DNA from: Bacteroidota bacterium
GTDB lineage: Bacteria > Bacteroidota > Bacteroidia > Bacteroidales > JAAYUG01
Direction: 5' to 3'
Length of the DNA stretch: 64,000 bases
NCBI GenBank assembly: GCA_029571215.1
Contig: JAKPTE010000016.1
Location: 124,001-188,000 of the forward strand
How positions within the stretch are numbered: the stretch's first letter is position 1; each line of letters starts with the position of its first letter. The translations under genes were made by a program, and so were the position numbers. The notes beneath the pieces were generated by a model. That model was given only the letters and a program-made list of their open reading frames with translations. It was not told the origin of the DNA and made no database searches. Of the stretch, positions 1-64,000 are shown in pieces.

Positions 1-155
1 CTTCCTGATAAAATGACACCCCGGACTGTTTCATCGGGCACTGGCATTTTATTGTACGGCCAGATTTCACAGTACACATTCAACTCTCTGATTTTTCTCG
101 CAATAAGCTGGGTATATTGCGAGCCAAAGTCCAGTATCAGGATTTTTTCAGTCAT
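1..155 (-). CDS. guaA: GMP synthase (glutamine-hydrolysing), N-terminal fragment, continues past the window start
   Basis: Reverse complement from ATG at 155 reads [51 protein letters not shown], the typical GuaA class-I amidotransferase N-terminus. Confidence 0.93.
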
Positions 156-170
156 TTTTCCGCAATGGTT

Positions 171-1418
171 TTACTGGTTTCCGAACCGTTTAAGAACATC
201 CTTCACAGCATTTTTGTGGATGGTAAAACCCATCATCTTGAGCTTAATATAATCGGAACTGAAGAAGTAATATCCGAATTCAGGAGCATTTTCGTCATTA
301 TTTCGAGAACCCGAACTTGAGTCCTTTATCAGGTACCAGTCTTTGCCCTTGAATTCCGTATACCCTACCAGGTGCATCCCATGATCATCGGTTGTGGTAT
401 TATTAGAAAAACGAAATTCACGGGCATCCTCATCAATATATTCCGACGGAATATCAAAGGTGGGTACAATAGCAACCTGGGTAGCCCTGTCAAGCCCCAC
501 TTCGGAAACATCTCCTCCAATGCTCATGGAATAGCCGTTACGCACCGCATTTTTAATAATATCCATAAATACGTCAAGCGGCACATTATAATATTCTTTG
601 CTGTGCCACCAGTTGTCAGGCACTTTGTATTCAACCTGCTGCCAGTAAGGTTCCTGTTTGATGGAAAGGATTTCCACATAATCGTTCATGGAAAGCTTCA
701 GAACATCTTTAAGAAACTGTTGCGGGGTGTAGGTCTTTCCGTTCCACTGAAACTGCGCAGGCGGTTCTCCCATATAATGATTCATGATGGCTTTTATGGT
801 AGCAATAACTTCATCTTCATTCCATGCGTTCAGGGCTTTTATACCCTGCAGATATTGCTGCATTTCACTAACCATCTGCTCATGGTTATGATATTTCCTA
901 TCGGAAGGCAAACCTGTATATGCTTCCAGCGGGACAATCCCGTATGTTTTATAAATTCTGGTTACTGCATTGGCTTCCGAACCCTGATCAAAGAGGGAAT
1001 TTCCCCTTTCGCGTACAAAACGTTTTGCTTTCTCAACATATTCCCAATAAACTGTAAACATTTCGGAGAGTTTGATTTTCTGTCCGGTTATTCTGCTAAC
1101 TTCCGATTCGTAAAACGATGTAGTGGAAAAAGCCCAACAGGTTCCCGTATTCCCCTGGGAAATCGGAGGAAAATAAAAGCCTGTGGTTTTATACTGGGCA
1201 ATTTTATTGGGTAATTCAACACCTGTCAGGTCAATGGCAAAACGTTTCCGGGGTTCGGGTGGGTTCTTCTTTTCCTCCACCATCCGGTCATCTTTCAATA
1301 TAGAGTTTTCGAAAAAGCCGGGTTTCAATTCCTTTATAACTGCCTTTGTCCGTTCCTGGCTGTATACGGTAATTGAAAACAATGCAGTTAGCAGAAATAA
1401 AAGCGATTTATTTTTCAT
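171..1418 (-). CDS. Secreted C1 family (papain/bleomycin hydrolase-like) cysteine peptidase
   Basis: Signal peptide MKNKSLLFLLTALFSITVYSQ; active-site motif QGNTGTCWAFSTTSFYESE; DDHGMHLVGY His region; KDSSSGSRNN. Confidence 0.88.
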   Translation of the reverse strand: MKNKSLLFLLTALFSITVYSQERTKAVIKELKPGFFENSILKDDRMVEEKKNPPEPRKRFAIDLTGVELPNKIAQYKTTGFYFPPISQGNTGTCWAFSTTSFYESEVSRITGQKIKLSEMFTVYWEYVEKAKRFVRERGNSLFDQGSEANAVTRIYKTYGIVPLEAYTGLPSDRKYHNHEQMVSEMQQYLQGIKALNAWNEDEVIATIKAIMNHYMGEPPAQFQWNGKTYTPQQFLKDVLKLSMNDYVEILSIKQEPYWQQVEYKVPDNWWHSKEYYNVPLDVFMDIIKNAVRNGYSMSIGGDVSEVGLDRATQVAIVPTFDIPSEYIDEDAREFRFSNNTTTDDHGMHLVGYTEFKGKDWYLIKDSSSGSRNNDENAPEFGYYFFSSDYIKLKMMGFTIHKNAVKDVLKRFGNQ

Positions 1419-1454
1419 AGCGGATTAAATTTGGTTTTTAAATATGCGCTAAAA

Positions 1455-2411
1455 TTACTTTTTTTCCCTGCAAGGTTCAACGACAAGGTTTCCGTTTTGC
1501 TCCACGAGATAACGATAACCATCCACTGCCTCAGACACATCAGGAAACACATCCGTTGCTTCTTTTACAAAACCCTCCGTGGTTTTATACCGGGTTGAAA
1601 AATGCCCGATGACAAGATGCCGCGCATGGGCATTCAATGCAGTAATAGCGGCATCATAGGCTGTGCTGTGCATGGTTTCCCTGGCCAGTTTCTGGTCCTT
1701 TTTCAGAAAAGTTGCCTCATGGTAAAGTAGATCAACGTCCTTTACCATGCGTGCAAGAGCAGGAAAGTACATGGTGTCGGAACAGTAGGCAAAAGCACGT
1801 GGCCGGGGTGGAGGAACGGTCAGTTCCTCGTTGGGTATGATTTTTCCTGAATCATCAATAAAATCTTCTCCCTGCTTGATTGCCATCATAACCCGGATAG
1901 GTATTTTATACCGGGATATAGCCTCTTTGAGGATATTCCTGAGCTTTTCCTTCTCTCTGAAGAGAAATCCGTAGCACTGGGTACTGTGCCTGAGGGGGAA
2001 TGCATCAACAGTAATGCGTTCATCTTCGAAGATTCTTTTCCGGGTTTTTGCGGTAAGTTTATGAAAGGTAACCGAATACTTTCTCTCCTGATTAAAAAAG
2101 GAAAAATGGGCATTGAGCAGGTCTTCGAGGGTTTGCGGGCCATAAATGTGCAGGTCAGATGAACGGCCCATCAGGCTGAAAGAAGAAAGAAGGCCAAACA
2201 AACCAAAAACATGATCACCGTGAAGATGAGAAATAAAGATGTGACTGATACGTCCGAAACGGATTCCGAAACGGCGAAGCTGAATCTGTACTCCTTCCCC
2301 GCAATCAATTAAGTAAAACCGCTCATCCACATTGAGCAGATGAGCGGGCGGAAATCGGTCTGAAGTGGGTACAGCAGAACTGCTACCCAAAATGATCAAT
2401 GAAAACGACAC
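1455..2411 (-). CDS. rnz: Ribonuclease Z
   Basis: MBL motif SHLHGDHVFGLFGLLSS, N-term LGSSSAVPTSDRFPPAHLL, C-term LVIGHFSTRY. Confidence 0.93.
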   Translation of the reverse strand: MSFSLIILGSSSAVPTSDRFPPAHLLNVDERFYLIDCGEGVQIQLRRFGIRFGRISHIFISHLHGDHVFGLFGLLSSFSLMGRSSDLHIYGPQTLEDLLNAHFSFFNQERKYSVTFHKLTAKTRKRIFEDERITVDAFPLRHSTQCYGFLFREKEKLRNILKEAISRYKIPIRVMMAIKQGEDFIDDSGKIIPNEELTVPPPRPRAFAYCSDTMYFPALARMVKDVDLLYHEATFLKKDQKLARETMHSTAYDAAITALNAHARHLVIGHFSTRYKTTEGFVKEATDVFPDVSEAVDGYRYLVEQNGNLVVEPCREKK

Positions 2412-2424
2412 TATTTACCTTTCA

Positions 2425-2775
2425 TCACTTGCCTGGTTCATTGATAAGCCGGACTCCGTCCTCGACCGTTCTGGTTATATTGAGCACCGTATCCAGCTGC
2501 GAGATGGTAATCAACCGCTCCACTGCTTCGTTCAGTCCGGTGAGGACAAATGTACCACCGGCATTTTTGCAGAGACGGTTGGCTACCAGAATAGCGCTCA
2601 GACCAGAAGAGTCACAGTAACGGCACTTGCTCAGATCGAGAATGATGTTCTTCTCCCCGTTTCCTGAGATAAGTACCAGTTCTGATTTCAGCGTAGGAGC
2701 AATATGGGTATCAAGTTTTTCCTCCTGCACTTGAATCAGCGTGTAATTGTCCAGCTTTTCAATTTTGAATTCCAT
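2425..2775 (-). CDS. STAS domain protein (anti-sigma factor antagonist-like)
   Basis: 116 aa; LDLSKCRYCDSSGLSAILVANRLCKNAGGTFVLTGL matches the SpoIIAA/STAS core including the DSSGL site. Confidence 0.88.
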   Translation of the reverse strand: MEFKIEKLDNYTLIQVQEEKLDTHIAPTLKSELVLISGNGEKNIILDLSKCRYCDSSGLSAILVANRLCKNAGGTFVLTGLNEAVERLITISQLDTVLNITRTVEDGVRLINEPGK

Positions 2776-2786
2776 ACGCGTAAAAA

Positions 2787-4715
2787 TTAGGATGGATTTT
2801 CTTCGTCAGCCTGTTTTTTTGATGACTTACGGGCTGCCTTTTTCTTTTCCTGTTCTTCCATCTCTGATTTAAGGGCAGCAAGTTCCGAAATATCACCAAG
2901 AGTAGTTTTTTCAAGACTGCTCTTCAGTTTGCGGGTTGCTTTCCGTGTGGATTCTCCTTCAGCTTTCTTAGCCGATACATCCGATTCTTTTTTCTTGTCT
3001 TCCCAAACCCGCGTATGCGAAAGAACGATTCGCTTGGCCGATTTTGAGAACTCAATTACCTTGAATTCCAGCTTCTCATCAACCTTTGCCGTTGTCCCGT
3101 CTTCCTTGACAAGATGTTTCGATGTTACAAATCCTTCCACACCATAGGGCAAAGCAACTGTAGCTCCTTTTTCGAAGATTTCGACCACTGTGCCTTCATG
3201 AACTGAATCGATGGTAAAAATCGTTTCGAAAACATCCCATGGGTTTTCTTCAAGCTGTTTATGACCAAGACTGAGCCTTCTGTTTTCCTTATCAATTTCA
3301 AGTACCACAACTTCGATATCTTCACCGATAGAAGTAAACTCGGAAGGATGTTTGATCTTTCTTGTCCATGACAGATCACTAATATGAATCAAGCCATCCA
3401 CACCTTCTTCCACTTCTACAAAAACACCGAAGTTTGTAAAATTACGAACTTTTGCGGTATGTTTGGAGCCAACAGGATATTTTTCTTCGATTTTTTCCCA
3501 TGGATCCGGTTTGAGCTGCTTCATGCCAAGTGACATCTTCCTTTCTTCGCGATCGAGGGTAAGGATCACAGCTTCCACAACGTCTCCTACCTTAAGGAAT
3601 TCCTGTGCACTCCGCAAATGCTGCGACCATGACATTTCGGAAACATGGATCAGACCTTCAACCCCAGGGGCAATTTCAACAAATGCACCATAATCAGCCA
3701 TAACCACAACCTTTCCTGTGACTTTGTCGCCCACCTTGAGATTCGGATCCAGAGAATCCCACGGATGGGGAGTCAGCTGTTTCAGACCCAGGGCAATACG
3801 TTTCTTTTCATCGTCAAAGTCGAGGATAACTACCTGCAGCTTCTGATCGAGTTGCACAATTTCTTCGGGGTGGTTAACACGCCCCCATGACAGGTCGGTA
3901 ATATGGATCAGGCCATCAACACCGCCTAAATCAATGAATACACCATAACTTGTAATGTTCTTGACAGTACCTTCGAGGATCTGTCCTTTTTCAAGTTTGG
4001 CAATAATTTCTTTCTTTTGTTGTTCGAGTTCAGCTTCGATAAGTGCCTTATGGGATACGACCACATTTTTGAATTCCTGGTTGATTTTGACAACCTTGAA
4101 TTCCATGGTCTTACCGACAAAGGCATCATAGTCGCGGATTGGTTTGACGTCAATCTGCGAACCAGGCAGAAATGCTTCAATTCCAAAGACATCGACAATC
4201 ATGCCGCCTTTGGTGCGACATTTAATGTACCCCTTAATGATTTCGTCCTTTTCATAGGCTTCGTTTACACGGTCCCATGAGCGAAGAGCACGGGCTTTCT
4301 TGTGGGAAAGAATTAACTGACCTTTCTTGTCTTCCTGGCTTTCAACATACACCTCAACCTTATCGCCAACTTTGAGATCCGGATTGTAACGGAATTCGTT
4401 CAGGCTAACGACACCTTCCGATTTATATCCGATATTGACAACAACCTCTCTCTTGTTCATAGCAATCACAGTGCCTTCAACTACTTCGTTTTCAGCAACC
4501 GTCGAGAGCGTCTTGTCATACAACTCGGCAAAGTGTTCCTTGGATCCTCCATAAAGGTCGGTTTCCTTCTCAAAACTTTCCCAGTCAAATTCTTCCGGCG
4601 AGTTTTTCTTTACCTGGCCGGTTTGTGCAGATTTTTCAACCTCAGGTACAGAAGCATTTTCTTCTTTTACTTCTTTTACCTCATCCTGCAAGGTTTTTTC
4701 TTCGTGTTCAGTCAT
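2787..4715 (-). CDS. rpsA: 30S ribosomal protein S1
   Basis: Tandem S1 domains (GVFIDLGGVDGLIHITDLSW, GAFVEIAPGVEGLIHVSEMSW, GVFVEVEEGVDGLIHISDLSW). Confidence 0.96.
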   Translation of the reverse strand: MTEHEEKTLQDEVKEVKEENASVPEVEKSAQTGQVKKNSPEEFDWESFEKETDLYGGSKEHFAELYDKTLSTVAENEVVEGTVIAMNKREVVVNIGYKSEGVVSLNEFRYNPDLKVGDKVEVYVESQEDKKGQLILSHKKARALRSWDRVNEAYEKDEIIKGYIKCRTKGGMIVDVFGIEAFLPGSQIDVKPIRDYDAFVGKTMEFKVVKINQEFKNVVVSHKALIEAELEQQKKEIIAKLEKGQILEGTVKNITSYGVFIDLGGVDGLIHITDLSWGRVNHPEEIVQLDQKLQVVILDFDDEKKRIALGLKQLTPHPWDSLDPNLKVGDKVTGKVVVMADYGAFVEIAPGVEGLIHVSEMSWSQHLRSAQEFLKVGDVVEAVILTLDREERKMSLGMKQLKPDPWEKIEEKYPVGSKHTAKVRNFTNFGVFVEVEEGVDGLIHISDLSWTRKIKHPSEFTSIGEDIEVVVLEIDKENRRLSLGHKQLEENPWDVFETIFTIDSVHEGTVVEIFEKGATVALPYGVEGFVTSKHLVKEDGTTAKVDEKLEFKVIEFSKSAKRIVLSHTRVWEDKKKESDVSAKKAEGESTRKATRKLKSSLEKTTLGDISELAALKSEMEEQEKKKAARKSSKKQADEENPS

Positions 4716-4771
4716 GCAAAAATCCTTTAAAATTTAATGGGTTAGACATTATGTTTCTAAAAATCAGGGTG

Positions 4772-4779
4772 CAAAGATA
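4772..4779 (-). promoter_or_regulatory. Putative Bacteroidetes -7 element (TATCTTTG) for rpsA
   Basis: Reverse complement TATCTTTG fits TAnnTTTG, about 57 nt upstream of the rpsA ATG; no clear -33 TTG at standard spacing. Confidence 0.4.
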
Positions 4780-4936
4780 AACTTTTCCGCGGTTCCATGC
4801 ATACCCTTTTAAAAAAAACATTCATAATTCACAACCTGCCATGGAGAATGGAACAAAAAACCTACTCTCAAACATCTGTCAGGATTACGGCATTCTAACA
4901 TAATAAATTCTGGGAAAGGAGCGCCCTAATTTTTTA

Positions 4937-4944
4937 TATATTTG
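4937..4944 (+). promoter_or_regulatory. Putative -7 element (TATATTTG) for the ugd cluster
   Basis: TAnnTTTG match upstream of the ugd start at 5059; -33 spacing not ideal. Confidence 0.35.
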
Positions 4945-5058
4945 AAACCAGGTAGCAGCAAACTTGGACAGTATCCAAAAAGAGATGCAAAGAAAATCCC
5001 GGTTTTATCCGTAAAATTACTTTTCTTTGACATCCGTTTAAATAAAAATTACAGAAAA

Positions 5059-6396
5059 ATGAAAATTGTAATGATAGGAACCGGATATGTGGGGCTTGTC
5101 TCAGGAACCTGCTTTGCAGAAACCGGGCTTGATGTAGTTTGTGTCGATATAGACAGCGAAAAAATAGGGAAGTTAAATAAAGGGATTGTTCCCATCTATG
5201 AACCGGGTCTTGATGAACTGATAACGAGAAATGTTTCGAAAAAAAGACTTTCCTTTTCAACGAGCCTCGAAGAAAGTATCGACGGTGCAGAAGCTGTCTT
5301 CATTGCTGTAGGTACCCCCCCTGATGAAGACGGAAGTGCCGATATACGCAATGTTTTGTCGGTTGCCAGTGAGATAGGACGGATAATGAAGGATTATATA
5401 GTGGTTGTTACCAAGAGCACCGTACCCATAGGTACCTCTGTGAAAGTGAAAGAAGCCGTAGCGGCCGAACTGAAGAAACGCAGCTTGAATATCCCTTTTG
5501 ACGTAGCTTCCAATCCTGAGTTTTTGAAAGAAGGGGATGCCATTGATGATTTTCTTAAACCGGACAGGATTGTCGTAGGGGTGGAATCGGAAAGAGCAAA
5601 GAGCATCATGGAGCGCCTTTACAAGCCATTCCTGCTGAACGGCCATCCTCTGCTTTTTATGGATATTCCTTCGGCCGAAATGACAAAATATGCTGCCAAT
5701 TCCATGCTGGCAACCAAAATCAGTTTCATGAATGAAATTGCCAACCTTTGCGAAATTGTTGGAGCGGATGTGAACATGGTGCGCAAAGGAATTGGAACCG
5801 ACAGCAGAATCGGCCCAAAATTTATCTATGCCGGCGTGGGGTATGGAGGAAGCTGTTTTCCGAAAGATGTCAAAGCCCTGATTAAAACAGCCGAAGATTC
5901 AGGGTACCCGTTGCAGATACTTCGGGCGGTAGAACAGGTAAACAACCGGCAGAAGTCGATATTGGTGGACAAAATTCTCCAACACTTTTCCGGCAACGTT
6001 CAGGGAAAACAGATAGCCCTGTGGGGTCTGTCTTTCAAGCCGCAAACCGACGATATGCGGGAAGCACCGTCACTCGTTATCATTGAACAGTTGCTAAAAC
6101 ACGGTGCCAGAATCAGGGCCTATGATCCTGTTGCAATGGAGGAATGCCGGCGTAGAATAGGTGACGTTATTGAATATGCCAAAGATCTTTACGAAGCGCT
6201 GATTGATGCCGAAGCTGTTGTGCTGGTAACGGAATGGCCTGAATTCCGCTTACCCAATTTCAAAGTCATGGAAAAACTTATGCGTTCCAAAGTAATGTTT
6301 GACGGAAGGAATATATACGAACCAGCTGAAATGCGTGAAAACGGATTCACCTATTACAGTATAGGCAGGAAGCCGATTGTTCACCAGAACCAATAA
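5059..6396 (+). CDS. ugd: UDP-glucose 6-dehydrogenase
   Basis: MKIVMIGTGYVGLVSGTCFAETGLDV Rossmann N-term; GYGGSCFPKDVKAL catalytic Cys motif. Annotated from the internal ATG at 5059 rather than ORF start 4942. Confidence 0.95.
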   Translation: MKIVMIGTGYVGLVSGTCFAETGLDVVCVDIDSEKIGKLNKGIVPIYEPGLDELITRNVSKKRLSFSTSLEESIDGAEAVFIAVGTPPDEDGSADIRNVLSVASEIGRIMKDYIVVVTKSTVPIGTSVKVKEAVAAELKKRSLNIPFDVASNPEFLKEGDAIDDFLKPDRIVVGVESERAKSIMERLYKPFLLNGHPLLFMDIPSAEMTKYAANSMLATKISFMNEIANLCEIVGADVNMVRKGIGTDSRIGPKFIYAGVGYGGSCFPKDVKALIKTAEDSGYPLQILRAVEQVNNRQKSILVDKILQHFSGNVQGKQIALWGLSFKPQTDDMREAPSLVIIEQLLKHGARIRAYDPVAMEECRRRIGDVIEYAKDLYEALIDAEAVVLVTEWPEFRLPNFKVMEKLMRSKVMFDGRNIYEPAEMRENGFTYYSIGRKPIVHQNQ

Positions 6397-6433
6397 AAAA
6401 ACAACCATTGACTAATTCAAATTTTTCTCTACT

Positions 6434-7369
6434 GTGAAACGAATACTGGTAACCGGTGGTGCCGGATTCATAGGATCCCACCTCTGTGAGCGATTGCTGC
6501 GGGAAGGAAACGAAGTTATCTGTCTGGACAATTTCTTTACCGGAACCCGAAGGAATATTGTGCATTTGTTGGCAAATCCCGATTTTGAGCTGGTGCGGCA
6601 TGATATCATTACGCCCTATTATGCCGAAGTGGATGAAATATACAATCTGGCCTGCCCCGCCTCACCTATTCATTACCAGTTTAATCCGATCAAAACCGTC
6701 AAGACTTCCGTTATGGGAGCAATTAACATGCTGGGCCTGGCCAAGCGCGTAAAGGCCAAGGTTCTGCAGGCATCAACCAGCGAGGTCTATGGTGATCCCC
6801 TGGAACACCCTCAGAAGGAAACATACTGGGGGCATGTCAACCCGATCGGAAGACGGGCCTGTTATGACGAAGGAAAACGTTGTGCTGAAACACTTTTCAT
6901 GAACTATCACATCCAGAACAATGTTCGCATTAAAATCATACGGATATTCAATACCTATGGACCCAGAATGCACCCGAACGATGGCCGGGTTGTATCCAAT
7001 TTCATTGTACAGGCTTTGCAGGGAAAAGATCTGACGATTTACGGGGACGGATCACAGACCCGAAGCTTTCAGTATGTTGACGACCTTCTCGAGGCTATGA
7101 TCAGAATGATGGATACACCGGATACAGTGACCGGACCTGTCAATATCGGCAACCCATCAGAATTTACCATCCTGGAGCTGGCCGAGAAAGTTATACGTAT
7201 TACGGGTTCCCGGTCCAAAATTACTTATCTGCCGCTGCCTGAAGATGATCCGGTTCAGCGGCAGCCCGATATTTCTCAGGCAAAAAAACTTCTGAATTGG
7301 GAACCAGGCATAAGCCTTGATGAAGGACTTGAAAAAACGGTTGCCTATTTCAGGAAAATTCTCAGTTAA
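6434..7369 (+). CDS. UDP-glucuronate decarboxylase (UXS-type extended SDR)
   Basis: [78 protein letters not shown] (YxxxK), typical of UXS. Confidence 0.92.
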
Positions 7370-7379
7370 TATTTCTGTT

Positions 7380-8285
7380 ATGAAAGGAATCATACTTGCA
7401 GGAGGTTCCGGGACCAGACTGTATCCTATAACCCACAGTATTTCAAAACAGATCCTTCCTGTTTATGACAAACCGATGATCTATTATCCCCTTTCTGTGC
7501 TGATGCTGGCCGGAATCAGGGAAATTCTCATTATCAGTACACCGAGAGACATTCATCTTTATGAAGATCTTCTCAGTAACGGAAGGCATCTCGGGCTGGA
7601 AATAAGCTATGCCATTCAACCTGCACCTGAAGGACTCGCTCAGGCCTTTCTTATCGGTGCGGAGTTTATTGGAAACGACACTGTTTGCCTTGTACTTGGA
7701 GACAACATCTTCTATGGACATGGTTTTGGGCATCTTTTGCTGGAAACAGCCTCACTGAAAGATGGTGCTGTTGTGTTCGGGTATTTTGTGCAGGATCCGC
7801 AACGATACGGGGTGGTAGAATTTGATGCCTCAGGGAAAGTACTGAGCATAGAAGAAAAACCTTCCCATCCCAAATCGAATTATGCCGTTACGGGCCTGTA
7901 TTTTTACAGCAATGATGTCATTGAGAAGTCTCGCAGCCTGAAACCCTCGGCCAGAGGAGAACTTGAAATTACTGACCTGAACAGGTTGTATCTGCAGGAA
8001 AACCGTCTTACGGTGAGGCTGTTGGGAAGGGGTATGGCATGGCTCGACACCGGTACGCATGAAAGCCTGCTGCAGGCATCCAATTTCATATATACAATCG
8101 AACAGCGTCAGGGTTTAAAAGTTTCATGTATTGAAGAAATTGCCTATAAAAGAGGATTTATTACAAGAGATCAACTGCTGCAACTTGCACAGGAGCTGAA
8201 ATCAAGCCAGTACGGCCAATACCTGCTGAGGCTGGCCGAAGAAAAGATTATTGTTATCGACGAAAAAAATACCAATCCATTTTAA
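7380..8285 (+). CDS. rfbA: Glucose-1-phosphate thymidylyltransferase
   Basis: [46 protein letters not shown]; true start at 7380, ORF call extends 5'. Confidence 0.96.
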
Positions 8286-8305
8286 AAACGAACTGACTGA
8301 ACGAT

Positions 8306-8869
8306 ATGAATGTTGTAAAAACTGATATACCTGGTCTTCTTATAATAGAACCTAAAGTGTACGAAGACGCAAGGGGATATTTCTTCGAAAGCTATAACGA
8401 GGAAGCATTTTTTAAGGCCGGAATCCAGGAAAAATGGGTTCAGGATAATCAGTCCCGCTCGGTATATGGCGTGATACGGGGATTGCATTATCAGCTGGAA
8501 CCTTTTGCCCAATCCAAACTGGTTCGCGTAATTGAAGGTGAAATTTATGACGTGGCCGTTGATATAAGAAAAGGATCTCCAACCTTTAAAAAGTGGTACG
8601 GAACCAAACTGTCTGCATCCAACTTCAGACAACTTTATATCCCCAAAGGATTTGCCCATGGTTTTTCGGTACTTAGCCCCACTGCTATCGTATTGTATAA
8701 ATGCGATGCCCTGTATAATCCATCCTCGGAAAGAGGAATAGTTTCCGACGACCCTGACCTGGGTATCAACTGGCTAATTCCTTCTGACCATATTGTTTTA
8801 TCGCCTAAAGACAGGAACCTTCCACTTTTTAAGGACGCTGAAAACAATTTTGTTTTTTCCGGAATATGA
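8306..8869 (+). CDS. rfbC: dTDP-4-dehydrorhamnose 3,5-epimerase
   Basis: DARGYFFESYNEEAF, VQDNQSRSVYGVIRGLHYQ, IPKGFAHGFSVLS. Confidence 0.96.
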   Translation: MNVVKTDIPGLLIIEPKVYEDARGYFFESYNEEAFFKAGIQEKWVQDNQSRSVYGVIRGLHYQLEPFAQSKLVRVIEGEIYDVAVDIRKGSPTFKKWYGTKLSASNFRQLYIPKGFAHGFSVLSPTAIVLYKCDALYNPSSERGIVSDDPDLGINWLIPSDHIVLSPKDRNLPLFKDAENNFVFSGI

Positions 8870-9726
8870 AAAAAGTTCTGATAACAGGAAGCAATGGCCA
8901 GCTGGGAAACGAACTGAGACGATTACTCCAGGGTGATTCTTCTGTCAGATTCCTGTTTACTGATCTCCCTGAACTGGATATTACCTTACCAGCAGCTGTC
9001 AATCAATATATTGAAGAAAACCGGCCGGATATTATAGTTAACTGCGCCGCCTATACCCAGGTTGATAAAGCTGAATCGGAACCCGAGATCGCCTTCAGGG
9101 TGAATACTGAAGGAGTGAAAATTCTGGCACAGGAAGCTCTCAGAACCGGCGCAGCCTTTCTCCATATTTCGACTGATTTTGTTTTTGACGGATCCAAAAG
9201 CACCCCCTATTCGGAAAATGATAAACCCAACCCTCTTTCGGTTTACGGAAAATCAAAACTGGAAGGAGAAAAGTATGCTCTTGAAGCCGGTATGGTTATT
9301 AGAACATCCTGGCTCTATTCATCTTTTGGTCAGAATTTTGTAAAAACTATTCTCCGGCTGGCGAAAGAGAAGGATGAAATCCGGGTGGTTTTTGACCAGA
9401 CCGGTACACCAACTTTCGCCGGTGATCTGGCTCAGGTCATCCTGGCATTTATTTACAGGCACTTTGCCCTGAACACCTTACCCAAAAGGGAAATATTTCA
9501 TTTTTCCAACGAAGGAGTCTGCAGCTGGTACGATTTTGCCCATGAAATTGTTCAGCTGGCACAGTTACCCTGTCGTGTTTCCCCTATTGAGACCCATCAA
9601 TATCCTCTGCCTGCCAGACGTCCACCTTACAGTGTTCTGAACAAACATAAAATCAGGCAATACCTGGGAATCAGTATACCGCACTGGACAGAGAGCCTGC
9701 GGACATATCTGAAAAAATTACATTGA
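8866..9726 (+). CDS. rfbD: dTDP-4-dehydrorhamnose reductase
   Basis: MKKVLITGSNGQLGNELRRL; DIIVNCAAYTQVDKAESEPE; HISTDFVFDG; overlaps rfbC stop by 4 nt. Confidence 0.95.
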   Translation: MKKVLITGSNGQLGNELRRLLQGDSSVRFLFTDLPELDITLPAAVNQYIEENRPDIIVNCAAYTQVDKAESEPEIAFRVNTEGVKILAQEALRTGAAFLHISTDFVFDGSKSTPYSENDKPNPLSVYGKSKLEGEKYALEAGMVIRTSWLYSSFGQNFVKTILRLAKEKDEIRVVFDQTGTPTFAGDLAQVILAFIYRHFALNTLPKREIFHFSNEGVCSWYDFAHEIVQLAQLPCRVSPIETHQYPLPARRPPYSVLNKHKIRQYLGISIPHWTESLRTYLKKLH

Positions 9727-9920
9727 TCTGACGTCTTTGCCCATGAAACCTACCATGTAGCGTTTCAGGAAGTTTTTCTGTTGGTTAACACCATTCGCAA
9801 AACAAAACAGGTATTGGTAATCAGACATTGACCATTGGCAGGGCTGAACTCTTATCCCGGCTTGTTATTCCAGGAACTCAAAAAATATTAGATTTGCAGT
9901 AACAAAATAACCGACACAAG

Positions 9921-11666
9921 ATGAACCAGAGCGAATTGCTTGAAATATCCAGGAAGAAAGCTGAACAATGGCTATCATCCGACATTGATCCCCAAACCCG
10001 TGAGCAAGTAGAAGCATTGCTGAAAGGTGACGAAAAGAACCTTATTGACAGCTTTTATACCGACCTTGAATTCGGAACCGGAGGACTAAGGGGTATCATG
10101 GGTGCAGGATCCAACCGGATGAACATCTATACCGTGGGAATGGCTACCCAGGGCCTGGCAAATTACCTGCTAAAAGAATTTGCCGGCTATAAGGAGATTA
10201 AGGTTGCTATTGCCCATGACTGCCGGAATAACAGCAGACTGTTTGCCGAAACTACAGCCAGAATTTTCACTGCCAACGGGATTAAAGCCTATCTGTTTGA
10301 AAGCCTCCGTCCAACTCCGGAACTTTCTTTTGCTATTCGCCATTTTAAATGCCAGAGCGGTGTGGTCATCACGGCATCCCACAATCCGAAAGAGTACAAC
10401 GGATACAAAGTTTATTGGGATGACGGAGGCCAGGTTATTAGTCCTCACGACCGAAACATTATTCAGGAAGTGAAAGCCATAAAGAAAATAGCTGACATCA
10501 AATTCAAGGGGGATAATGCTCTGATAATTCCCGTTGGAAAGGAATTTGACGAGATATATACCGACATGATCCACTCCTACTCGCTTGACCCGGAAACCAT
10601 TAAACGCCAGAGTGATCTGAAAATAGTTTACACACCGATTCACGGCACCGGAGTTGAACTTGTGCCCATGGCACTCCGCAAAATTGGATTCAGAAACGTA
10701 ATCCATGTTCCGGAGCAGGATGTGACTGACGGAAATTTTCCCACGGTACACTCCCCCAACCCTGAAGAACCAGCTGCTCTTGCCATGGGACTAGCCAAAG
10801 CAAAGGAAACCAACGCCGATATCCTGATGGGTACCGACCCTGACGCTGATCGTGTTGGAATAGCGGTTAAGGATACCAGCGGGGAATGGATTCTGCTAAA
10901 CGGCAATCAAACAGGTGCATTGTTGATGCATTATCTCATCACCCAATGGGCTCAGAAGGGAAAACTCACCGGCAATGAGTATATTGTAAAGACCATCGTC
11001 ACCAGTGAATTACTGGCTGATATTGCCCGGAAACATGGCATAAAGGTATACGATGTTCTCACAGGATTCAAGTATATAGCCGATATCATAAAACAGAACG
11101 AAGGAAAAGCCACCTTCCTCTGCGGAGCTGAAGAGAGTTACGGATACCTTGTGGGCGATAAAGTACGTGACAAAGATGCTGTCATGTCGTGTGCCATCCT
11201 TGCCGAAGCAGCTGCCTGGGCAAGGGACCGGAAGCTTTCCTTCTTTGAATTGCTCCTTGATATTTATATAGAATTCGGATATTACCTCGAATCCCTTCAT
11301 TCTGTTTACAAAACAGGAGTGGAAGGAGCTGCCATCATACGTGACATGATGCATACCTTCAGGAACAATCCACCTACCCGTGTAGCAGGAACCGACGTGA
11401 CTACCATTCACGACTACTTAACCCAGACTACTACCCGTTTGCCTTCGGGGAAAACGGAACCTATTACCCTACCGAAATCGGATGTAATCCAGTATCTTCT
11501 TGCCGATGGTTCCAAAATTTCCATCAGACCCTCCGGTACGGAACCCAAGATTAAGTTTTATTTCAGCGTGAAAGGAAAACTGGAACGAAAGGAAGATTTT
11601 CAGAAGGTCACCGGACAGTTGAAAGCAAGAATTAAAACCATCATGAACGATCTGAACATTGGATAG
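9921..11666 (+). CDS. Phospho-sugar mutase (phosphoglucomutase/phosphomannomutase family)
   Basis: GTGGLRGIMGAGSNRMN; VVITASHNPKEYNGYKVYW; GTDPDADRVGIAV; RPSGTEPKIKFYFSV. Confidence 0.94.
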   Translation: MNQSELLEISRKKAEQWLSSDIDPQTREQVEALLKGDEKNLIDSFYTDLEFGTGGLRGIMGAGSNRMNIYTVGMATQGLANYLLKEFAGYKEIKVAIAHDCRNNSRLFAETTARIFTANGIKAYLFESLRPTPELSFAIRHFKCQSGVVITASHNPKEYNGYKVYWDDGGQVISPHDRNIIQEVKAIKKIADIKFKGDNALIIPVGKEFDEIYTDMIHSYSLDPETIKRQSDLKIVYTPIHGTGVELVPMALRKIGFRNVIHVPEQDVTDGNFPTVHSPNPEEPAALAMGLAKAKETNADILMGTDPDADRVGIAVKDTSGEWILLNGNQTGALLMHYLITQWAQKGKLTGNEYIVKTIVTSELLADIARKHGIKVYDVLTGFKYIADIIKQNEGKATFLCGAEESYGYLVGDKVRDKDAVMSCAILAEAAAWARDRKLSFFELLLDIYIEFGYYLESLHSVYKTGVEGAAIIRDMMHTFRNNPPTRVAGTDVTTIHDYLTQTTTRLPSGKTEPITLPKSDVIQYLLADGSKISIRPSGTEPKIKFYFSVKGKLERKEDFQKVTGQLKARIKTIMNDLNIG

Positions 11667-11699
11667 TTCCTGTCTGTTATTTTATAAAAACCCGCTACA

Positions 11700-12116
11700 A
11701 TGAAAAGTTACCGGAAGGAATTGTGGTTTGAGACCCCGCACCGGCGCGATTTTATCAATATTACACCTCAGGTGGAGCAATGTCTCTCAGAAAGCGGTAT
11801 CCGCGAAGGGCTTTGCCTGGTCAATGCCATGCATATTACGGCCAGCGTTTTCATCAATGATGACGAATCAGGCCTTCACCAGGATTTTGAAACCTGGCTG
11901 GAAAAACTGGCACCTGAAAAGCCTTATTCCCAATACAGACATAACGGATTTGAAGATAATGCCGACGCCCATCTTAAACGTACCATCATGGGACGCGAAG
12001 TTGTCGTGGCTGTCACCAATGGGCAACTCGACTTCGGCCCCTGGGAACAAATCTTTTACGGAGAATTTGACGGAAAAAGAAAGAAAAGAGTTCTGGTGAA
12101 AATCATCGGTGAATGA
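11700..12116 (+). CDS. Secondary thiamine-phosphate synthase / YjbQ (UPF0047) family protein
   Basis: 138 aa; [31 protein letters not shown]...[50 protein letters not shown]. Confidence 0.9.
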
Positions 12117-12201
12117 GGTGGTTTTTCCTTAAGAACCTTTCCCTACACCTTCAACAAAATCTTTAACAAACTGCAGGTTATTGTTCACCATCTGTTCTTT
12201 T

Positions 12202-14142
12202 ATGAAGAAATTCATCTACGGATTGTCTTTATGTTCGGGGCTCCAAAGCGGAACCCTTTGGATATCTGCCCAGGAAACACCTCATTTTACAGTTGATTCG
12301 GTTGTTGTCGTCTCTTTACAGACACCACAATATCTTCGGGAAACCGGACGAAGCATCAGTGTGATCAGAAGAAGCACTCTACAGACGATGCCGGTGAGTT
12401 CAGCTGATGAACTTTTCCGCTATATTCCAGGCGTTGAAGCCAATATGCGGGGCATGGGAGGCGTTCAGTCCGATTTCTCCATCCGGGGTTCCACATTCAA
12501 CCAGGTACTTGTGCTGGTGGATGGGATGCGCATCAATGATCCATTGACAGGTCATTTCAACAATGATCTTCCGGTTAGCCGGGAAGAGATAGAACGGATA
12601 GAAGTGGTCAGAGGTCCGGTATCACTCGTTTACGGAAGTGATGCAGTGGGTGGAGTGATCAATGTGGTTACCAAAGCTTTTTCAGCCTTTAACTACGAGA
12701 ATGGAGTCAACAGTTCAGGAGAAGTTGCCCTGGGCAACCAAAGAAACCTCACTTCCTCTGCCGGAATACAGGCTGCAACAAAACATCTTTTTGTCAGGGG
12801 TGGGCTCTCCCTGAACCAATGTCCTTCGATGCCACTCGGTACGGGTTTTCATTCCGATTACGATGTTCGCCAGGCCACAGTATCCGCATCAGGACAGATC
12901 AGAGAAAGTACACGGATTGCATTCCGTATAACAGGTTATTTAAAAGAGTTCGACGCGCGAAACTTCTATACTGTAAGCCCTTCTGATTCAGCCCGCGAAG
13001 AAATGAGAGGGTACTGGATACAAACCCAGTTACTCAATGACAAAGAACGGAAACAGACCCGTCTCACAATATCCTTCCGGGAAAACCATGATGACTTTCT
13101 TTTCAACAGTCTTTCCCCGCACAACATCCATACTACCCATGCGGGAACCGTGCAGTTTACCCAAACCCGCCTACTGAAGAGAATTACTTTCACCTATGGA
13201 TTTCAGGGCCATCTGCGGACAATTCAAAGTACCGACAGAGGGGATCATTCGGAAACACAGGCAGGCTTCTTTGGGAACTTTGCATATAAACCCGGCGAAA
13301 CAATTGTGGTTGTCTCCGGTTTACGGGGTGAACTCCATGAGACAGCGGGTCTTCAGATGATACCCCAGATATCGGTTTCCTGGAAACCCGGAAAATGGTA
13401 CCTCCATGCCTCGGCAGGAAAGTCAGTACGAAACCCTGATTTTACCGAACGATTCGTGAGTACGGCACTGCCCTGGCTTGCACCGGGGAGAAACCTCGGT
13501 AATCCCCGCCTTCTGCCTGAAAAGTCTTGGACCTTTGATTTGGGTGCTGACAGAAAACTGTCTGTTTTTTTTACCGCAGGAGTCACAGTTTTCACCAGAA
13601 ACAGCAGGAATCTGATTGACTACATCCTGACAAACAGCCGCGATATTCCCGAAAACAACAATCTTGTGCCTGACACCGGTTATTTTTATGCCGGGAATGT
13701 ACGTTTTTTATCAACGCAGGGGCTGGAAGGTTATCTGACAGGAGAAGTTCCTGCAGGACCTATAAACATACAGGCTACAGCCGGTCTGATGCTGCTGAAA
13801 TCATCGAACAGGGAAAATATCATCACAAAATATATAGCTGGTCATGCAAAGCAACTGGTTACAGGAAACCTTGCTGTTACGCACGGACCAATTACTTTTT
13901 CATTAAGTAGCATTTACAAAATCAGAAAAAAACCGGAGTATGCCCCGGCCATCAATACTACCCTTCCTGAGAAGTACATTGTTTTCAACAGCAGCCTGGA
14001 ATGGAACCTTTTCAGCAACAGATTCTCCGTTCGGTTCATTGCGCATAATCTTACTGACGTAAAGTATGCTGATGTACTGGGCGCCGGAATGCCCCGAAGA
14101 TGGTTTTCAGCTGGTATTCGTTGGAACAGTATAGGTTTTTGA
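12202..14142 (+). CDS. TonB-dependent receptor (BtuB-like)
   Basis: Plug: SADELFRYIPGVEANMRGMGGVQSDFSIRGSTFNQVLVLVDGMRINDPLTGHFNNDLPVSREEIERIEVVRGPVSLVYGSDAVGGVINVVTK; signal peptide from the internal Met at 12202. Confidence 0.93.
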   Translation: MKKFIYGLSLCSGLQSGTLWISAQETPHFTVDSVVVVSLQTPQYLRETGRSISVIRRSTLQTMPVSSADELFRYIPGVEANMRGMGGVQSDFSIRGSTFNQVLVLVDGMRINDPLTGHFNNDLPVSREEIERIEVVRGPVSLVYGSDAVGGVINVVTKAFSAFNYENGVNSSGEVALGNQRNLTSSAGIQAATKHLFVRGGLSLNQCPSMPLGTGFHSDYDVRQATVSASGQIRESTRIAFRITGYLKEFDARNFYTVSPSDSAREEMRGYWIQTQLLNDKERKQTRLTISFRENHDDFLFNSLSPHNIHTTHAGTVQFTQTRLLKRITFTYGFQGHLRTIQSTDRGDHSETQAGFFGNFAYKPGETIVVVSGLRGELHETAGLQMIPQISVSWKPGKWYLHASAGKSVRNPDFTERFVSTALPWLAPGRNLGNPRLLPEKSWTFDLGADRKLSVFFTAGVTVFTRNSRNLIDYILTNSRDIPENNNLVPDTGYFYAGNVRFLSTQGLEGYLTGEVPAGPINIQATAGLMLLKSSNRENIITKYIAGHAKQLVTGNLAVTHGPITFSLSSIYKIRKKPEYAPAINTTLPEKYIVFNSSLEWNLFSNRFSVRFIAHNLTDVKYADVLGAGMPRRWFSAGIRWNSIGF

Positions 14143-14163
14143 AAAGAATCAGCATTCAGTCAA

Positions 14164-15552
14164 TCAGTAAGATACGAGATATACCTTATCTGTACCTCTG
14201 GTAACTGCCGTGTATAACCAGCGGATGTACTCCCTGTCATATATATCCTGGCGACCCGGATCAACAAACACCGTTTGCCATTGCCCACCCTGGGCCTTAT
14301 GGCATGTTACCGCATAGGCAAACTTAACCTGAAGAGCGTTGAACCACGGATTAGTACGCAAATAATCCTGGATTTTTTTCCCCGAACTCAAATCATATTC
14401 CTGCAAAATGGCCTGCATAAGCTCTTTCTGTTTTTCAGCCGGCAATGAAGGCGCCTCTGCCGTTATCGTATCGAACAGAAGTTTCACATCTGCCTCCAGA
14501 TCATTATAATCAGGAAAGACCACCGAAGCATCAGCAAAATGGAAGCCATACAGCTCGTCCGTGCGTCGTATACGCTTCAGCCTTAGGATATCGCCATTGG
14601 CAATAAATCCCATTGCTTCACCTTCTGCAAGCCAGAAATAATCGTTTTTTACCACCATCATAACATCACCCGACGAGAGTTCTTCTTCACGGTAGAGAAT
14701 CTGACGCCTGATTCCTGCATTATAGCGGTTGCTCTGACGGTTTGACCGGCAGATGACAATTACGTTTTCCATTCCCTGTTTCCTGTATTCCTGTTCAAGA
14801 TATTCCGGCACCTCAGCCGGCGCAAGTGATGCAATATCAGAATACCTGTCAGGTTCCATGCCAGGTTTTCTGTAGTCCTCATTTTCCAGCATGTTCCTCA
14901 GGGAGGTGGCAAACGAAAGAATTCCCGATCCGGAAGACTGCCTTAGCACTTCGGTAAGCAGAACTTTTCGCACCGAAAGACCAAACCGTTGGAGCGCTTC
15001 GGGTTGCAAAGCAGGGCTTACTGACAGTCCAACCGGAGGTAACTGGGCAGTATCGCCCATCAGTACCAGCCGGCAATTCTGACCACTGTAAACATAGGAA
15101 ATGAGATCGGAAAGCAGATTTCCCGAACCAAACAGAGACACGTCCCGGTTCGTCTCTCCTATCATGGAGGCTTCATCAACAATAAAAACCGTATCGGTAT
15201 GAAGGTTCCTGTCACGTACAAAGTCTGCAAAGCCTGCAGGAGAAAGCAGTTGCCGGTAAATTTTTTTATGGATTGTACTGGCCGGGAATCCTGAATACTG
15301 TGACAATACTTTTGCAGCCCGTCCCGTCGGAGCCAGCAATACAAATCCCTTGTTCAGCGCACGAAGCACCTGCACCAGCGAAGCCACAAGAGTTGTCTTG
15401 CCGGTTCCCGCATAGCCCGTTACAAGCATGACTTCGTTCTGATTCCCGGAATATAGAAAGTCACCGAATTGCTCTATGAAGCGTCTCTGATCAGGAGTCG
15501 GATCATAGGGAAAATTTGATAAAATACTATCTGTCAATATTCTGGAATCCAT
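14164..15552 (-). CDS. RecD-like AAA DNA helicase (UvrD_C_2 C-terminus)
   Basis: VTGYAGTGKTTLVASLV Walker A, FIVDEASMIGE, LVLMGDTAQLPPVG, FAYAVTCHKAQGGQWQTVFVD; probable start at 15552 (ORF extends to 15600). Confidence 0.9.
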   Translation of the reverse strand: MDSRILTDSILSNFPYDPTPDQRRFIEQFGDFLYSGNQNEVMLVTGYAGTGKTTLVASLVQVLRALNKGFVLLAPTGRAAKVLSQYSGFPASTIHKKIYRQLLSPAGFADFVRDRNLHTDTVFIVDEASMIGETNRDVSLFGSGNLLSDLISYVYSGQNCRLVLMGDTAQLPPVGLSVSPALQPEALQRFGLSVRKVLLTEVLRQSSGSGILSFATSLRNMLENEDYRKPGMEPDRYSDIASLAPAEVPEYLEQEYRKQGMENVIVICRSNRQSNRYNAGIRRQILYREEELSSGDVMMVVKNDYFWLAEGEAMGFIANGDILRLKRIRRTDELYGFHFADASVVFPDYNDLEADVKLLFDTITAEAPSLPAEKQKELMQAILQEYDLSSGKKIQDYLRTNPWFNALQVKFAYAVTCHKAQGGQWQTVFVDPGRQDIYDREYIRWLYTAVTRGTDKVYLVSY

Positions 15553-15609
15553 TCCGGTTTTCCGGTTCTGATGAAAATATTTCCATGTTCTTGGCCTCAA
15601 AGTTAGTCG

Positions 15610-15637
15610 TTGTCATATCATTTTTTTATTAATTTTG
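15610..15637 (+). promoter_or_regulatory. Putative promoter TTG-N17-TAATTTTG
   Basis: Fits -33 TTG / -7 TAnnTTTG; argues that the downstream gene starts at 15661, not 15610. Confidence 0.45.
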
Positions 15638-15660
15638 CTGCATTCAAAAAACACAATACC

Positions 15661-16287
15661 ATGAGGACTGCTATTCAGATTGTATTGACGATATCGATCG
15701 TTGTTCTGGCTTATCTGTTATATGACGGCATCATGAAGCCTATCCGTTTTAACCGCGAGAAAGACAAACGGTACGAAAAAACCATTGAGCGACTGAAAGC
15801 CATCCGAACCGCCGAAGTTGCCTTTAAGGTGGAAAACGGACATTATACAGCCAGTTTTGACTCCCTTATTTCCTTCATTAAAAACGGAAACTTCCGGGTT
15901 GTGAAGAAATACGGTATGCTCTCCGATAGTTTGCTCCAGGCTGGATGGACAGAGAAGCAAGCTCTGAAAAAAGGAATAATCCGCAGGGATACGGTTCTGG
16001 TTCCGATTCTCGATTCACTTTTCGGGAAAAATTATCCCATTGATTCCATTCGTTATGTTCCTTACACTCCTGGTATAGAGTTCAAACTTAAAACCAATAC
16101 GGTTGAAACAGGAAAAGTAAAGGTCAATGTGTTTGAAGCATCTGTTGAAAACGACATTCTTCTGAATGGTCTGGATCCTCAGCTTATTATCAACCTGAAC
16201 GACGAACGAAAGAAAATGACGGGATTTCCGGGACTACGTGTCGGGAGTGTTGAGGAAGCAAACAACAATGCAGGAAACTGGGAATAA
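15661..16287 (+). CDS. Hypothetical single-TM protein with a pilin-like N-terminal layout
   Basis: MRTAIQIVLTISIVVLAYLLYDGIMKPIRFNREKDKRYEKTIERLKAIRTAEVAFKVENGHYTASFDSLISFI; start chosen at 15661. Confidence 0.75.
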   Translation: MRTAIQIVLTISIVVLAYLLYDGIMKPIRFNREKDKRYEKTIERLKAIRTAEVAFKVENGHYTASFDSLISFIKNGNFRVVKKYGMLSDSLLQAGWTEKQALKKGIIRRDTVLVPILDSLFGKNYPIDSIRYVPYTPGIEFKLKTNTVETGKVKVNVFEASVENDILLNGLDPQLIINLNDERKKMTGFPGLRVGSVEEANNNAGNWE

Positions 16288-16293
16288 CAATTC

Positions 16294-17139
16294 ATGAACG
16301 AAAAAATTTTCGTTGCCCCTTCATTACGTACCGAACAATACTCTGATACCGACCTGTCCATTCAGATTGCTCCGGATGGACTGGTTTTTTTTGCACGCAT
16401 CTCATCCACCAATGAGTGCAAAGCATTAGCAATGCATCCTGTTCCTCCTGATCTGAATGAAGAAAGCTGGATCGATGAACTGGAAAAGATTCTGACCGAG
16501 AATGCCTGGTTGAAAGGCAACTGGAAATCCGTCAGGATTCTTTGGATTACCGGTAAATGGATTTCTGTTCCCTCAGCATATTTTCGCCCGGAGGAAGCCA
16601 GAAATTTTCTTTTGTACCATAACTTGTTCAGAGAATACGACGAAGTACATTATTATTCCATTAAGAAACCGGAAACAACGTTTGTCTTTCCTGTTCCCGG
16701 AGCTGTTAGTCAAATTCTAAGAAATATTTTCCCCTCGTTCCATTATTTTCCATCATGGGCTCCTGTGAGCTTGCAGTTTGATGCTGCAAGACCGCAAGGG
16801 CTATGCGTACTTTTACATTATGGTTTTGCTGACTATTTTGTACATTCCGGGCAGGAAATCAGCAATTTCAGTCGTTTCAACTGGCAGGAACCTTCTGATA
16901 TTCTGTTTTTTCTTGCAAAAATTTCGCGGGATTTTTCTATCGATCTGGTTTCAGGAAATCTTATCGTATGCGGATATCCGGGTCTTAAGAAGGCCGCTGA
17001 AACTGAAATGTTGATTCGTGAATACTTTCCGACTCTCAATGCCCGAATGCCGGCGCTTCAGATGGAACCTGCCATACTAGCCATGCTGCATCCTTTTGAA
17101 ATTCCGGTTCAGTTAATGAATCTCTACCTGTGCGAATAA
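16294..17139 (+). CDS. DUF3822 family protein
   Basis: 281 aa; syntenic placement directly upstream of rsmD and sequence style of DUF3822. Confidence 0.75.
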   Translation: MNEKIFVAPSLRTEQYSDTDLSIQIAPDGLVFFARISSTNECKALAMHPVPPDLNEESWIDELEKILTENAWLKGNWKSVRILWITGKWISVPSAYFRPEEARNFLLYHNLFREYDEVHYYSIKKPETTFVFPVPGAVSQILRNIFPSFHYFPSWAPVSLQFDAARPQGLCVLLHYGFADYFVHSGQEISNFSRFNWQEPSDILFFLAKISRDFSIDLVSGNLIVCGYPGLKKAAETEMLIREYFPTLNARMPALQMEPAILAMLHPFEIPVQLMNLYLCE

Positions 17140-17669
17140 TCAGCGGAAAATATAAGGGAAGACACATCCAGCCGCCACGTAATTTCAGAGCACGACCTAC
17201 CACTGATTTTGCACGGGTGGCTCTGTTCAACATCCTTGCCAATTATTTCGATTTTGAAGAAATATCGGTACTGGATCTCTTTGCCGGTACGGGGATAATA
17301 GGATATGAGTTTGCATCCCGCGGGTGTCATAACCTTACTTCAGTGGAAAACCATCCTGTGCACGCTGCCTTCATTCGCCGCATGATCAGGGAACTCTCCT
17401 TCGAAGGCTTCCGGCTCATGGAAAGGGACGTTTTCAGCTTCCTTGAGCATCATCAGACACAATACGATGTGATTTTCTGCGATCCACCTTACGATATGGA
17501 AGGAATCAGCAATCTTCCTGACGTTATACTGCAGCATAAACTCTTAGCCAAAGAAGGGATACTGGTGATGGAACATTCCGGAAAAATTACCTTCGCCGGA
17601 CATCCCGGATTCTTCGATGAGCGCAGGTATGGGAAAGTTCATTTTAGTTTTTTCAGGATACCTGCGTGA
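17130..17669 (+). CDS. rsmD: 16S rRNA (guanine(966)-N(2))-methyltransferase
   Basis: MRIISGKYKGRHIQPPRNFRARPTTDFARVALFNIL; DLFAGTGIIGYEFASRG; IFCDPPYDM; GTG start overlaps the previous gene by 10 nt. Confidence 0.94.
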   Translation: MRIISGKYKGRHIQPPRNFRARPTTDFARVALFNILANYFDFEEISVLDLFAGTGIIGYEFASRGCHNLTSVENHPVHAAFIRRMIRELSFEGFRLMERDVFSFLEHHQTQYDVIFCDPPYDMEGISNLPDVILQHKLLAKEGILVMEHSGKITFAGHPGFFDERRYGKVHFSFFRIPA

Positions 17670-17700
17670 ACGAATTTGTCCAAAAATTTGCATCCGGGTG

Positions 17701-17730
17701 TTGCAGGAATAAAATATTGGTATAATTTTG
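17701..17730 (+). promoter_or_regulatory. Promoter of tRNA-Asp: TTG-N19-TAATTTTG
   Basis: TTG 17701-17703, TAATTTTG 17723-17730, 14 nt before the mature tRNA 5' end. Confidence 0.6.
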
Positions 17731-17744
17731 CGTCACCAAATTCT

Positions 17745-17821
17745 GGTGTGGTAGTTCAGCTGGTTAGAATATCGGCCTGTCACGCCGAGGGTCGCGGGTT
17801 CGAGTCCCGTCCACACCGCCA
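17745..17821 (+). tRNA. tRNA-Asp (anticodon GTC), CCA encoded
   Basis: GGTGTGGTAGTTCAGCTGGTTAGAATATCGGCCTGTCACGCCGAGGGTCGCGGGTTCGAGTCCCGTCCACACCGCCA; acceptor, D, anticodon and T stems pair. Confidence 0.97.
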
Positions 17822-17833
17822 GCCAGCAATATC

Positions 17834-17866
17834 AGGGTAGCTTAAAAGCTACCCTTTCTTTTTTTC
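17834..17866 (+). terminator. Rho-independent terminator after tRNA-Asp
   Basis: AGGGTAGCTT-AA-AAGCTACCCT stem followed by TTCTTTTTTTT. Confidence 0.85.
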
Positions 17867-18017
17867 CATTATTGAGGTAACCCATTCCTGCCTTCACAAA
17901 AAATTGATAAATTTAGCCTTGCAAACCAATAAAAAATATTCCCTGAAAAGGAGATTCCCATTGCATTTTCCGCAGGGCAGAAACAGACAAACCATTTGCT
18001 TATTAAATCAATAAAAG

Positions 18018-19418
18018 ATGACAATACAATTTTTAGGAGCGGCGCGCGAAGTAACAGGAAGCAAACACCTTATAACAACCGGAAACGGAAAGAGAATTCT
18101 GCTGGACTGCGGGTTATTTCAGGGGAAAGGACTTGAAACAGATGCCCGGAACCGGAACCCCGGTATTGACCCCAAAGAGGTTGACCATATTATACTCACC
18201 CATGCCCATATTGATCATTCTGGTCTGATTCCCTGGTTTTACAGGAACGGCTTTGAAGGATCCGTTGTCACGACCAGTGCTACAAGGGATCTCTGTGCAC
18301 TGATGCTGGCCGATTCGGGCCATATTCACGAACAGGATATCGTAACGTTCAATAAGAAAAGAGCCCGACAGGGATTGCCTCCGGTGGAACCCCTCTATAC
18401 GAGAGAAGATGCCATTGCCTGTATGAAACTTTTTATCGGGATACCTTACAACAGGAAACTCCGTATTGATGATTCCACCAGAGTATGGTTTACCAATTCG
18501 GGGCATATGCTCGGTAGTGGGGTTGCTACATTGGAAATAACTGAAAGGGGCACAAAAAAGCTCCTTTCATTTACAGGCGACATAGGACGCCCTGTCAACA
18601 GAATCGTCAAGCCTCCAGATCCCTTTCCGCAAAGCGATTTTCTGATTACCGAATCAACCTACGGTGACCGCTTGCATACTCCGGTGGCAGATTCAGACGA
18701 AGAACTTCTCCGGGTTGTAAAACATACCTGCTTAGAAAAAAGAGGGAAACTGGTAATCCCCTCTTTTGCCGTAGGGAGAACGCAGGAAATAGTGCTTTCA
18801 CTGAATAATCTGTGGAACGAAAATCGTCTGCCCCGTATAGATGTTTTCGTCGACAGCCCTCTTGCCATGAATATAACAGACGTATTTCGCCTGCATCCCG
18901 AATGCTTTAACGAAGATGTCAGGAATGTTCTGGCAACCGACCCGGATCCTTTTGGATTTGGTGCACTGCATTATATTCAATCGGTGGAGGAATCCAAAGC
19001 CCTCAATTCGCGTACCGAGCCATGTATCATTATTTCCTCATCAGGTATGATGGAAGCAGGGCGGGTAAAGCATCATCTTGCCAATACCATTTCTGATCCG
19101 CGAAACTCCGTTCTCGTGGTTGGTTATTGCGCACCACAAACTTTAGGAGCCCGCATTCTCAGGGGAGACGAAGAAGTTTCCATCCACGGCAACCGGTATC
19201 CGGTCCGTGCAGAAATATTTCGCATTGAATCTTTCAGCGGGCACGGAGATTATCAGGAAATGCTTTCCTATCTATCGTGCCAGAAACCAGAATTGCTCAA
19301 GGAAATATTTCTTGTACATGGTGAATTGCATGCTCAGGAATTTTTTAAAGATCAGCTGGAAAGGAAGGGGTACAGGAACATCCTTATACCGGAACAGGGT
19401 GCAGTTTTTTCACTATAA
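18018..19418 (+). CDS. MBL-fold beta-CASP ribonuclease/exonuclease family protein
   Basis: LTHAHIDHSGLIPWFYRNGFEG; beta-CASP/RMMBL ISSSGMMEAGRVKHHL, SFSGHGDYQEML. Confidence 0.92.
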   Translation: MTIQFLGAAREVTGSKHLITTGNGKRILLDCGLFQGKGLETDARNRNPGIDPKEVDHIILTHAHIDHSGLIPWFYRNGFEGSVVTTSATRDLCALMLADSGHIHEQDIVTFNKKRARQGLPPVEPLYTREDAIACMKLFIGIPYNRKLRIDDSTRVWFTNSGHMLGSGVATLEITERGTKKLLSFTGDIGRPVNRIVKPPDPFPQSDFLITESTYGDRLHTPVADSDEELLRVVKHTCLEKRGKLVIPSFAVGRTQEIVLSLNNLWNENRLPRIDVFVDSPLAMNITDVFRLHPECFNEDVRNVLATDPDPFGFGALHYIQSVEESKALNSRTEPCIIISSSGMMEAGRVKHHLANTISDPRNSVLVVGYCAPQTLGARILRGDEEVSIHGNRYPVRAEIFRIESFSGHGDYQEMLSYLSCQKPELLKEIFLVHGELHAQEFFKDQLERKGYRNILIPEQGAVFSL

Positions 19419-20134
19419 TGAAAGGACAAAACATTTTACTTGCAGTATTCAGTTTCAATCTAATCAGTTTCTGCATGCAACCCCAGCAGGATCCATGGAA
19501 GGAACAGCGGGAAAGAATGGTTGAACAACAAATAGCCGGTCGGGGAATAACCGATCCCGATGTGCTCAGGGTGATGCGAAACATACCGAGGCACGTTTTT
19601 GTTCCGGAAGAGGAACGCCCCTATGCCTATGGGGATTATCCGCTGTCGGTTGGTTACGGCCAGACAATTTCCCAACCCTATATGGTAGCTTTTATGACAG
19701 AACAATTGCGGATAAAACGCACCGACAAAATTCTTGAAATTGGCACCGGCTCAGGGTACCAGGCAGCTATTCTGGCAGAATTATGTGATTCGGTTTTTAG
19801 TATTGAAATTCATCAACCTCTGGCCGAAAAAGCCGATTCCGTTTTGAAAACTTTAGGATACCGGAATATCTGGATAAAGACCGGCGATGGATACCTAGGA
19901 TGGCCTGAGCATGCACCGTTCGATAAAATTATTGTCACCTGTGCACCCAGCCATGTTCCCCCGGCACTAATCCAACAGCTAAGGGAAGGCGGGCGAATGA
20001 TCATTCCGGTTGAAAAAAACTCATGGACCCAAGAACTTGCGCTTCTGAAGAAAAAAGACGGTAAAATTGTTCAGGATGAGGTACTGCCTGTTCGGTTTGT
20101 TCCTATGATTGACCAGCATGGCCGAAGCTATTAG
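19418..20134 (+). CDS. pcm: Protein-L-isoaspartate O-methyltransferase
   Basis: MVEQQIAGRGITDPDVLRVMRNIPRHVFVP; YGQTISQPYMVAFMTEQL; LEIGTGSGYQAAILAEL; start overlaps the upstream stop; N-terminal hydrophobic extension possible (alternative ATG at 19475). Confidence 0.94.
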   Translation: MKGQNILLAVFSFNLISFCMQPQQDPWKEQRERMVEQQIAGRGITDPDVLRVMRNIPRHVFVPEEERPYAYGDYPLSVGYGQTISQPYMVAFMTEQLRIKRTDKILEIGTGSGYQAAILAELCDSVFSIEIHQPLAEKADSVLKTLGYRNIWIKTGDGYLGWPEHAPFDKIIVTCAPSHVPPALIQQLREGGRMIIPVEKNSWTQELALLKKKDGKIVQDEVLPVRFVPMIDQHGRSY

Positions 20135-20325
20135 AACTCAAAACTCTGCTTTTTGATATCGTCTGCCAGCAATAATACCAATCCGCTCTGAATAAGAGAT
20201 AGAAATTGCATTGACACAACGAATTTTATATAGGTAAGAAAGATAAAATTCAGGAAAACTGGCAAGTACCATGCAAAAAGTCCTGCAAAGCAGATCCTGC
20301 AATGCAAATACAGACACGGGGGATT

Positions 20326-21195
20326 TTAATTATCCAGTCTGTCAAGAAGCTGCAAAGCCTTTACATAGAAAACATTTCCATCTGAATCAATCTGTTTCAG
20401 AACGGAAACAGCATCATTGATTCTCTGTTGCTTGATCCGGCAAAGAGCAAGGTACCAGCATGCCTGGTTATAAAGCAGTTTATTCCCTGATGACAGAATT
20501 TGCTGAAATTGTAATGCAGCGTCGCCATATTCATGCAACTCCATCAGACAAATTCCTTTATATAATTTGGCAAGATTTTTATTGTTCATGGAAAATTCAG
20601 CCATCTGGAAAGCGTTATAGGCTCTTCGGAAATTTCCAGCTTCATATTGCTTAAGAGCAGTTTGCCAGGGATTCTCCTCAACCCCAATATCTGCAGCACC
20701 ACGCACAACTGCGAAAACAGGATAGGCAGAATAATAACGACTGAAGATTTCTTCTGAGGTCAAACTTTTATGATTCTGGAAAAAATACAACAATGTGAGA
20801 GAGACTAGTATTGCAATGGAAGCAGCGATACCAATCCATGATGATTTCTTGGAATGATTGTTCTCATCTCTGCGGAAATGCTCATAAGCCTGGTCAAGTT
20901 TTTCCCGGAATGTTCTCAGTTCTCCGGTATTTTTACTTTGGTTGTAATATTTCTTTATCTCTTTTTCAATATGTTGCAATTCATTTATTTCAAATCCATC
21001 ACTTTCGTCCGATACCTTGCGTACCGAAAAGACCCGCAACTGCTGCTGCCGGACAAAATCATCCAGTCGTTTATATAATTCAAAACGGGCAGCAAAATCC
21101 TTATCTGTTGCAAGCCTGTCAAGAAAACTTTTCAGGGTTTCCTCCGACATGCTGCCATCCAGATATTGCTCGAACAAATAGCTATCTTCCGTCAT
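20326..21195 (-). CDS. Anti-sigma-like single-TM protein with C-terminal TPR-like repeats
   Basis: N-terminal cytoplasmic region, TM SSWIGIAASIAILVSLTLLYFF, then helical repeat NPWQTALKQYEAGNFRRAYNAFQMAE...; overlaps the sigma factor gene start. Confidence 0.65.
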   Translation of the reverse strand: MTEDSYLFEQYLDGSMSEETLKSFLDRLATDKDFAARFELYKRLDDFVRQQQLRVFSVRKVSDESDGFEINELQHIEKEIKKYYNQSKNTGELRTFREKLDQAYEHFRRDENNHSKKSSWIGIAASIAILVSLTLLYFFQNHKSLTSEEIFSRYYSAYPVFAVVRGAADIGVEENPWQTALKQYEAGNFRRAYNAFQMAEFSMNNKNLAKLYKGICLMELHEYGDAALQFQQILSSGNKLLYNQACWYLALCRIKQQRINDAVSVLKQIDSDGNVFYVKALQLLDRLDN

Positions 21196-21760
21196 GATTT
21201 TTAAAATATGGATGTCGTAAAATCTTCTTTAATAATCTCTGTTTGCAACGGTATTTCCTATTCATGGTATAGTTGTCGCTGGGGTAACCAAGTTTCCTGG
21301 TGATTTCTGGTATGGGAACATTTCTGAAATGTAAATTTAATATTTTTTTGCATTCCTTGCTCAACTGACTAAACTGCTCATAATAAAATTTCATCAGCTC
21401 CTGATCGAGTTCAGTCCCTTCATTTTCCTCAAGAATCAAATACTGCTCCTCGCCAATCTCCGTCAAATTTAACTTTTTTCTACGGGCCAGTTCCTTAAGC
21501 CAAAGATGCCGGCTAACAGAAAACAAATATGTTTTTACGGAACAGTACAATATCAATCCATCTTCTTTCAGTTTAGCATGAAGAATAATTATTGCCTCCT
21601 GAAATAAATCACGGGCATCTTCCTCCGACCCACCATTTCTTAAAACGAACCATCGTACTGATGGATAGCTTTCCTTGTAGAGATAAATAAAGATTTCATC
21701 TTCTTCATTTAATACCCCTTTCAGCAACTCACGATCGGTATATCTCAACTCCCGACTCAT
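21182..21760 (-). CDS. ECF-type RNA polymerase sigma factor
   Basis: SVRWFVLRNGGSEEDARDLFQEAIIILHAKL (sigma70 region 2) and LSKECKKILNLHFRNVPIPEITRKLGY (region 4). Confidence 0.88.
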   Translation of the reverse strand: MSRELRYTDRELLKGVLNEEDEIFIYLYKESYPSVRWFVLRNGGSEEDARDLFQEAIIILHAKLKEDGLILYCSVKTYLFSVSRHLWLKELARRKKLNLTEIGEEQYLILEENEGTELDQELMKFYYEQFSQLSKECKKILNLHFRNVPIPEITRKLGYPSDNYTMNRKYRCKQRLLKKILRHPYFKNHDGR

Positions 21761-21934
21761 GTTATAATCTTTACAAATTACAACCTGTTTATAGCAGGGG
21801 GTATTTAGACTTAAATTTTCCGTTAAAAATCATTTATCTAACATCGAAAATAAACACTTGTTCCGAAAAAACCAAATGTTTTCGGTTTTTTAGGCAAAAA
21901 GTTTATAAATACCTGCTTCTTTCCTGGAAATTTA

Positions 21935-22927
21935 TCAGAATCGGTTCAGCCAGCGGTAACGGCGGGCATTGTCGCCGAATTTAGCTGCCACCATAAATTC
22001 ATGTGTACCAAAGGTACGGCTCATAATACTGGAAAGGGAGTAGTCGAATGCGTAACCAAAGTAATACTTGTCAACTTTCATTCCCAGCATAAAAATAAGG
22101 GCATTGCCTGTGCGGTATGCCATACCGGCCCAGTAATCTTCCTTGTAATAAATTTTGGATCCCAAGTCGAGCTGAACAGCTCCATTCTGGGAAGCCTTGA
22201 GAAGGAAAGAAGGCTCAAGGGTAAAATTATCACTTACCGGAGCTTTATACCCCGCCATGAGGAAGTAATGCCTCATCAGTTTGTACTGGGTTGTTGCAGG
22301 ACCCGAAAGTTTCAACGCTGCCTGCATCATATCCGAAACAGATGCACCCGCATAAAAATATCTGTTAACATAATACACTCCAAAATTGGCATCAGGAACA
22401 AAAGTGTTGAATTTGGTTTCGAGAATCAAGGGATCATCTTCTTCTCCGGTAACGATAGCCTGCCTGTTAATACGGAATTCGTATGCATTGATGGAAACAC
22501 CCAGAGAAAGCTGGGATTCTTTCAAACGAATATGATATCCATAGGTAAGTTGAAAGCCTGTTCGTATGATGAGGCCGCTCATATCGTTGTAAACATAACC
22601 TCCCAACCCAACACGCCCGCTGCGGGAAGCAATTTGCATTCTCTTTTTGATTTTCAGGGAACGGCCTATGTAACTATCTCTCAGCAATCGTGTCTGAATT
22701 GAAACGGCATGGGTTTTAGGAGAATTGGGAATACCAAGCCATTGCTCACGGGCTGTAAGATTGAGAGCAGTATAACCTTCACTTCCGGCTATAGCCGGAT
22801 TGATCAGAAAACCATTAAAGGTATACTGACTATATAATGGTATCTGCTGTGAATAAATCAGTGACGGTGCCAGTAGCACCAGACCGAAAATAAGCCTATA
22901 GAAAGTGTGTTGTTTAATCAGTTTCAT
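21935..22927 (-). CDS. PorP/SprF family type IX secretion system membrane protein
   Basis: QQIPLYSQYTFNGFLINPAIAGSEGYTALNLTAREQWLGIPNSPKTHAVSIQTRL, typical PorP/SprF N-terminus. Confidence 0.94.
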   Translation of the reverse strand: MKLIKQHTFYRLIFGLVLLAPSLIYSQQIPLYSQYTFNGFLINPAIAGSEGYTALNLTAREQWLGIPNSPKTHAVSIQTRLLRDSYIGRSLKIKKRMQIASRSGRVGLGGYVYNDMSGLIIRTGFQLTYGYHIRLKESQLSLGVSINAYEFRINRQAIVTGEEDDPLILETKFNTFVPDANFGVYYVNRYFYAGASVSDMMQAALKLSGPATTQYKLMRHYFLMAGYKAPVSDNFTLEPSFLLKASQNGAVQLDLGSKIYYKEDYWAGMAYRTGNALIFMLGMKVDKYYFGYAFDYSLSSIMSRTFGTHEFMVAAKFGDNARRYRWLNRF

Positions 22928-22957
22928 TAATTATCTCTGCCTCTCCAAAAAGTAATT

Positions 22958-23995
22958 CTACCGGATGATAGTTACCGATCCGGTAATGGGTTCAATACCG
23001 ATGTGCAAATCGATCACATAGAAATACGCATCCATTGGGAGGGGTTTCCCGTTGGAAGTTCCATCCCATTCTGCATTGGAATAACCTTTATCTCGACGGA
23101 ATACAATACGGCCCCACCGGTCATAGATTTCCACTGAAGCATCCGGGTAGTTGGCCAGCTTCTCGATATGCCAGGTGTCGTTTCGACCATCATTGTTGGG
23201 AGTAAAGGCATTGGGAATTACACCCAAAATACGGCTGATGCTGCACGGCAAAACTTCCATGGTATCGCGCCCGGTGCAACCCTTATTGTCAGTAACTTCG
23301 AGCCGCACAATTTTGGCCCCGGAACTGACAGTAATGGTCTGCTCATTCTCTTCCTTTTCCTTATTTCCGCTACGAATAGTCCAGAGGTATGAATTCCATC
23401 CGGGACCTGCATCAAGTTCAATGGTCTCGTTGCCGCATAAGGTGGTATCTGGTCCAATATCAACAGCCGGAAGAGGATTAACCCTCACAAATACCGAATC
23501 GCGGCTCTGACAACCCGAAGGATCTGTAGCAATTACCCATACAGGTCCACCCTTGGAGAAGGTTTGCCGGGTTGTTGCACCGTTGCTCCATTGATAAGAT
23601 ACAAATCCACCAGGGGCTACCAGAAGCAAACTGTCTCCATCGCACACTTCCAGGTTTGTTCCAATACTGATGGTATTATAGCTCACCTGCACCTGAGCCG
23701 TTACCGGTTCTCCCACACAATTGTATTCAGATGTTTCAATTACTGACATATTGTATATTCCGGGAGGAACATTCCATTGCACGTCGATGGAATCGCCATA
23801 GTTGTTGAGAATGGTTGCGCCCTGAATTGTCCAGTCGAAATGCGAATTGGCAAGTCCCTGCACTCCATACCGGACTTTGCTTCCCACACAAACCCTGGGC
23901 AAAGTCTGCCCGGGGCAATGTACTGAAAACAAACCCAGTAGGAGTGCAAGGACGATATATTGCCGTATCGCTTTCATTTCTGGCAATTCACACAA
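22958..23995 (-). CDS. Ig/PKD-like protein with gliding-motility-associated (type B) T9SS C-terminal domain
   Basis: C-term VIPNAFTPNNDGRNDTWHIEKLANYPDASVEIYDRWGRIVFRRDKGYSNAEWDGTSNGKPLPMDAYFYVIDL. Confidence 0.93.
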   Translation of the reverse strand: MCELPEMKAIRQYIVLALLLGLFSVHCPGQTLPRVCVGSKVRYGVQGLANSHFDWTIQGATILNNYGDSIDVQWNVPPGIYNMSVIETSEYNCVGEPVTAQVQVSYNTISIGTNLEVCDGDSLLLVAPGGFVSYQWSNGATTRQTFSKGGPVWVIATDPSGCQSRDSVFVRVNPLPAVDIGPDTTLCGNETIELDAGPGWNSYLWTIRSGNKEKEENEQTITVSSGAKIVRLEVTDNKGCTGRDTMEVLPCSISRILGVIPNAFTPNNDGRNDTWHIEKLANYPDASVEIYDRWGRIVFRRDKGYSNAEWDGTSNGKPLPMDAYFYVIDLHIGIEPITGSVTIIR

Positions 23996-24013
23996 CCAGT
24001 CGCTTCAGGAGTA

Positions 24014-24964
24014 TTAGAGGTTCTTCAGGTGCTGAATCGGACTGGTGGTCGGGGTAGGAACAACATAGATTCTATAGGTACCTGCAGCTCCCTGTGCAGC
24101 CAGCACATCCTGTGATTTACGGGAAATGCGGTCTGTGATATTGGTAATGGCAATATCATAATATCCATACTGAGCAGCAGGTAAAGAAACTCTTAGACCA
24201 TCCGTACCAGAAGTCGGAGTACCTGCAGCCGTTCTCGGAGTGGTTGATTCAGCAATAACGTTGGCATCATTCACTGCTGGAGCAGCAAGATTCAGGGTGT
24301 AGGTTTGCGGTGCACCGGCAGCACCACCATTATAGCTAACAGTGTATGTTACTTCCCAATTGCCGAGACCCGTCACTGTAAGGGGAACATAAAAATCGGT
24401 GCCGGGATTTGTCCCACAACCTCCCCCTTCTGTACCATCAAAAGCAACAGTGGGGCGGGCAAGTACAAACACATTCAGTTCCTCAGGAGTTGCATCTTCA
24501 CAACCCTGAATGGTAGAACTGGTAGTGACACTCTTTTCCGCCACCTTCACTTTGTATTGTGTTCCTGCGGCAAAGCCCTGGGCCGTAGACCATACAATGC
24601 TGATTTCATTGTCGTAGTATCCTGAACCTGCCTGAACATTGCGGAAAGCATCATATTCCGTAGCCGCTGTACCATCATATTTCAAAATTCCGATGCCAGG
24701 AATGGTCACATCGGCTGCACTTGTGACAAACCAGCGGAAAATGGATGCCTTCATTGTTCCCGCATCGGTCATTGCCTGGATTGTTGGATCAGTTTGAACA
24801 TAGTAAGGTACACGGCTACCAATGGTAACATAATCTGATGTACCCGATTCCACATTGGCCGCACCGGCCGAAGGTGTTGCAACATTTTGTGCCTGAAGAG
24901 ACACCATGGTCATTGTTCCGAAAATTGCCAGAGTAATTACTCTGAAAAAGCGATTAGTTTTCAT
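24014..24964 (-). CDS. Secreted hypothetical protein, paralogue of the 25005-25874 product
   Basis: Signal peptide MKTNRFFRVITLAIFGTMTMVSLQAQ; shares GC(E/Q)DATP..., (I/V)(T/S)DRISRKS and C-terminal PTPxTxxI with the neighbouring ORF. Confidence 0.8.
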   Translation of the reverse strand: MKTNRFFRVITLAIFGTMTMVSLQAQNVATPSAGAANVESGTSDYVTIGSRVPYYVQTDPTIQAMTDAGTMKASIFRWFVTSAADVTIPGIGILKYDGTAATEYDAFRNVQAGSGYYDNEISIVWSTAQGFAAGTQYKVKVAEKSVTTSSTIQGCEDATPEELNVFVLARPTVAFDGTEGGGCGTNPGTDFYVPLTVTGLGNWEVTYTVSYNGGAAGAPQTYTLNLAAPAVNDANVIAESTTPRTAAGTPTSGTDGLRVSLPAAQYGYYDIAITNITDRISRKSQDVLAAQGAAGTYRIYVVPTPTTSPIQHLKNL

Positions 24965-25004
24965 AAAGAGAGCAATTTGAAATAAAACATTATGGTTTAA
25001 TTAA

Positions 25005-25874
25005 TTATTGATTCGGTAAATGGTAAATGGTTCCGGTATTGGGAGTAGGTGTAATGACTACAGTAAAAGTTGTATTACCCGAAGCATTGGAAACCACATT
25101 CGATTTCCGGGAGATACGGTCTGACACAGTATTAAGTGTAACAGTGTATGTATCATAGTATTGCAGCGGGGCAGCCAGGGTAAACGTTCCCGAACCTGCA
25201 CCAGTTTCGGTGATATTGGCGGTAACATTGGATGCGATTGTTCCGTGGTTGACACTGGTAATTGTATAAACCAGTTGCATCTGACGGTTTCCGCTTACAC
25301 TGCTGGTAAAGTTGACATTGATGGGAGAAGGATTGATCCCCAGGCTACCGTCGGTGCCTGTACCGCAAATGCTTTCAGAACCTCCTGCAGCGGGATAGGT
25401 AAGCGTAGGAGCAGCAATAACCTGAACCGGGATGGTTGTTGGGGTTGCATCCTGGCAACCAGCCGCAGAGATTTCGTACACCGATACCTGAAACAAACCA
25501 GGCGTATTGCCCCAGGTAATGGTAACATAGTTGGGAATATCCGTCGGGCCAGATTTTTTGTAAACAATTCCTGACGCTCCCGTAGTTCCTGTCCAGTCAA
25601 AGGTTGAATTCAGGTTGGTCAGGGGATTGGTGGCAAAATCATAGCCTGGATTGAGTGTCGGATCAGGCATGACAAAATAATCCAGTGCTCCGCCCACGGT
25701 AACAGAGTCTGTGGCTTCCAGCGGAGTCGGATTACCGGAAGAATTGTTTCCATGTGCCTGCATCCCGGCGGGCCAGGTTTGGGCATTTACCGCAACAAAT
25801 GCGGTAAAACCCAACAAAATAATAAGCAGATACTTTGTTTTCATGCTGTTTGGAATTTGAGTAATCGTTTTCAT
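25005..25874 (-). CDS. Secreted hypothetical protein, paralogue of the 24014-24964 product
   Basis: Signal peptide MKTKYLLIILLGFTAFVAVNAQ (likely start 25844); VSDRISRKSN; C-term PTPNTGTIYHLPNQ. Confidence 0.8.
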   Translation of the reverse strand: MKTITQIPNSMKTKYLLIILLGFTAFVAVNAQTWPAGMQAHGNNSSGNPTPLEATDSVTVGGALDYFVMPDPTLNPGYDFATNPLTNLNSTFDWTGTTGASGIVYKKSGPTDIPNYVTITWGNTPGLFQVSVYEISAAGCQDATPTTIPVQVIAAPTLTYPAAGGSESICGTGTDGSLGINPSPINVNFTSSVSGNRQMQLVYTITSVNHGTIASNVTANITETGAGSGTFTLAAPLQYYDTYTVTLNTVSDRISRKSNVVSNASGNTTFTVVITPTPNTGTIYHLPNQ

Positions 25875-25879
25875 GGTAT

Positions 25880-28800
25880 TTATTGATTTGGATTTCTATA
25901 AATCGTATCTGTCTGGGGTGCCGGATTAACTGTAACGTTGGTTTGTTCAGTATCCTGGCAACCATTGGTATCAGTTACCGTGAGGACATAGACTCCACTC
26001 ATGGCCGGGGTAGCGCTACCCGACACGACGGGATTCTGCACCAACGAGGAAAATCCGTTTGGTCCTGTCCATGAATAAGTTGTCATGCCACCCGGACCTC
26101 CGGTAAGGGTGAGCGTTTGCCCTTCACAAACAGGACCGTTGTTTGCTGCAGAGGCTATAGGTGCATCGTGTACTGTAAATGTGAGTGAATTGCTAAGGGT
26201 GGAACAACCTTCGGCACTGCTTACCAGTACATTTACCTGCTGGCCGTCCAACAGACCGCTGGTTGAGAAAGTTGACGAAGCACCGGTCTGAACGGTACTT
26301 CCGTTAATTCGGAAATCGTAATTATTGTATCCACCGGTTGCCGTAAAATTGACCACTGTGCCTGAGCAGATTACATTGTCGGGATCGTCAGATAATAAAG
26401 TCACTACCGGATTCGGATAGACAGTATTGGTTATGGAATTGGTGGTTGTACTGCATCCCTGAACACTGGTGACCACAGCATCAACTGACTGGCCATCAGT
26501 AAGAGAACCAAGGGTAAAGGTATTGGAACTCCCGTTTTGAAGCGGGTTGCCATCAACCCTGAACATGTAGTTGGCATAACCGGAGGTAGCAGTATAGGTA
26601 ACATTGGTTCCGTAACAGAAAGCGTTGTCCGCATCATTTGAGGAAAGAAATACGACGGGCAGGGAATTAACAGTAATGGTAACCGTCCGGGGAGTACTGG
26701 TTCCACAGGCATTGGTGGCCGTAACCGAGAGGTCACCTCCTGTTGCATTGAGTCCAAAATCTAGCGAAACACTATTCCCCGCACCAAGAATGGTAACATC
26801 TGAACCTGTATAGGACCAGTTATATGTAACACCTGGTTCATTTGGAACCGTATATATCTGGTTAACAGCGCCCTGACAAACCGGGTTAGGTGCTGAAACA
26901 AAGGGAAGTGGTTTGGAAGGTGCCACAGGGAAACCGATAACGACATCATCGGAAGATTGGCAACCACCGTTGGAAGTAGTCCAGCGCAAAACGTATGTAT
27001 TGCCGGCAATTCCTGTAAAAGCGCTGTTATATTGGGAAGGTGTCACAATGTTTCCTCCTGCACCGCTCACAATAGTCCACAATCCTGTAAAGGGTGATGG
27101 GTCATTTCCACTGAGGGTAGTGCCTGACGCACCGCATAAAGACTGGTCCGGACCTGCATTGGCTGCCGGCGGCAGGGCATAAACCGTCACAGGAGTAGCA
27201 TTCACCAATCCATCTACTGTTCCATTGTTATAACGAAAAGCCGTCAGTTCATAAACTCCGGCAACCGGAGCCGGGAGCGTATAGGGTAGTGAATTTATCT
27301 GAATAGTTGGCTGCGGAACACCGTCAATGGTATAATCCAGTGTATAATAAAAATTAATAGGACTGAACGAGGTAATTCGCACCGGAATTCCGGAACCGGC
27401 ACAAACAGCCCCGGAAGGATTCAAGGCAGCAATAGGTTTCGTGGAAGTTACGGTGGCAGTTGTAAAGTTCTTTCCTGACGAAGGAATCAGCACCGAAGTC
27501 GATGTTTCCACAGTCCCGCTAAGCACGTTTCCGGATGTAACCGAGGATATTTCCTCCCATTGTGAAGTTCCTGAATTGTATCCTGTTACCCGCATGTCAC
27601 TCAGTCCGTTCTGCGTCATCTGTGGATTCAGATCGCTTGCGGCATCCCAGCCAATCCGGATTTTTGCCTGATAATTGCCCGTACTTTTTAAAGTCCAGTA
27701 TTCGGTCGGATTGACTTCCACAAGAGGCGAAGCTACCGAAGCAGCTGTGGAATTGGGGGTAAAAAACTCGGCAGTCCAGTAGTACGTAAAAGCCTCAGCC
27801 GACGTCACCGTAAACGGATGACCATACAAACCGCTTTTTCCAAGCGGAAACTGAAAACTTGCCCCCGGAACAATGCGTGCAGTAAGAGGTCCACTTATAT
27901 ACGAACTGCTGCTTCCTCCGGATGGTGTAACAGAATAAACCAGGGTAAGGGAAGCAGAGGAGCCAACAGTAATAACACCATTTGTGAGCAATAGATAGTT
28001 GGTTAGTACCGACCCGCCGGAGTTGATGGTCAGCCCTTGGGGATTATTGATTTCAAGATAATTGAAACGGTTGCTTCCGGTAAAATTACCCAGAGCCCCT
28101 CCCAGAACCTGGGGAGAAGAACCAGAGAACGAGACAACGGCATTGGCTCCGGAACCTGCATTGAAAGCACCGCCTCCGTATAACTCCATGGTTCCGAGTA
28201 TGGTCAACCTTCGGTTGTTCACTGAATTATCCAGCAAAGGACCATTGATAACCAGCCTTTTGCATATAGTCAGATTTTTGGCGGGCAGAATACGTGTGCC
28301 TGTACCCGTAAACAACAGGTTGGGAAACGAACTAAAACTTCCCGTTACAATTGTATAATTTGATGATCCGCCAAACTCGAGGGTGCTGTTTACTGCACAG
28401 TCAAAGAAAGCTGTAAAATTCCCAGCAGGCAGGTTGGGAGATTCCAGACGCAGGGTTCCCTCCCCGTCAACAATACCGAGATTATGGCCAAAAGTTGCAG
28501 GATCGATGCGCAACCTGCCATTAATAAAGGTCCGGTATGCATAGCAATAATTGACATTGGCTGTGACATTGCTGTCAATTACCACAATAAAACCATTGGG
28601 ACCTCCGACAGGGCAAGGAGGAAAGGGACCTACCGGTTCCCAGACGGTTTCATCATTCCAGTTTCCTGTTTTAACGGAATGATAAACAGGTACATCATCG
28701 GGAATGGCATCCGATGTACCGGCTGTATAATCACCCGTTACATCATTATTCCCTGCAGAATAATAAAACGTAATGGTATGCAGTCCTTCATCCACATTAT

Positions 28801-31800
28801 CGGTGGCAGGACCAGAACTAGCCTTGCTCCAGGAATTGGAAGCAGGAAACAACCTGGCAGCAACGTATTCGCTTTCATTTCCTTCCACATCGGCAACACT
28901 GTATGATAAAACAAGATTACCACGGAAATCGGTAATCCCTGAACTTTCAATGTTCCAGTAGTATTGCAGTACACTGTCGGGTTTCAATACGGCAGGATGG
29001 TGTGCATTGACCGGTTTAACCGTCACAAAACCGGTTGTGGCATTATTATCAATGGTAAATATAGCCGGAGTATATTTCCCCGATACTCCAAAAGGAAAAG
29101 TAAACACACTGGTTGACCCTATGACAGGGAATAGCTTCTTGATTCCACCACTGCTTAAAACTCCGTCACAGCGGATCATTCTTGTTTGACTGAATGTTCC
29201 TGATATGGTACTTGCGCTTCCCAGCGTCAACTGCCAGGAACCGATATCAAGAATTCCGCTGGTAAGAATAAGGCTACCCTGTAGGTTGATACTGCTTAGA
29301 AGGCGTGCACCAAGACTATTGTTCAGTTCAAGCTTTCCGAACTGTCCGTTACCCTGTACCTGTTGCTGGGAAGAACCCTGAAGACGAATACCACCATTCA
29401 CATTGTCATCAGTGTAAGAACCATCAACCGACAGGTTTCCCAACAGGGTTAGAGTTTTGTTTCCAAGCACTAAGCTGCCGCTTTCAATTACCAGATGCCG
29501 GTTTACGGTAAAACTGCTACTTACATTAAGAGTAGAAGTGGGTGATACCGTCAGATCGTAGAAGTTGGTAACCGATGTCCCGCTTACAGACTGATCAATT
29601 CCGTCAAAGGTGGTTTTGTTGGTTCCGAAATTATAGGCACCATTATTAATGAGATCACCCTTAATGGTTACATCAATATTGTTTGTATTGAAAAAGCTCC
29701 TTCCGTTGGCAATATTCAGGTTACCGTTTAGCACCAGCGGGCTCACCATCAGGTTTACCGTGGCATTATAGGCAGTTGCCGTTGTTTTTCCGGCTACTGT
29801 GAGATGATTCAGTGGAACGTTGCTCTCCAATGAATAGTTCTGATTGGCATTTACAACGGGTCCTATGGAAGGTACCTGGGTGAAAATTATTTCACCGCCG
29901 GTGACATAAGAGGTTGCGGGTCGCAGATAGAGATCTCCGAAGGTGGTTCCTCCTCCCCTCACAATGGTAAGAGTACCGCCAGACATGTTAAAAACACTTC
30001 CGGTATTTAATACTTCCAGTTTAGCCCTTGTGGCCAAAGCGGCCTGTCCGTTAATCACCACGTCCCCTCCTGTCTGAACATACGATAATACACCCGAGTT
30101 GCTGGATGCATTCCTTCTGATCTGACCATTTACAACGAGCCTGCCCCCCTGAATTTCAATTGCGGCACTTCCGCTTCCTGAATACTCAATATCATTGTTA
30201 TTGGCCGTAGTTCCGTTCGTCGGCCCGATATAAACATTACCATTTATAATAGTGAGCTTGCCGCTTAGATACAGGTCATTGGCATTACTGGCTGCATTGG
30301 CTATCAAAACATTCCTGTTATTTGCATTACTATAATTTACCAGCAGACCGGCCGTTGAGGGAATGGTAAAAGGACTGGTGGTTGAAATAGTAAAATCGGT
30401 AGCCGGATTGGTACGCATATACTGCAGCGTTCCGTTCTGTAACGTAAGCCAGTTGTTAACAGGTGTTGAAAGTGTACCACCAATATCAATTGTCAGGGTT
30501 GTTGCCTGGGAATTTCCTTTATTAACCGTAACATTTCTGAAAATGGTAGTAGGATTACCAGCAGTATTTGTGACCGAAGCGTTATTGGAACCAAAAAACA
30601 CCACGTCACAGAAGTTAGCTCCATTGCTGAACCTGACCTGACTCTTTGTACCAACACCTGCATGATTTCCGTCAGAATTATTGATCAGGCTTCCACCAAT
30701 GGACATTATATTATTGGTTGAATTAGACCAAACATCAATGGCAGTGGCCGGATGAACGATTACATTTCCATAAATCACGAAGTTTTGCGCCAGCGCCCCA
30801 TCGCCATACCAAACCAGGGCTCCGCCCTGAATATCCAGATTACCCTGAATGGTGATTGTTTTGGCAACTCGTGTTACCGGTGGGGTGGGGTAATTCGAAC
30901 TCCAAGTCGGACAGAACCACGAATCCGCATTCTGGCCTCTGGTGATGAGGTTGCCATAAATTACCAGATCATTATTGGGAAAAATTATATTGGACCCACC
31001 AAGGGGAGATAAAATGAGGTTCCCATACGAAGTGACACCGTTGGGTAACCAATAGGTTGTACCGGCAGCGGGATTTGTGGAATACAGTTCCGTTGTTCCG
31101 AGATGAACATTGAACTCTGAAAAGTCTCCCGACGGAAAAGTAAATGTGCTGCCCGAGTTCCATGAAGTAGTCAGCCTGAAATTTCCGTTGCCGTTAGGAT
31201 GTGAAAGAACCATTCCGAAATTACACCCGGGATTATAGCCAATATCAAGTGCTGATCCTGCTTCAATCTGCAAGCTGGCACAACTTCTTACGTCAGTATT
31301 TATTGTTGTATTATTTGTAGAGAGGTAAACCGAATCATTCCCTCCGATGATAACGATATCGTTGGCGCCAGGAACAGCAGTTGCCGGGGGACCAGTATGG
31401 CTTACGGTTGACCAGGTATTTACATTGCCCCACAACCCGCTCTGCCGGCTATAATATATAGTTGGGGTTCCGAACGGATTCACCGGATCATCATCACCGG
31501 CCGTATAGTGCCCGTCAATAAAACTGACATTTTCAAGAAAGGAGCCTGCTCCGGGTTCGCCTATCCGGTTGATTGATTCATCAACATCAGATGCTGTTCC
31601 GCGTGTCCAGGCTGCCAGGGCTGGTTCATACCGGGCTGCCACATATCCGTCTTCTGTAATGTCGGCTCCTGTTATTACATCATTCTGCGAATAGGTGTAG
31701 CCATGTGTGACGGTAGCACTGCCCAGAGTAAATCCGGAAGAGGTGACATTCCAGAAATACGTAAGGCTTCTGTTTTTGGTGGTAGTAGCCGGATGCTCAT

Positions 31801-34800
31801 ATCCAACCGGAACAACGGTTACCGAACCCCATGCCGAAGGAGTGCCATTTACAGCGATGGAAGCCGGAGTAAACTCCGGAGTAGCATGCATGACCGAGGA
31901 AGTACCAAGAGGAAAAACAAAGGATGGTGAGGCTGCAGAAAATATTTTTGTAATACCCCGGTCACCAAGATTTCCGGCAGTAAGGATGTATCTGGTCGCA
32001 CTGGCATTGGCCACGGTGGCTGTTGAAGCCAGCTTCAGGTTCCAGGAACCGATATTGAGCAATTTGTCCTGAGAAAAGGTAAGAGTACCATTAATGGTAA
32101 TATTGTTGGCAAGGGATACCGGGGCTGCCAGCGCATCGGTGTTGTTGAGTTCGAGGTTGCCGAAAATGCCGTTTCCGTCTCCATCAATTATCTGAGGATC
32201 GTCATCAGCCAGCACGATCTTACCGGTGCCGGTATGAACACCGCTGTTGTAAAGGTAAGAAGTTGTGGAGGTAGTTGAGGGTCCGATAACCAGCGACTTT
32301 CCGCCATCATGAAGGGTACAACTATTGATGATCACCGAATCGTATGCATAAAGTGTCATCTGTGAACCGGCTAAAGCTAGAAGAGTTCCGGCAGGCTTAT
32401 CAACACGAAGTTTTTTCACTGAAAATGCGGCAGAAGTATTGATCTGAAACTGCTGATTACCGTTGCCATTAAAAATGGTCCAGTTCAACCCCGGCGTATA
32501 GGAAGCCGTATTGAGCACCAGCATATTACCGCCAACAGAAACATTAAAGTTATTGGTGATAAAATCACCCGACACAAGATTCAGATTGTTCAGCACATTC
32601 AGAGGATAATTTTCAAGGCTCACCGTTGTTGTACTGCTGGCCCGGTTCATGGTAAGATTATAAAAAGGAGCTGTGGAAGAAATGATATGGGTAGGTGCAT
32701 CGGCTTCTACGGTTCCTGTCATGGGCATTAGTTCAAAGGTGCCCCCGGAAACAGCTATATTTCCCTGGGCCGAATTAATTTCAACCACACGGTTACTAGC
32801 ACCACAAACATCAAAAATACGGATGGTACCACCCGACATGTTGAATACGTTTGCGGCAGCGTTCAGGTTAAAAGTTCCCCTGCTTCCGTCGAGTGAAGCA
32901 CTGATGCGGTTGGTATTCAGCGGAGCATTTACCAGATCACTTACGGAACCAAAAACATTAGGAGTTCTCTGCAAACGGCCGCGCAATTCTAACGTTCCGC
33001 CCGTTTGAATATAGGAAGCCAATCCGCCGGAACCTCCTGCAGCCCTGAATTGCTTGGCATCCACATTGCCGCCATTAATCTGCAGTTCCCCTGATGCATA
33101 GTCCCAGGTGATAAATCCACCGGATTCCCGCGTGGAGAAATAGCCCGCGTTGATCTGCAGTTTGCCGAGAATGGAAAATGAACTGCACCCTGAAAGTCCA
33201 ACGCCGTTAACAAGGCCTGTTCCACCTGATACATTGTACGCAACATTGACCTCACGGTAGTCATCGGCTGTGGAAAGTACCACCACATTCGGTCCGTTGA
33301 GCACCAAAGCACCGTTGGCAGGAATATAAAAGTCGGAATTGGGGGTAGCACCATCGCCACAGGTACCTTCCGACAAACTTGGGATAATGACCCGTCCGGT
33401 AAGTTCAAGTGTTCCCGTCCTTATCCACAGTGCCTTACGAAGATTCGGATTGGCTGTGGTAGCTGCGGGATTGGTAGTACTTCCGCCGGCAATATTGGCG
33501 CCAAACAGCCTGAAGTACTCATATTCTTCTGCATAGACTGTCAACTTGTACGTCTGGTCAGTTCCTTTGTCAACAATGAGATTGTAAAAGTCGGTTGTGC
33601 CCTCACAGGTAAGGGTATTATTGGAAGCACCCATAAAATAGACCGTAGCAAAGCCAGTCGTAGCTCCCACGGTAGTAGGTGGAAAAGCATTATAAACAGG
33701 GTAGTTCAGATTGGTAAAACGAACAGTCCCTGCGTTGTAAAAATCACCGTAAATAACAACCCTGTGGGACTGACCATCATAATACGTGAGAAAGGGAGCA
33801 ACGCCACCGTTAATATTATAAGGATTTGTTGTGGTGTTGGTTACTCCATTACCCACCCTGATGGCAGCTCCGGCTTCAACCCTAACATTGCCATTGACAA
33901 TTAATTGACGGCGGGCAGATGTGTTGTCGTTGATACGGAATGTTCCCTGTTTTATCCACAAATTGCCGTTTAGTGTCAGATTGTTCAACTGAGTGGCGAT
34001 TACGCCCGGAGCATCTAAGGAAAGGTTATTATAAACTGTTTGTGCAAGAGGAAAAGTAAAAGAGGATGCATTATAGAATTCTGTTGTTCCTCCACCGGCA
34101 TTGACAAAAGTATTTGCCGTGACAGTGGGGAAATTCACGGATGCAAGTCGCAAGGTTCCCTGGCCACGTAAACCGGCAAGTGTATTGGTAAAGAGAAAGG
34201 TATTCATATCGAGGAACCCGCCCTCATCGATTGTAATGTCGAGATTCGTGGTTGCCACATCGCTTGTAAGGGTTACAGTCCTTCCTGTGAGAATTACAAT
34301 TCTGTCATTGGTTCCCGGAACGTCTCCCCCAACCTGCAGGGTTCCGCTGGGATCGGTTGTCCAGGTAACCGGGTTGTTCCATGCACCGTTCTGGTAAGAG
34401 TAAAGGGTTCGATACCCCATGGTCCACCAGCCGGCAAAGGGTGCGGTTCCTGTTACCGTAAAGGAATAGGATCCGAAAGAAACAGAGCCTGTGGCAGGAG
34501 GACATTGCCATGTGCTTCCTCCGTCGGGTGAGAAATTGACGGTCTGTGCTGCCCCATTTTCTTCTGCCGGATCATATTGAAAGGTAGCTGTAACAGAAGT
34601 TCTTGCAAAACTGGTAGTTATGTCCCAATATTTCTTCAGGTAACTTGGATTCAATGCCTGCGGAACGGCACGGATTCTGAGGACACCCGTATTGGGTGTC
34701 ACAGAAGAAATCGTAACCGGCGAATAATAACCACCTGAACCAATCGGATAAAGAGGCTGGGCACTGGTTGCATTTTTTATCAGGTATCCGGCACCATTGG

Positions 34801-37294
34801 TGGCAATCATATTGGAGGCATCGAATGTTCCCTGAATGGCATTGGCAACATTGCTTGCAACGGTAAGATTAAAATTGTCGAGTTCCAGCACGGCGCCGTT
34901 CAGCAAAAGCACGTTGTTTACAGTTACAGCACCAGTGAGAATTTTTGTGCTGCCGCCCGAAATGGTTAGATTATTGAATGTAAAAGCCGGAATTTGCTGA
35001 TCGGAAGTTCCGTTAAACTCAACAGTACTACCGGTGACTGTGTAAGTATTTGTTCCTTTTGAAAAAATATTGGCAATGCGAATCGTTCCTCCGTTGATCA
35101 ATGTACGTCCTCCCGTACTGCTGCTGGAGAGATTATAGAAATCAAAAGCTCCAATCGTCTGTGCGACTGGGGCTGTTGAAGCATAGTTAACTGTATTGGG
35201 CCATGTTATGAAGTCAACTGTACCGGTAAGCTGAACAGGATTTGCACCTGTAAGGGAAAGCGTAACAGCATGCGATGCATCACCATTCACTAAATTGCCG
35301 TTACCAGTAAATGTTGCCACTGTAAGGCCACCCGTATTAATATTCGTAAGCGTAACTCCGCTTACAACGACATTCGCGATGGTTAACGGCTGCGAGCCGC
35401 CTATGTTCTGGTTGTTAACTTCAAATGTGTAATTTCCGGTACCGGACGTAAATGAGAAGCCATCGTAAATGATTCCGTTTCTGAAAATAAACGGTGGATT
35501 ATTGGAGGTTGTCCAGCGTCCATTTTCATTAATAATAACAGGCCCATTAAAAATATTAGTTCCTGCTGCGACTGCATCATTAATAACCCCGTAGGCATTA
35601 ACAATTGTACTGCCGTTTACGGTAAAATCCTGCCCCGCCAGTGCCAGCGTAACCAGAGGAGATGGTCCGAGGCCGGTAACAGTAACATCCCCGGCAACAG
35701 TAATACCTCCGGTAAGTGTTTTTGTACGGGCAGTGACCGATGCAGGGTTTTTGTTACTAATATTCAAATTATGATACGGAAAAGCCGGGATGTTTTGGTT
35801 GACATCACCGTTAAAATCAATGGTACTGCCTGTAGTTACCCATCCTCCACTGATGAAAGTTGCCGAAGGGGTGAATGTTCCCCCAATGCCTATGGTACCA
35901 TTGGTATCAAGGACAACATCATCCGTTCTGGAGCCACTGATGGTCAGATTGTTGTAATTGAAAACCGGTATGATTTGTGATCCTGATCCGTTAAAGTTCA
36001 CCGTGTTGTTTGTCACAACATATCCACCTGAAGAAAAAACAGCGGAAGGGAAAAAAGTTCCCGCTATCCCGATGGTTCCTCCACTTATCAGGGTTACATT
36101 ATTGGCCCCCCTGTTGCCACTGATGGTAAGATTAAAATAATTGAAGGTGGGAACAGTCTGATTAATATCACCATTGAAATCTATTGTACTTCCTGCAATA
36201 TTCCAGCCTCCACTGGTAAAGGTCGCTGTAGGACTGAATGTTCCGCTCACACCAATCGATCCGCTGTTATCAAGTGTCACAGTATTTACAGTACGGGCCC
36301 CACTGATGGTCAGATTGTTGTAGTTGAAAGCGGGAATAATTTGTGCTCCTGTTCCATTGAAGTTCACCGTGTTGTTTGTCACATCATACCCACCCGAAGA
36401 AAATACAGCGGAAGGTAAAAAAGTTCCCGCTATCCCGATGGTTCCACCATTAACAAGGGTAACATTATTCGTCCCTCTGTTGCCACTAATGGTAAGATTA
36501 AAATAATTATATGCCGGAATGGTCTGACTAACTGATCCGTTAAAGTTCACAGTTCCTGAAGATGGTGGACCAGCACTTCCTCCTAAGGTACTGGTAATTC
36601 CTCCCCCCGTCATTGCTCCGCCAGCATATAGTGTTCCCGTTCCATTGAAAAGGAAGTAGTTCTGGACATTAGTTCCATTCATGGTTATATCGCCCGAAAC
36701 TATTACCGTTCCATTTCCAATGCGGATATAACAATCCTGGGTATTACTACTTCCATTTGTCATACTAATGGAAGAACAGGTTAATGTACCGGCATCAACC
36801 CATATATATTTATAAGTATTATTATTACTGGGAGCATTCAAAATAACCTGACCAGAGACTTCGAGTCCGTTAGCCCCGATAAACTGAACCGAAGAGTTAT
36901 TGTTTCCCGTAGCAATAACAAGGGCACCAATTGGGTTTGCGGGAGTCACGTTCAGGGTAACATTCGTATTGTTCTGGATGGTCACTGTTCGAGTACCCGG
37001 ATTTTGCCCGGGGAAATCCGATGCGGCTACCCAGGCAGTTCCATTATAAATTTGCCAGTTGGCAACGGTGTTCCAGTTCCAGGTTCCGGTGGCATTGGTG
37101 CGGTAATCGCCGGCTGATTGACCAGATACTGTTTTGGTAGGGTAGAATTGAAAGAACAGAATGAGAAACAAAAGTACGACTGCTCTGAAAAACCTTACAG
37201 AACAGACAGTATTTCCGAAATTTCTTACCACCCCAAACAGTTCTCTCCTATTTCTCAATTTGAAAAACACTTTCACTGAAATAAACCTGGTCAC
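25880..37294 (-). CDS. Giant (3804 aa) secreted modular beta-rich repeat protein with C-terminal PKD/Ig-like domains
   Basis: Single uninterrupted ORF; hydrophobic export signal RAVVLLFLILFFQFYPTKTVSGQ; many NLTISG/NGTLxLxG beta-helix-type repeats; Cys-containing Ig-like C-terminus; GTG start (N-terminus uncertain). Confidence 0.88.
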   Translation of the reverse strand: MTRFISVKVFFKLRNRRELFGVVRNFGNTVCSVRFFRAVVLLFLILFFQFYPTKTVSGQSAGDYRTNATGTWNWNTVANWQIYNGTAWVAASDFPGQNPGTRTVTIQNNTNVTLNVTPANPIGALVIATGNNNSSVQFIGANGLEVSGQVILNAPSNNNTYKYIWVDAGTLTCSSISMTNGSSNTQDCYIRIGNGTVIVSGDITMNGTNVQNYFLFNGTGTLYAGGAMTGGGITSTLGGSAGPPSSGTVNFNGSVSQTIPAYNYFNLTISGNRGTNNVTLVNGGTIGIAGTFLPSAVFSSGGYDVTNNTVNFNGTGAQIIPAFNYNNLTISGARTVNTVTLDNSGSIGVSGTFSPTATFTSGGWNIAGSTIDFNGDINQTVPTFNYFNLTISGNRGANNVTLISGGTIGIAGTFFPSAVFSSGGYVVTNNTVNFNGSGSQIIPVFNYNNLTISGSRTDDVVLDTNGTIGIGGTFTPSATFISGGWVTTGSTIDFNGDVNQNIPAFPYHNLNISNKNPASVTARTKTLTGGITVAGDVTVTGLGPSPLVTLALAGQDFTVNGSTIVNAYGVINDAVAAGTNIFNGPVIINENGRWTTSNNPPFIFRNGIIYDGFSFTSGTGNYTFEVNNQNIGGSQPLTIANVVVSGVTLTNINTGGLTVATFTGNGNLVNGDASHAVTLSLTGANPVQLTGTVDFITWPNTVNYASTAPVAQTIGAFDFYNLSSSSTGGRTLINGGTIRIANIFSKGTNTYTVTGSTVEFNGTSDQQIPAFTFNNLTISGGSTKILTGAVTVNNVLLLNGAVLELDNFNLTVASNVANAIQGTFDASNMIATNGAGYLIKNATSAQPLYPIGSGGYYSPVTISSVTPNTGVLRIRAVPQALNPSYLKKYWDITTSFARTSVTATFQYDPAEENGAAQTVNFSPDGGSTWQCPPATGSVSFGSYSFTVTGTAPFAGWWTMGYRTLYSYQNGAWNNPVTWTTDPSGTLQVGGDVPGTNDRIVILTGRTVTLTSDVATTNLDITIDEGGFLDMNTFLFTNTLAGLRGQGTLRLASVNFPTVTANTFVNAGGGTTEFYNASSFTFPLAQTVYNNLSLDAPGVIATQLNNLTLNGNLWIKQGTFRINDNTSARRQLIVNGNVRVEAGAAIRVGNGVTNTTTNPYNINGGVAPFLTYYDGQSHRVVIYGDFYNAGTVRFTNLNYPVYNAFPPTTVGATTGFATVYFMGASNNTLTCEGTTDFYNLIVDKGTDQTYKLTVYAEEYEYFRLFGANIAGGSTTNPAATTANPNLRKALWIRTGTLELTGRVIIPSLSEGTCGDGATPNSDFYIPANGALVLNGPNVVVLSTADDYREVNVAYNVSGGTGLVNGVGLSGCSSFSILGKLQINAGYFSTRESGGFITWDYASGELQINGGNVDAKQFRAAGGSGGLASYIQTGGTLELRGRLQRTPNVFGSVSDLVNAPLNTNRISASLDGSRGTFNLNAAANVFNMSGGTIRIFDVCGASNRVVEINSAQGNIAVSGGTFELMPMTGTVEADAPTHIISSTAPFYNLTMNRASSTTTVSLENYPLNVLNNLNLVSGDFITNNFNVSVGGNMLVLNTASYTPGLNWTIFNGNGNQQFQINTSAAFSVKKLRVDKPAGTLLALAGSQMTLYAYDSVIINSCTLHDGGKSLVIGPSTTSTTSYLYNSGVHTGTGKIVLADDDPQIIDGDGNGIFGNLELNNTDALAAPVSLANNITINGTLTFSQDKLLNIGSWNLKLASTATVANASATRYILTAGNLGDRGITKIFSAASPSFVFPLGTSSVMHATPEFTPASIAVNGTPSAWGSVTVVPVGYEHPATTTKNRSLTYFWNVTSSGFTLGSATVTHGYTYSQNDVITGADITEDGYVAARYEPALAAWTRGTASDVDESINRIGEPGAGSFLENVSFIDGHYTAGDDDPVNPFGTPTIYYSRQSGLWGNVNTWSTVSHTGPPATAVPGANDIVIIGGNDSVYLSTNNTTINTDVRSCASLQIEAGSALDIGYNPGCNFGMVLSHPNGNGNFRLTTSWNSGSTFTFPSGDFSEFNVHLGTTELYSTNPAAGTTYWLPNGVTSYGNLILSPLGGSNIIFPNNDLVIYGNLITRGQNADSWFCPTWSSNYPTPPVTRVAKTITIQGNLDIQGGALVWYGDGALAQNFVIYGNVIVHPATAIDVWSNSTNNIMSIGGSLINNSDGNHAGVGTKSQVRFSNGANFCDVVFFGSNNASVTNTAGNPTTIFRNVTVNKGNSQATTLTIDIGGTLSTPVNNWLTLQNGTLQYMRTNPATDFTISTTSPFTIPSTAGLLVNYSNANNRNVLIANAASNANDLYLSGKLTIINGNVYIGPTNGTTANNNDIEYSGSGSAAIEIQGGRLVVNGQIRRNASSNSGVLSYVQTGGDVVINGQAALATRAKLEVLNTGSVFNMSGGTLTIVRGGGTTFGDLYLRPATSYVTGGEIIFTQVPSIGPVVNANQNYSLESNVPLNHLTVAGKTTATAYNATVNLMVSPLVLNGNLNIANGRSFFNTNNIDVTIKGDLINNGAYNFGTNKTTFDGIDQSVSGTSVTNFYDLTVSPTSTLNVSSSFTVNRHLVIESGSLVLGNKTLTLLGNLSVDGSYTDDNVNGGIRLQGSSQQQVQGNGQFGKLELNNSLGARLLSSINLQGSLILTSGILDIGSWQLTLGSASTISGTFSQTRMIRCDGVLSSGGIKKLFPVIGSTSVFTFPFGVSGKYTPAIFTIDNNATTGFVTVKPVNAHHPAVLKPDSVLQYYWNIESSGITDFRGNLVLSYSVADVEGNESEYVAARLFPASNSWSKASSGPATDNVDEGLHTITFYYSAGNNDVTGDYTAGTSDAIPDDVPVYHSVKTGNWNDETVWEPVGPFPPCPVGGPNGFIVVIDSNVTANVNYCYAYRTFINGRLRIDPATFGHNLGIVDGEGTLRLESPNLPAGNFTAFFDCAVNSTLEFGGSSNYTIVTGSFSSFPNLLFTGTGTRILPAKNLTICKRLVINGPLLDNSVNNRRLTILGTMELYGGGAFNAGSGANAVVSFSGSSPQVLGGALGNFTGSNRFNYLEINNPQGLTINSGGSVLTNYLLLTNGVITVGSSASLTLVYSVTPSGGSSSSYISGPLTARIVPGASFQFPLGKSGLYGHPFTVTSAEAFTYYWTAEFFTPNSTAASVASPLVEVNPTEYWTLKSTGNYQAKIRIGWDAASDLNPQMTQNGLSDMRVTGYNSGTSQWEEISSVTSGNVLSGTVETSTSVLIPSSGKNFTTATVTSTKPIAALNPSGAVCAGSGIPVRITSFSPINFYYTLDYTIDGVPQPTIQINSLPYTLPAPVAGVYELTAFRYNNGTVDGLVNATPVTVYALPPAANAGPDQSLCGASGTTLSGNDPSPFTGLWTIVSGAGGNIVTPSQYNSAFTGIAGNTYVLRWTTSNGGCQSSDDVVIGFPVAPSKPLPFVSAPNPVCQGAVNQIYTVPNEPGVTYNWSYTGSDVTILGAGNSVSLDFGLNATGGDLSVTATNACGTSTPRTVTITVNSLPVVFLSSNDADNAFCYGTNVTYTATSGYANYMFRVDGNPLQNGSSNTFTLGSLTDGQSVDAVVTSVQGCSTTTNSITNTVYPNPVVTLLSDDPDNVICSGTVVNFTATGGYNNYDFRINGSTVQTGASSTFSTSGLLDGQQVNVLVSSAEGCSTLSNSLTFTVHDAPIASAANNGPVCEGQTLTLTGGPGGMTTYSWTGPNGFSSLVQNPVVSGSATPAMSGVYVLTVTDTNGCQDTEQTNVTVNPAPQTDTIYRNPNQ
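26170..26665 (-). repeat. Tandem pair of about 82-aa Ig/PKD-like repeats in the giant protein
   Basis: LPVVFLSSNDADNAFCYGTNVTYTATSGYANYMFRVDG... vs NPVVTLLSDDPDNVICSGTVVNFTATGGYNNYDFRING... Confidence 0.85.
35760..36553 (-). repeat. In-frame tandem repeat, about 61 aa units in an A-B-A-B-A' order (366-bp dimer period)
   Basis: FNG..xQxIPxFNYxNLTISGxR...GTIGIAGTFxPSAVFSSGG repeated; DNA CCGTGTTGTTTGTCAC... at about 36001 recurs at about 36367. Confidence 0.9.
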
Positions 37295-37570
37295 TAAAAA
37301 AATAATTCCACTCCCGAATGCTTAAAACTGGTCGCAATATAAAAAGGAAAATAAAATTCCGTAAAGAATTTATCAACAAATTGCACATCACTAAAAACTA
37401 TCTAACAGATTTCACTGGTTGATACGGAAAATCGCCAAAAAGGTTTCAATCAGCAGGAGGAAAAATTCCGAATTATTTTCAATACTCTGATTTTCAATAT
37501 TTAGTTAATCTTTTACTTAATTAACTTTTTAAGGATTGCTGTTCCTGGTACATTACCAATCACAGTTTCT

Positions 37571-39028
37571 TCAAAGATTTTTAATTTCCTCAATCAGTTT
37601 CTGAAGGCTGTCTTTAGCATTTCCGAAAAGCATCCTGGTCTTCGGATCATAGAACAGGAAGTTTTCGATATCAGCATACCCTTTCCCCATGCCTCGTTTC
37701 ATGACGATAATGTTTCTGGCGGTGTGGGCTCTTATGATAGGCATGCCATAGATTGGGCTTGACGGATCATCTTCAGCAGCAGGATTAACCACATCGTTGG
37801 CTCCTATAACAACCACTACGTCAGTATTAGGAAGCTCAGGATTGATTTCATCCATTTCCTTTAGTTTGTCATATGGAACATCAGCTTCGGCAAGCAGAAC
37901 GTTCATATGCCCCGGCATACGGCCTGCCACCGGATGGATGGCAAATTGTACCTCAACACCATGTTCCTCGAGCAGTTTCACCATTTCGTTGCACAAATGC
38001 TGTGCCTGAGCCACAGCAAGTCCGTACCCCGGTACTACGATAACTTTCTTCGAATAGGCCAACAACACTGCCGTATCGTTGACACTTATTTCCTTCACTG
38101 TACCCGCTTCTTTTGTCTGCGGGGCTCCACCTCCTCCGAAGGCACCGGCAATAACGTTAATCAATGAACGGTTCATTGCGTTGCACATCAAAACAGTAAG
38201 TATGGTACCGGCTGAGCCAACAAGAATTCCACCAGTGAGCATAGCCTGGTTATGATATAGAAATCCGCCGAACGCGGCAGCAAGTCCGGTGAAAGAGTTC
38301 AGGAGGGAAATAACCACCGGCATGTCGGCTCCTCCGATGGGCATAACAAACAGAACTCCGTATATAGCAGAAAGACCAAGGAGAAGGTAAACGGGCCATG
38401 CACCGATGTGCCCGTCAGCATGTACGTCGGGCCGCACCATTACCCACACTATCAGCGACAGCATGATCATAAGGAGCAGAATATTAACCGGCCGCAGAGC
38501 TTTTGTCCTCAGGTCACCAATGTTTCCGTTCAGTTTGCCAAATGCGATCATGCTGCCGGTAAAAGAAACTGTCCCGATCATAACACCCGGCATGATGGTG
38601 ATCAGTTGTCCGTATGGCACCCCTCCTGCAGCATCGATATGCGGAAACTCCATCAGCGCAATCAAAGCAGCACAAGCTCCTCCCATCCCGTTAAAAAGGG
38701 AAACCAGTTGTGGCATAGCGGTCATCTTCACCCTGCGGGCAATAATCCATCCCGCTGTAGCACCAATTGCAAAAGCCAGTAAAATTAGGGGGATGTGGCG
38801 AATAGGTTCTCCGTCAACCCGGTGAAACAGAATGGTACCAACTATGGCAAACGACATGCCGAAAGCAGCCCAGAGGTTACCTTTTTTTGCCGTATCGGGT
38901 TTACTGAGCATTTTGAGCCCAAATACAAACAAAACAGAAGCAATCAGATAAATGAGCTCCAACAGGGATTGACCTTCGGTGAACCGGAGCGTTTTTATTA
39001 CTTCGTGGATAGTATTCATAGCCAGCAT
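37571..39028 (-). CDS. pntB: NAD(P) transhydrogenase subunit beta
   Basis: FGMSFAIVGTILFHRV..., GYGLAVAQAQHLCNEMVKLLEEHGVEVQFAIHPVAGRMPGHMNVLLAEADVPYD; likely start near 39019. Confidence 0.95.
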   Translation of the reverse strand: MLAMNTIHEVIKTLRFTEGQSLLELIYLIASVLFVFGLKMLSKPDTAKKGNLWAAFGMSFAIVGTILFHRVDGEPIRHIPLILLAFAIGATAGWIIARRVKMTAMPQLVSLFNGMGGACAALIALMEFPHIDAAGGVPYGQLITIMPGVMIGTVSFTGSMIAFGKLNGNIGDLRTKALRPVNILLLMIMLSLIVWVMVRPDVHADGHIGAWPVYLLLGLSAIYGVLFVMPIGGADMPVVISLLNSFTGLAAAFGGFLYHNQAMLTGGILVGSAGTILTVLMCNAMNRSLINVIAGAFGGGGAPQTKEAGTVKEISVNDTAVLLAYSKKVIVVPGYGLAVAQAQHLCNEMVKLLEEHGVEVQFAIHPVAGRMPGHMNVLLAEADVPYDKLKEMDEINPELPNTDVVVVIGANDVVNPAAEDDPSSPIYGMPIIRAHTARNIIVMKRGMGKGYADIENFLFYDPKTRMLFGNAKDSLQKLIEEIKNL

Positions 39029-39339
39029 TATTTTTTACCGGGTTTTTTCCTGAACATTTCGAGCATGCGGTCTGTGACCACAAATCCTCCCACCACATTG
39101 AGGGTACCAAGAATGACGGCAAAAAAACCCAGAACAATGGCGGAAGTGGAATGGGCATGCCCCATAACAATGATGGCACCGACAATAACCACTCCATGGA
39201 TGGCATTGGCTCCCGACATGAGGGGAGTATGCAATACCGCCGGAACATGGGATATTACTTCGATGCCCAGCAGGACCGAGAGCGCCACAATAAACAGCAT
39301 TTCCCGGTTAACATACAGAAATTCAAAAACTTCGCTCAT
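39028..39339 (-). CDS. NAD(P) transhydrogenase subunit alpha, membrane part (PntA2)
   Basis: 103 aa; EVISHVPAVLHTPLMSGANAIHGVVIVGAIIVMG. Confidence 0.94.
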   Translation of the reverse strand: MSEVFEFLYVNREMLFIVALSVLLGIEVISHVPAVLHTPLMSGANAIHGVVIVGAIIVMGHAHSTSAIVLGFFAVILGTLNVVGGFVVTDRMLEMFRKKPGKK

Positions 39340-39358
39340 ATAACTTGGTATTAACGAA

Positions 39359-40489
39359 TTACAGATTATGAAGGCTTCTGACCCGATCGTTACGTACTTC
39401 TCCCTGAAATGTCAGGCAGGTTCCTGCCACAATATCGTCGGAAAAACTGATATCCAGTTTTCCCTCCTTGCTGAGGATAAGTTTCAGGAAGTTTACCAGA
39501 TTACGTCCGTACATACGGCTTGCGTCCAGAGGCATGTCAGAAGGGTAATCGGATTTTCCCACAATGGTTACCCCATGGTGATCAATTACTTCACCATTGC
39601 GGGTAAGTTCGCAGTTTCCTCCGGTGGCGGCCGCTATATCAATAATCACCGATCCTGTTTGCATCTGGTCAACTGTATTTTTCAACAGAAGCACGGGTGC
39701 TCGTTTCCCTGGAATTTGCGCCGTACAGAGAATGATGTCACTTTTTACTGCATGTTCATGAATCTTGGCTGCCTGGAGACGGAGGTATTCTTCCGTTTGT
39801 TCCACGGCATATCCGCCGGCAGAGGCTTCCTCGCGGGCGCCTTCCACTTCAACAAATTTACCTCCGAGGCTCATAACCTCTTCTTTTACCGCTTTTCTTA
39901 CGTCAAAAACTTCTACAACAGCTCCGAGTTTGCGTGCAGTAGCAAGTGCCTGCAAACCGGCCACTCCAGCTCCAAGAATCAGGATACGGGCCGGTTTGAT
40001 GGTTCCGGCTGCTGTCATAAACATTGGGAAGAATCGAGGAAACCGGATGGCAGCATCCAGCACAGCCCGGTATCCTGCCACAGTTGCCATAGAACTAAGA
40101 ACATCCATTGACTGCGCCCTTGTTGTTCTGGGAACCAGTTCCATGCTGAAGGAAGTCAGTCCACGACGCCTGAGCAAAGCAACAACTTCTTTATCATACA
40201 GGGGATTCATCATCCCAATCAGCACCCTGCCCTGTGCGAGATTTTCGAGTTCCTCAACACGGGGAGGCTGTATATGAAGAATTATGTCAGCTGAATCCAA
40301 AATTTCCCGTCGGGAAACAATGGTCGCTCCTGCTTCGGAATAAAGTGCATCAGGGGTATAAGCCCGGGTCCCTGCCCCGGATTCTACCTTAACGGCTGCT
40401 CCGAGCCGTATCAGCGTCTGCACTTCCCCGGGAAGCAATGCTACCCGTTTTTCATTTTCCGGCTCCCTGAGAATACCAAATGTCACCAT
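39359..40489 (-). CDS. NAD(P) transhydrogenase subunit alpha, soluble part (PntA1)
   Basis: EKRVALLPGEVQTLIRLGAAVKVESGAGTRA; LILGAGVAGLQALATARKLGAVVEVFDVR. Confidence 0.95.
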   Translation of the reverse strand: MVTFGILREPENEKRVALLPGEVQTLIRLGAAVKVESGAGTRAYTPDALYSEAGATIVSRREILDSADIILHIQPPRVEELENLAQGRVLIGMMNPLYDKEVVALLRRRGLTSFSMELVPRTTRAQSMDVLSSMATVAGYRAVLDAAIRFPRFFPMFMTAAGTIKPARILILGAGVAGLQALATARKLGAVVEVFDVRKAVKEEVMSLGGKFVEVEGAREEASAGGYAVEQTEEYLRLQAAKIHEHAVKSDIILCTAQIPGKRAPVLLLKNTVDQMQTGSVIIDIAAATGGNCELTRNGEVIDHHGVTIVGKSDYPSDMPLDASRMYGRNLVNFLKLILSKEGKLDISFSDDIVAGTCLTFQGEVRNDRVRSLHNL

Positions 40490-40544
40490 AAATATGTTAT
40501 TAAATAGTCGTTAATGGCTATCATAAAAAACAACGACAAGATTA

Positions 40545-40573
40545 CAAAATTAACAGAGTTTCGAAAAGACCAA
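40545..40573 (-). promoter_or_regulatory. Putative pnt operon promoter: TTG-N18-TAATTTTG (minus strand)
   Basis: CAAAATTA at 40545-40552 and CAA at 40571-40573 on the plus strand. Confidence 0.5.
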
Positions 40574-40729
40574 ATATCATATAATGTTTTTGAACACAAT
40601 GGAAAAAAAATAGTTACTACATTTGATGAAGAAGACAGGAAGAAGAGAAAACCCGAAATTATCCAATTATTTTGAGAAAGAGCAGTACCCTATGTAACTA
40701 TTTATATATCAAATGTTTATGATTAAAAT

Positions 40730-43555
40730 ATGGATCCGGATAATTTTTTAGGAAATATTGATTTTGTAACAGCAGAAGAGCTCTATAAACGCTACCGTAA
40801 AGACCCTCTTTCTGTGGACCGCAGCTGGCATGATTTTTTTAAAGGGTTCGATCTGGCTTTGGCAAGATATGGCGAATCGGCTGTTTTGCCCGAATCGCTT
40901 AAAAAAGAATTCAATGTTTTACGCCTGATTGATGACTATCGGAAGAGAGGGCATCTTTTTACCCAGACCAATCCGGTACGTACCCGAAGGAAATACTCCC
41001 CCACTCTTGCATTGGAAAATTACGGGCTCACGGAAAAGGATTATGACACCATTTTTCATGCTGGTGAGGAAATAGGGGTCGGACCGGCGCCTTTGCGAAC
41101 CATCGAGGAACACCTGAAACAAACCTACTGCAGAAGCATCGGAGCTGAATTCATGTATATACGTGATCAGGAAAAGACCCGCTGGCTTACGGAAAAAATG
41201 GAAACTTCAAAGAACACACCATCTTTTAGTGTGGAAGAGAAGAAATCCATTTTTGACAAATTGAAGCTGGCGGTAGGTATGGAACATTTTATACATAAAA
41301 AATTCACGGGCCAGAAACGCTTTTCACTGGAAGGAGCAGAAACGCTGATTCCTGCCATGCACTATCTGATAAAGAAAGGAACCCAACTGGGTATGGAAGA
41401 ATTTGTTATCGGCATGCCACACAGGGGACGGCTGAACATTCTGGCCAATATAATGCAAAAACCATACGAAGATATTTTCAGGGAATTCATCGCCAAAGCT
41501 TACGATGGAAGCGTTTCACTGGGCGATGTAAAATACCATCTGGGTTTTGATAATGTCATTTCCCTTGATGGTAAAAAAAACGTACGTCTCAGTCTGCTTC
41601 CGAATCCTTCGCATCTCGAAGCGGTATTTCCTGTTGCAGAAGGACTTGCAAAAGCTCTTCTTCACCGGAAGTACCATGATGACCAGACGAAGGTGTGCCC
41701 GGTAATCCTGCACGGAGATGCTGCTATTGCCGGGCAGGGAGTTGTTTACGAAGTGGTACAGATGGCAGATCTGGAAGCTTATACCACAGGAGGTACTGTT
41801 CATATTGTCGTCAATAATCAGGTTGGGTTCACAACCAACTACCTCGAAGCGCGTTCAAGTACCTATTGCACAGACATAGCCAAAGTGACCAAAGCCCCTG
41901 TTTTTCATGTTAACGGCGATGATGTGGAAGCCCTTGTGTTTGCCGTGCAGATGGCGATGGAATACCGGCAGACTTTTCATTCCGATGTATTTATTGATAT
42001 ACTGTGCTACCGGAAATACGGACATAATGAAGGGGATGAACCACGTTTCACACAGCCAACCCTTTACAAAATCATAGCCTCCCATCCCAATCCAATGGAA
42101 ATTTATGCTGAACAACTTATTCAACAGGGAATTTATTCCAAAGAAGAAATCGATGCGATTAAACAGAGTTTTGATGAACTGCTGGAGGAGAAGTTCATCC
42201 AGGCACAGAAGGAACAACATCTGCACATTAGGCAGTTTCTAAAAGAAGAGTGGAGAAAATACCGGTACGCACAACCGGAAGATTTTGAACAATCTCCTCC
42301 AACGGGCGTAAATGAGGAAAGGCTTCTCAGGGTTGCCCGCAAAATAAACTATCTTCCTGATTCTCTGTCTTTTTTTTCCAAAACGCAGCGACTTGTCCGG
42401 GAGAGGGAAAAGATGATCAGCGAAGGAAAAGTTGACTGGGCAATGGCTGAATTACTGGCGTACGGCACTTTGGCCGACGAAAGAATACCGGTGCGCATTT
42501 GCGGGCAGGACAGCGTTAGGGGTACCTTTTCGCACCGGCATGCCGCTCACGTGGTTGAAAATACCGACCAGAAATATTGTCCTCTTCAGCACATCAGCAA
42601 TGAGCAGGCTTCTTTCAGAATCTACAATTCAACCCTTTCGGAATACGGTGCCCTTGGGTTTGAATACGGCTATGCCATTGGCACACCTGATGGACTTACC
42701 ATCTGGGAAGCACAATTCGGAGATTTTCATAATGTGGCTCAGGTCATCATCGATCAGTACATATCCTCAGCAGAAGATAAATGGGGTTTAATGAACGGTC
42801 TTGTGTTGCTTCTTCCCCATGGATATGAAGGGCAAGGTCCTGAACACTCAAGTGCACGGATGGAGCGGTTTCTTGTACTGGCAGCCAATAACAACATGCA
42901 ACTTGTTAATTGCACTACCCCGGCTAATTTTTTTCATGTCCTCCGCCGGCAGGTAAAACGTGATATCAGAGTGCCTTTGGTTATTTTTACCCCCAAAAGT
43001 CTGTTGCGGCATCCTCAATGCATTTCACCGCTCCGTGACCTGATTGCCGGATCGTTCAGAGAAGTTATTGATGATGAGAATGTTGACGTTCCTGAAGTAA
43101 AACGTGTTGTTTTTTGCTCCGGCAAGATCTATTACGACCTGCTAGCCAGGAAAAACGCTTACAATGCCAGGGATATAGCTCTGGTCCGCATCGAACAGCT
43201 TTACCCCTTTCCTGAAAAACAACTGGAAACCATTGTAGAGAAATACAACAAGGCTCTGGTCTATTTGTGGGTGCAGGAGGAACCTGAAAATATGGGAGCA
43301 TGGACCTATATCAACTATCATTTCAGAAAGATCCCATTGATCCACATAACACGCCTGCCAAGCGGAAGTCCGGCAACCGGTCTTCATGAAATTCATCAGG
43401 CAGAGCAGGAGGAAATCCTGTACAAAGTTTTCCGCACCTGCGACTGTGAGCGAAAAAACAAATATTGCGGATTGCAATGCATGGTCGGGAAATCACGTCA
43501 GGAAATCCTGAGACAGTTCAATTACATTTTTTTTGACAAACGATTTAATCTGTAA
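40730..43555 (+). CDS. sucA: 2-oxoglutarate dehydrogenase E1 component
   Basis: FVIGMPHRGRLNILANIM; HGDAAIAGQGVVYEVVQMADL; IDILCYRKYGHNEGDEPRFTQP; HGYEGQGPEHSSARMERFL. Confidence 0.97.
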   Translation: MDPDNFLGNIDFVTAEELYKRYRKDPLSVDRSWHDFFKGFDLALARYGESAVLPESLKKEFNVLRLIDDYRKRGHLFTQTNPVRTRRKYSPTLALENYGLTEKDYDTIFHAGEEIGVGPAPLRTIEEHLKQTYCRSIGAEFMYIRDQEKTRWLTEKMETSKNTPSFSVEEKKSIFDKLKLAVGMEHFIHKKFTGQKRFSLEGAETLIPAMHYLIKKGTQLGMEEFVIGMPHRGRLNILANIMQKPYEDIFREFIAKAYDGSVSLGDVKYHLGFDNVISLDGKKNVRLSLLPNPSHLEAVFPVAEGLAKALLHRKYHDDQTKVCPVILHGDAAIAGQGVVYEVVQMADLEAYTTGGTVHIVVNNQVGFTTNYLEARSSTYCTDIAKVTKAPVFHVNGDDVEALVFAVQMAMEYRQTFHSDVFIDILCYRKYGHNEGDEPRFTQPTLYKIIASHPNPMEIYAEQLIQQGIYSKEEIDAIKQSFDELLEEKFIQAQKEQHLHIRQFLKEEWRKYRYAQPEDFEQSPPTGVNEERLLRVARKINYLPDSLSFFSKTQRLVREREKMISEGKVDWAMAELLAYGTLADERIPVRICGQDSVRGTFSHRHAAHVVENTDQKYCPLQHISNEQASFRIYNSTLSEYGALGFEYGYAIGTPDGLTIWEAQFGDFHNVAQVIIDQYISSAEDKWGLMNGLVLLLPHGYEGQGPEHSSARMERFLVLAANNNMQLVNCTTPANFFHVLRRQVKRDIRVPLVIFTPKSLLRHPQCISPLRDLIAGSFREVIDDENVDVPEVKRVVFCSGKIYYDLLARKNAYNARDIALVRIEQLYPFPEKQLETIVEKYNKALVYLWVQEEPENMGAWTYINYHFRKIPLIHITRLPSGSPATGLHEIHQAEQEEILYKVFRTCDCERKNKYCGLQCMVGKSRQEILRQFNYIFFDKRFNL

Positions 43556-43561
43556 GTCATT

Positions 43562-44845
43562 ATGCAGGTAGAGATTAAAATACCAAGTCCGGGTGAATCG
43601 GTAACGGTTGCCGATATTGCACGATGGATGGTCCAGGATGGTGAAATGGTAGAGAAGGATCAGGAAGTGGGAGAAATTGAATCGGAAAAAGCCACCCTTC
43701 CCTTGATTGCCCCCGCAAGTGGCAGGATTAAAATTCTGGTGCAAGCCGGAAATACGGTTCCGGTAGGCACAATGGTTGCCACAATTGAAACGACCCTGCA
43801 GGAGAAACAAGGAAATGAAAAAGGAAGAAAAGTGAAAGCTGGTGGCGGAAAACAGGAGGCCATGAATGAAACCCACAACATTCTGGAAGCGGAGGCTATT
43901 CCGTTGGTACAACAGCAAAAGAAACCAGGCGAGAGTAAAAACATTGGGGAAACGGGAAAAGTGGTTGTCACCCCGCTTGCGAGAAAAAAGATGGAAGAAT
44001 ACGGACTGGAAGTAAATGATATTAAAAAAAGTATAACGCGGATAACCAGGGATGAAGTAGAAAACCTCATGCAGCAGAAAAATTCAGCACTAACCGATAG
44101 TTCCCGGCAGGCTGAGAGAAAGGAACAACACATCCGGATAAGTGCGTTGAGGAAAAAACTAAGTGAACGGCTGGTAGCTGCAAAAAACCAGACCGCCATG
44201 CTCACAACCTTCAATGAAGCCGACATGAGTGCCCTGATGGAAATCCGGGAGCGATTTCAGAAACAGTTTACGGAAAAATACGGAGTAAAAATCGGGTATA
44301 TGTCCTTTTTTGCCAGGGCAGTTGCAGTAGCACTTCTCGATTACCCGGGTATCCAAACCATACTGGACGGTGATGAGCTAATAATCCCCAATTACTGTGA
44401 TTTAGGGATTGCCGTACAAACCGATAAAGGACTTATGGTTCCGGTGATTCGTAACGCGAATTTAATGAGCATACCAGAACTTGAAACCGAAATTCAGAAG
44501 GTAGCTGAAAGAGCACGGCAGTATAAGCTTTCCATAGAAGAAATGACAGGAGGAACCTTTACCATAACCAACGGGGGTGTATTTGGCAGCCTTTTGTCGA
44601 CTCCTCTTCTCAACCCCCCTCAATCAGCCATTCTGGGGATGCACAGCATCGTCAAACGACCAGTAGCAGTAAATGATCAGGTTGTAATACGGCCTATGAT
44701 GTACCTTGCCTTGAGTTATGATCACCGGGTGATAGACGGACAGGAATCGGTTGGTTTTCTCCTGAAGATTAAAATTCTGATTGAAAATCCATACCGATTG
44801 CTCACCGGCGGAAAAAGCCCTGAAGAAGTTCTTCTTGGGATTTGA
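43562..44845 (+). CDS. sucB: Dihydrolipoyllysine-residue succinyltransferase (E2 of OGDH)
   Basis: Lipoyl domain [17 protein letters not shown]; catalytic [20 protein letters not shown]. Confidence 0.95.
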
Positions 44846-44851
44846 TAAAAA

Positions 44852-44883
44852 AAAAAGCTGCTGCATAATTGCAACAGCTTTTT
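44852..44883. terminator. Bidirectional rho-independent terminator between convergent sucB and HU
   Basis: AAAAAGCTGCTGCA-TAAT-TGCAACAGCTTTTT stem with A/T tracts on both sides. Confidence 0.85.
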
Positions 44884-44900
44884 AGAGGCCGAAAACTGCC

Positions 44901-45173
44901 TTATTTCACCATTCCGGCGAGTTCGCTTCCAGCTTTGAATTTTACTACCTTCTTGGCAGCAATCTTGATTTCCTTGCCAGTCTGCGGGTTGCGGCCGGTA
45001 CGGGCATTTCTCTTAACAACAGAGAAGGTGCCGAAACCAACGAGAGCAACTCTGTCACCTTTCTTAAGGGCAGTGGAGGTAGCTTTAATGAAAGCATCGA
45101 GAGCTTTCTTGGCATCAGCCTTGGTCATTTTGGCTTCGCCGGCAATTGCATCAATCAATTGTGCTTTGTTCAT
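44901..45173 (-). CDS. HU family DNA-binding protein
   Basis: [71 protein letters not shown]. Confidence 0.97.
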
Positions 45174-45224
45174 AACACTTAGGTTTTAGGGTTAGAAATA
45201 AATTTAAAGTATCATACACAAACA

Positions 45225-45256
45225 CAAATATATATCATTTTATACAGGAATAGCAA
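45225..45256 (-). promoter_or_regulatory. Putative HU promoter: TTG-N21-TATATTTG (minus strand)
   Basis: CAAATATA at 45225-45232 and CAA at 45254-45256 on the plus strand. Confidence 0.5.
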
Positions 45257-45661
45257 GAGTTTTAGGATAAAAAAACGCTGGATATTGATAAAATTAAGTA
45301 ATTCATTCATTAACAACTTGTTTTATATTGTAAAATGAGGCTTTTTAGTGGCAAGACGTTCTAAAAAGCCGAGAAATTAACAAGTTTTCAACAGGTAAAA
45401 ACGCAAAAACTGCATTAACAAACGATTTTTCAGGTCAAAAAATATGAAAAGCCCAATTATAAATTCCAAAAATGAACTCATGTGGTGAAATATCTGACAA
45501 TCGGGAATTCCGGAAAAAATTGATCCGGATATCCTGAAAAAAGATATCAGTGGTTTTGGCGTGGTTCATCGGTGAACCTTTGAAGCAAAACCTTACCCGG
45601 CCAAGCCGGGTTTCCTTTAAATGGCGGATGGTATGCCAACCGATTCATTTTTGCAATGTAT

Positions 45662-45692
45662 TTTGTCGGGTAATCAAAAGGTATTATTTTTG
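45662..45692 (+). promoter_or_regulatory. Promoter of tRNA-Ser: TTTG-N19-TATTTTTG
   Basis: TTTG 45662-45665, TATTTTTG 45685-45692, 7 nt before the tRNA; same 19-nt spacing as the tRNA-Asp promoter. Confidence 0.6.
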
Positions 45693-45699
45693 CAGAACC

Positions 45700-45788
45700 G
45701 GAGAAATGGCAGAGTGGTCGAATGCGGCGGTCTTGAAAACCGTTGTCCCGCTACCGCGGGACCGGGGGTTCGAATCCCTCTTTCTCCG
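45700..45788 (+). tRNA. tRNA-Ser (anticodon TGA), CCA not encoded
   Basis: GGAGAAATGGCAGAGTGGTCGAATGCGGCGGTCTTGAAAACCGTTGTCCCGCTACCGCGGGACCGGGGGTTCGAATCCCTCTTTCTCCG with a long variable arm. Confidence 0.96.
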
Positions 45789-45824
45789 CAGCCGCAATGA
45801 ATCCCGCGTAAGGCGGGATTTTTT
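45773..45824. repeat. 52-bp direct repeat, copy 1 (tRNA-Ser 3' end + terminator)
   Basis: AATCCCTCTTTCTCCGCAGCCGCAATGAATCCCGCGTAAGGCGGGATTTTTT, identical to 45953-46004. Confidence 0.97.
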
Positions 45825-45826
45825 TT
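45800..45826 (+). terminator. Rho-independent terminator after tRNA-Ser
   Basis: AATCCCGC-GTAAG-GCGGGATT followed by a T run. Confidence 0.85.
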
Positions 45827-45952
45827 GCATGACGAATCCCGACGTAAGCTCTGCTTACAAGAGGGATGAGTCATGGAAAAAAGGCAGACGAAGCGCCAGC
45901 GGAGGATGCTATTGCGGCTGCAGGATTCCCCATCCGGGGATCACCGTTAGGT

Positions 45953-46004
45953 AATCCCTCTTTCTCCGCAGCCGCAATGAATCCCGCGTAAGGCGGGATT
46001 TTTT
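45953..46004. repeat. 52-bp direct repeat, copy 2 (orphan tRNA-Ser 3' end + terminator)
   Basis: Exact 52-nt match to 45773-45824, offset exactly 180 bp. Confidence 0.97.
45980..46004 (+). terminator. Second copy of the tRNA-Ser terminator hairpin
   Basis: AATCCCGC-GTAAG-GCGGGATTTTTT. Confidence 0.75.
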
Positions 46005-46383
46005 ATAGGCCTGCGTCTGATGCAAGCTCGCTTGCAGAAGAACGAAGGACTATAATTGCGGCCATCCACTTCTTGATGTTCGCAGGCTTGCATAGGGCTT
46101 TGGGTTGGCAAAGGGAAACGATTAATGTGGTTGCTGGCAATGATACAGGTAAGTTCCAAGAATTTTGACCAATCCAAACCAAAGTTGAATATGCCGTACT
46201 GGCATTTCACCAATAACCCTCCGGACTTGCAAAGAAGAAGGCTAAGTGCTCATTCCGGAAAAAGACCATTTTAATCAACAGGAAACGGATTCAGGCGAGC
46301 CTTTACGAAATGTATGTCCCAGGATCTGAAAGTACCGGAACAGCATTAAGAATTATTATTTTTACAATAAAGAACCGTGCACT

Positions 46384-47463
46384 ATGAATAAAATCCTGAT
46401 TCTTTTATTTATTTCCGTCTTTCTGGGTTGTTCCCGCAGCGTGGCCACAAAAACAAAAGTCCGCCAGCCGGTCGACACAATTGGTTTTGCTCATCTGGCT
46501 CAACAGATGGACAGTATTATGGTTCGGATTGGCCGGATGAATAAAATGCAGGATTGCGCAAAGAGCAATTCTGATAAGAAAGAAGTTTTTCGCCTGGCTG
46601 TATGTCCGCATGATGATTACACCTATGCCGGATTCCTGTATGCCCAATTGCTCCGTTCTGTAAAAGCCCCGGTAGTCATACTGTTCGGTGTGGCACACAA
46701 GGCGAGAAGCATGGGTATAGAAAACAGAATTGTATTTGATTCCTGGAAACAGTGGTCGGGCCCTTACGGAAATGTAAGCATCTCTCCCCTGAGGAACAAA
46801 CTTATCGAACAACTTGACACAACAATTTATATGATTAGTGATACATTGCAAAATGTTGAGCATTCTCTGGAAGCCATTGTCCCCTTTCTTCAGTATTACA
46901 ACAGGAATGTTCAGATTGTACCAATCCTTGTCCCGGCCATGCCGTTTGAAAGAATGCAGGAAATTGCAGCAAATCTGTCACGCGGTATAATGCAGGTAAC
47001 ACAAAAACAAAACATGCAATGGGGAAAAGACTTTGCCCTCATCATATCAACGGACGCCGTTCACTACGGAGATGAAAACTGGGGCGGAAAAAACTATGCC
47101 CCTTTTGGTTCAGATACTGCCGGATACATCATGGCGATGCGGCATGAGCAGGAAATACTGGATTCATGCCTTAAAGGACCGATCAGTACAGAAAAGATCC
47201 AACGTTTTTTCACGTATACTGTAAGCCCTGACGATTTCAGGGAATACATCTGGACCTGGTGCGGCAGATATTCTGTGCCCTTTGGTTTGCTGGTTGCATG
47301 GAATCTTGGCCGGAGTGCAGGGAATATGCCAGAAGGAAGAATCATAGGATATGCCACCAGCATTGACCATCTCCGCCTGCCTGTCGAAGACCTGGGGATG
47401 GGAACAACAGCCAACGCCAGTTTACGACATTGGGTTGGTTATGCCGCTGTCGGATTTGAATAA
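46384..47463 (+). CDS. MEMO/AmmeMemoRadiSam-B family protein with predicted lipoprotein signal
   Basis: MNKILILLFISVFLGC lipobox; PHDDYTYAGFLYAQLL, VILFGVAHKARS, STDAVHYGDE resemble MEMO family motifs. Confidence 0.82.
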   Translation: MNKILILLFISVFLGCSRSVATKTKVRQPVDTIGFAHLAQQMDSIMVRIGRMNKMQDCAKSNSDKKEVFRLAVCPHDDYTYAGFLYAQLLRSVKAPVVILFGVAHKARSMGIENRIVFDSWKQWSGPYGNVSISPLRNKLIEQLDTTIYMISDTLQNVEHSLEAIVPFLQYYNRNVQIVPILVPAMPFERMQEIAANLSRGIMQVTQKQNMQWGKDFALIISTDAVHYGDENWGGKNYAPFGSDTAGYIMAMRHEQEILDSCLKGPISTEKIQRFFTYTVSPDDFREYIWTWCGRYSVPFGLLVAWNLGRSAGNMPEGRIIGYATSIDHLRLPVEDLGMGTTANASLRHWVGYAAVGFE

Positions 47464-47470
47464 GACGGGT

Positions 47471-48334
47471 TCAATATGCGGAATCAAGGTACTGTGCTAT
47501 CCCTTTTTCAGCATAATACCTGCCTTCTGATTTTGTCTTTTCAAAAATTGCTTCATTGAGCAGATTTTTCGCCTGCCTCTGATGGAACAAATGGTACTGG
47601 ATAGCTAAATGTTTCAGAGTTTTCACCCGCATACCGGCCAAACGAAGGCGGTACTCGAGGTCGGTATCTTCCCCCACATAAGGAGCTGTATATTGCTCGT
47701 CAAACCCGTTAATCTTTATCAGATCATTGCGGTAAAGCGAAAAATTGGAACCGAGAACACCCCTGTCTTTTCTGTTTACAAACTTCCGCAAAAATGTGTT
47801 CCCTAGATATAAAGCGTTCTCGAGATGTGCAGAAGATTTGTTTAGATACCTGTCATAAAAAAGACGGAGAACAACCGGGAATGAAAAGATCTTTTTGAAG
47901 GTACCCGACTGAATGATCAGTGAAGTTGCAACTGGAGAAAGATACACCCGCCGGCCGGTTAGCACAGTTCCTGGCTTCCGATGATTCAGATGTTCTTTTA
48001 CGAAATGCCGATGAAGAATACAATCTCCGTCGATGAAAATCAGGTAGTCTGATGATGCTGCAGCGGCTGCCTTGTTAAGGATGGCATTCTTTCTCCAACC
48101 CTTATCTTCGTGCCAGATATGACGTACCGGCAGCGGAAAATCTCGAATAAGCTTCCGGAGCTTCTCCAAAGATACCTCTGATGATCCGTCATCGGCAATC
48201 AGTATTTCAAAAGATTCCGCTGACTGATTTCTAACGGACTGCAAAACCAGTGCCAGTATATCCGGTTTGTTATAAAAGGAAATAATCAGTGAGGCCTGAA
48301 AAGGCCGTGTATCTGCCATCATTATCATTATCAA
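47471..48334 (-). CDS. Glycosyltransferase family 2 protein
   Basis: ASLIISFYNKPDILALVLQSVRNQSAESFEILIADDGSSE; LIFIDGDCILHRHFV; VLGSNFSLYRNDLIKINGFDEQYTAPYVGEDTDLEYRL. Confidence 0.92.
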   Translation of the reverse strand: MIMIMMADTRPFQASLIISFYNKPDILALVLQSVRNQSAESFEILIADDGSSEVSLEKLRKLIRDFPLPVRHIWHEDKGWRKNAILNKAAAAASSDYLIFIDGDCILHRHFVKEHLNHRKPGTVLTGRRVYLSPVATSLIIQSGTFKKIFSFPVVLRLFYDRYLNKSSAHLENALYLGNTFLRKFVNRKDRGVLGSNFSLYRNDLIKINGFDEQYTAPYVGEDTDLEYRLRLAGMRVKTLKHLAIQYHLFHQRQAKNLLNEAIFEKTKSEGRYYAEKGIAQYLDSAY

Positions 48335-49287
48335 ACCTTCAGGAGAATGTAATTCTTGAATTCGCCTATAGGTTTCCCGAACAAGAGATTCTTCTCAATC
48401 CATGTTGCGATACGGTAACGCAATTTCTCATGTTTATGGGGAAGCCTGTTGCGGTTTGGTTTTCCGGAGTACTGGAGCTGATCAGCCCAGTTGAATCGTG
48501 CAATCCATTCGTTCATTACCGCCGGATGGGTTCCCTTAAAGACCGGGAGGGCACCTACAACTCCATAATCAAAAGCAAAATAATCTTTTTTAGATCGTTC
48601 CAGTTCTTCGATCCTCGCTTTTCCCTGATGATTCGTTTTGAATGCTTTGATTTTGCTTTTCATGTAAGAAGGGGGTCTGACCCATCCGTAATGATAAATA
48701 GTTGCATTAACCTGGGCGACTTTCAGCTTATAGGTACCTTTCTGCTGCCGGTAGTTCAGCTGATCAAAGTTGGGAATACGACGGAACGACTGGGCTGATT
48801 CCCATGAGTGAATTTCAGGATCATTCCTGATAATCCGGATTTCCTTTCGGTACCATCCATGTGAATCATGGTAATGCCAGTAATCACCCCAGAAATGTAT
48901 GTAGTTGAATAACAATCCTTCGACTTCCGTTTTATGCAATAATTCTTCGCAACGGGCCTTGATGACAGGCAGGTCCTTTTCATGAACCACTTCATCGGCC
49001 TGAAGGTAAAAGAGCCAGTCGCCCGTGCAATAAGATTTGGCAATATCGGTTTGATGGGCATGTTCCATTCCGCGGGGATATTTCTCAATATCCCATACTG
49101 TATCAATGATTTTGATTTTAGGGTCTCCAATGCTTTCAATTTCCTTGCGGGTTGTATCATCGGGGTCACTGTCACCCAGCACCACAATAAATTCATCAAC
49201 AATAGGAAGTATCGACTGAATGGACGCTTTCATTGGGTAATACAATTTGCTGACATTCTTACCCATGGTAAAACCGCTGATTTTCAT
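48331..49287 (-). CDS. Glycosyltransferase family 2 protein
   Basis: MKISGFTMGKNVSKLYYPMKASIQSILPIVDEFIVVLGDSDPDDTTRKEI; GDWLFYLQADEVVHE. Confidence 0.85.
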   Translation of the reverse strand: MKISGFTMGKNVSKLYYPMKASIQSILPIVDEFIVVLGDSDPDDTTRKEIESIGDPKIKIIDTVWDIEKYPRGMEHAHQTDIAKSYCTGDWLFYLQADEVVHEKDLPVIKARCEELLHKTEVEGLLFNYIHFWGDYWHYHDSHGWYRKEIRIIRNDPEIHSWESAQSFRRIPNFDQLNYRQQKGTYKLKVAQVNATIYHYGWVRPPSYMKSKIKAFKTNHQGKARIEELERSKKDYFAFDYGVVGALPVFKGTHPAVMNEWIARFNWADQLQYSGKPNRNRLPHKHEKLRYRIATWIEKNLLFGKPIGEFKNYILLKV

Positions 49288-49309
49288 CCGATGATATTAT
49301 AAAAGAAGG

Positions 49310-51130
49310 TTAAACAAACATCTGTATATCATAAAGTCTCCGGTAGGCTCCGTTACGTTTCAGCAATTCTTCGTGTTTTCCCCGCTCAATAATTTCTCCC
49401 TTGTGGAGAACGCAAATTTCGTCGGCATGCTGAACTGTTGAAAGGCGATGAGCAATAACAAGGGAAGTCCTGTTTTTCATCAAACGAAAAAGAGCATCCT
49501 GTACGAGGCGTTCCGATTCTGAGTCAAGAGAAGAGGTTGCTTCATCCAGAATCAGGATGGGTGGGTTCTTCAGCACAGCCCGTGCGATGCTGATACGTTG
49601 CCGCTGTCCGCCGCTGAGATTTCCACCACGATCACCAACAAAGGTCTGGTATCCTTCCGGACTGGACATAATAAACTCATGGGCGTTGGCAACCATAGCA
49701 GCATTGATCACTTCCTCTTCCGTTGCATGATCGACCCCAAAAGCAATGTTATTAAAAAAGGTGTCGTTAAAAAGGATCGGATCCTGGTTGACGTAACCAA
49801 TCAGATTCCTCAGATCCTGAATTTTGTAATCTTTTACAGAGTTTCCGTCAATAAGAATATCTCCTTCGGTAACATCATAAAAACGCGGAAGGAGGTCGAC
49901 TAAAGTGCTTTTTCCGCTTCCTGATTGTCCAACAATGGCAATTGTTTTCCCTTTTTCAATGGTAAGGTTGATATTGCGCAGCACATAGGCTGTATTGTAA
50001 CGGAAACTGACGTCCTGGTAAACAATAGCTTCTTTGAATTCTTTAAGGCTGAGGGCGTTATTTTTTTCCACGATGGTACTTTTCGTGTCAAGAATATAAT
50101 TAACACGGTCAACCGAAGCCATCCCTTTTACTACACTGTAGTAAGCATTGGTAAATTGTTTGGCGGGATTAATGATCTGGGAAAAGATTCCGATATAAGT
50201 AATAAATTCAGCGGAAGACAGTTCTGATTTCTGGCCCAGAACCAGTGTTCCTCCATACCACATAACAAGAATCAGAATGGCAACACCAAGAAATTCACTG
50301 AGCGGAGATGCCAGGTCACGCCGCCGCCAGTTTTTAATCATCAGCCTGGTATAATGATCATTTGTCTGGAAAAACTTTTCATTGGTTTTTTCTTCCGCAT
50401 TGAAAGCCTTTATAATGCGCAATCCCCCGATTGCTTCCTCAATGATGGATAATAAAGAACCCATTGACTTCTGTACCCTTGCAGAATTTCGCCTCAGTGT
50501 ACGTCCAATACGGCCAATAATCAAACCCGATATGGGAAGGAGAATCAGAACAAACAGGGTAAGACCCGGGCTCATGTAAATCAGCGAACCAAGATACACA
50601 ATTATCATCACAGGTTCACGGAAAAAAAGGTCCAGGGAACGGATGATGGATGCCTCAATTTCGTTAACATCCGTGGTAATTCGTGATATGATATCCCCTT
50701 TTCGTTCGCCGGAATAATACCCAAGCGGAAGGTCAATAATTTTGCTGAATATTGCATTCCGAATGTCTTTCACTACTCCGGTCCTTACAGGAGCAAGAAA
50801 ATACACACTGAGGTACTGAAACATATTTTTCAGAAAAATAAAGGTCAGAATCACCAAACTGACAAAAACAAGGGCGCTGACCTTTCCTCTGGTCAGAATA
50901 ACATGGGAAATGAGGTAATTGAAATTATGGGCAATAGCCTTAACATTCAACTCAAAAGCCACAGGCTCACTCACCAGAGGCTGCTGGTTGAACAATATCT
51001 GCAACACCGGGATCAGCATGGTAAGGGAAAACAGAGAAAAGAAAACCGACAGAAGATTGAAGGAGAGACTTACACCCACATTGGGAAGATAGGGTTTCAG
51101 GTATTTCAGCAGTGACAAATATTTTTTCAC
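49310..51130 (-). CDS. ABC transporter, fused permease/ATP-binding protein (MsbA-like)
   Basis: TM domain plus IAIVGQSGSGKSTLVDLLPRFYDVTEGDILIDG; NLSGGQRQRISIARAVLKNPPILILDEATSSLD. Confidence 0.94.
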   Translation of the reverse strand: MKKYLSLLKYLKPYLPNVGVSLSFNLLSVFFSLFSLTMLIPVLQILFNQQPLVSEPVAFELNVKAIAHNFNYLISHVILTRGKVSALVFVSLVILTFIFLKNMFQYLSVYFLAPVRTGVVKDIRNAIFSKIIDLPLGYYSGERKGDIISRITTDVNEIEASIIRSLDLFFREPVMIIVYLGSLIYMSPGLTLFVLILLPISGLIIGRIGRTLRRNSARVQKSMGSLLSIIEEAIGGLRIIKAFNAEEKTNEKFFQTNDHYTRLMIKNWRRRDLASPLSEFLGVAILILVMWYGGTLVLGQKSELSSAEFITYIGIFSQIINPAKQFTNAYYSVVKGMASVDRVNYILDTKSTIVEKNNALSLKEFKEAIVYQDVSFRYNTAYVLRNINLTIEKGKTIAIVGQSGSGKSTLVDLLPRFYDVTEGDILIDGNSVKDYKIQDLRNLIGYVNQDPILFNDTFFNNIAFGVDHATEEEVINAAMVANAHEFIMSSPEGYQTFVGDRGGNLSGGQRQRISIARAVLKNPPILILDEATSSLDSESERLVQDALFRLMKNRTSLVIAHRLSTVQHADEICVLHKGEIIERGKHEELLKRNGAYRRLYDIQMFV

Positions 51131-51356
51131 AGAATTTCAAGATAAGTATATAAAACCGCGCAAATGTACAAAAATACGCAATTCGAATACGGAATAAAAC
51201 AACCGAAAACAAGATCCGTATTTCACGCTTCCAAAATAAAGCTTTGTTTGAATGACTGCTAAATTTGATGTTTAGCCAATATATGACGAGATATAATGAG
51301 AAAAATAAAATCCTACGCTGGAAAGAAATTTCGCTTACTTTGTAAATAAAAATATC

Positions 51357-52151
51357 ATGAAATGCCGTCTATGCGGAAGTGAAAATCTTTACCTGTTTTA
51401 CCAGCAGGGAAATAATAACCAGTTTGATTTTTACCGTTGCAGGTCCTGCAATCTGGTGAATTATGATCTTCAAGGGGGAATTGATCAGAAAAAGTACACT
51501 GATACATTTGTCGATCCATCTTTTCACTTCCATAAGCAGTATAAAGGCCAGGAAAAGACCTTTGAATTCATTTCCCGTCACATTCCGCAACCTGGTGGGC
51601 TGCTCGACATTGGTTGCGGAAACGGAAGTCTCCTTCTGATTGCAAGAGACCATGGCTGGAAAGTAACGGGCATGGAACTCAGTAATTTTTATGCTAATGA
51701 ACTCGGGAGACGTTATGGAATAAAGGTAATTACAGCCAATTTCCTTGATTACTTCCCTTCCCCGGAGGAAAAGTATGATCTGGTCACTCTGCGGCACGTT
51801 CTGGAACACCTGCCCGATCCAATTTCTGCGATGCAAAGAATCAGTTCACTGCTCAGGGAAGGAGGAATTGCCCTGCTTGAATTTCCCAATATTGACGGTG
51901 CAGAAGCCAGGTTCAGACGATTTCTTGCAAAAACGCGGCTGCACAGGAGAAATTACAAGGAAGACTATTTTCCCGGCCATTGTCACGAATTTTCTGAAAA
52001 ACCATTCCGATTGCTTTGTGATATGACGGGTTTCAGAGTAATTTTATGGGAAACATATTCATCCAAAACAATTCTTAACGGTCTGAACCGTTTAATGAAA
52101 ACCGGGTCAAAGGCAAGGGCGCTGATTCAGAAAAGGTCTGCACCGGTATAA
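51357..52151 (+). CDS. Class I SAM-dependent methyltransferase with N-terminal Zn-ribbon-like CxxC motifs
   Basis: MKCRLCGSENLYLFY...YRCRSCNLVNYDL; LLDIGCGNGSLLLIARDHGWKVTGMELS; LRHVLEHLPDPISAMQRISSLLREGG. Confidence 0.92.
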   Translation: MKCRLCGSENLYLFYQQGNNNQFDFYRCRSCNLVNYDLQGGIDQKKYTDTFVDPSFHFHKQYKGQEKTFEFISRHIPQPGGLLDIGCGNGSLLLIARDHGWKVTGMELSNFYANELGRRYGIKVITANFLDYFPSPEEKYDLVTLRHVLEHLPDPISAMQRISSLLREGGIALLEFPNIDGAEARFRRFLAKTRLHRRNYKEDYFPGHCHEFSEKPFRLLCDMTGFRVILWETYSSKTILNGLNRLMKTGSKARALIQKRSAPV

Positions 52152-53479
52152 TTATAGGGAGTAATCCGCTTGAGTTCTTCCTTAACCTGCTCAGGTATAT
52201 TAAGCTGGTCAATGAATGCACCAATCTGTTCACGGGTAATTATGGTGCCGGTGCGGGTAAGCTGTTTGAGAGCTTCATACGGTCTGGGGAAACCTTCTCT
52301 TCGCAGGATGGTCTGGATTGCCTCCGCTACTACCGCCCAGTTGGCTTCGAGATCGGCCTTCAGGGCTTCTTCATTGAGCAAAAGTTTATCCATGCCTTTC
52401 AATAACGACTTATAGGCGATGAGCATGTGAGCAAGCGGAACACCAACATTACGGAGGACGGTGGAGTCGGTCAGATCACGCTGAAGCCTTGATATAGGAA
52501 GCTTGGAGGCAAAATGCTCCAGCAGGGCATTGGCCACTCCCAGGTTCCCCTCAGCGTTTTCAAAGTCTATGGGATTGACTTTATGTGGCATGGCGGATGA
52601 ACCCACCTCATTTTCCTTTACTTTCTGCCGGAAATACTCCATCGAAATATAGGTCCATATATCCCGGCAGAAATCAATCAGGATGGTGTTCAGCCTTCGG
52701 AGCGCATCACAGAAGGCAGCTATGTTATCGTAAGGTTCAATCTGGGTAGTAATAGGTGTGCGCTTAAGCCCAAGTTTTGTATTCACAAAATGATCACCAA
52801 AAAGCGGCCAGTTAAACTGCGGGTAAGCCACAAAATGGGCATTGAAGTTTCCTGTTGCCCCTCCGAACTTGGCAGCATAGGGAACCGTTGCCAGCAGCAT
52901 CAGCTGATCTCTTAAACGATTCGAAAAAACCTTGATTTCCTTTCCGAGTTTAGTAGGAGAAGCAGGCTGACCATGGGTATGGGCCAGCATCGGAACATTC
53001 TTCCACTGTTCTGCCATCCCTTCGAGCGAATCGATCACCTGCATCAAAGAAGGCAGAATGCATTTTTCCATAGCCTCTTTCAGCGAAAGAGGGATGGCTG
53101 TATTGTTAATATCCTGCGATGTAAGACCAAAATGAACGAATTCACGGTATTTCGAAAGTCCCAGCTCGTCAAACTTCTCTTTGAGGAAGTATTCGACAGC
53201 TTTGACATCATGGTTGGTTGTTTTTTCAATGTCTTTTATTTTTTCCGCTTCAGGTTCAGAAAAAGAAAGATAAACTTTACGCAATTCAGGAAAACGCACC
53301 TTATCAAAGTCCTTTAACTGGGGCAGCGGAAGTTCGCAAAGGGCAATAAAATATTCCACCTCGACCAGGAGGCGGTAACGGATTAGGGCAAATTCAGAAA
53401 AAAACTGAGAAAGCTCCTGAACCTTACTATAATATCGGCCATCGACAGGCGAAATGGCCATAAGGGGGTTTACATTCAT
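52127..53479 (-). CDS. purB: Adenylosuccinate lyase
   Basis: MAISPVDGRYYSKVQELSQFFSEFALIRYR; VGSSAMPHKVNPIDFENAEGNLG; C-term ITPYNYTGADLF. Confidence 0.97.
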   Translation of the reverse strand: MNVNPLMAISPVDGRYYSKVQELSQFFSEFALIRYRLLVEVEYFIALCELPLPQLKDFDKVRFPELRKVYLSFSEPEAEKIKDIEKTTNHDVKAVEYFLKEKFDELGLSKYREFVHFGLTSQDINNTAIPLSLKEAMEKCILPSLMQVIDSLEGMAEQWKNVPMLAHTHGQPASPTKLGKEIKVFSNRLRDQLMLLATVPYAAKFGGATGNFNAHFVAYPQFNWPLFGDHFVNTKLGLKRTPITTQIEPYDNIAAFCDALRRLNTILIDFCRDIWTYISMEYFRQKVKENEVGSSAMPHKVNPIDFENAEGNLGVANALLEHFASKLPISRLQRDLTDSTVLRNVGVPLAHMLIAYKSLLKGMDKLLLNEEALKADLEANWAVVAEAIQTILRREGFPRPYEALKQLTRTGTIITREQIGAFIDQLNIPEQVKEELKRITPYNYTGADLF

Positions 53480-53632
53480 CCTATCCGGTTGTTTTACATT
53501 GCAAATTTAACAAAAAAAGGGTTCGAGTTGCCGGATTCCGACGGCCTGTATATTTTCAGGATAATAAGCTGATCAACATAGTGCGGGAAAAACATATTTC
53601 CTACATTCGCACCTGTTTAACTGTGTCAAAAC

Positions 53633-54403
53633 ATGGAACAACCATATCCGGTTTACAGAGTTTCAGCGGTTTCCTATGCAAACACTCTGCCCTTTGTATA
53701 TGGGTTAAGACATGCTCCCGGACGACCTGAAATTGAACTGAGTATTGATATCCCCTCTGAATGTGCCATGCGGCTGAAAAGCAAGGAGGCAGATATCGGA
53801 TTGGTACCTGTTGCCGCGCTTCCCTCCATGGAGTATTATGAAATCATTCCCGGATACTGCCTCGGAGCCGATGGACCCGTGCGATCGGTGATGCTCTTCA
53901 GTTCCGTTCCGGCTGAAAAAATTCAGAAGATTTATCTCGATCCTCAGTCAAGAACATCAAATAACCTCGTGAGAATACTGGCACGGGATTTCTGGCATAT
54001 TTCGCCTGCCTGGGAAATGGCACCTGACGACGACAGTTACCTTACTGTGGAAGAAGGCGGAGGCAGGGTCTTAATTGGTGACAGGGCTTTTTATGCTGAA
54101 TCAGCGTATCCCTGGCGCTATGATCTGGCAGCAATGTGGAAGGAATTTACCTCCCTGCCCTTTGTCTTTGCCGTTTGGGCTGCCAATACCCGGGTTCATC
54201 CCCTTTTTGTTCAAAAGTTCAATTCCGCCCTGCAATATGGAATAATGCATATTCCTGAAGCTGCAGCTTCCCTTCATAATGAAAGGCTTCATAAAACAAT
54301 CAATCTCGAAAACTATTTGCTGAGCAATCTGAGTTACCCCCTCGACAATGCAAAGATGGCCGCCATAAAAATGTTTATCGATATGCTCCGGTCATTGCAA
54401 TAA
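53633..54403 (+). CDS. mqnA: Menaquinone biosynthesis protein MqnA (chorismate dehydratase)
   Basis: VYRVSAVSYANTLPFVYGLRHAPG...CAMRLKSKEADIGLVPVAALPSM; PLFVFAVWAANTR-like TSLPFVFAVWAANT. Confidence 0.9.
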   Translation: MEQPYPVYRVSAVSYANTLPFVYGLRHAPGRPEIELSIDIPSECAMRLKSKEADIGLVPVAALPSMEYYEIIPGYCLGADGPVRSVMLFSSVPAEKIQKIYLDPQSRTSNNLVRILARDFWHISPAWEMAPDDDSYLTVEEGGGRVLIGDRAFYAESAYPWRYDLAAMWKEFTSLPFVFAVWAANTRVHPLFVQKFNSALQYGIMHIPEAAASLHNERLHKTINLENYLLSNLSYPLDNAKMAAIKMFIDMLRSLQ

Positions 54404-54464
54404 GCAATTTTTAGTACCATATAATCTTATTATTATCCTATTTTTGTTCCATATGCGATAAGCG

Positions 54465-55889
54465 ATGAAAACGAAAACCAAGAAACAGATTTTTCTATTT
54501 CTAGCGTTATGTTTGTTGTTCCCTTCCTGGACTTCAAGGCAGGATGAAACCCTGCATGAAAAAACCAGGATTTATGTTATTCCGCTGAAACAGGAAATTT
54601 TTCCTGCAGCATGGAGAACAATCCAGAAAGCCTTCTTGGAGGCAGAGGTCATGAAAGCGGATCTGATCATTATCCATCTGAATACTTACGGAGGAATGCT
54701 CGATGTTGCTGATTCAATCCGTACCAAAATCCTGAACTCGGTTATTCCTGTCTATGTGTTTATTGACAACAATGCTGCATCGGCCGGTGCACTGATCTCC
54801 ATTGCCGCAAAAAAAATTTACATGCGTAAGGGAAGCAGCATAGGTGCCGCCACGGTAGTTAATCAGACAGGAGAAAAAATGCCCGATAAGTATCAGTCGT
54901 TTATGCGTTCATTGATGCGTGCTACAGCGGAGGCGCATGGAAAAGACACGGTGATAACGGGCACAGACACAACGGTTTCGTGGAGAAGGGATCCCCGGAT
55001 TGCGGAAGCCATGGTTGACGAAGATGTTAATCTGCCCGGTATTAAAGATACCGGAAAGATTCTTACCTTCACTACTGAAGAAGCTCTGAAATATGGCTAT
55101 TGCGACGGGATTGCGGAAAGTATTCCCGATCTTCTCAGAACAGAAGGCATAGAGAATTATCAACTGGCTGAATTTCACCCGGGTGCCATCGATAAAATTA
55201 TCAATTTCCTTCTAAATCCTTTCGTGCACGGCATTCTCATCATACTGATCATAGGAGGCATTTATTTCGAACTCCAGACGCCCGGCATTGGTTTCCCTCT
55301 GGCAGTTGCTGTAATGGCTGCATTGCTTTATTTTGCGCCACTATACCTGGAAGGGCTCGCTAAAAACTGGGAAATCCTGATCTTTATTACGGGTCTGATT
55401 CTCCTCGGGGTTGAGATTTTTGTTATTCCGGGTTTCGGCATTGCCGGCTTTTCCGGAATTGCCCTCATTATTATAGGTCTCACTCTAAGCATGATTGATA
55501 ACACAAATTTCCAGATCAGCAGTCCAAAAGGCCTTCAGGAAGTAATGAAAGCTCTTTTCATTGTAGTAACTTCGATTGCCATTGCCTTTGGCCTTTCCAT
55601 CTACATGAGCAAAAAGATTTTTGCGGGAAACACCTTTGGAGAACTTGCATTGAAGACTGTGCAGAACACAAACGAAGGATATATAGGAATTGATGCAGAA
55701 CTTCAAAACCTGGTTGGGAAGTCGGGATATGCCCATACCATCCTGCGCCCGTCAGGAAAAATACGCGTGCAAGAAGAAATATACGATGCAACCAGTCTTA
55801 TCGGATATATTGAAAAGGGGGAACGGGTGAAAATTGTTAAATTCCAGGCCGGACAACTTTATGTTGTTCGCGAAGAGCCCGAAGCATAG
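54465..55889 (+). CDS. NfeD family protein with N-terminal ClpP/SppA-like serine protease domain
   Basis: MKADLIIIHLNTYGGMLDVADSIRTKIL; IDNNAASAGALISIAAKKIYMRKGSSIGAA; multiple TMs then C-terminal NfeD OB-fold. Confidence 0.92.
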   Translation: MKTKTKKQIFLFLALCLLFPSWTSRQDETLHEKTRIYVIPLKQEIFPAAWRTIQKAFLEAEVMKADLIIIHLNTYGGMLDVADSIRTKILNSVIPVYVFIDNNAASAGALISIAAKKIYMRKGSSIGAATVVNQTGEKMPDKYQSFMRSLMRATAEAHGKDTVITGTDTTVSWRRDPRIAEAMVDEDVNLPGIKDTGKILTFTTEEALKYGYCDGIAESIPDLLRTEGIENYQLAEFHPGAIDKIINFLLNPFVHGILIILIIGGIYFELQTPGIGFPLAVAVMAALLYFAPLYLEGLAKNWEILIFITGLILLGVEIFVIPGFGIAGFSGIALIIIGLTLSMIDNTNFQISSPKGLQEVMKALFIVVTSIAIAFGLSIYMSKKIFAGNTFGELALKTVQNTNEGYIGIDAELQNLVGKSGYAHTILRPSGKIRVQEEIYDATSLIGYIEKGERVKIVKFQAGQLYVVREEPEA

Positions 55890-56443
55890 TACAGGATAAC
55901 TTCTTCCCGAATTTCAGAAGGCAGAAAGAATCGTACATCCTTTCCGACCGAGATGGCGCTGCGGATCATGGTTGAAGAAATATCTACAAGAGGAGCATCC
56001 ATTATCCTGCAATTGGAAAGATCAGCTCCTGATACATCTATTCCACGACGCGGATATACATACCGGCTGTAATTCCGTGCAATCTCCTGCCAGTCTTTCC
56101 ATTCATGAAACTGCACCAGGCTATCGGCACCCAGAATAAGAACAAATTCCCTGTTTTTGTAAGTGTTTTTAATGGTTTTCAATGTATTGACCGTATAAGA
56201 TGGCAGCGGTAAATGCAATTCGATATCGGAAACATGTAACCGCGCATAATTACCAATAGCCTTTCGGGCAAGGGAATAGCGGATATCTGCAGGGAGCAAC
56301 TGGTCTCTGTCTTTCAGGGGATTCTGCGGACTAATCACCAGCCATACTTCCTCAATATCGGTAAATTCACAAACATAATTGGCAATGATCAAATGACCCA
56401 CATGGATTGGATTGAATGACCCGAAGAACAATCCGGTTTTCAT
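55859..56443 (-). CDS. nadD: Nicotinate-nucleotide adenylyltransferase
   Basis: MKTGLFFGSFNPIHVGHLIIANYVCEF; LVISPQNPLKDRDQLLPADIRYSLARKAI; DISSTMIRSAISVGKDVRFFLP. Confidence 0.95.
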   Translation of the reverse strand: MKTGLFFGSFNPIHVGHLIIANYVCEFTDIEEVWLVISPQNPLKDRDQLLPADIRYSLARKAIGNYARLHVSDIELHLPLPSYTVNTLKTIKNTYKNREFVLILGADSLVQFHEWKDWQEIARNYSRYVYPRRGIDVSGADLSNCRIMDAPLVDISSTMIRSAISVGKDVRFFLPSEIREEVILYYASGSSRTT

Positions 56444-56478
56444 GACAGAAATGTCTTATATATATCCCTGGCAATTAA

Positions 56479-57060
56479 TTATTTCACAGCACCAATAAAA
56501 CCCGCCACTAATCTGTACACCTCATCCACTGCCTTTTCGAGTATGTCATTTTCTACAACAGCATCAAATCCGGGAGCAAAACTGAGCTCAAATTCGGCTT
56601 TGGCCATTCGTTTTTTCAGGCTTTCCTCCGTTTCGGTACCTCTGGCCTTCAATCTTTCATTAAGAATCTGGAGGGATGGTGGTTTAATGAAGATTGCCAG
56701 CGCCCGAGTACCAAAGTACTTTTTCAAACTGATACCACCTTTGACATCCACATCGAACAGGGCATGCTTTTTTTCTTGCCACAGGCGTTCGATTTCCGAC
56801 TTAAGTGTACCATAATATTGATTCTCATACACTTCCTCCCATTCTATGAAATCACCGTTTTTTACCTTTTTCATAAACTCATCAGGCGTGAGGAAAAAAT
56901 AATCCACGCCGTTCACTTCATTCATTCGCCTGGGTCGGCTGGTAGCCGAAACAGAAAAACCAAGCGGCAATCCCGATTCCAGCAGACGGTGCACAATAGT
57001 TGTTTTCCCTGCCCCCGAAGGAGCTGAGACAATGATTGCTTTTCCCTGAAATGAATTCAT
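56479..57060 (-). CDS. gmk: Guanylate kinase
   Basis: GKAIIVSAPSGAGKTTIVHRLLES; SVSATSRPRRMNEVNGVDYFFLTPDEF. Confidence 0.97.
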   Translation of the reverse strand: MNSFQGKAIIVSAPSGAGKTTIVHRLLESGLPLGFSVSATSRPRRMNEVNGVDYFFLTPDEFMKKVKNGDFIEWEEVYENQYYGTLKSEIERLWQEKKHALFDVDVKGGISLKKYFGTRALAIFIKPPSLQILNERLKARGTETEESLKKRMAKAEFELSFAPGFDAVVENDILEKAVDEVYRLVAGFIGAVK

Positions 57061-57935
57061 AAAATGTTCAACAACTGTTCTTTTATTTTTTCCAGTGCAT
57101 CCTTCATTTCAACCACCTTTTTCTGAATCAGGGCGTGGTTGGCTTTTGATCCAAGTGTATTGATTTCTCTACCGATTTCCTGCGATATGAACCCCAGTTT
57201 TCTTCCCTGGAGTTCCTCATTTTTTATAACTTCCCTGAAATATTTCAGATGATTGGCAAGCCGTGTCTTTTCTTCTGTAATGTCAATTTTTTCCAGCTGA
57301 AAAATAATTTCCTGTTCAAACCGGTTTTCATCGACCTTATTTTTCCCGAGGTATTCCTCGAGGTTTTTGCGCAGTTTCTCTCTAAACGCATCAATCCGCT
57401 CCTGTTCATAGGGAGCAATCTGATCCAGAAGCTCTTCTATTCGGCCAATATGCAAAAGAATATCTTTCTCCAGGGCTTCGCCTTCCTGTACCCTGAAGGA
57501 AACGAGATGGTTCAATGCCTGGGACAGCGCTTCAAAAAGAACTGTTTTTTCTTCTTCGGAAATAAGTGTCTGCGGTGTTTTCACCACTTCCGGGAAACGC
57601 ATGGCTGCGGTAAAAAGAATATCGCTTGCAGGGATTCCAAATTCCTGAGCCAGTTCAGAAATTTGAGCAAAATACCTCTTCAGGGCTTCCTTATTGATCT
57701 CCGAAATGGTGCTTCCATTGCCATATTCCTGGGTTATGACCAGGTCAACTTTCCCGCGGGCCACTTTCTCCGAAATCATTGACCGAATCTCTGACTCAAA
57801 GTCGCGATAAAGGAACGGTATTTTCAGATTCAGATCAAACTGGCGACTGTTGATGCTTTTTATTTCAACCGTAACGAGCTTATCCTGAAGCTGATATTGG
57901 GTTTTACCCCAGCCTGTCATTGAAATAAGTGCCAT
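57057..57935 (-). CDS. YicC family endoribonuclease-like protein
   Basis: MISMTGWGKTQ-type N-term (MALISMTGWGKTQYQLQDKLVTVEIKSINSRQFDLNLKIP) and C-term ISQEIGREINTLGSKANHALIQKKVVEMKDALEKIKEQLLNIL. Confidence 0.95.
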   Translation of the reverse strand: MALISMTGWGKTQYQLQDKLVTVEIKSINSRQFDLNLKIPFLYRDFESEIRSMISEKVARGKVDLVITQEYGNGSTISEINKEALKRYFAQISELAQEFGIPASDILFTAAMRFPEVVKTPQTLISEEEKTVLFEALSQALNHLVSFRVQEGEALEKDILLHIGRIEELLDQIAPYEQERIDAFREKLRKNLEEYLGKNKVDENRFEQEIIFQLEKIDITEEKTRLANHLKYFREVIKNEELQGRKLGFISQEIGREINTLGSKANHALIQKKVVEMKDALEKIKEQLLNIL

Positions 57936-57970
57936 AATAATCTGCTTGCCTCAAAATTAAGAAATCCTGT

Positions 57971-59317
57971 TCACCTGACAGAAGGATACCGCACAATAAC
58001 TTTATTTTTCCATTTACCGGTTTTGTAATACCAGAAGGCAATAAGCGTTCCGAAAAGCCATCCGGCAGGAATAGACCACCAGATTCCCTTTTCACCCATC
58101 CAGCCGGAAAGAAGGTAAGCCATTGGTATTCTGATAATCCACAGTGAAAAAATAGAGATAAACATAGGTATCAATGTATCACCAGCTCCTCTCATTACTC
58201 CTGTATAAAGGAACATAAGAGTAAACACCAGGTAAAAGGAACTGACAATTACAAGATACTCCCATCCTATACGAATAACATCCGGATCTTTGGTAAACCA
58301 TCCCATCATATAATGGCCGGTAAATATCACCAGCAATGTAACAATAACGGCTATTATGCCTGCAATAACAACGGTTTTCCTGAGCCCTCTGGCAACCCGT
58401 TCGGGTTTGTTGGCTCCCAGATTCTGACCAGTAAAAGTGGAGAGGGCCATGGAGAAATTCATGGCAGGAAGCAAAGCAAAGGAATCAATACGACCTGCAA
58501 CGGAATATGCCGCACTCACATTGGTACCATAGCTATTTACAATACCGTAAAGAAACAACATGCCCATGGAAACAAAGGTTTGCTGTATTCCACTGGGAAG
58601 GCCTATTCGCAAACTTTTCAGAAAAATGTCACGGTCAAAACGCATGTTTTTCAATGAGAATTGCAACAGGCATTCTTTTTTGTTCAAATACCATATGGCA
58701 ATAAAAAAGGCAGAACTCTGCGAAAGGATGGTTGCCCAGGCAGCACCGGCTATACCCCAATGAAAAACAGCCACAAACAGGAACACAAGGCATAGATTCA
58801 TCAGAGTGGCATATATAAGAAAATACAGCGGAGTTTTGGAATCCCCGATTCCCCTCAATGCAGAGGATGTTCCGTTGTATCCGAAAAAAAACACCAGTCC
58901 GAGAAGGTATGTGTTCATAAAGGTCGTGGCCATGGGGACAACTTCTTCGGGCAGGCGGGTTACCCGGAATATCCATTTTGATAGCAGCAAACCAATGACC
59001 GTAAGTAGCACAGAGGCGAAGAACAGAAAAATATACATGGTATCAACTGCCAGTTTCACCTTATCATATTGCTTTGCTCCGAAAAACTGGGCTATCACTA
59101 TGGTTGTTCCCATGGTAATTCCAACAACCAGAGAAATCAGTGCAAAAATGATCGGATAAGAAGCACCCACTGCTGCCAGTGCAGCTTTTCCCAGGTAGTT
59201 ACCAACAACTATGCTGTCAACGATACTGTAAAGCTGCTGGAATACATTTCCAAGCAGCATGGGCATTGTAAAATACAGAATTAGCTTGCCTTCTTCTCCC
59301 TCAGTAAGACTTTTCAT
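57971..59317 (-). CDS. MATE family efflux transporter
   Basis: MLLGNVFQQLYSIVDSIVVGNYLGKAALAAVGASYP; FTGQNLGANKPERVARGLRKT. Confidence 0.94.
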   Translation of the reverse strand: MKSLTEGEEGKLILYFTMPMLLGNVFQQLYSIVDSIVVGNYLGKAALAAVGASYPIIFALISLVVGITMGTTIVIAQFFGAKQYDKVKLAVDTMYIFLFFASVLLTVIGLLLSKWIFRVTRLPEEVVPMATTFMNTYLLGLVFFFGYNGTSSALRGIGDSKTPLYFLIYATLMNLCLVFLFVAVFHWGIAGAAWATILSQSSAFFIAIWYLNKKECLLQFSLKNMRFDRDIFLKSLRIGLPSGIQQTFVSMGMLFLYGIVNSYGTNVSAAYSVAGRIDSFALLPAMNFSMALSTFTGQNLGANKPERVARGLRKTVVIAGIIAVIVTLLVIFTGHYMMGWFTKDPDVIRIGWEYLVIVSSFYLVFTLMFLYTGVMRGAGDTLIPMFISIFSLWIIRIPMAYLLSGWMGEKGIWWSIPAGWLFGTLIAFWYYKTGKWKNKVIVRYPSVR

Positions 59318-59420
59318 TGCCTGTTAAACAACAAGGCACAAAGGTGATACAATTTTGTATCCAGTGCAATATGTATCGGAGTTATTTTAATTCCGAAAAA
59401 AACGGACCGGAACATAATTA

Positions 59421-60806
59421 TTACCCGACCGGTTTCAGATGAACGGTAAAATGACGGAGAATTGGTTGCTCCTTCACAATAGAATAACCGGTACGAATGA
59501 AATTTCGCCGTTCAAAAATCCGGGCCAGAGCTACGGCAGTATACAGCATATGGTTATCGGTATAAACCCTTCGCGGTATCGCCAATCTTACATATTCAAC
59601 CCGGGGATAGCGGTTTTCCCTTGTTACGGGATCTCTGTCAGCCATCAGGGTACCAATTTCTGCTGAACGGATACCGCCTTCCCGGTAAAGTTCCACAGCA
59701 AGTGTCTGTGCAACATACTGTTCACGTGGTACCAGGGGTAAAAAGGCCAAAGCATCAACAAACACAGCATGCCCGCCAAAGGGTTTCAAAACCGGCACTC
59801 CAAATTCATCCAGCTTCTTTCCTAAAAATTCCACCTGTCTGATCCTTGATTCAAGGTACTGTTCATCAACCACTTCCTCCAGTCCTTCTGCCAGAGCTTC
59901 CATATCCCTGCCGGCCATGCCTCCGTAAGTCAGAAAACCTTCAAACATGATGTTGTAAACCGAAGCCTTATCAAACACCTCTTTGCTGCGCATACCAATA
60001 AGTCCTCCGATGTTGACCAGTCCATCCTTTTTACAACTCATAGTAAACATGTCGGCATAGGAAAGCATTTCGGCCACAATCTCCCGCACAGAACGGTTTC
60101 TGAACCCCTCTTCCCTTTCTCTTATAAACCAGGCATTTTCAGCAAATCGTGCGGCATCAACCAATAGAGGAATTCCGTATTGACCGGCAAGCTTCTTTAC
60201 CAGCCGGATATTTTCAATTGAAACAGGCTGTCCTCCTACCGTGTTGCAGGTAAGGGTAAGGATGATAAAGGGTATCTTTTCTTTGCCATACCTCAGAATA
60301 ACATTTTCAAGCCGGCCAATATCAATATTACCCTTGAAGGGGTGACTGACAGATGTATCATAAGCTTCATCGATTGTGCAATCAATGGCAACTGCCTTTC
60401 GGAATTCAATGTGCCCCTTTGTAGTATCAAAGTGCGCATTTCCCGGAATGATATCCCCTTCCTTGACCAGTGCAGAAAATAGGACATTTTCTGCTGCCCG
60501 TCCTTGATGGACCGGAAGAAAAAAAGGGAATCCCAGAATTTCTTCTACAACCTTCTTCAATTTGTAGTACGATGAAGCACCAGCATAACTTTCATCTCCA
60601 TTCATGATAGCTGCCCACTGCTGTGCGCTCATGGCGCCGGTACCAGAATCGGTCAGCAAATCAATAAATACCTGATTGCTACGGAGGTTAAACAAATTGT
60701 AATGAGCTTCCTTAATCCATTGCTCACGCTGTTCACGGGTACTTCTGTATACCGGCTCAACAGTTTTTATTTTATATGATTCTGCAAAAGGAAAATCCAT
60801 AAGCAT
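59421..60806 (-). CDS. tnaA: Tryptophanase (beta-eliminating lyase family)
   Basis: FIDLLTDSGTGAMSAQQWAAIMNGDESYAGASSYY; PLLVDAARFAENAWFI; ADMFTMSCKKDGLVNIGG; AEIGTLMADRDPVT and RLAIPRRVYTDNHM closer to tryptophanase than tyrosine phenol-lyase. Confidence 0.85.
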   Translation of the reverse strand: MLMDFPFAESYKIKTVEPVYRSTREQREQWIKEAHYNLFNLRSNQVFIDLLTDSGTGAMSAQQWAAIMNGDESYAGASSYYKLKKVVEEILGFPFFLPVHQGRAAENVLFSALVKEGDIIPGNAHFDTTKGHIEFRKAVAIDCTIDEAYDTSVSHPFKGNIDIGRLENVILRYGKEKIPFIILTLTCNTVGGQPVSIENIRLVKKLAGQYGIPLLVDAARFAENAWFIREREEGFRNRSVREIVAEMLSYADMFTMSCKKDGLVNIGGLIGMRSKEVFDKASVYNIMFEGFLTYGGMAGRDMEALAEGLEEVVDEQYLESRIRQVEFLGKKLDEFGVPVLKPFGGHAVFVDALAFLPLVPREQYVAQTLAVELYREGGIRSAEIGTLMADRDPVTRENRYPRVEYVRLAIPRRVYTDNHMLYTAVALARIFERRNFIRTGYSIVKEQPILRHFTVHLKPVG

Positions 60807-61076
60807 GCGGGTTTAACAATCGTCTGAATTGGGAAAATCTTGACAGCTGCAATACTAAAAAGTATCGCGTTCTTTAATGTTCCGGAAAAGTTGTTTGCGC
60901 GACACGTCTGATGTGTGTTTTTCTATATGGAATAAGCAAAGATAACAACCCCGGTGAAAGATTAACATGTTATCGGGCAGAAACCCAGGTTTTCGGATTC
61001 TTTCAACCCGGAAAATGCATAAGATGTGTAACGCACCAATGCATTGTAAGTAGCTTATCAGGAGAATTTATCCGGG

Positions 61077-61871
61077 TTAAAACAACTTAGCAAGGACTTC
61101 ACCCAGCCGGGAAAAAACACCCAGCAACTGACCTGCCGACAGCAAAATGGCAGCCACAAGAAACCAACCTATAAAGCGTGCCCCTTTTCTTACAGCAACA
61201 TGGGAAGCGATCCATGCTCCGGCAATACTACCCACAGCCAGCAGGAGACCTGGAAGAACTCTCACCTGGTGATTGGCAAAAAAGATGACAAGGGCTGATA
61301 TTGTAAGGCACAACACCGTAAAGTTCTTATACGCATTTCCTGAAACCAGGTCTGTTTTTATGCCCAAAACGAGGGTGCCGAGCAGAAAAAAACCCACTCC
61401 TGCCTGAATAAAACCTCCATAAATCCCGACAAAAAACAGAGCTATTCCCTGCCAGAAACCCATCCGGAAAAGGTTTTCCTGTTGCCGGCCAAACCATTTT
61501 TCCGGTTTAATGAGGATCAACACCACCATAACCAGAAGAAGTATTCCAATGGCTTTGCGCATGAGATCTTCATTCAGGTCAACTGCAATCATGGCTCCCA
61601 GAAGGGAACCAACCACAGCAGGTGCTGCAATTATCAATCCTCTTCGAAACTGAAAATATCCATGTTTTCTGAAACTCAGGGTACTGGTAATCGTCTGAAA
61701 AAGAATTCCAAGCCGGTTTGTTCCATTGGCCACATTAGCCGGCATACCCAGAAATATCAGGAGAGGGAGTGTAATCAGGGAACCACTTCCGGCAATTGTA
61801 TTAATAAAACCTGCAGCAAAACCAGCCAGTATTACGGCTATTGCAGTATACCAGTACATAGCAGGAGCCAC
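61077..61871 (-). CDS. Sulfite exporter TauE/SafE family protein
   Basis: AGFAAGFINTIAGSGSLITLPLLIFLGMPANVANGTNRLGILFQ; repeated half GFIQAGVGFFLLGTLVLGIKTDLVSGNAYKNF. Confidence 0.93.
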   Translation of the reverse strand: MAPAMYWYTAIAVILAGFAAGFINTIAGSGSLITLPLLIFLGMPANVANGTNRLGILFQTITSTLSFRKHGYFQFRRGLIIAAPAVVGSLLGAMIAVDLNEDLMRKAIGILLLVMVVLILIKPEKWFGRQQENLFRMGFWQGIALFFVGIYGGFIQAGVGFFLLGTLVLGIKTDLVSGNAYKNFTVLCLTISALVIFFANHQVRVLPGLLLAVGSIAGAWIASHVAVRKGARFIGWFLVAAILLSAGQLLGVFSRLGEVLAKLF

Positions 61872-63152
61872 TTACCAGGCAAATAATGGAAATTCTTTCA
61901 TCATGGAATTTACTCTGGTTCGTATGCGTTCTATGACCTTATCATCTTCGTGATGGGACAGGATTTCATCAATCATCTCCACAATGGCAGGCATTGCATC
62001 TTCTTTCAGTCCGCGGGTTGTAATGGCAGGTGTGCCTACCCTAACACCGGAAGTCTGAAAGGGACTGCGGCTGTCGAACGGGACCATATTTTTGTTTAAG
62101 GTAATATCAGCTTTTACCAGGGCATTTTCAGCCGATTTTCCTGTCAGATCAGGGAATTTGGAGCGCAGGTCAATGAGCATCGAATGGTTGTCTGTGCCTC
62201 CGGAAATTACTTTATATCCTTTGTCCATAAAGGCCTTGGCCATGGTTCTGGCATTGGTGGCAACCTGTCTTACATAGGCTTCATAGGAATCAGAAAGGGC
62301 TTCATTGAAAGAAACTGCCTTCGCAGCGATAACATGCTCCAGAGGTCCTCCCTGAATGCCAGGGAATACAGCCGAATCAAGCATCTGCGTAATGGTTTTC
62401 AATTCACCCTTAGGGGTTTTGATTCCCCACGGGTTGGGAAAATCCTCCCCGACGAGGATCATTCCTCCGCGCGGTCCCCGTAAAGTTTTATGGGTAGTTG
62501 TTGTCACAATATGGCAATGTGGAAAAGGATTCCTGAGCAGTCCTTTTGCAATCAGGCCAGCAGGATGAGCAATGTCTGCCATCAGCAGGGCTCCAACCCT
62601 GTCGGCTATAGAACGCATGCGTGCGTAATCCCAATCGCGCGAATAAGCAGAGGCTCCTGCCACAATCAGACGTGGTTTTTCGCGCAGGGCAATTTCTTCC
62701 ATCCTGTCATAATCCACCATACCCGTATCAGGATTAAGCGTATAGGAAACAGCGCGATATAGTATGCCGGAATAATTGACAGGCGAACCATGGGTCAGAT
62801 GTCCTCCATGCGATAAATCAAGCCCCATAAGCGTGTCGCCGGGTTTCAGCACACACATCATGACAGCAGCATTGGCCTGCGCACCTGAATGGGGTTGAAC
62901 ATTGGCCCACGCTGCTCCGAACAATTTCTTCGCCCTATTAATGGCCAGCTGTTCGACTTCGTCTACCACCTGGCATCCTCCATAATAACGACGCCCGGGA
63001 TACCCTTCGGCATATTTATTGGTCAGTACCGACCCCATTGCTTTCAGAACCTGCTCGCTCACAAAATTTTCCGAAGCAATAAGTTCAATACCATGTATCT
63101 GACGTTCCTGTTCCTTCCGGATAAGATCAAAAATCTGATTGTCCTGTTCCAT
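61872..63152 (-). CDS. glyA: Serine hydroxymethyltransferase
   Basis: [59 protein letters not shown]. Confidence 0.97.
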
Positions 63153-63272
63153 AGGATGATATTTAAAGTTTACCTTACAAAGTTCTCCATGATATTTTCG
63201 CTCAAAAATAGTGAAAAGTAATCTGCAGAAACCAGCATCTCCGAAAGCATATTTTTTCCTTTCTGGCTCTTT

Positions 63273-64000
63273 TTACTCTTCTGAGAATTCCTTCATCACG
63301 TTCCGGTAGGCAGAAAAAACCCTTGCACGTGAAATAAAACCCATGTATTTCCCCTTATCAATAACCGGCAGATTCCAGGACCGTGATTCTTCAAACTTAC
63401 TCACTATACTTTCCATACGTTCATTCAGATAAACATATGCAGGTGGCACATGCATGATGTTTTCCACGGAAATCATTTCGTACATATCCTTGTCAAACAT
63501 AATGTGCCGGATATCGTCGAGCATAACTATTCCGAGGAGATAACCTTCCTCATCGGTGACCGGAAAAATATTTCTTTTCGAAGCGGCCACGACCTTAACC
63601 AGGTCACCAAGGCGCATTTCCGGATGCACCGTAATAAAATCCGTTTCAATCAGATCGTTCAGATTCATCATGGTCAGCACGGCTTTGTCCTTGTGATGTG
63701 TAATAAGATCCCCTTCTTCAGCAAGCCGGCGATGATAAATTGAATGCGATTCAAATGACCGGATGGTCAGAAAGGAAATGGTTGAAGTAATAATAAGGGG
63801 AATAAACAACTGGTACCCGCCTGTAATTTCAGCAATCAAAAATATCGCGGTAAGAGGTGCATGCATAACACCCGACATCACCCCTGCCATGCCGGCCAGG
63901 GCAAAATTCCTTGAGGAAATTTCTCCAAAACCCAGATGATGCAATACGAATACAAGTAAATACCCAGCTATTCCACCCACGAACAGAGAAGGAGCAAAAA
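63273..64000 (-). CDS. ClC-type chloride channel protein with C-terminal CBS domain pair, partial (5' end outside window)
   Basis: Frame stays open to the window edge: FAPSLFVGGIAGYLL...FALAGMAGVMSGVMHAPLTAIFLIAEITGGY (ClC motifs) followed by two CBS domains. Confidence 0.92.
   Translation of the reverse strand, partial: FAPSLFVGGIAGYLLVFVLHHLGFGEISSRNFALAGMAGVMSGVMHAPLTAIFLIAEITGGYQLFIPLIITSTISFLTIRSFESHSIYHRRLAEEGDLITHHKDKAVLTMMNLNDLIETDFITVHPEMRLGDLVKVVAASKRNIFPVTDEEGYLLGIVMLDDIRHIMFDKDMYEMISVENIMHVPPAYVYLNERMESIVSKFEESRSWNLPVIDKGKYMGFISRARVFSAYRNVMKEFSEE

Follow-up and report, generated by a model that had tools for sequence, protein, structure and literature searches.

A gene-free folding cassette behind tRNA-Ser(UGA), probably a mobile element of tRNA gene 3′ ends in Bacteroidota

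The 3′ ends of tRNA genes are classic landing sites for mobile DNA, usually attributed to the integrases of large elements; the att footprint normally left is a second, directly repeated copy of the tRNA 3′ end. In contrast, the unit described here is gene-free, measures about 165 bp, and occurs behind many tRNA genes throughout a phylum, the Bacteroidota, where it builds arrays. Like the tRNA-integrating elements that use a tyrosine integrase (PMC8138268), the cassette duplicates a tRNA 3′ end and leaves the tRNA intact, but it has no integrase, no large cargo, and no identical T-loop overlap; a ~165 bp unit is too short for an integrase gene. Casposons, with their Cas1-type casposase (PMC6977970), also target tRNA 3′ ends and leave a short duplication. 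Theirs is 14–15 bp, whereas the cassette repeat covers 17–21 nt within the tRNA, starting at nt 58; the cassette also contains no casposon genes, and its ends are not simple terminal inverted repeats. REP/REPIN sequences and TnpA_REP (RAYT, an HuH Y1 transposase with a Bacteroidetes subclass, 2.6; PMC6006769) offer another parallel, as short, palindromic, gene-free, dispersed units that fold as single strands and are presumed to be mobilized in trans. The cassettes differ from them in being four-way junctions of ~165 nt, placed at tRNA or tmRNA 3′ ends together with tRNA-end copies. Integron attC arrays likewise involve folded single strands conserved in structure, an array anchored at one site, units bounded by a repeated site, and a turnover compatible with growth at the anchor. 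The cassette, however, has no cargo gene and is anchored at a tRNA gene, and we noticed no attC core sites. It shares a covarying, RNA-like fold with the structured RNAs of Rfam 15, but no Rfam 15 family scored above threshold at gathering and relaxed settings (best sub-threshold E = 0.65, unrelated). In kind, then, the cassette is near REP/MITE-like elements and cassette arrays, with an anchor, fold and duplication of its own.

The window analyzed here is a stretch of 64,000 nucleotides from a Bacteroidota bacterium. An initial annotation had reported an exact 52-bp duplication of a tRNA-Ser 3′ end with a 180-bp offset, and we confirmed both copies and their spacing (45773–45824 and 45953–46004); identity over 52 bp makes a chance match impossible. 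The final 17 nt of tRNA-Ser(UGA), from T-loop nt 58, form the first part of the repeat; the other 35 nt are the start of a cassette. Two tandem cassettes (~165 bp unit) follow this tRNA gene, the first complete and the second decayed. The features of the locus are:

45700–45789, + strand: tRNA-Ser(UGA), an intact host gene and the anchor of the array
45773–45824, + strand: 52-bp direct repeat, copy 1
45773–45789, + strand: proximal copy of the duplicated 17 nt, tRNA nt 58–74 (AATCCCTCTTTCTCCGC)
45790–45958, + strand: cassette 1, complete (full-length covariance-model match)
45789–45798, + strand: X, the 5′ side of the helix that closes the four-way junction (MFE fold; own-versus-other pairing in relatives)
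45799–45821, + strand: P2, terminator-like hairpin followed by a U-tract (MFE fold)
45822–45881, + strand: P3, long arm with apex GTAAGC/GCTTAC (MFE fold)
45883–45910, + strand: P4 hairpin (MFE fold)
45911–45920, + strand: X′, the 3′ side of this helix, ATTGCGGCTG (MFE fold)
45937–45958, + strand: terminal hairpin, GGGATCACCGTTAGGTAATCCC, whose 3′ arm AATCCC opens the second tRNA-end copy
45953–46004, + strand: 52-bp direct repeat, copy 2
45953–45969, + strand: distal copy of tRNA nt 58–74
45970–46074, + strand: cassette 2, decayed (partial model match; sequence reading)

The cassette holds no gene. Its sense strand folds into a four-way junction followed by a terminal hairpin, GGGATC...AATCCC, and the 3′ arm of this hairpin is the tRNA T-arm sequence. 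The window copy has the same fold as its relatives, with the U-tract of P3 paired to an A-rich tract downstream in the MFE fold. Cassette 1 matched a covariance model built from relatives with a score of 78 bits (E = 9e-18; 3e-17 on a whole-genome search). An inverted partner of the repeat had also been described, and it is present (GCAGCCGCAAT, 45788–45798; ATTGCGGCTGC, 45911–45921), except that the first arm begins at 45788 and not at 45787. The diverged, similarly organized segment noted beyond copy 2 proved to be a second, incomplete cassette: a covariance model that contained no window sequence matched it at 45977–46074 (E = 0.00025 to 0.0015). This cassette keeps X, P2, P3 and a short X′ (46054–46061) and lacks P4 and the terminal hairpin. 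In contrast, the short reading frame proposed for the interval between the repeats did not stand, being part of a mechanically called ORF (45550–45954) that crosses the whole tRNA gene; the frame is thus no gene. A coding role for the short frames whose peptides had been quoted was likewise rejected, because they are pieces of a mechanical ORF drawn across the tRNA. The conserved feature is the fold of the tRNA-sense strand, not a protein.

Several comparisons support this fold. Arm X paired far better with the X′ of its own cassette than with those of others (scores of 12.7 and 5.5), and its own X′ was the best partner in 54 of 69 cassettes. In an alignment of 17 sequences, we counted 84 double-changed cells against 24 ± 4 in shuffles, and shifting the pairing partners abolished the covariation signal. 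The structure was partly drawn from these same 17 sequences, so the shuffle is the fairer control. Four-way junctions appeared in the MFE folds of 48/69 cassettes but in only 173/1380 shuffles, and mean fold energies were −62.8 and −34.4 kcal/mol, respectively. From a plain MAFFT alignment, RNAalifold recovered mainly the closing helix, the P3 apex and the terminal hairpin. Mismatches were G-T more often than A-C (46 vs 10), those in the P3 arm were far more often G-A than C-T, and the sense strand was the stabler of the two in 60/69 cassettes. We concluded that selection acts on the tRNA-sense strand, whether in RNA form or as single-stranded DNA. Terminal hairpins at the loci matched by the model vary yet keep their pairing (ACC/GGT, AAC/GTT, AGTG/CACT), and GGGAT-C...A-ATCCC is constant in most of them; the 5′ strand GGGAT is complementary to the ATCCC T-strand of the tRNA.

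The same architecture, with unrelated internal sequence, was found in two other families of the order. What stays constant across these families is the terminal hairpin, GGGATCACCG-N-AGGTAATCCC, directly before the tRNA-end copy. BLAST with the cassette yields little beyond the genus, since relatives keep the structure but not the sequence; two BLAST matches (L023 and L024) were discarded as unrelated. An exact-pattern scan of 84,980 species genomes for the terminal hairpin returned 108 stretches, nearly all titled Bacteroidota; Roseivirga pacifica, Chryseolinea serpens and a Gramella strain are among the cultured bacteria represented. An intact tRNA lay upstream on the same strand in 84 of them: Ser in 71 (isoacceptors UGA, GCU, GGA and CGA), Arg(UCG) in 6, Val in 5, and Lys and Phe in 1 each. 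Across these 84 loci the distance from tRNA to hairpin was mostly 128–155 bp (81–85 bp for Arg), and two further stretches were at tmRNA. The scan pattern includes AATCCC and so favors tRNAs with that T-strand; for this reason we also ran a covariance model, built from relatives and blind to tRNAs, on 396 genomes of the phylum. It matched in 24 of these (about 6%). At 26 of the 29 model loci a tRNA was at the expected place, most cassettes starting no more than a few nt from its 3′ end, and these loci added Leu, Cys, Ala and other Arg tRNAs. An occupancy of ~6% fits a mobile element, and it limits the depth of the comparison. The cassette is thus not unique to its locus in the window, and its recurrence behind many tRNA genes Bacteroidota-wide bears out the earlier suggestion of a tRNA-targeting element over that of a local accident. 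The other part of that suggestion, which took the ~130 bp for what remains of a larger att-site element, is not supported: a distance of 128–155 bp from tRNA to hairpin is normal for family members, no long autonomous form was seen, and the two junctions lack the identical T-loop overlap that a T-loop tyrosine integrase would leave. Single pattern matches also occurred in records labeled Rickettsiales (L130), Ignavibacteriales (L116) and Chlorobiota (L059); these may be mislabeled or mixed bins, or may reflect a wider spread.

Within the genus, the same site was compared in one congener, G001, where the same cassette, 83% identical, stands behind tRNA-Ser(UGA). That contig stops inside the second tRNA-end copy, and another G001 contig opens in a cassette end and continues through a copy of the tRNA end, then a degenerate second cassette, into the orthologous downstream gene. 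An array has thus probably broken the assembly. At tRNA-Ser(CGA), G001 has a cassette and the window's genome has a truncated cassette start; behind the remaining two of this genome's four tRNA-Ser genes there is no cassette. An empty-site comparison with the draft G002 found no intact orthologous tRNA-Ser. Cassettes at different tRNAs of one genome had a mean identity of 0.80, compared with 0.56 between genomes, where the isoacceptor had no effect (same, 0.559; other, 0.550). Gene conversion among tRNA-Ser loci is another process that could increase likeness within genomes. At an orthologous tRNA-Arg, the congeners G327 and G430 carry two and three cassettes: one is common to both (88% identity), those nearest the tRNA are different in the two genomes, and G430 has one that G327 lacks. 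This pattern fits insertion beside the tRNA with older units pushed outward, although loss may also account for it. The likeness within genomes and the differing arrays of congeners together argue for a dispersing, non-autonomous, tRNA-targeting element and not for local slippage. Where a tRNA-end copy is kept after the hairpin, it begins at nt 58 and in most loci spans 17–21 nt; a recognizable copy is kept in only about a quarter of tRNA-linked loci, so that a clean target duplication could be demonstrated at a minority of them. About a dozen loci have a 5′-truncated self-copy after the hairpin, mostly beginning at the P3 apex, indicating that copying also starts at hairpin tips.

We consider it probable that the cassette is a short, non-autonomous mobile element that targets the part of tRNA genes from the T-loop to the 3′ end. 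Each insertion would add one ~165 bp cassette and one copy of tRNA nt 58 to ~74; because a tRNA-end copy comes with every insertion, the tRNA would remain intact, and repeated insertion would build a tandem array behind it. An enzyme encoded elsewhere would recognize the folded strand, and the same enzyme would cut or prime at nt 58 and at the tRNA 3′ end. The cassette would then be copied or inserted there, guided by GGGAT/ATCCC complementarity, and it is likely that the element-borne GGGAT arm, pairing with the ATCCC strand of the tRNA, is the guide. The intermediate would be a single strand or RNA, and the terminal hairpin presumably has a role. The route may be Cas1-like or based on a reverse transcriptase. 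A Y1 transposase is an unlikely mobilizer: a search of 13 cassette genomes did not detect Y1_Tnp (PF01797) in four that have several model matches each (G347, G327, G430 and G304, near-complete genomes among them), and the model found no cassette (E ≤ 0.1) in 24 Y1 loci. No conserved GTAG/GTGG foot of the REP/REPIN type was apparent 5′ of the hairpin in the cassette consensus.

A T-loop tyrosine integrase is also unlikely to move the cassette, because the overlap differs between the two junctions. Such an integrase requires an identical overlap on both sides, and here the T-loop TTCGAAT of the tRNA is replaced at the distal junction by a sequence of the CACCGNAGGTA type. The same observation weighs against reading the locus as the att scar of a phage or ICE with a tyrosine integrase, as the direct repeat of the tRNA 3′ end might suggest. 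Neither an integrase nor a large cargo was seen, and a single viral contig among 2.9 million was matched; we rejected a phage origin on that count and hold an att scar to be extremely improbable. Slippage between short homologies, duplicating the segment in tandem at this one locus only, would explain why the 52-bp copies are identical, and some arrays elsewhere do consist of 5′-truncated repeats from a hairpin apex. However, the same cassette type at many tRNA genes, phylum-wide, is not confined to one locus or lineage, and slippage might enlarge arrays but not disperse them. As an account of the locus it is very improbable, though it could be true solely for the identical 35 bp that open cassette 2. 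A conserved structured RNA or bidirectional terminator, selected to serve the tRNA transcript and not mobile, would agree with the strong structural covariation and with the terminator-like look of P2 and its U-tract on the sense strand and of P4 and its A-tract on the other. Such a function leaves no role for a duplicated tRNA end or a T-arm-complementary hairpin. It also sits poorly with the tandem units, with the patchy occurrence (24/396 genomes), with the two bare tRNA-Ser genes of the window's own genome, and with cassettes that resemble each other by genome and not by tRNA locus; we judge it unlikely.

Two further proposals concern origin and mechanism. Descent of the cassette from tRNA-targeting GIY-YIG homing elements draws on four observations: both GIY-YIG genes detected in the window's genome lie among tRNA fragments, the tRNA fragments found in tandem GIY-YIG units have a hairpin within a tRNA loop, a tRNA adjoins 10–11 of the 49 GIY-YIG loci sampled, and one gene (L088) lies between tmRNA and a terminal hairpin. 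Yet GIY-YIG genes are near only 3 of the 108 cassette stretches, the GIY-YIG loci tested (tRNA-linked units included) gave no cassette by the covariance model, and GIY-YIG units use other tRNAs and break points than cassettes do; this descent appears quite improbable. The same 3/108 count shows that GIY-YIG is not generally a carried gene. The other proposal is a variant of the mobility model in its mechanism and not an alternative to mobility. Here a putative tRNA-cassette transcript would be reverse-transcribed with the tRNA T-strand as primer, making the cassette a bacterial counterpart of tRNA-headed SINEs. The modification m1A58 in the T-loop stops reverse transcriptases, and copies do start at nt 58; in addition, their 3′ end is fixed at AATCCC, their 5′ ends are truncated variably at hairpin apices, and the sense strand shows a wobble pattern. 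There is a slim chance that the T-strand primes in this way through complementarity to the 3′ end AAUCCC of a transcript with the conserved fold, that RT-stopping structures (T-loop nt 58, P3 apex) set the 5′ ends of copies, and that arrays at tRNAs result. No reverse transcriptase is linked to cassettes, however, and replication template switching at hairpins yields similar products, and we rate RNA-mediated copying as distinctly unlikely.

We found no description of this cassette family in the open-licence literature searched. Provisionally, then, these short, gene-free, intricately folding cassettes at Bacteroidota tRNA 3′ ends form a family that extends across the phylum and seems not to have been described before. 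If mobile, it implies an activity in Bacteroidota that recognizes a folded strand beside tRNA genes. Cassette arrays also explain repeats that are able to break assemblies and seed spurious ORFs, and the unit is small enough for a direct test of movement.

Some neighboring sequences are worth recording. In L119, a Flavo-1 RNA (RF01705, 4641–4756) lies just upstream of a tmRNA with cassettes downstream; its separate place led us to dismiss it as a cassette match. In L224 (reverse complement, 718–2427), tRNA-Arg is separated from its cassette array by 1.7 kb of inserted DNA that holds a helix-turn-helix-like gene plus a further ORF and terminates with a copy of the tRNA 3′ end. This looks like an ordinary tRNA-site insertion superimposed on the array. 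The two GIY-YIG genes detected in the window's genome are at C46:108893–109114 (L018) and C33:42146–42343 (L017). One is inside a run of tRNA-like repeats in which a CCCGC..GCGGG hairpin replaces the anticodon arm, and the contig ends within this run; the other is directly 3′ of tRNA-Met, itself preceded by partial tRNA-Met copies. Elsewhere in the order, tandem GIY-YIG genes form units that include incomplete copies of tRNA-Val, -Asn, -Phe or -Arg. In every copy one of the tRNA loops contains a short palindrome, and a single intact tRNA is retained (3′ type in L169, L171, L172, L175 and L188; 5′ type in L173, L177 and L178). The sole candidate for a gene-bearing unit that we saw is in Lentiprolixibacter aurantiacus (L088:703–1000), with GIY-YIG between tmRNA and a cassette-type hairpin. 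Lastly, at tRNA-Arg(UCG) genes of Flavobacteriaceae (L109, L120), a GIY-YIG gene is on the 5′ side and a short cassette (83–85 bp) on the 3′ side.
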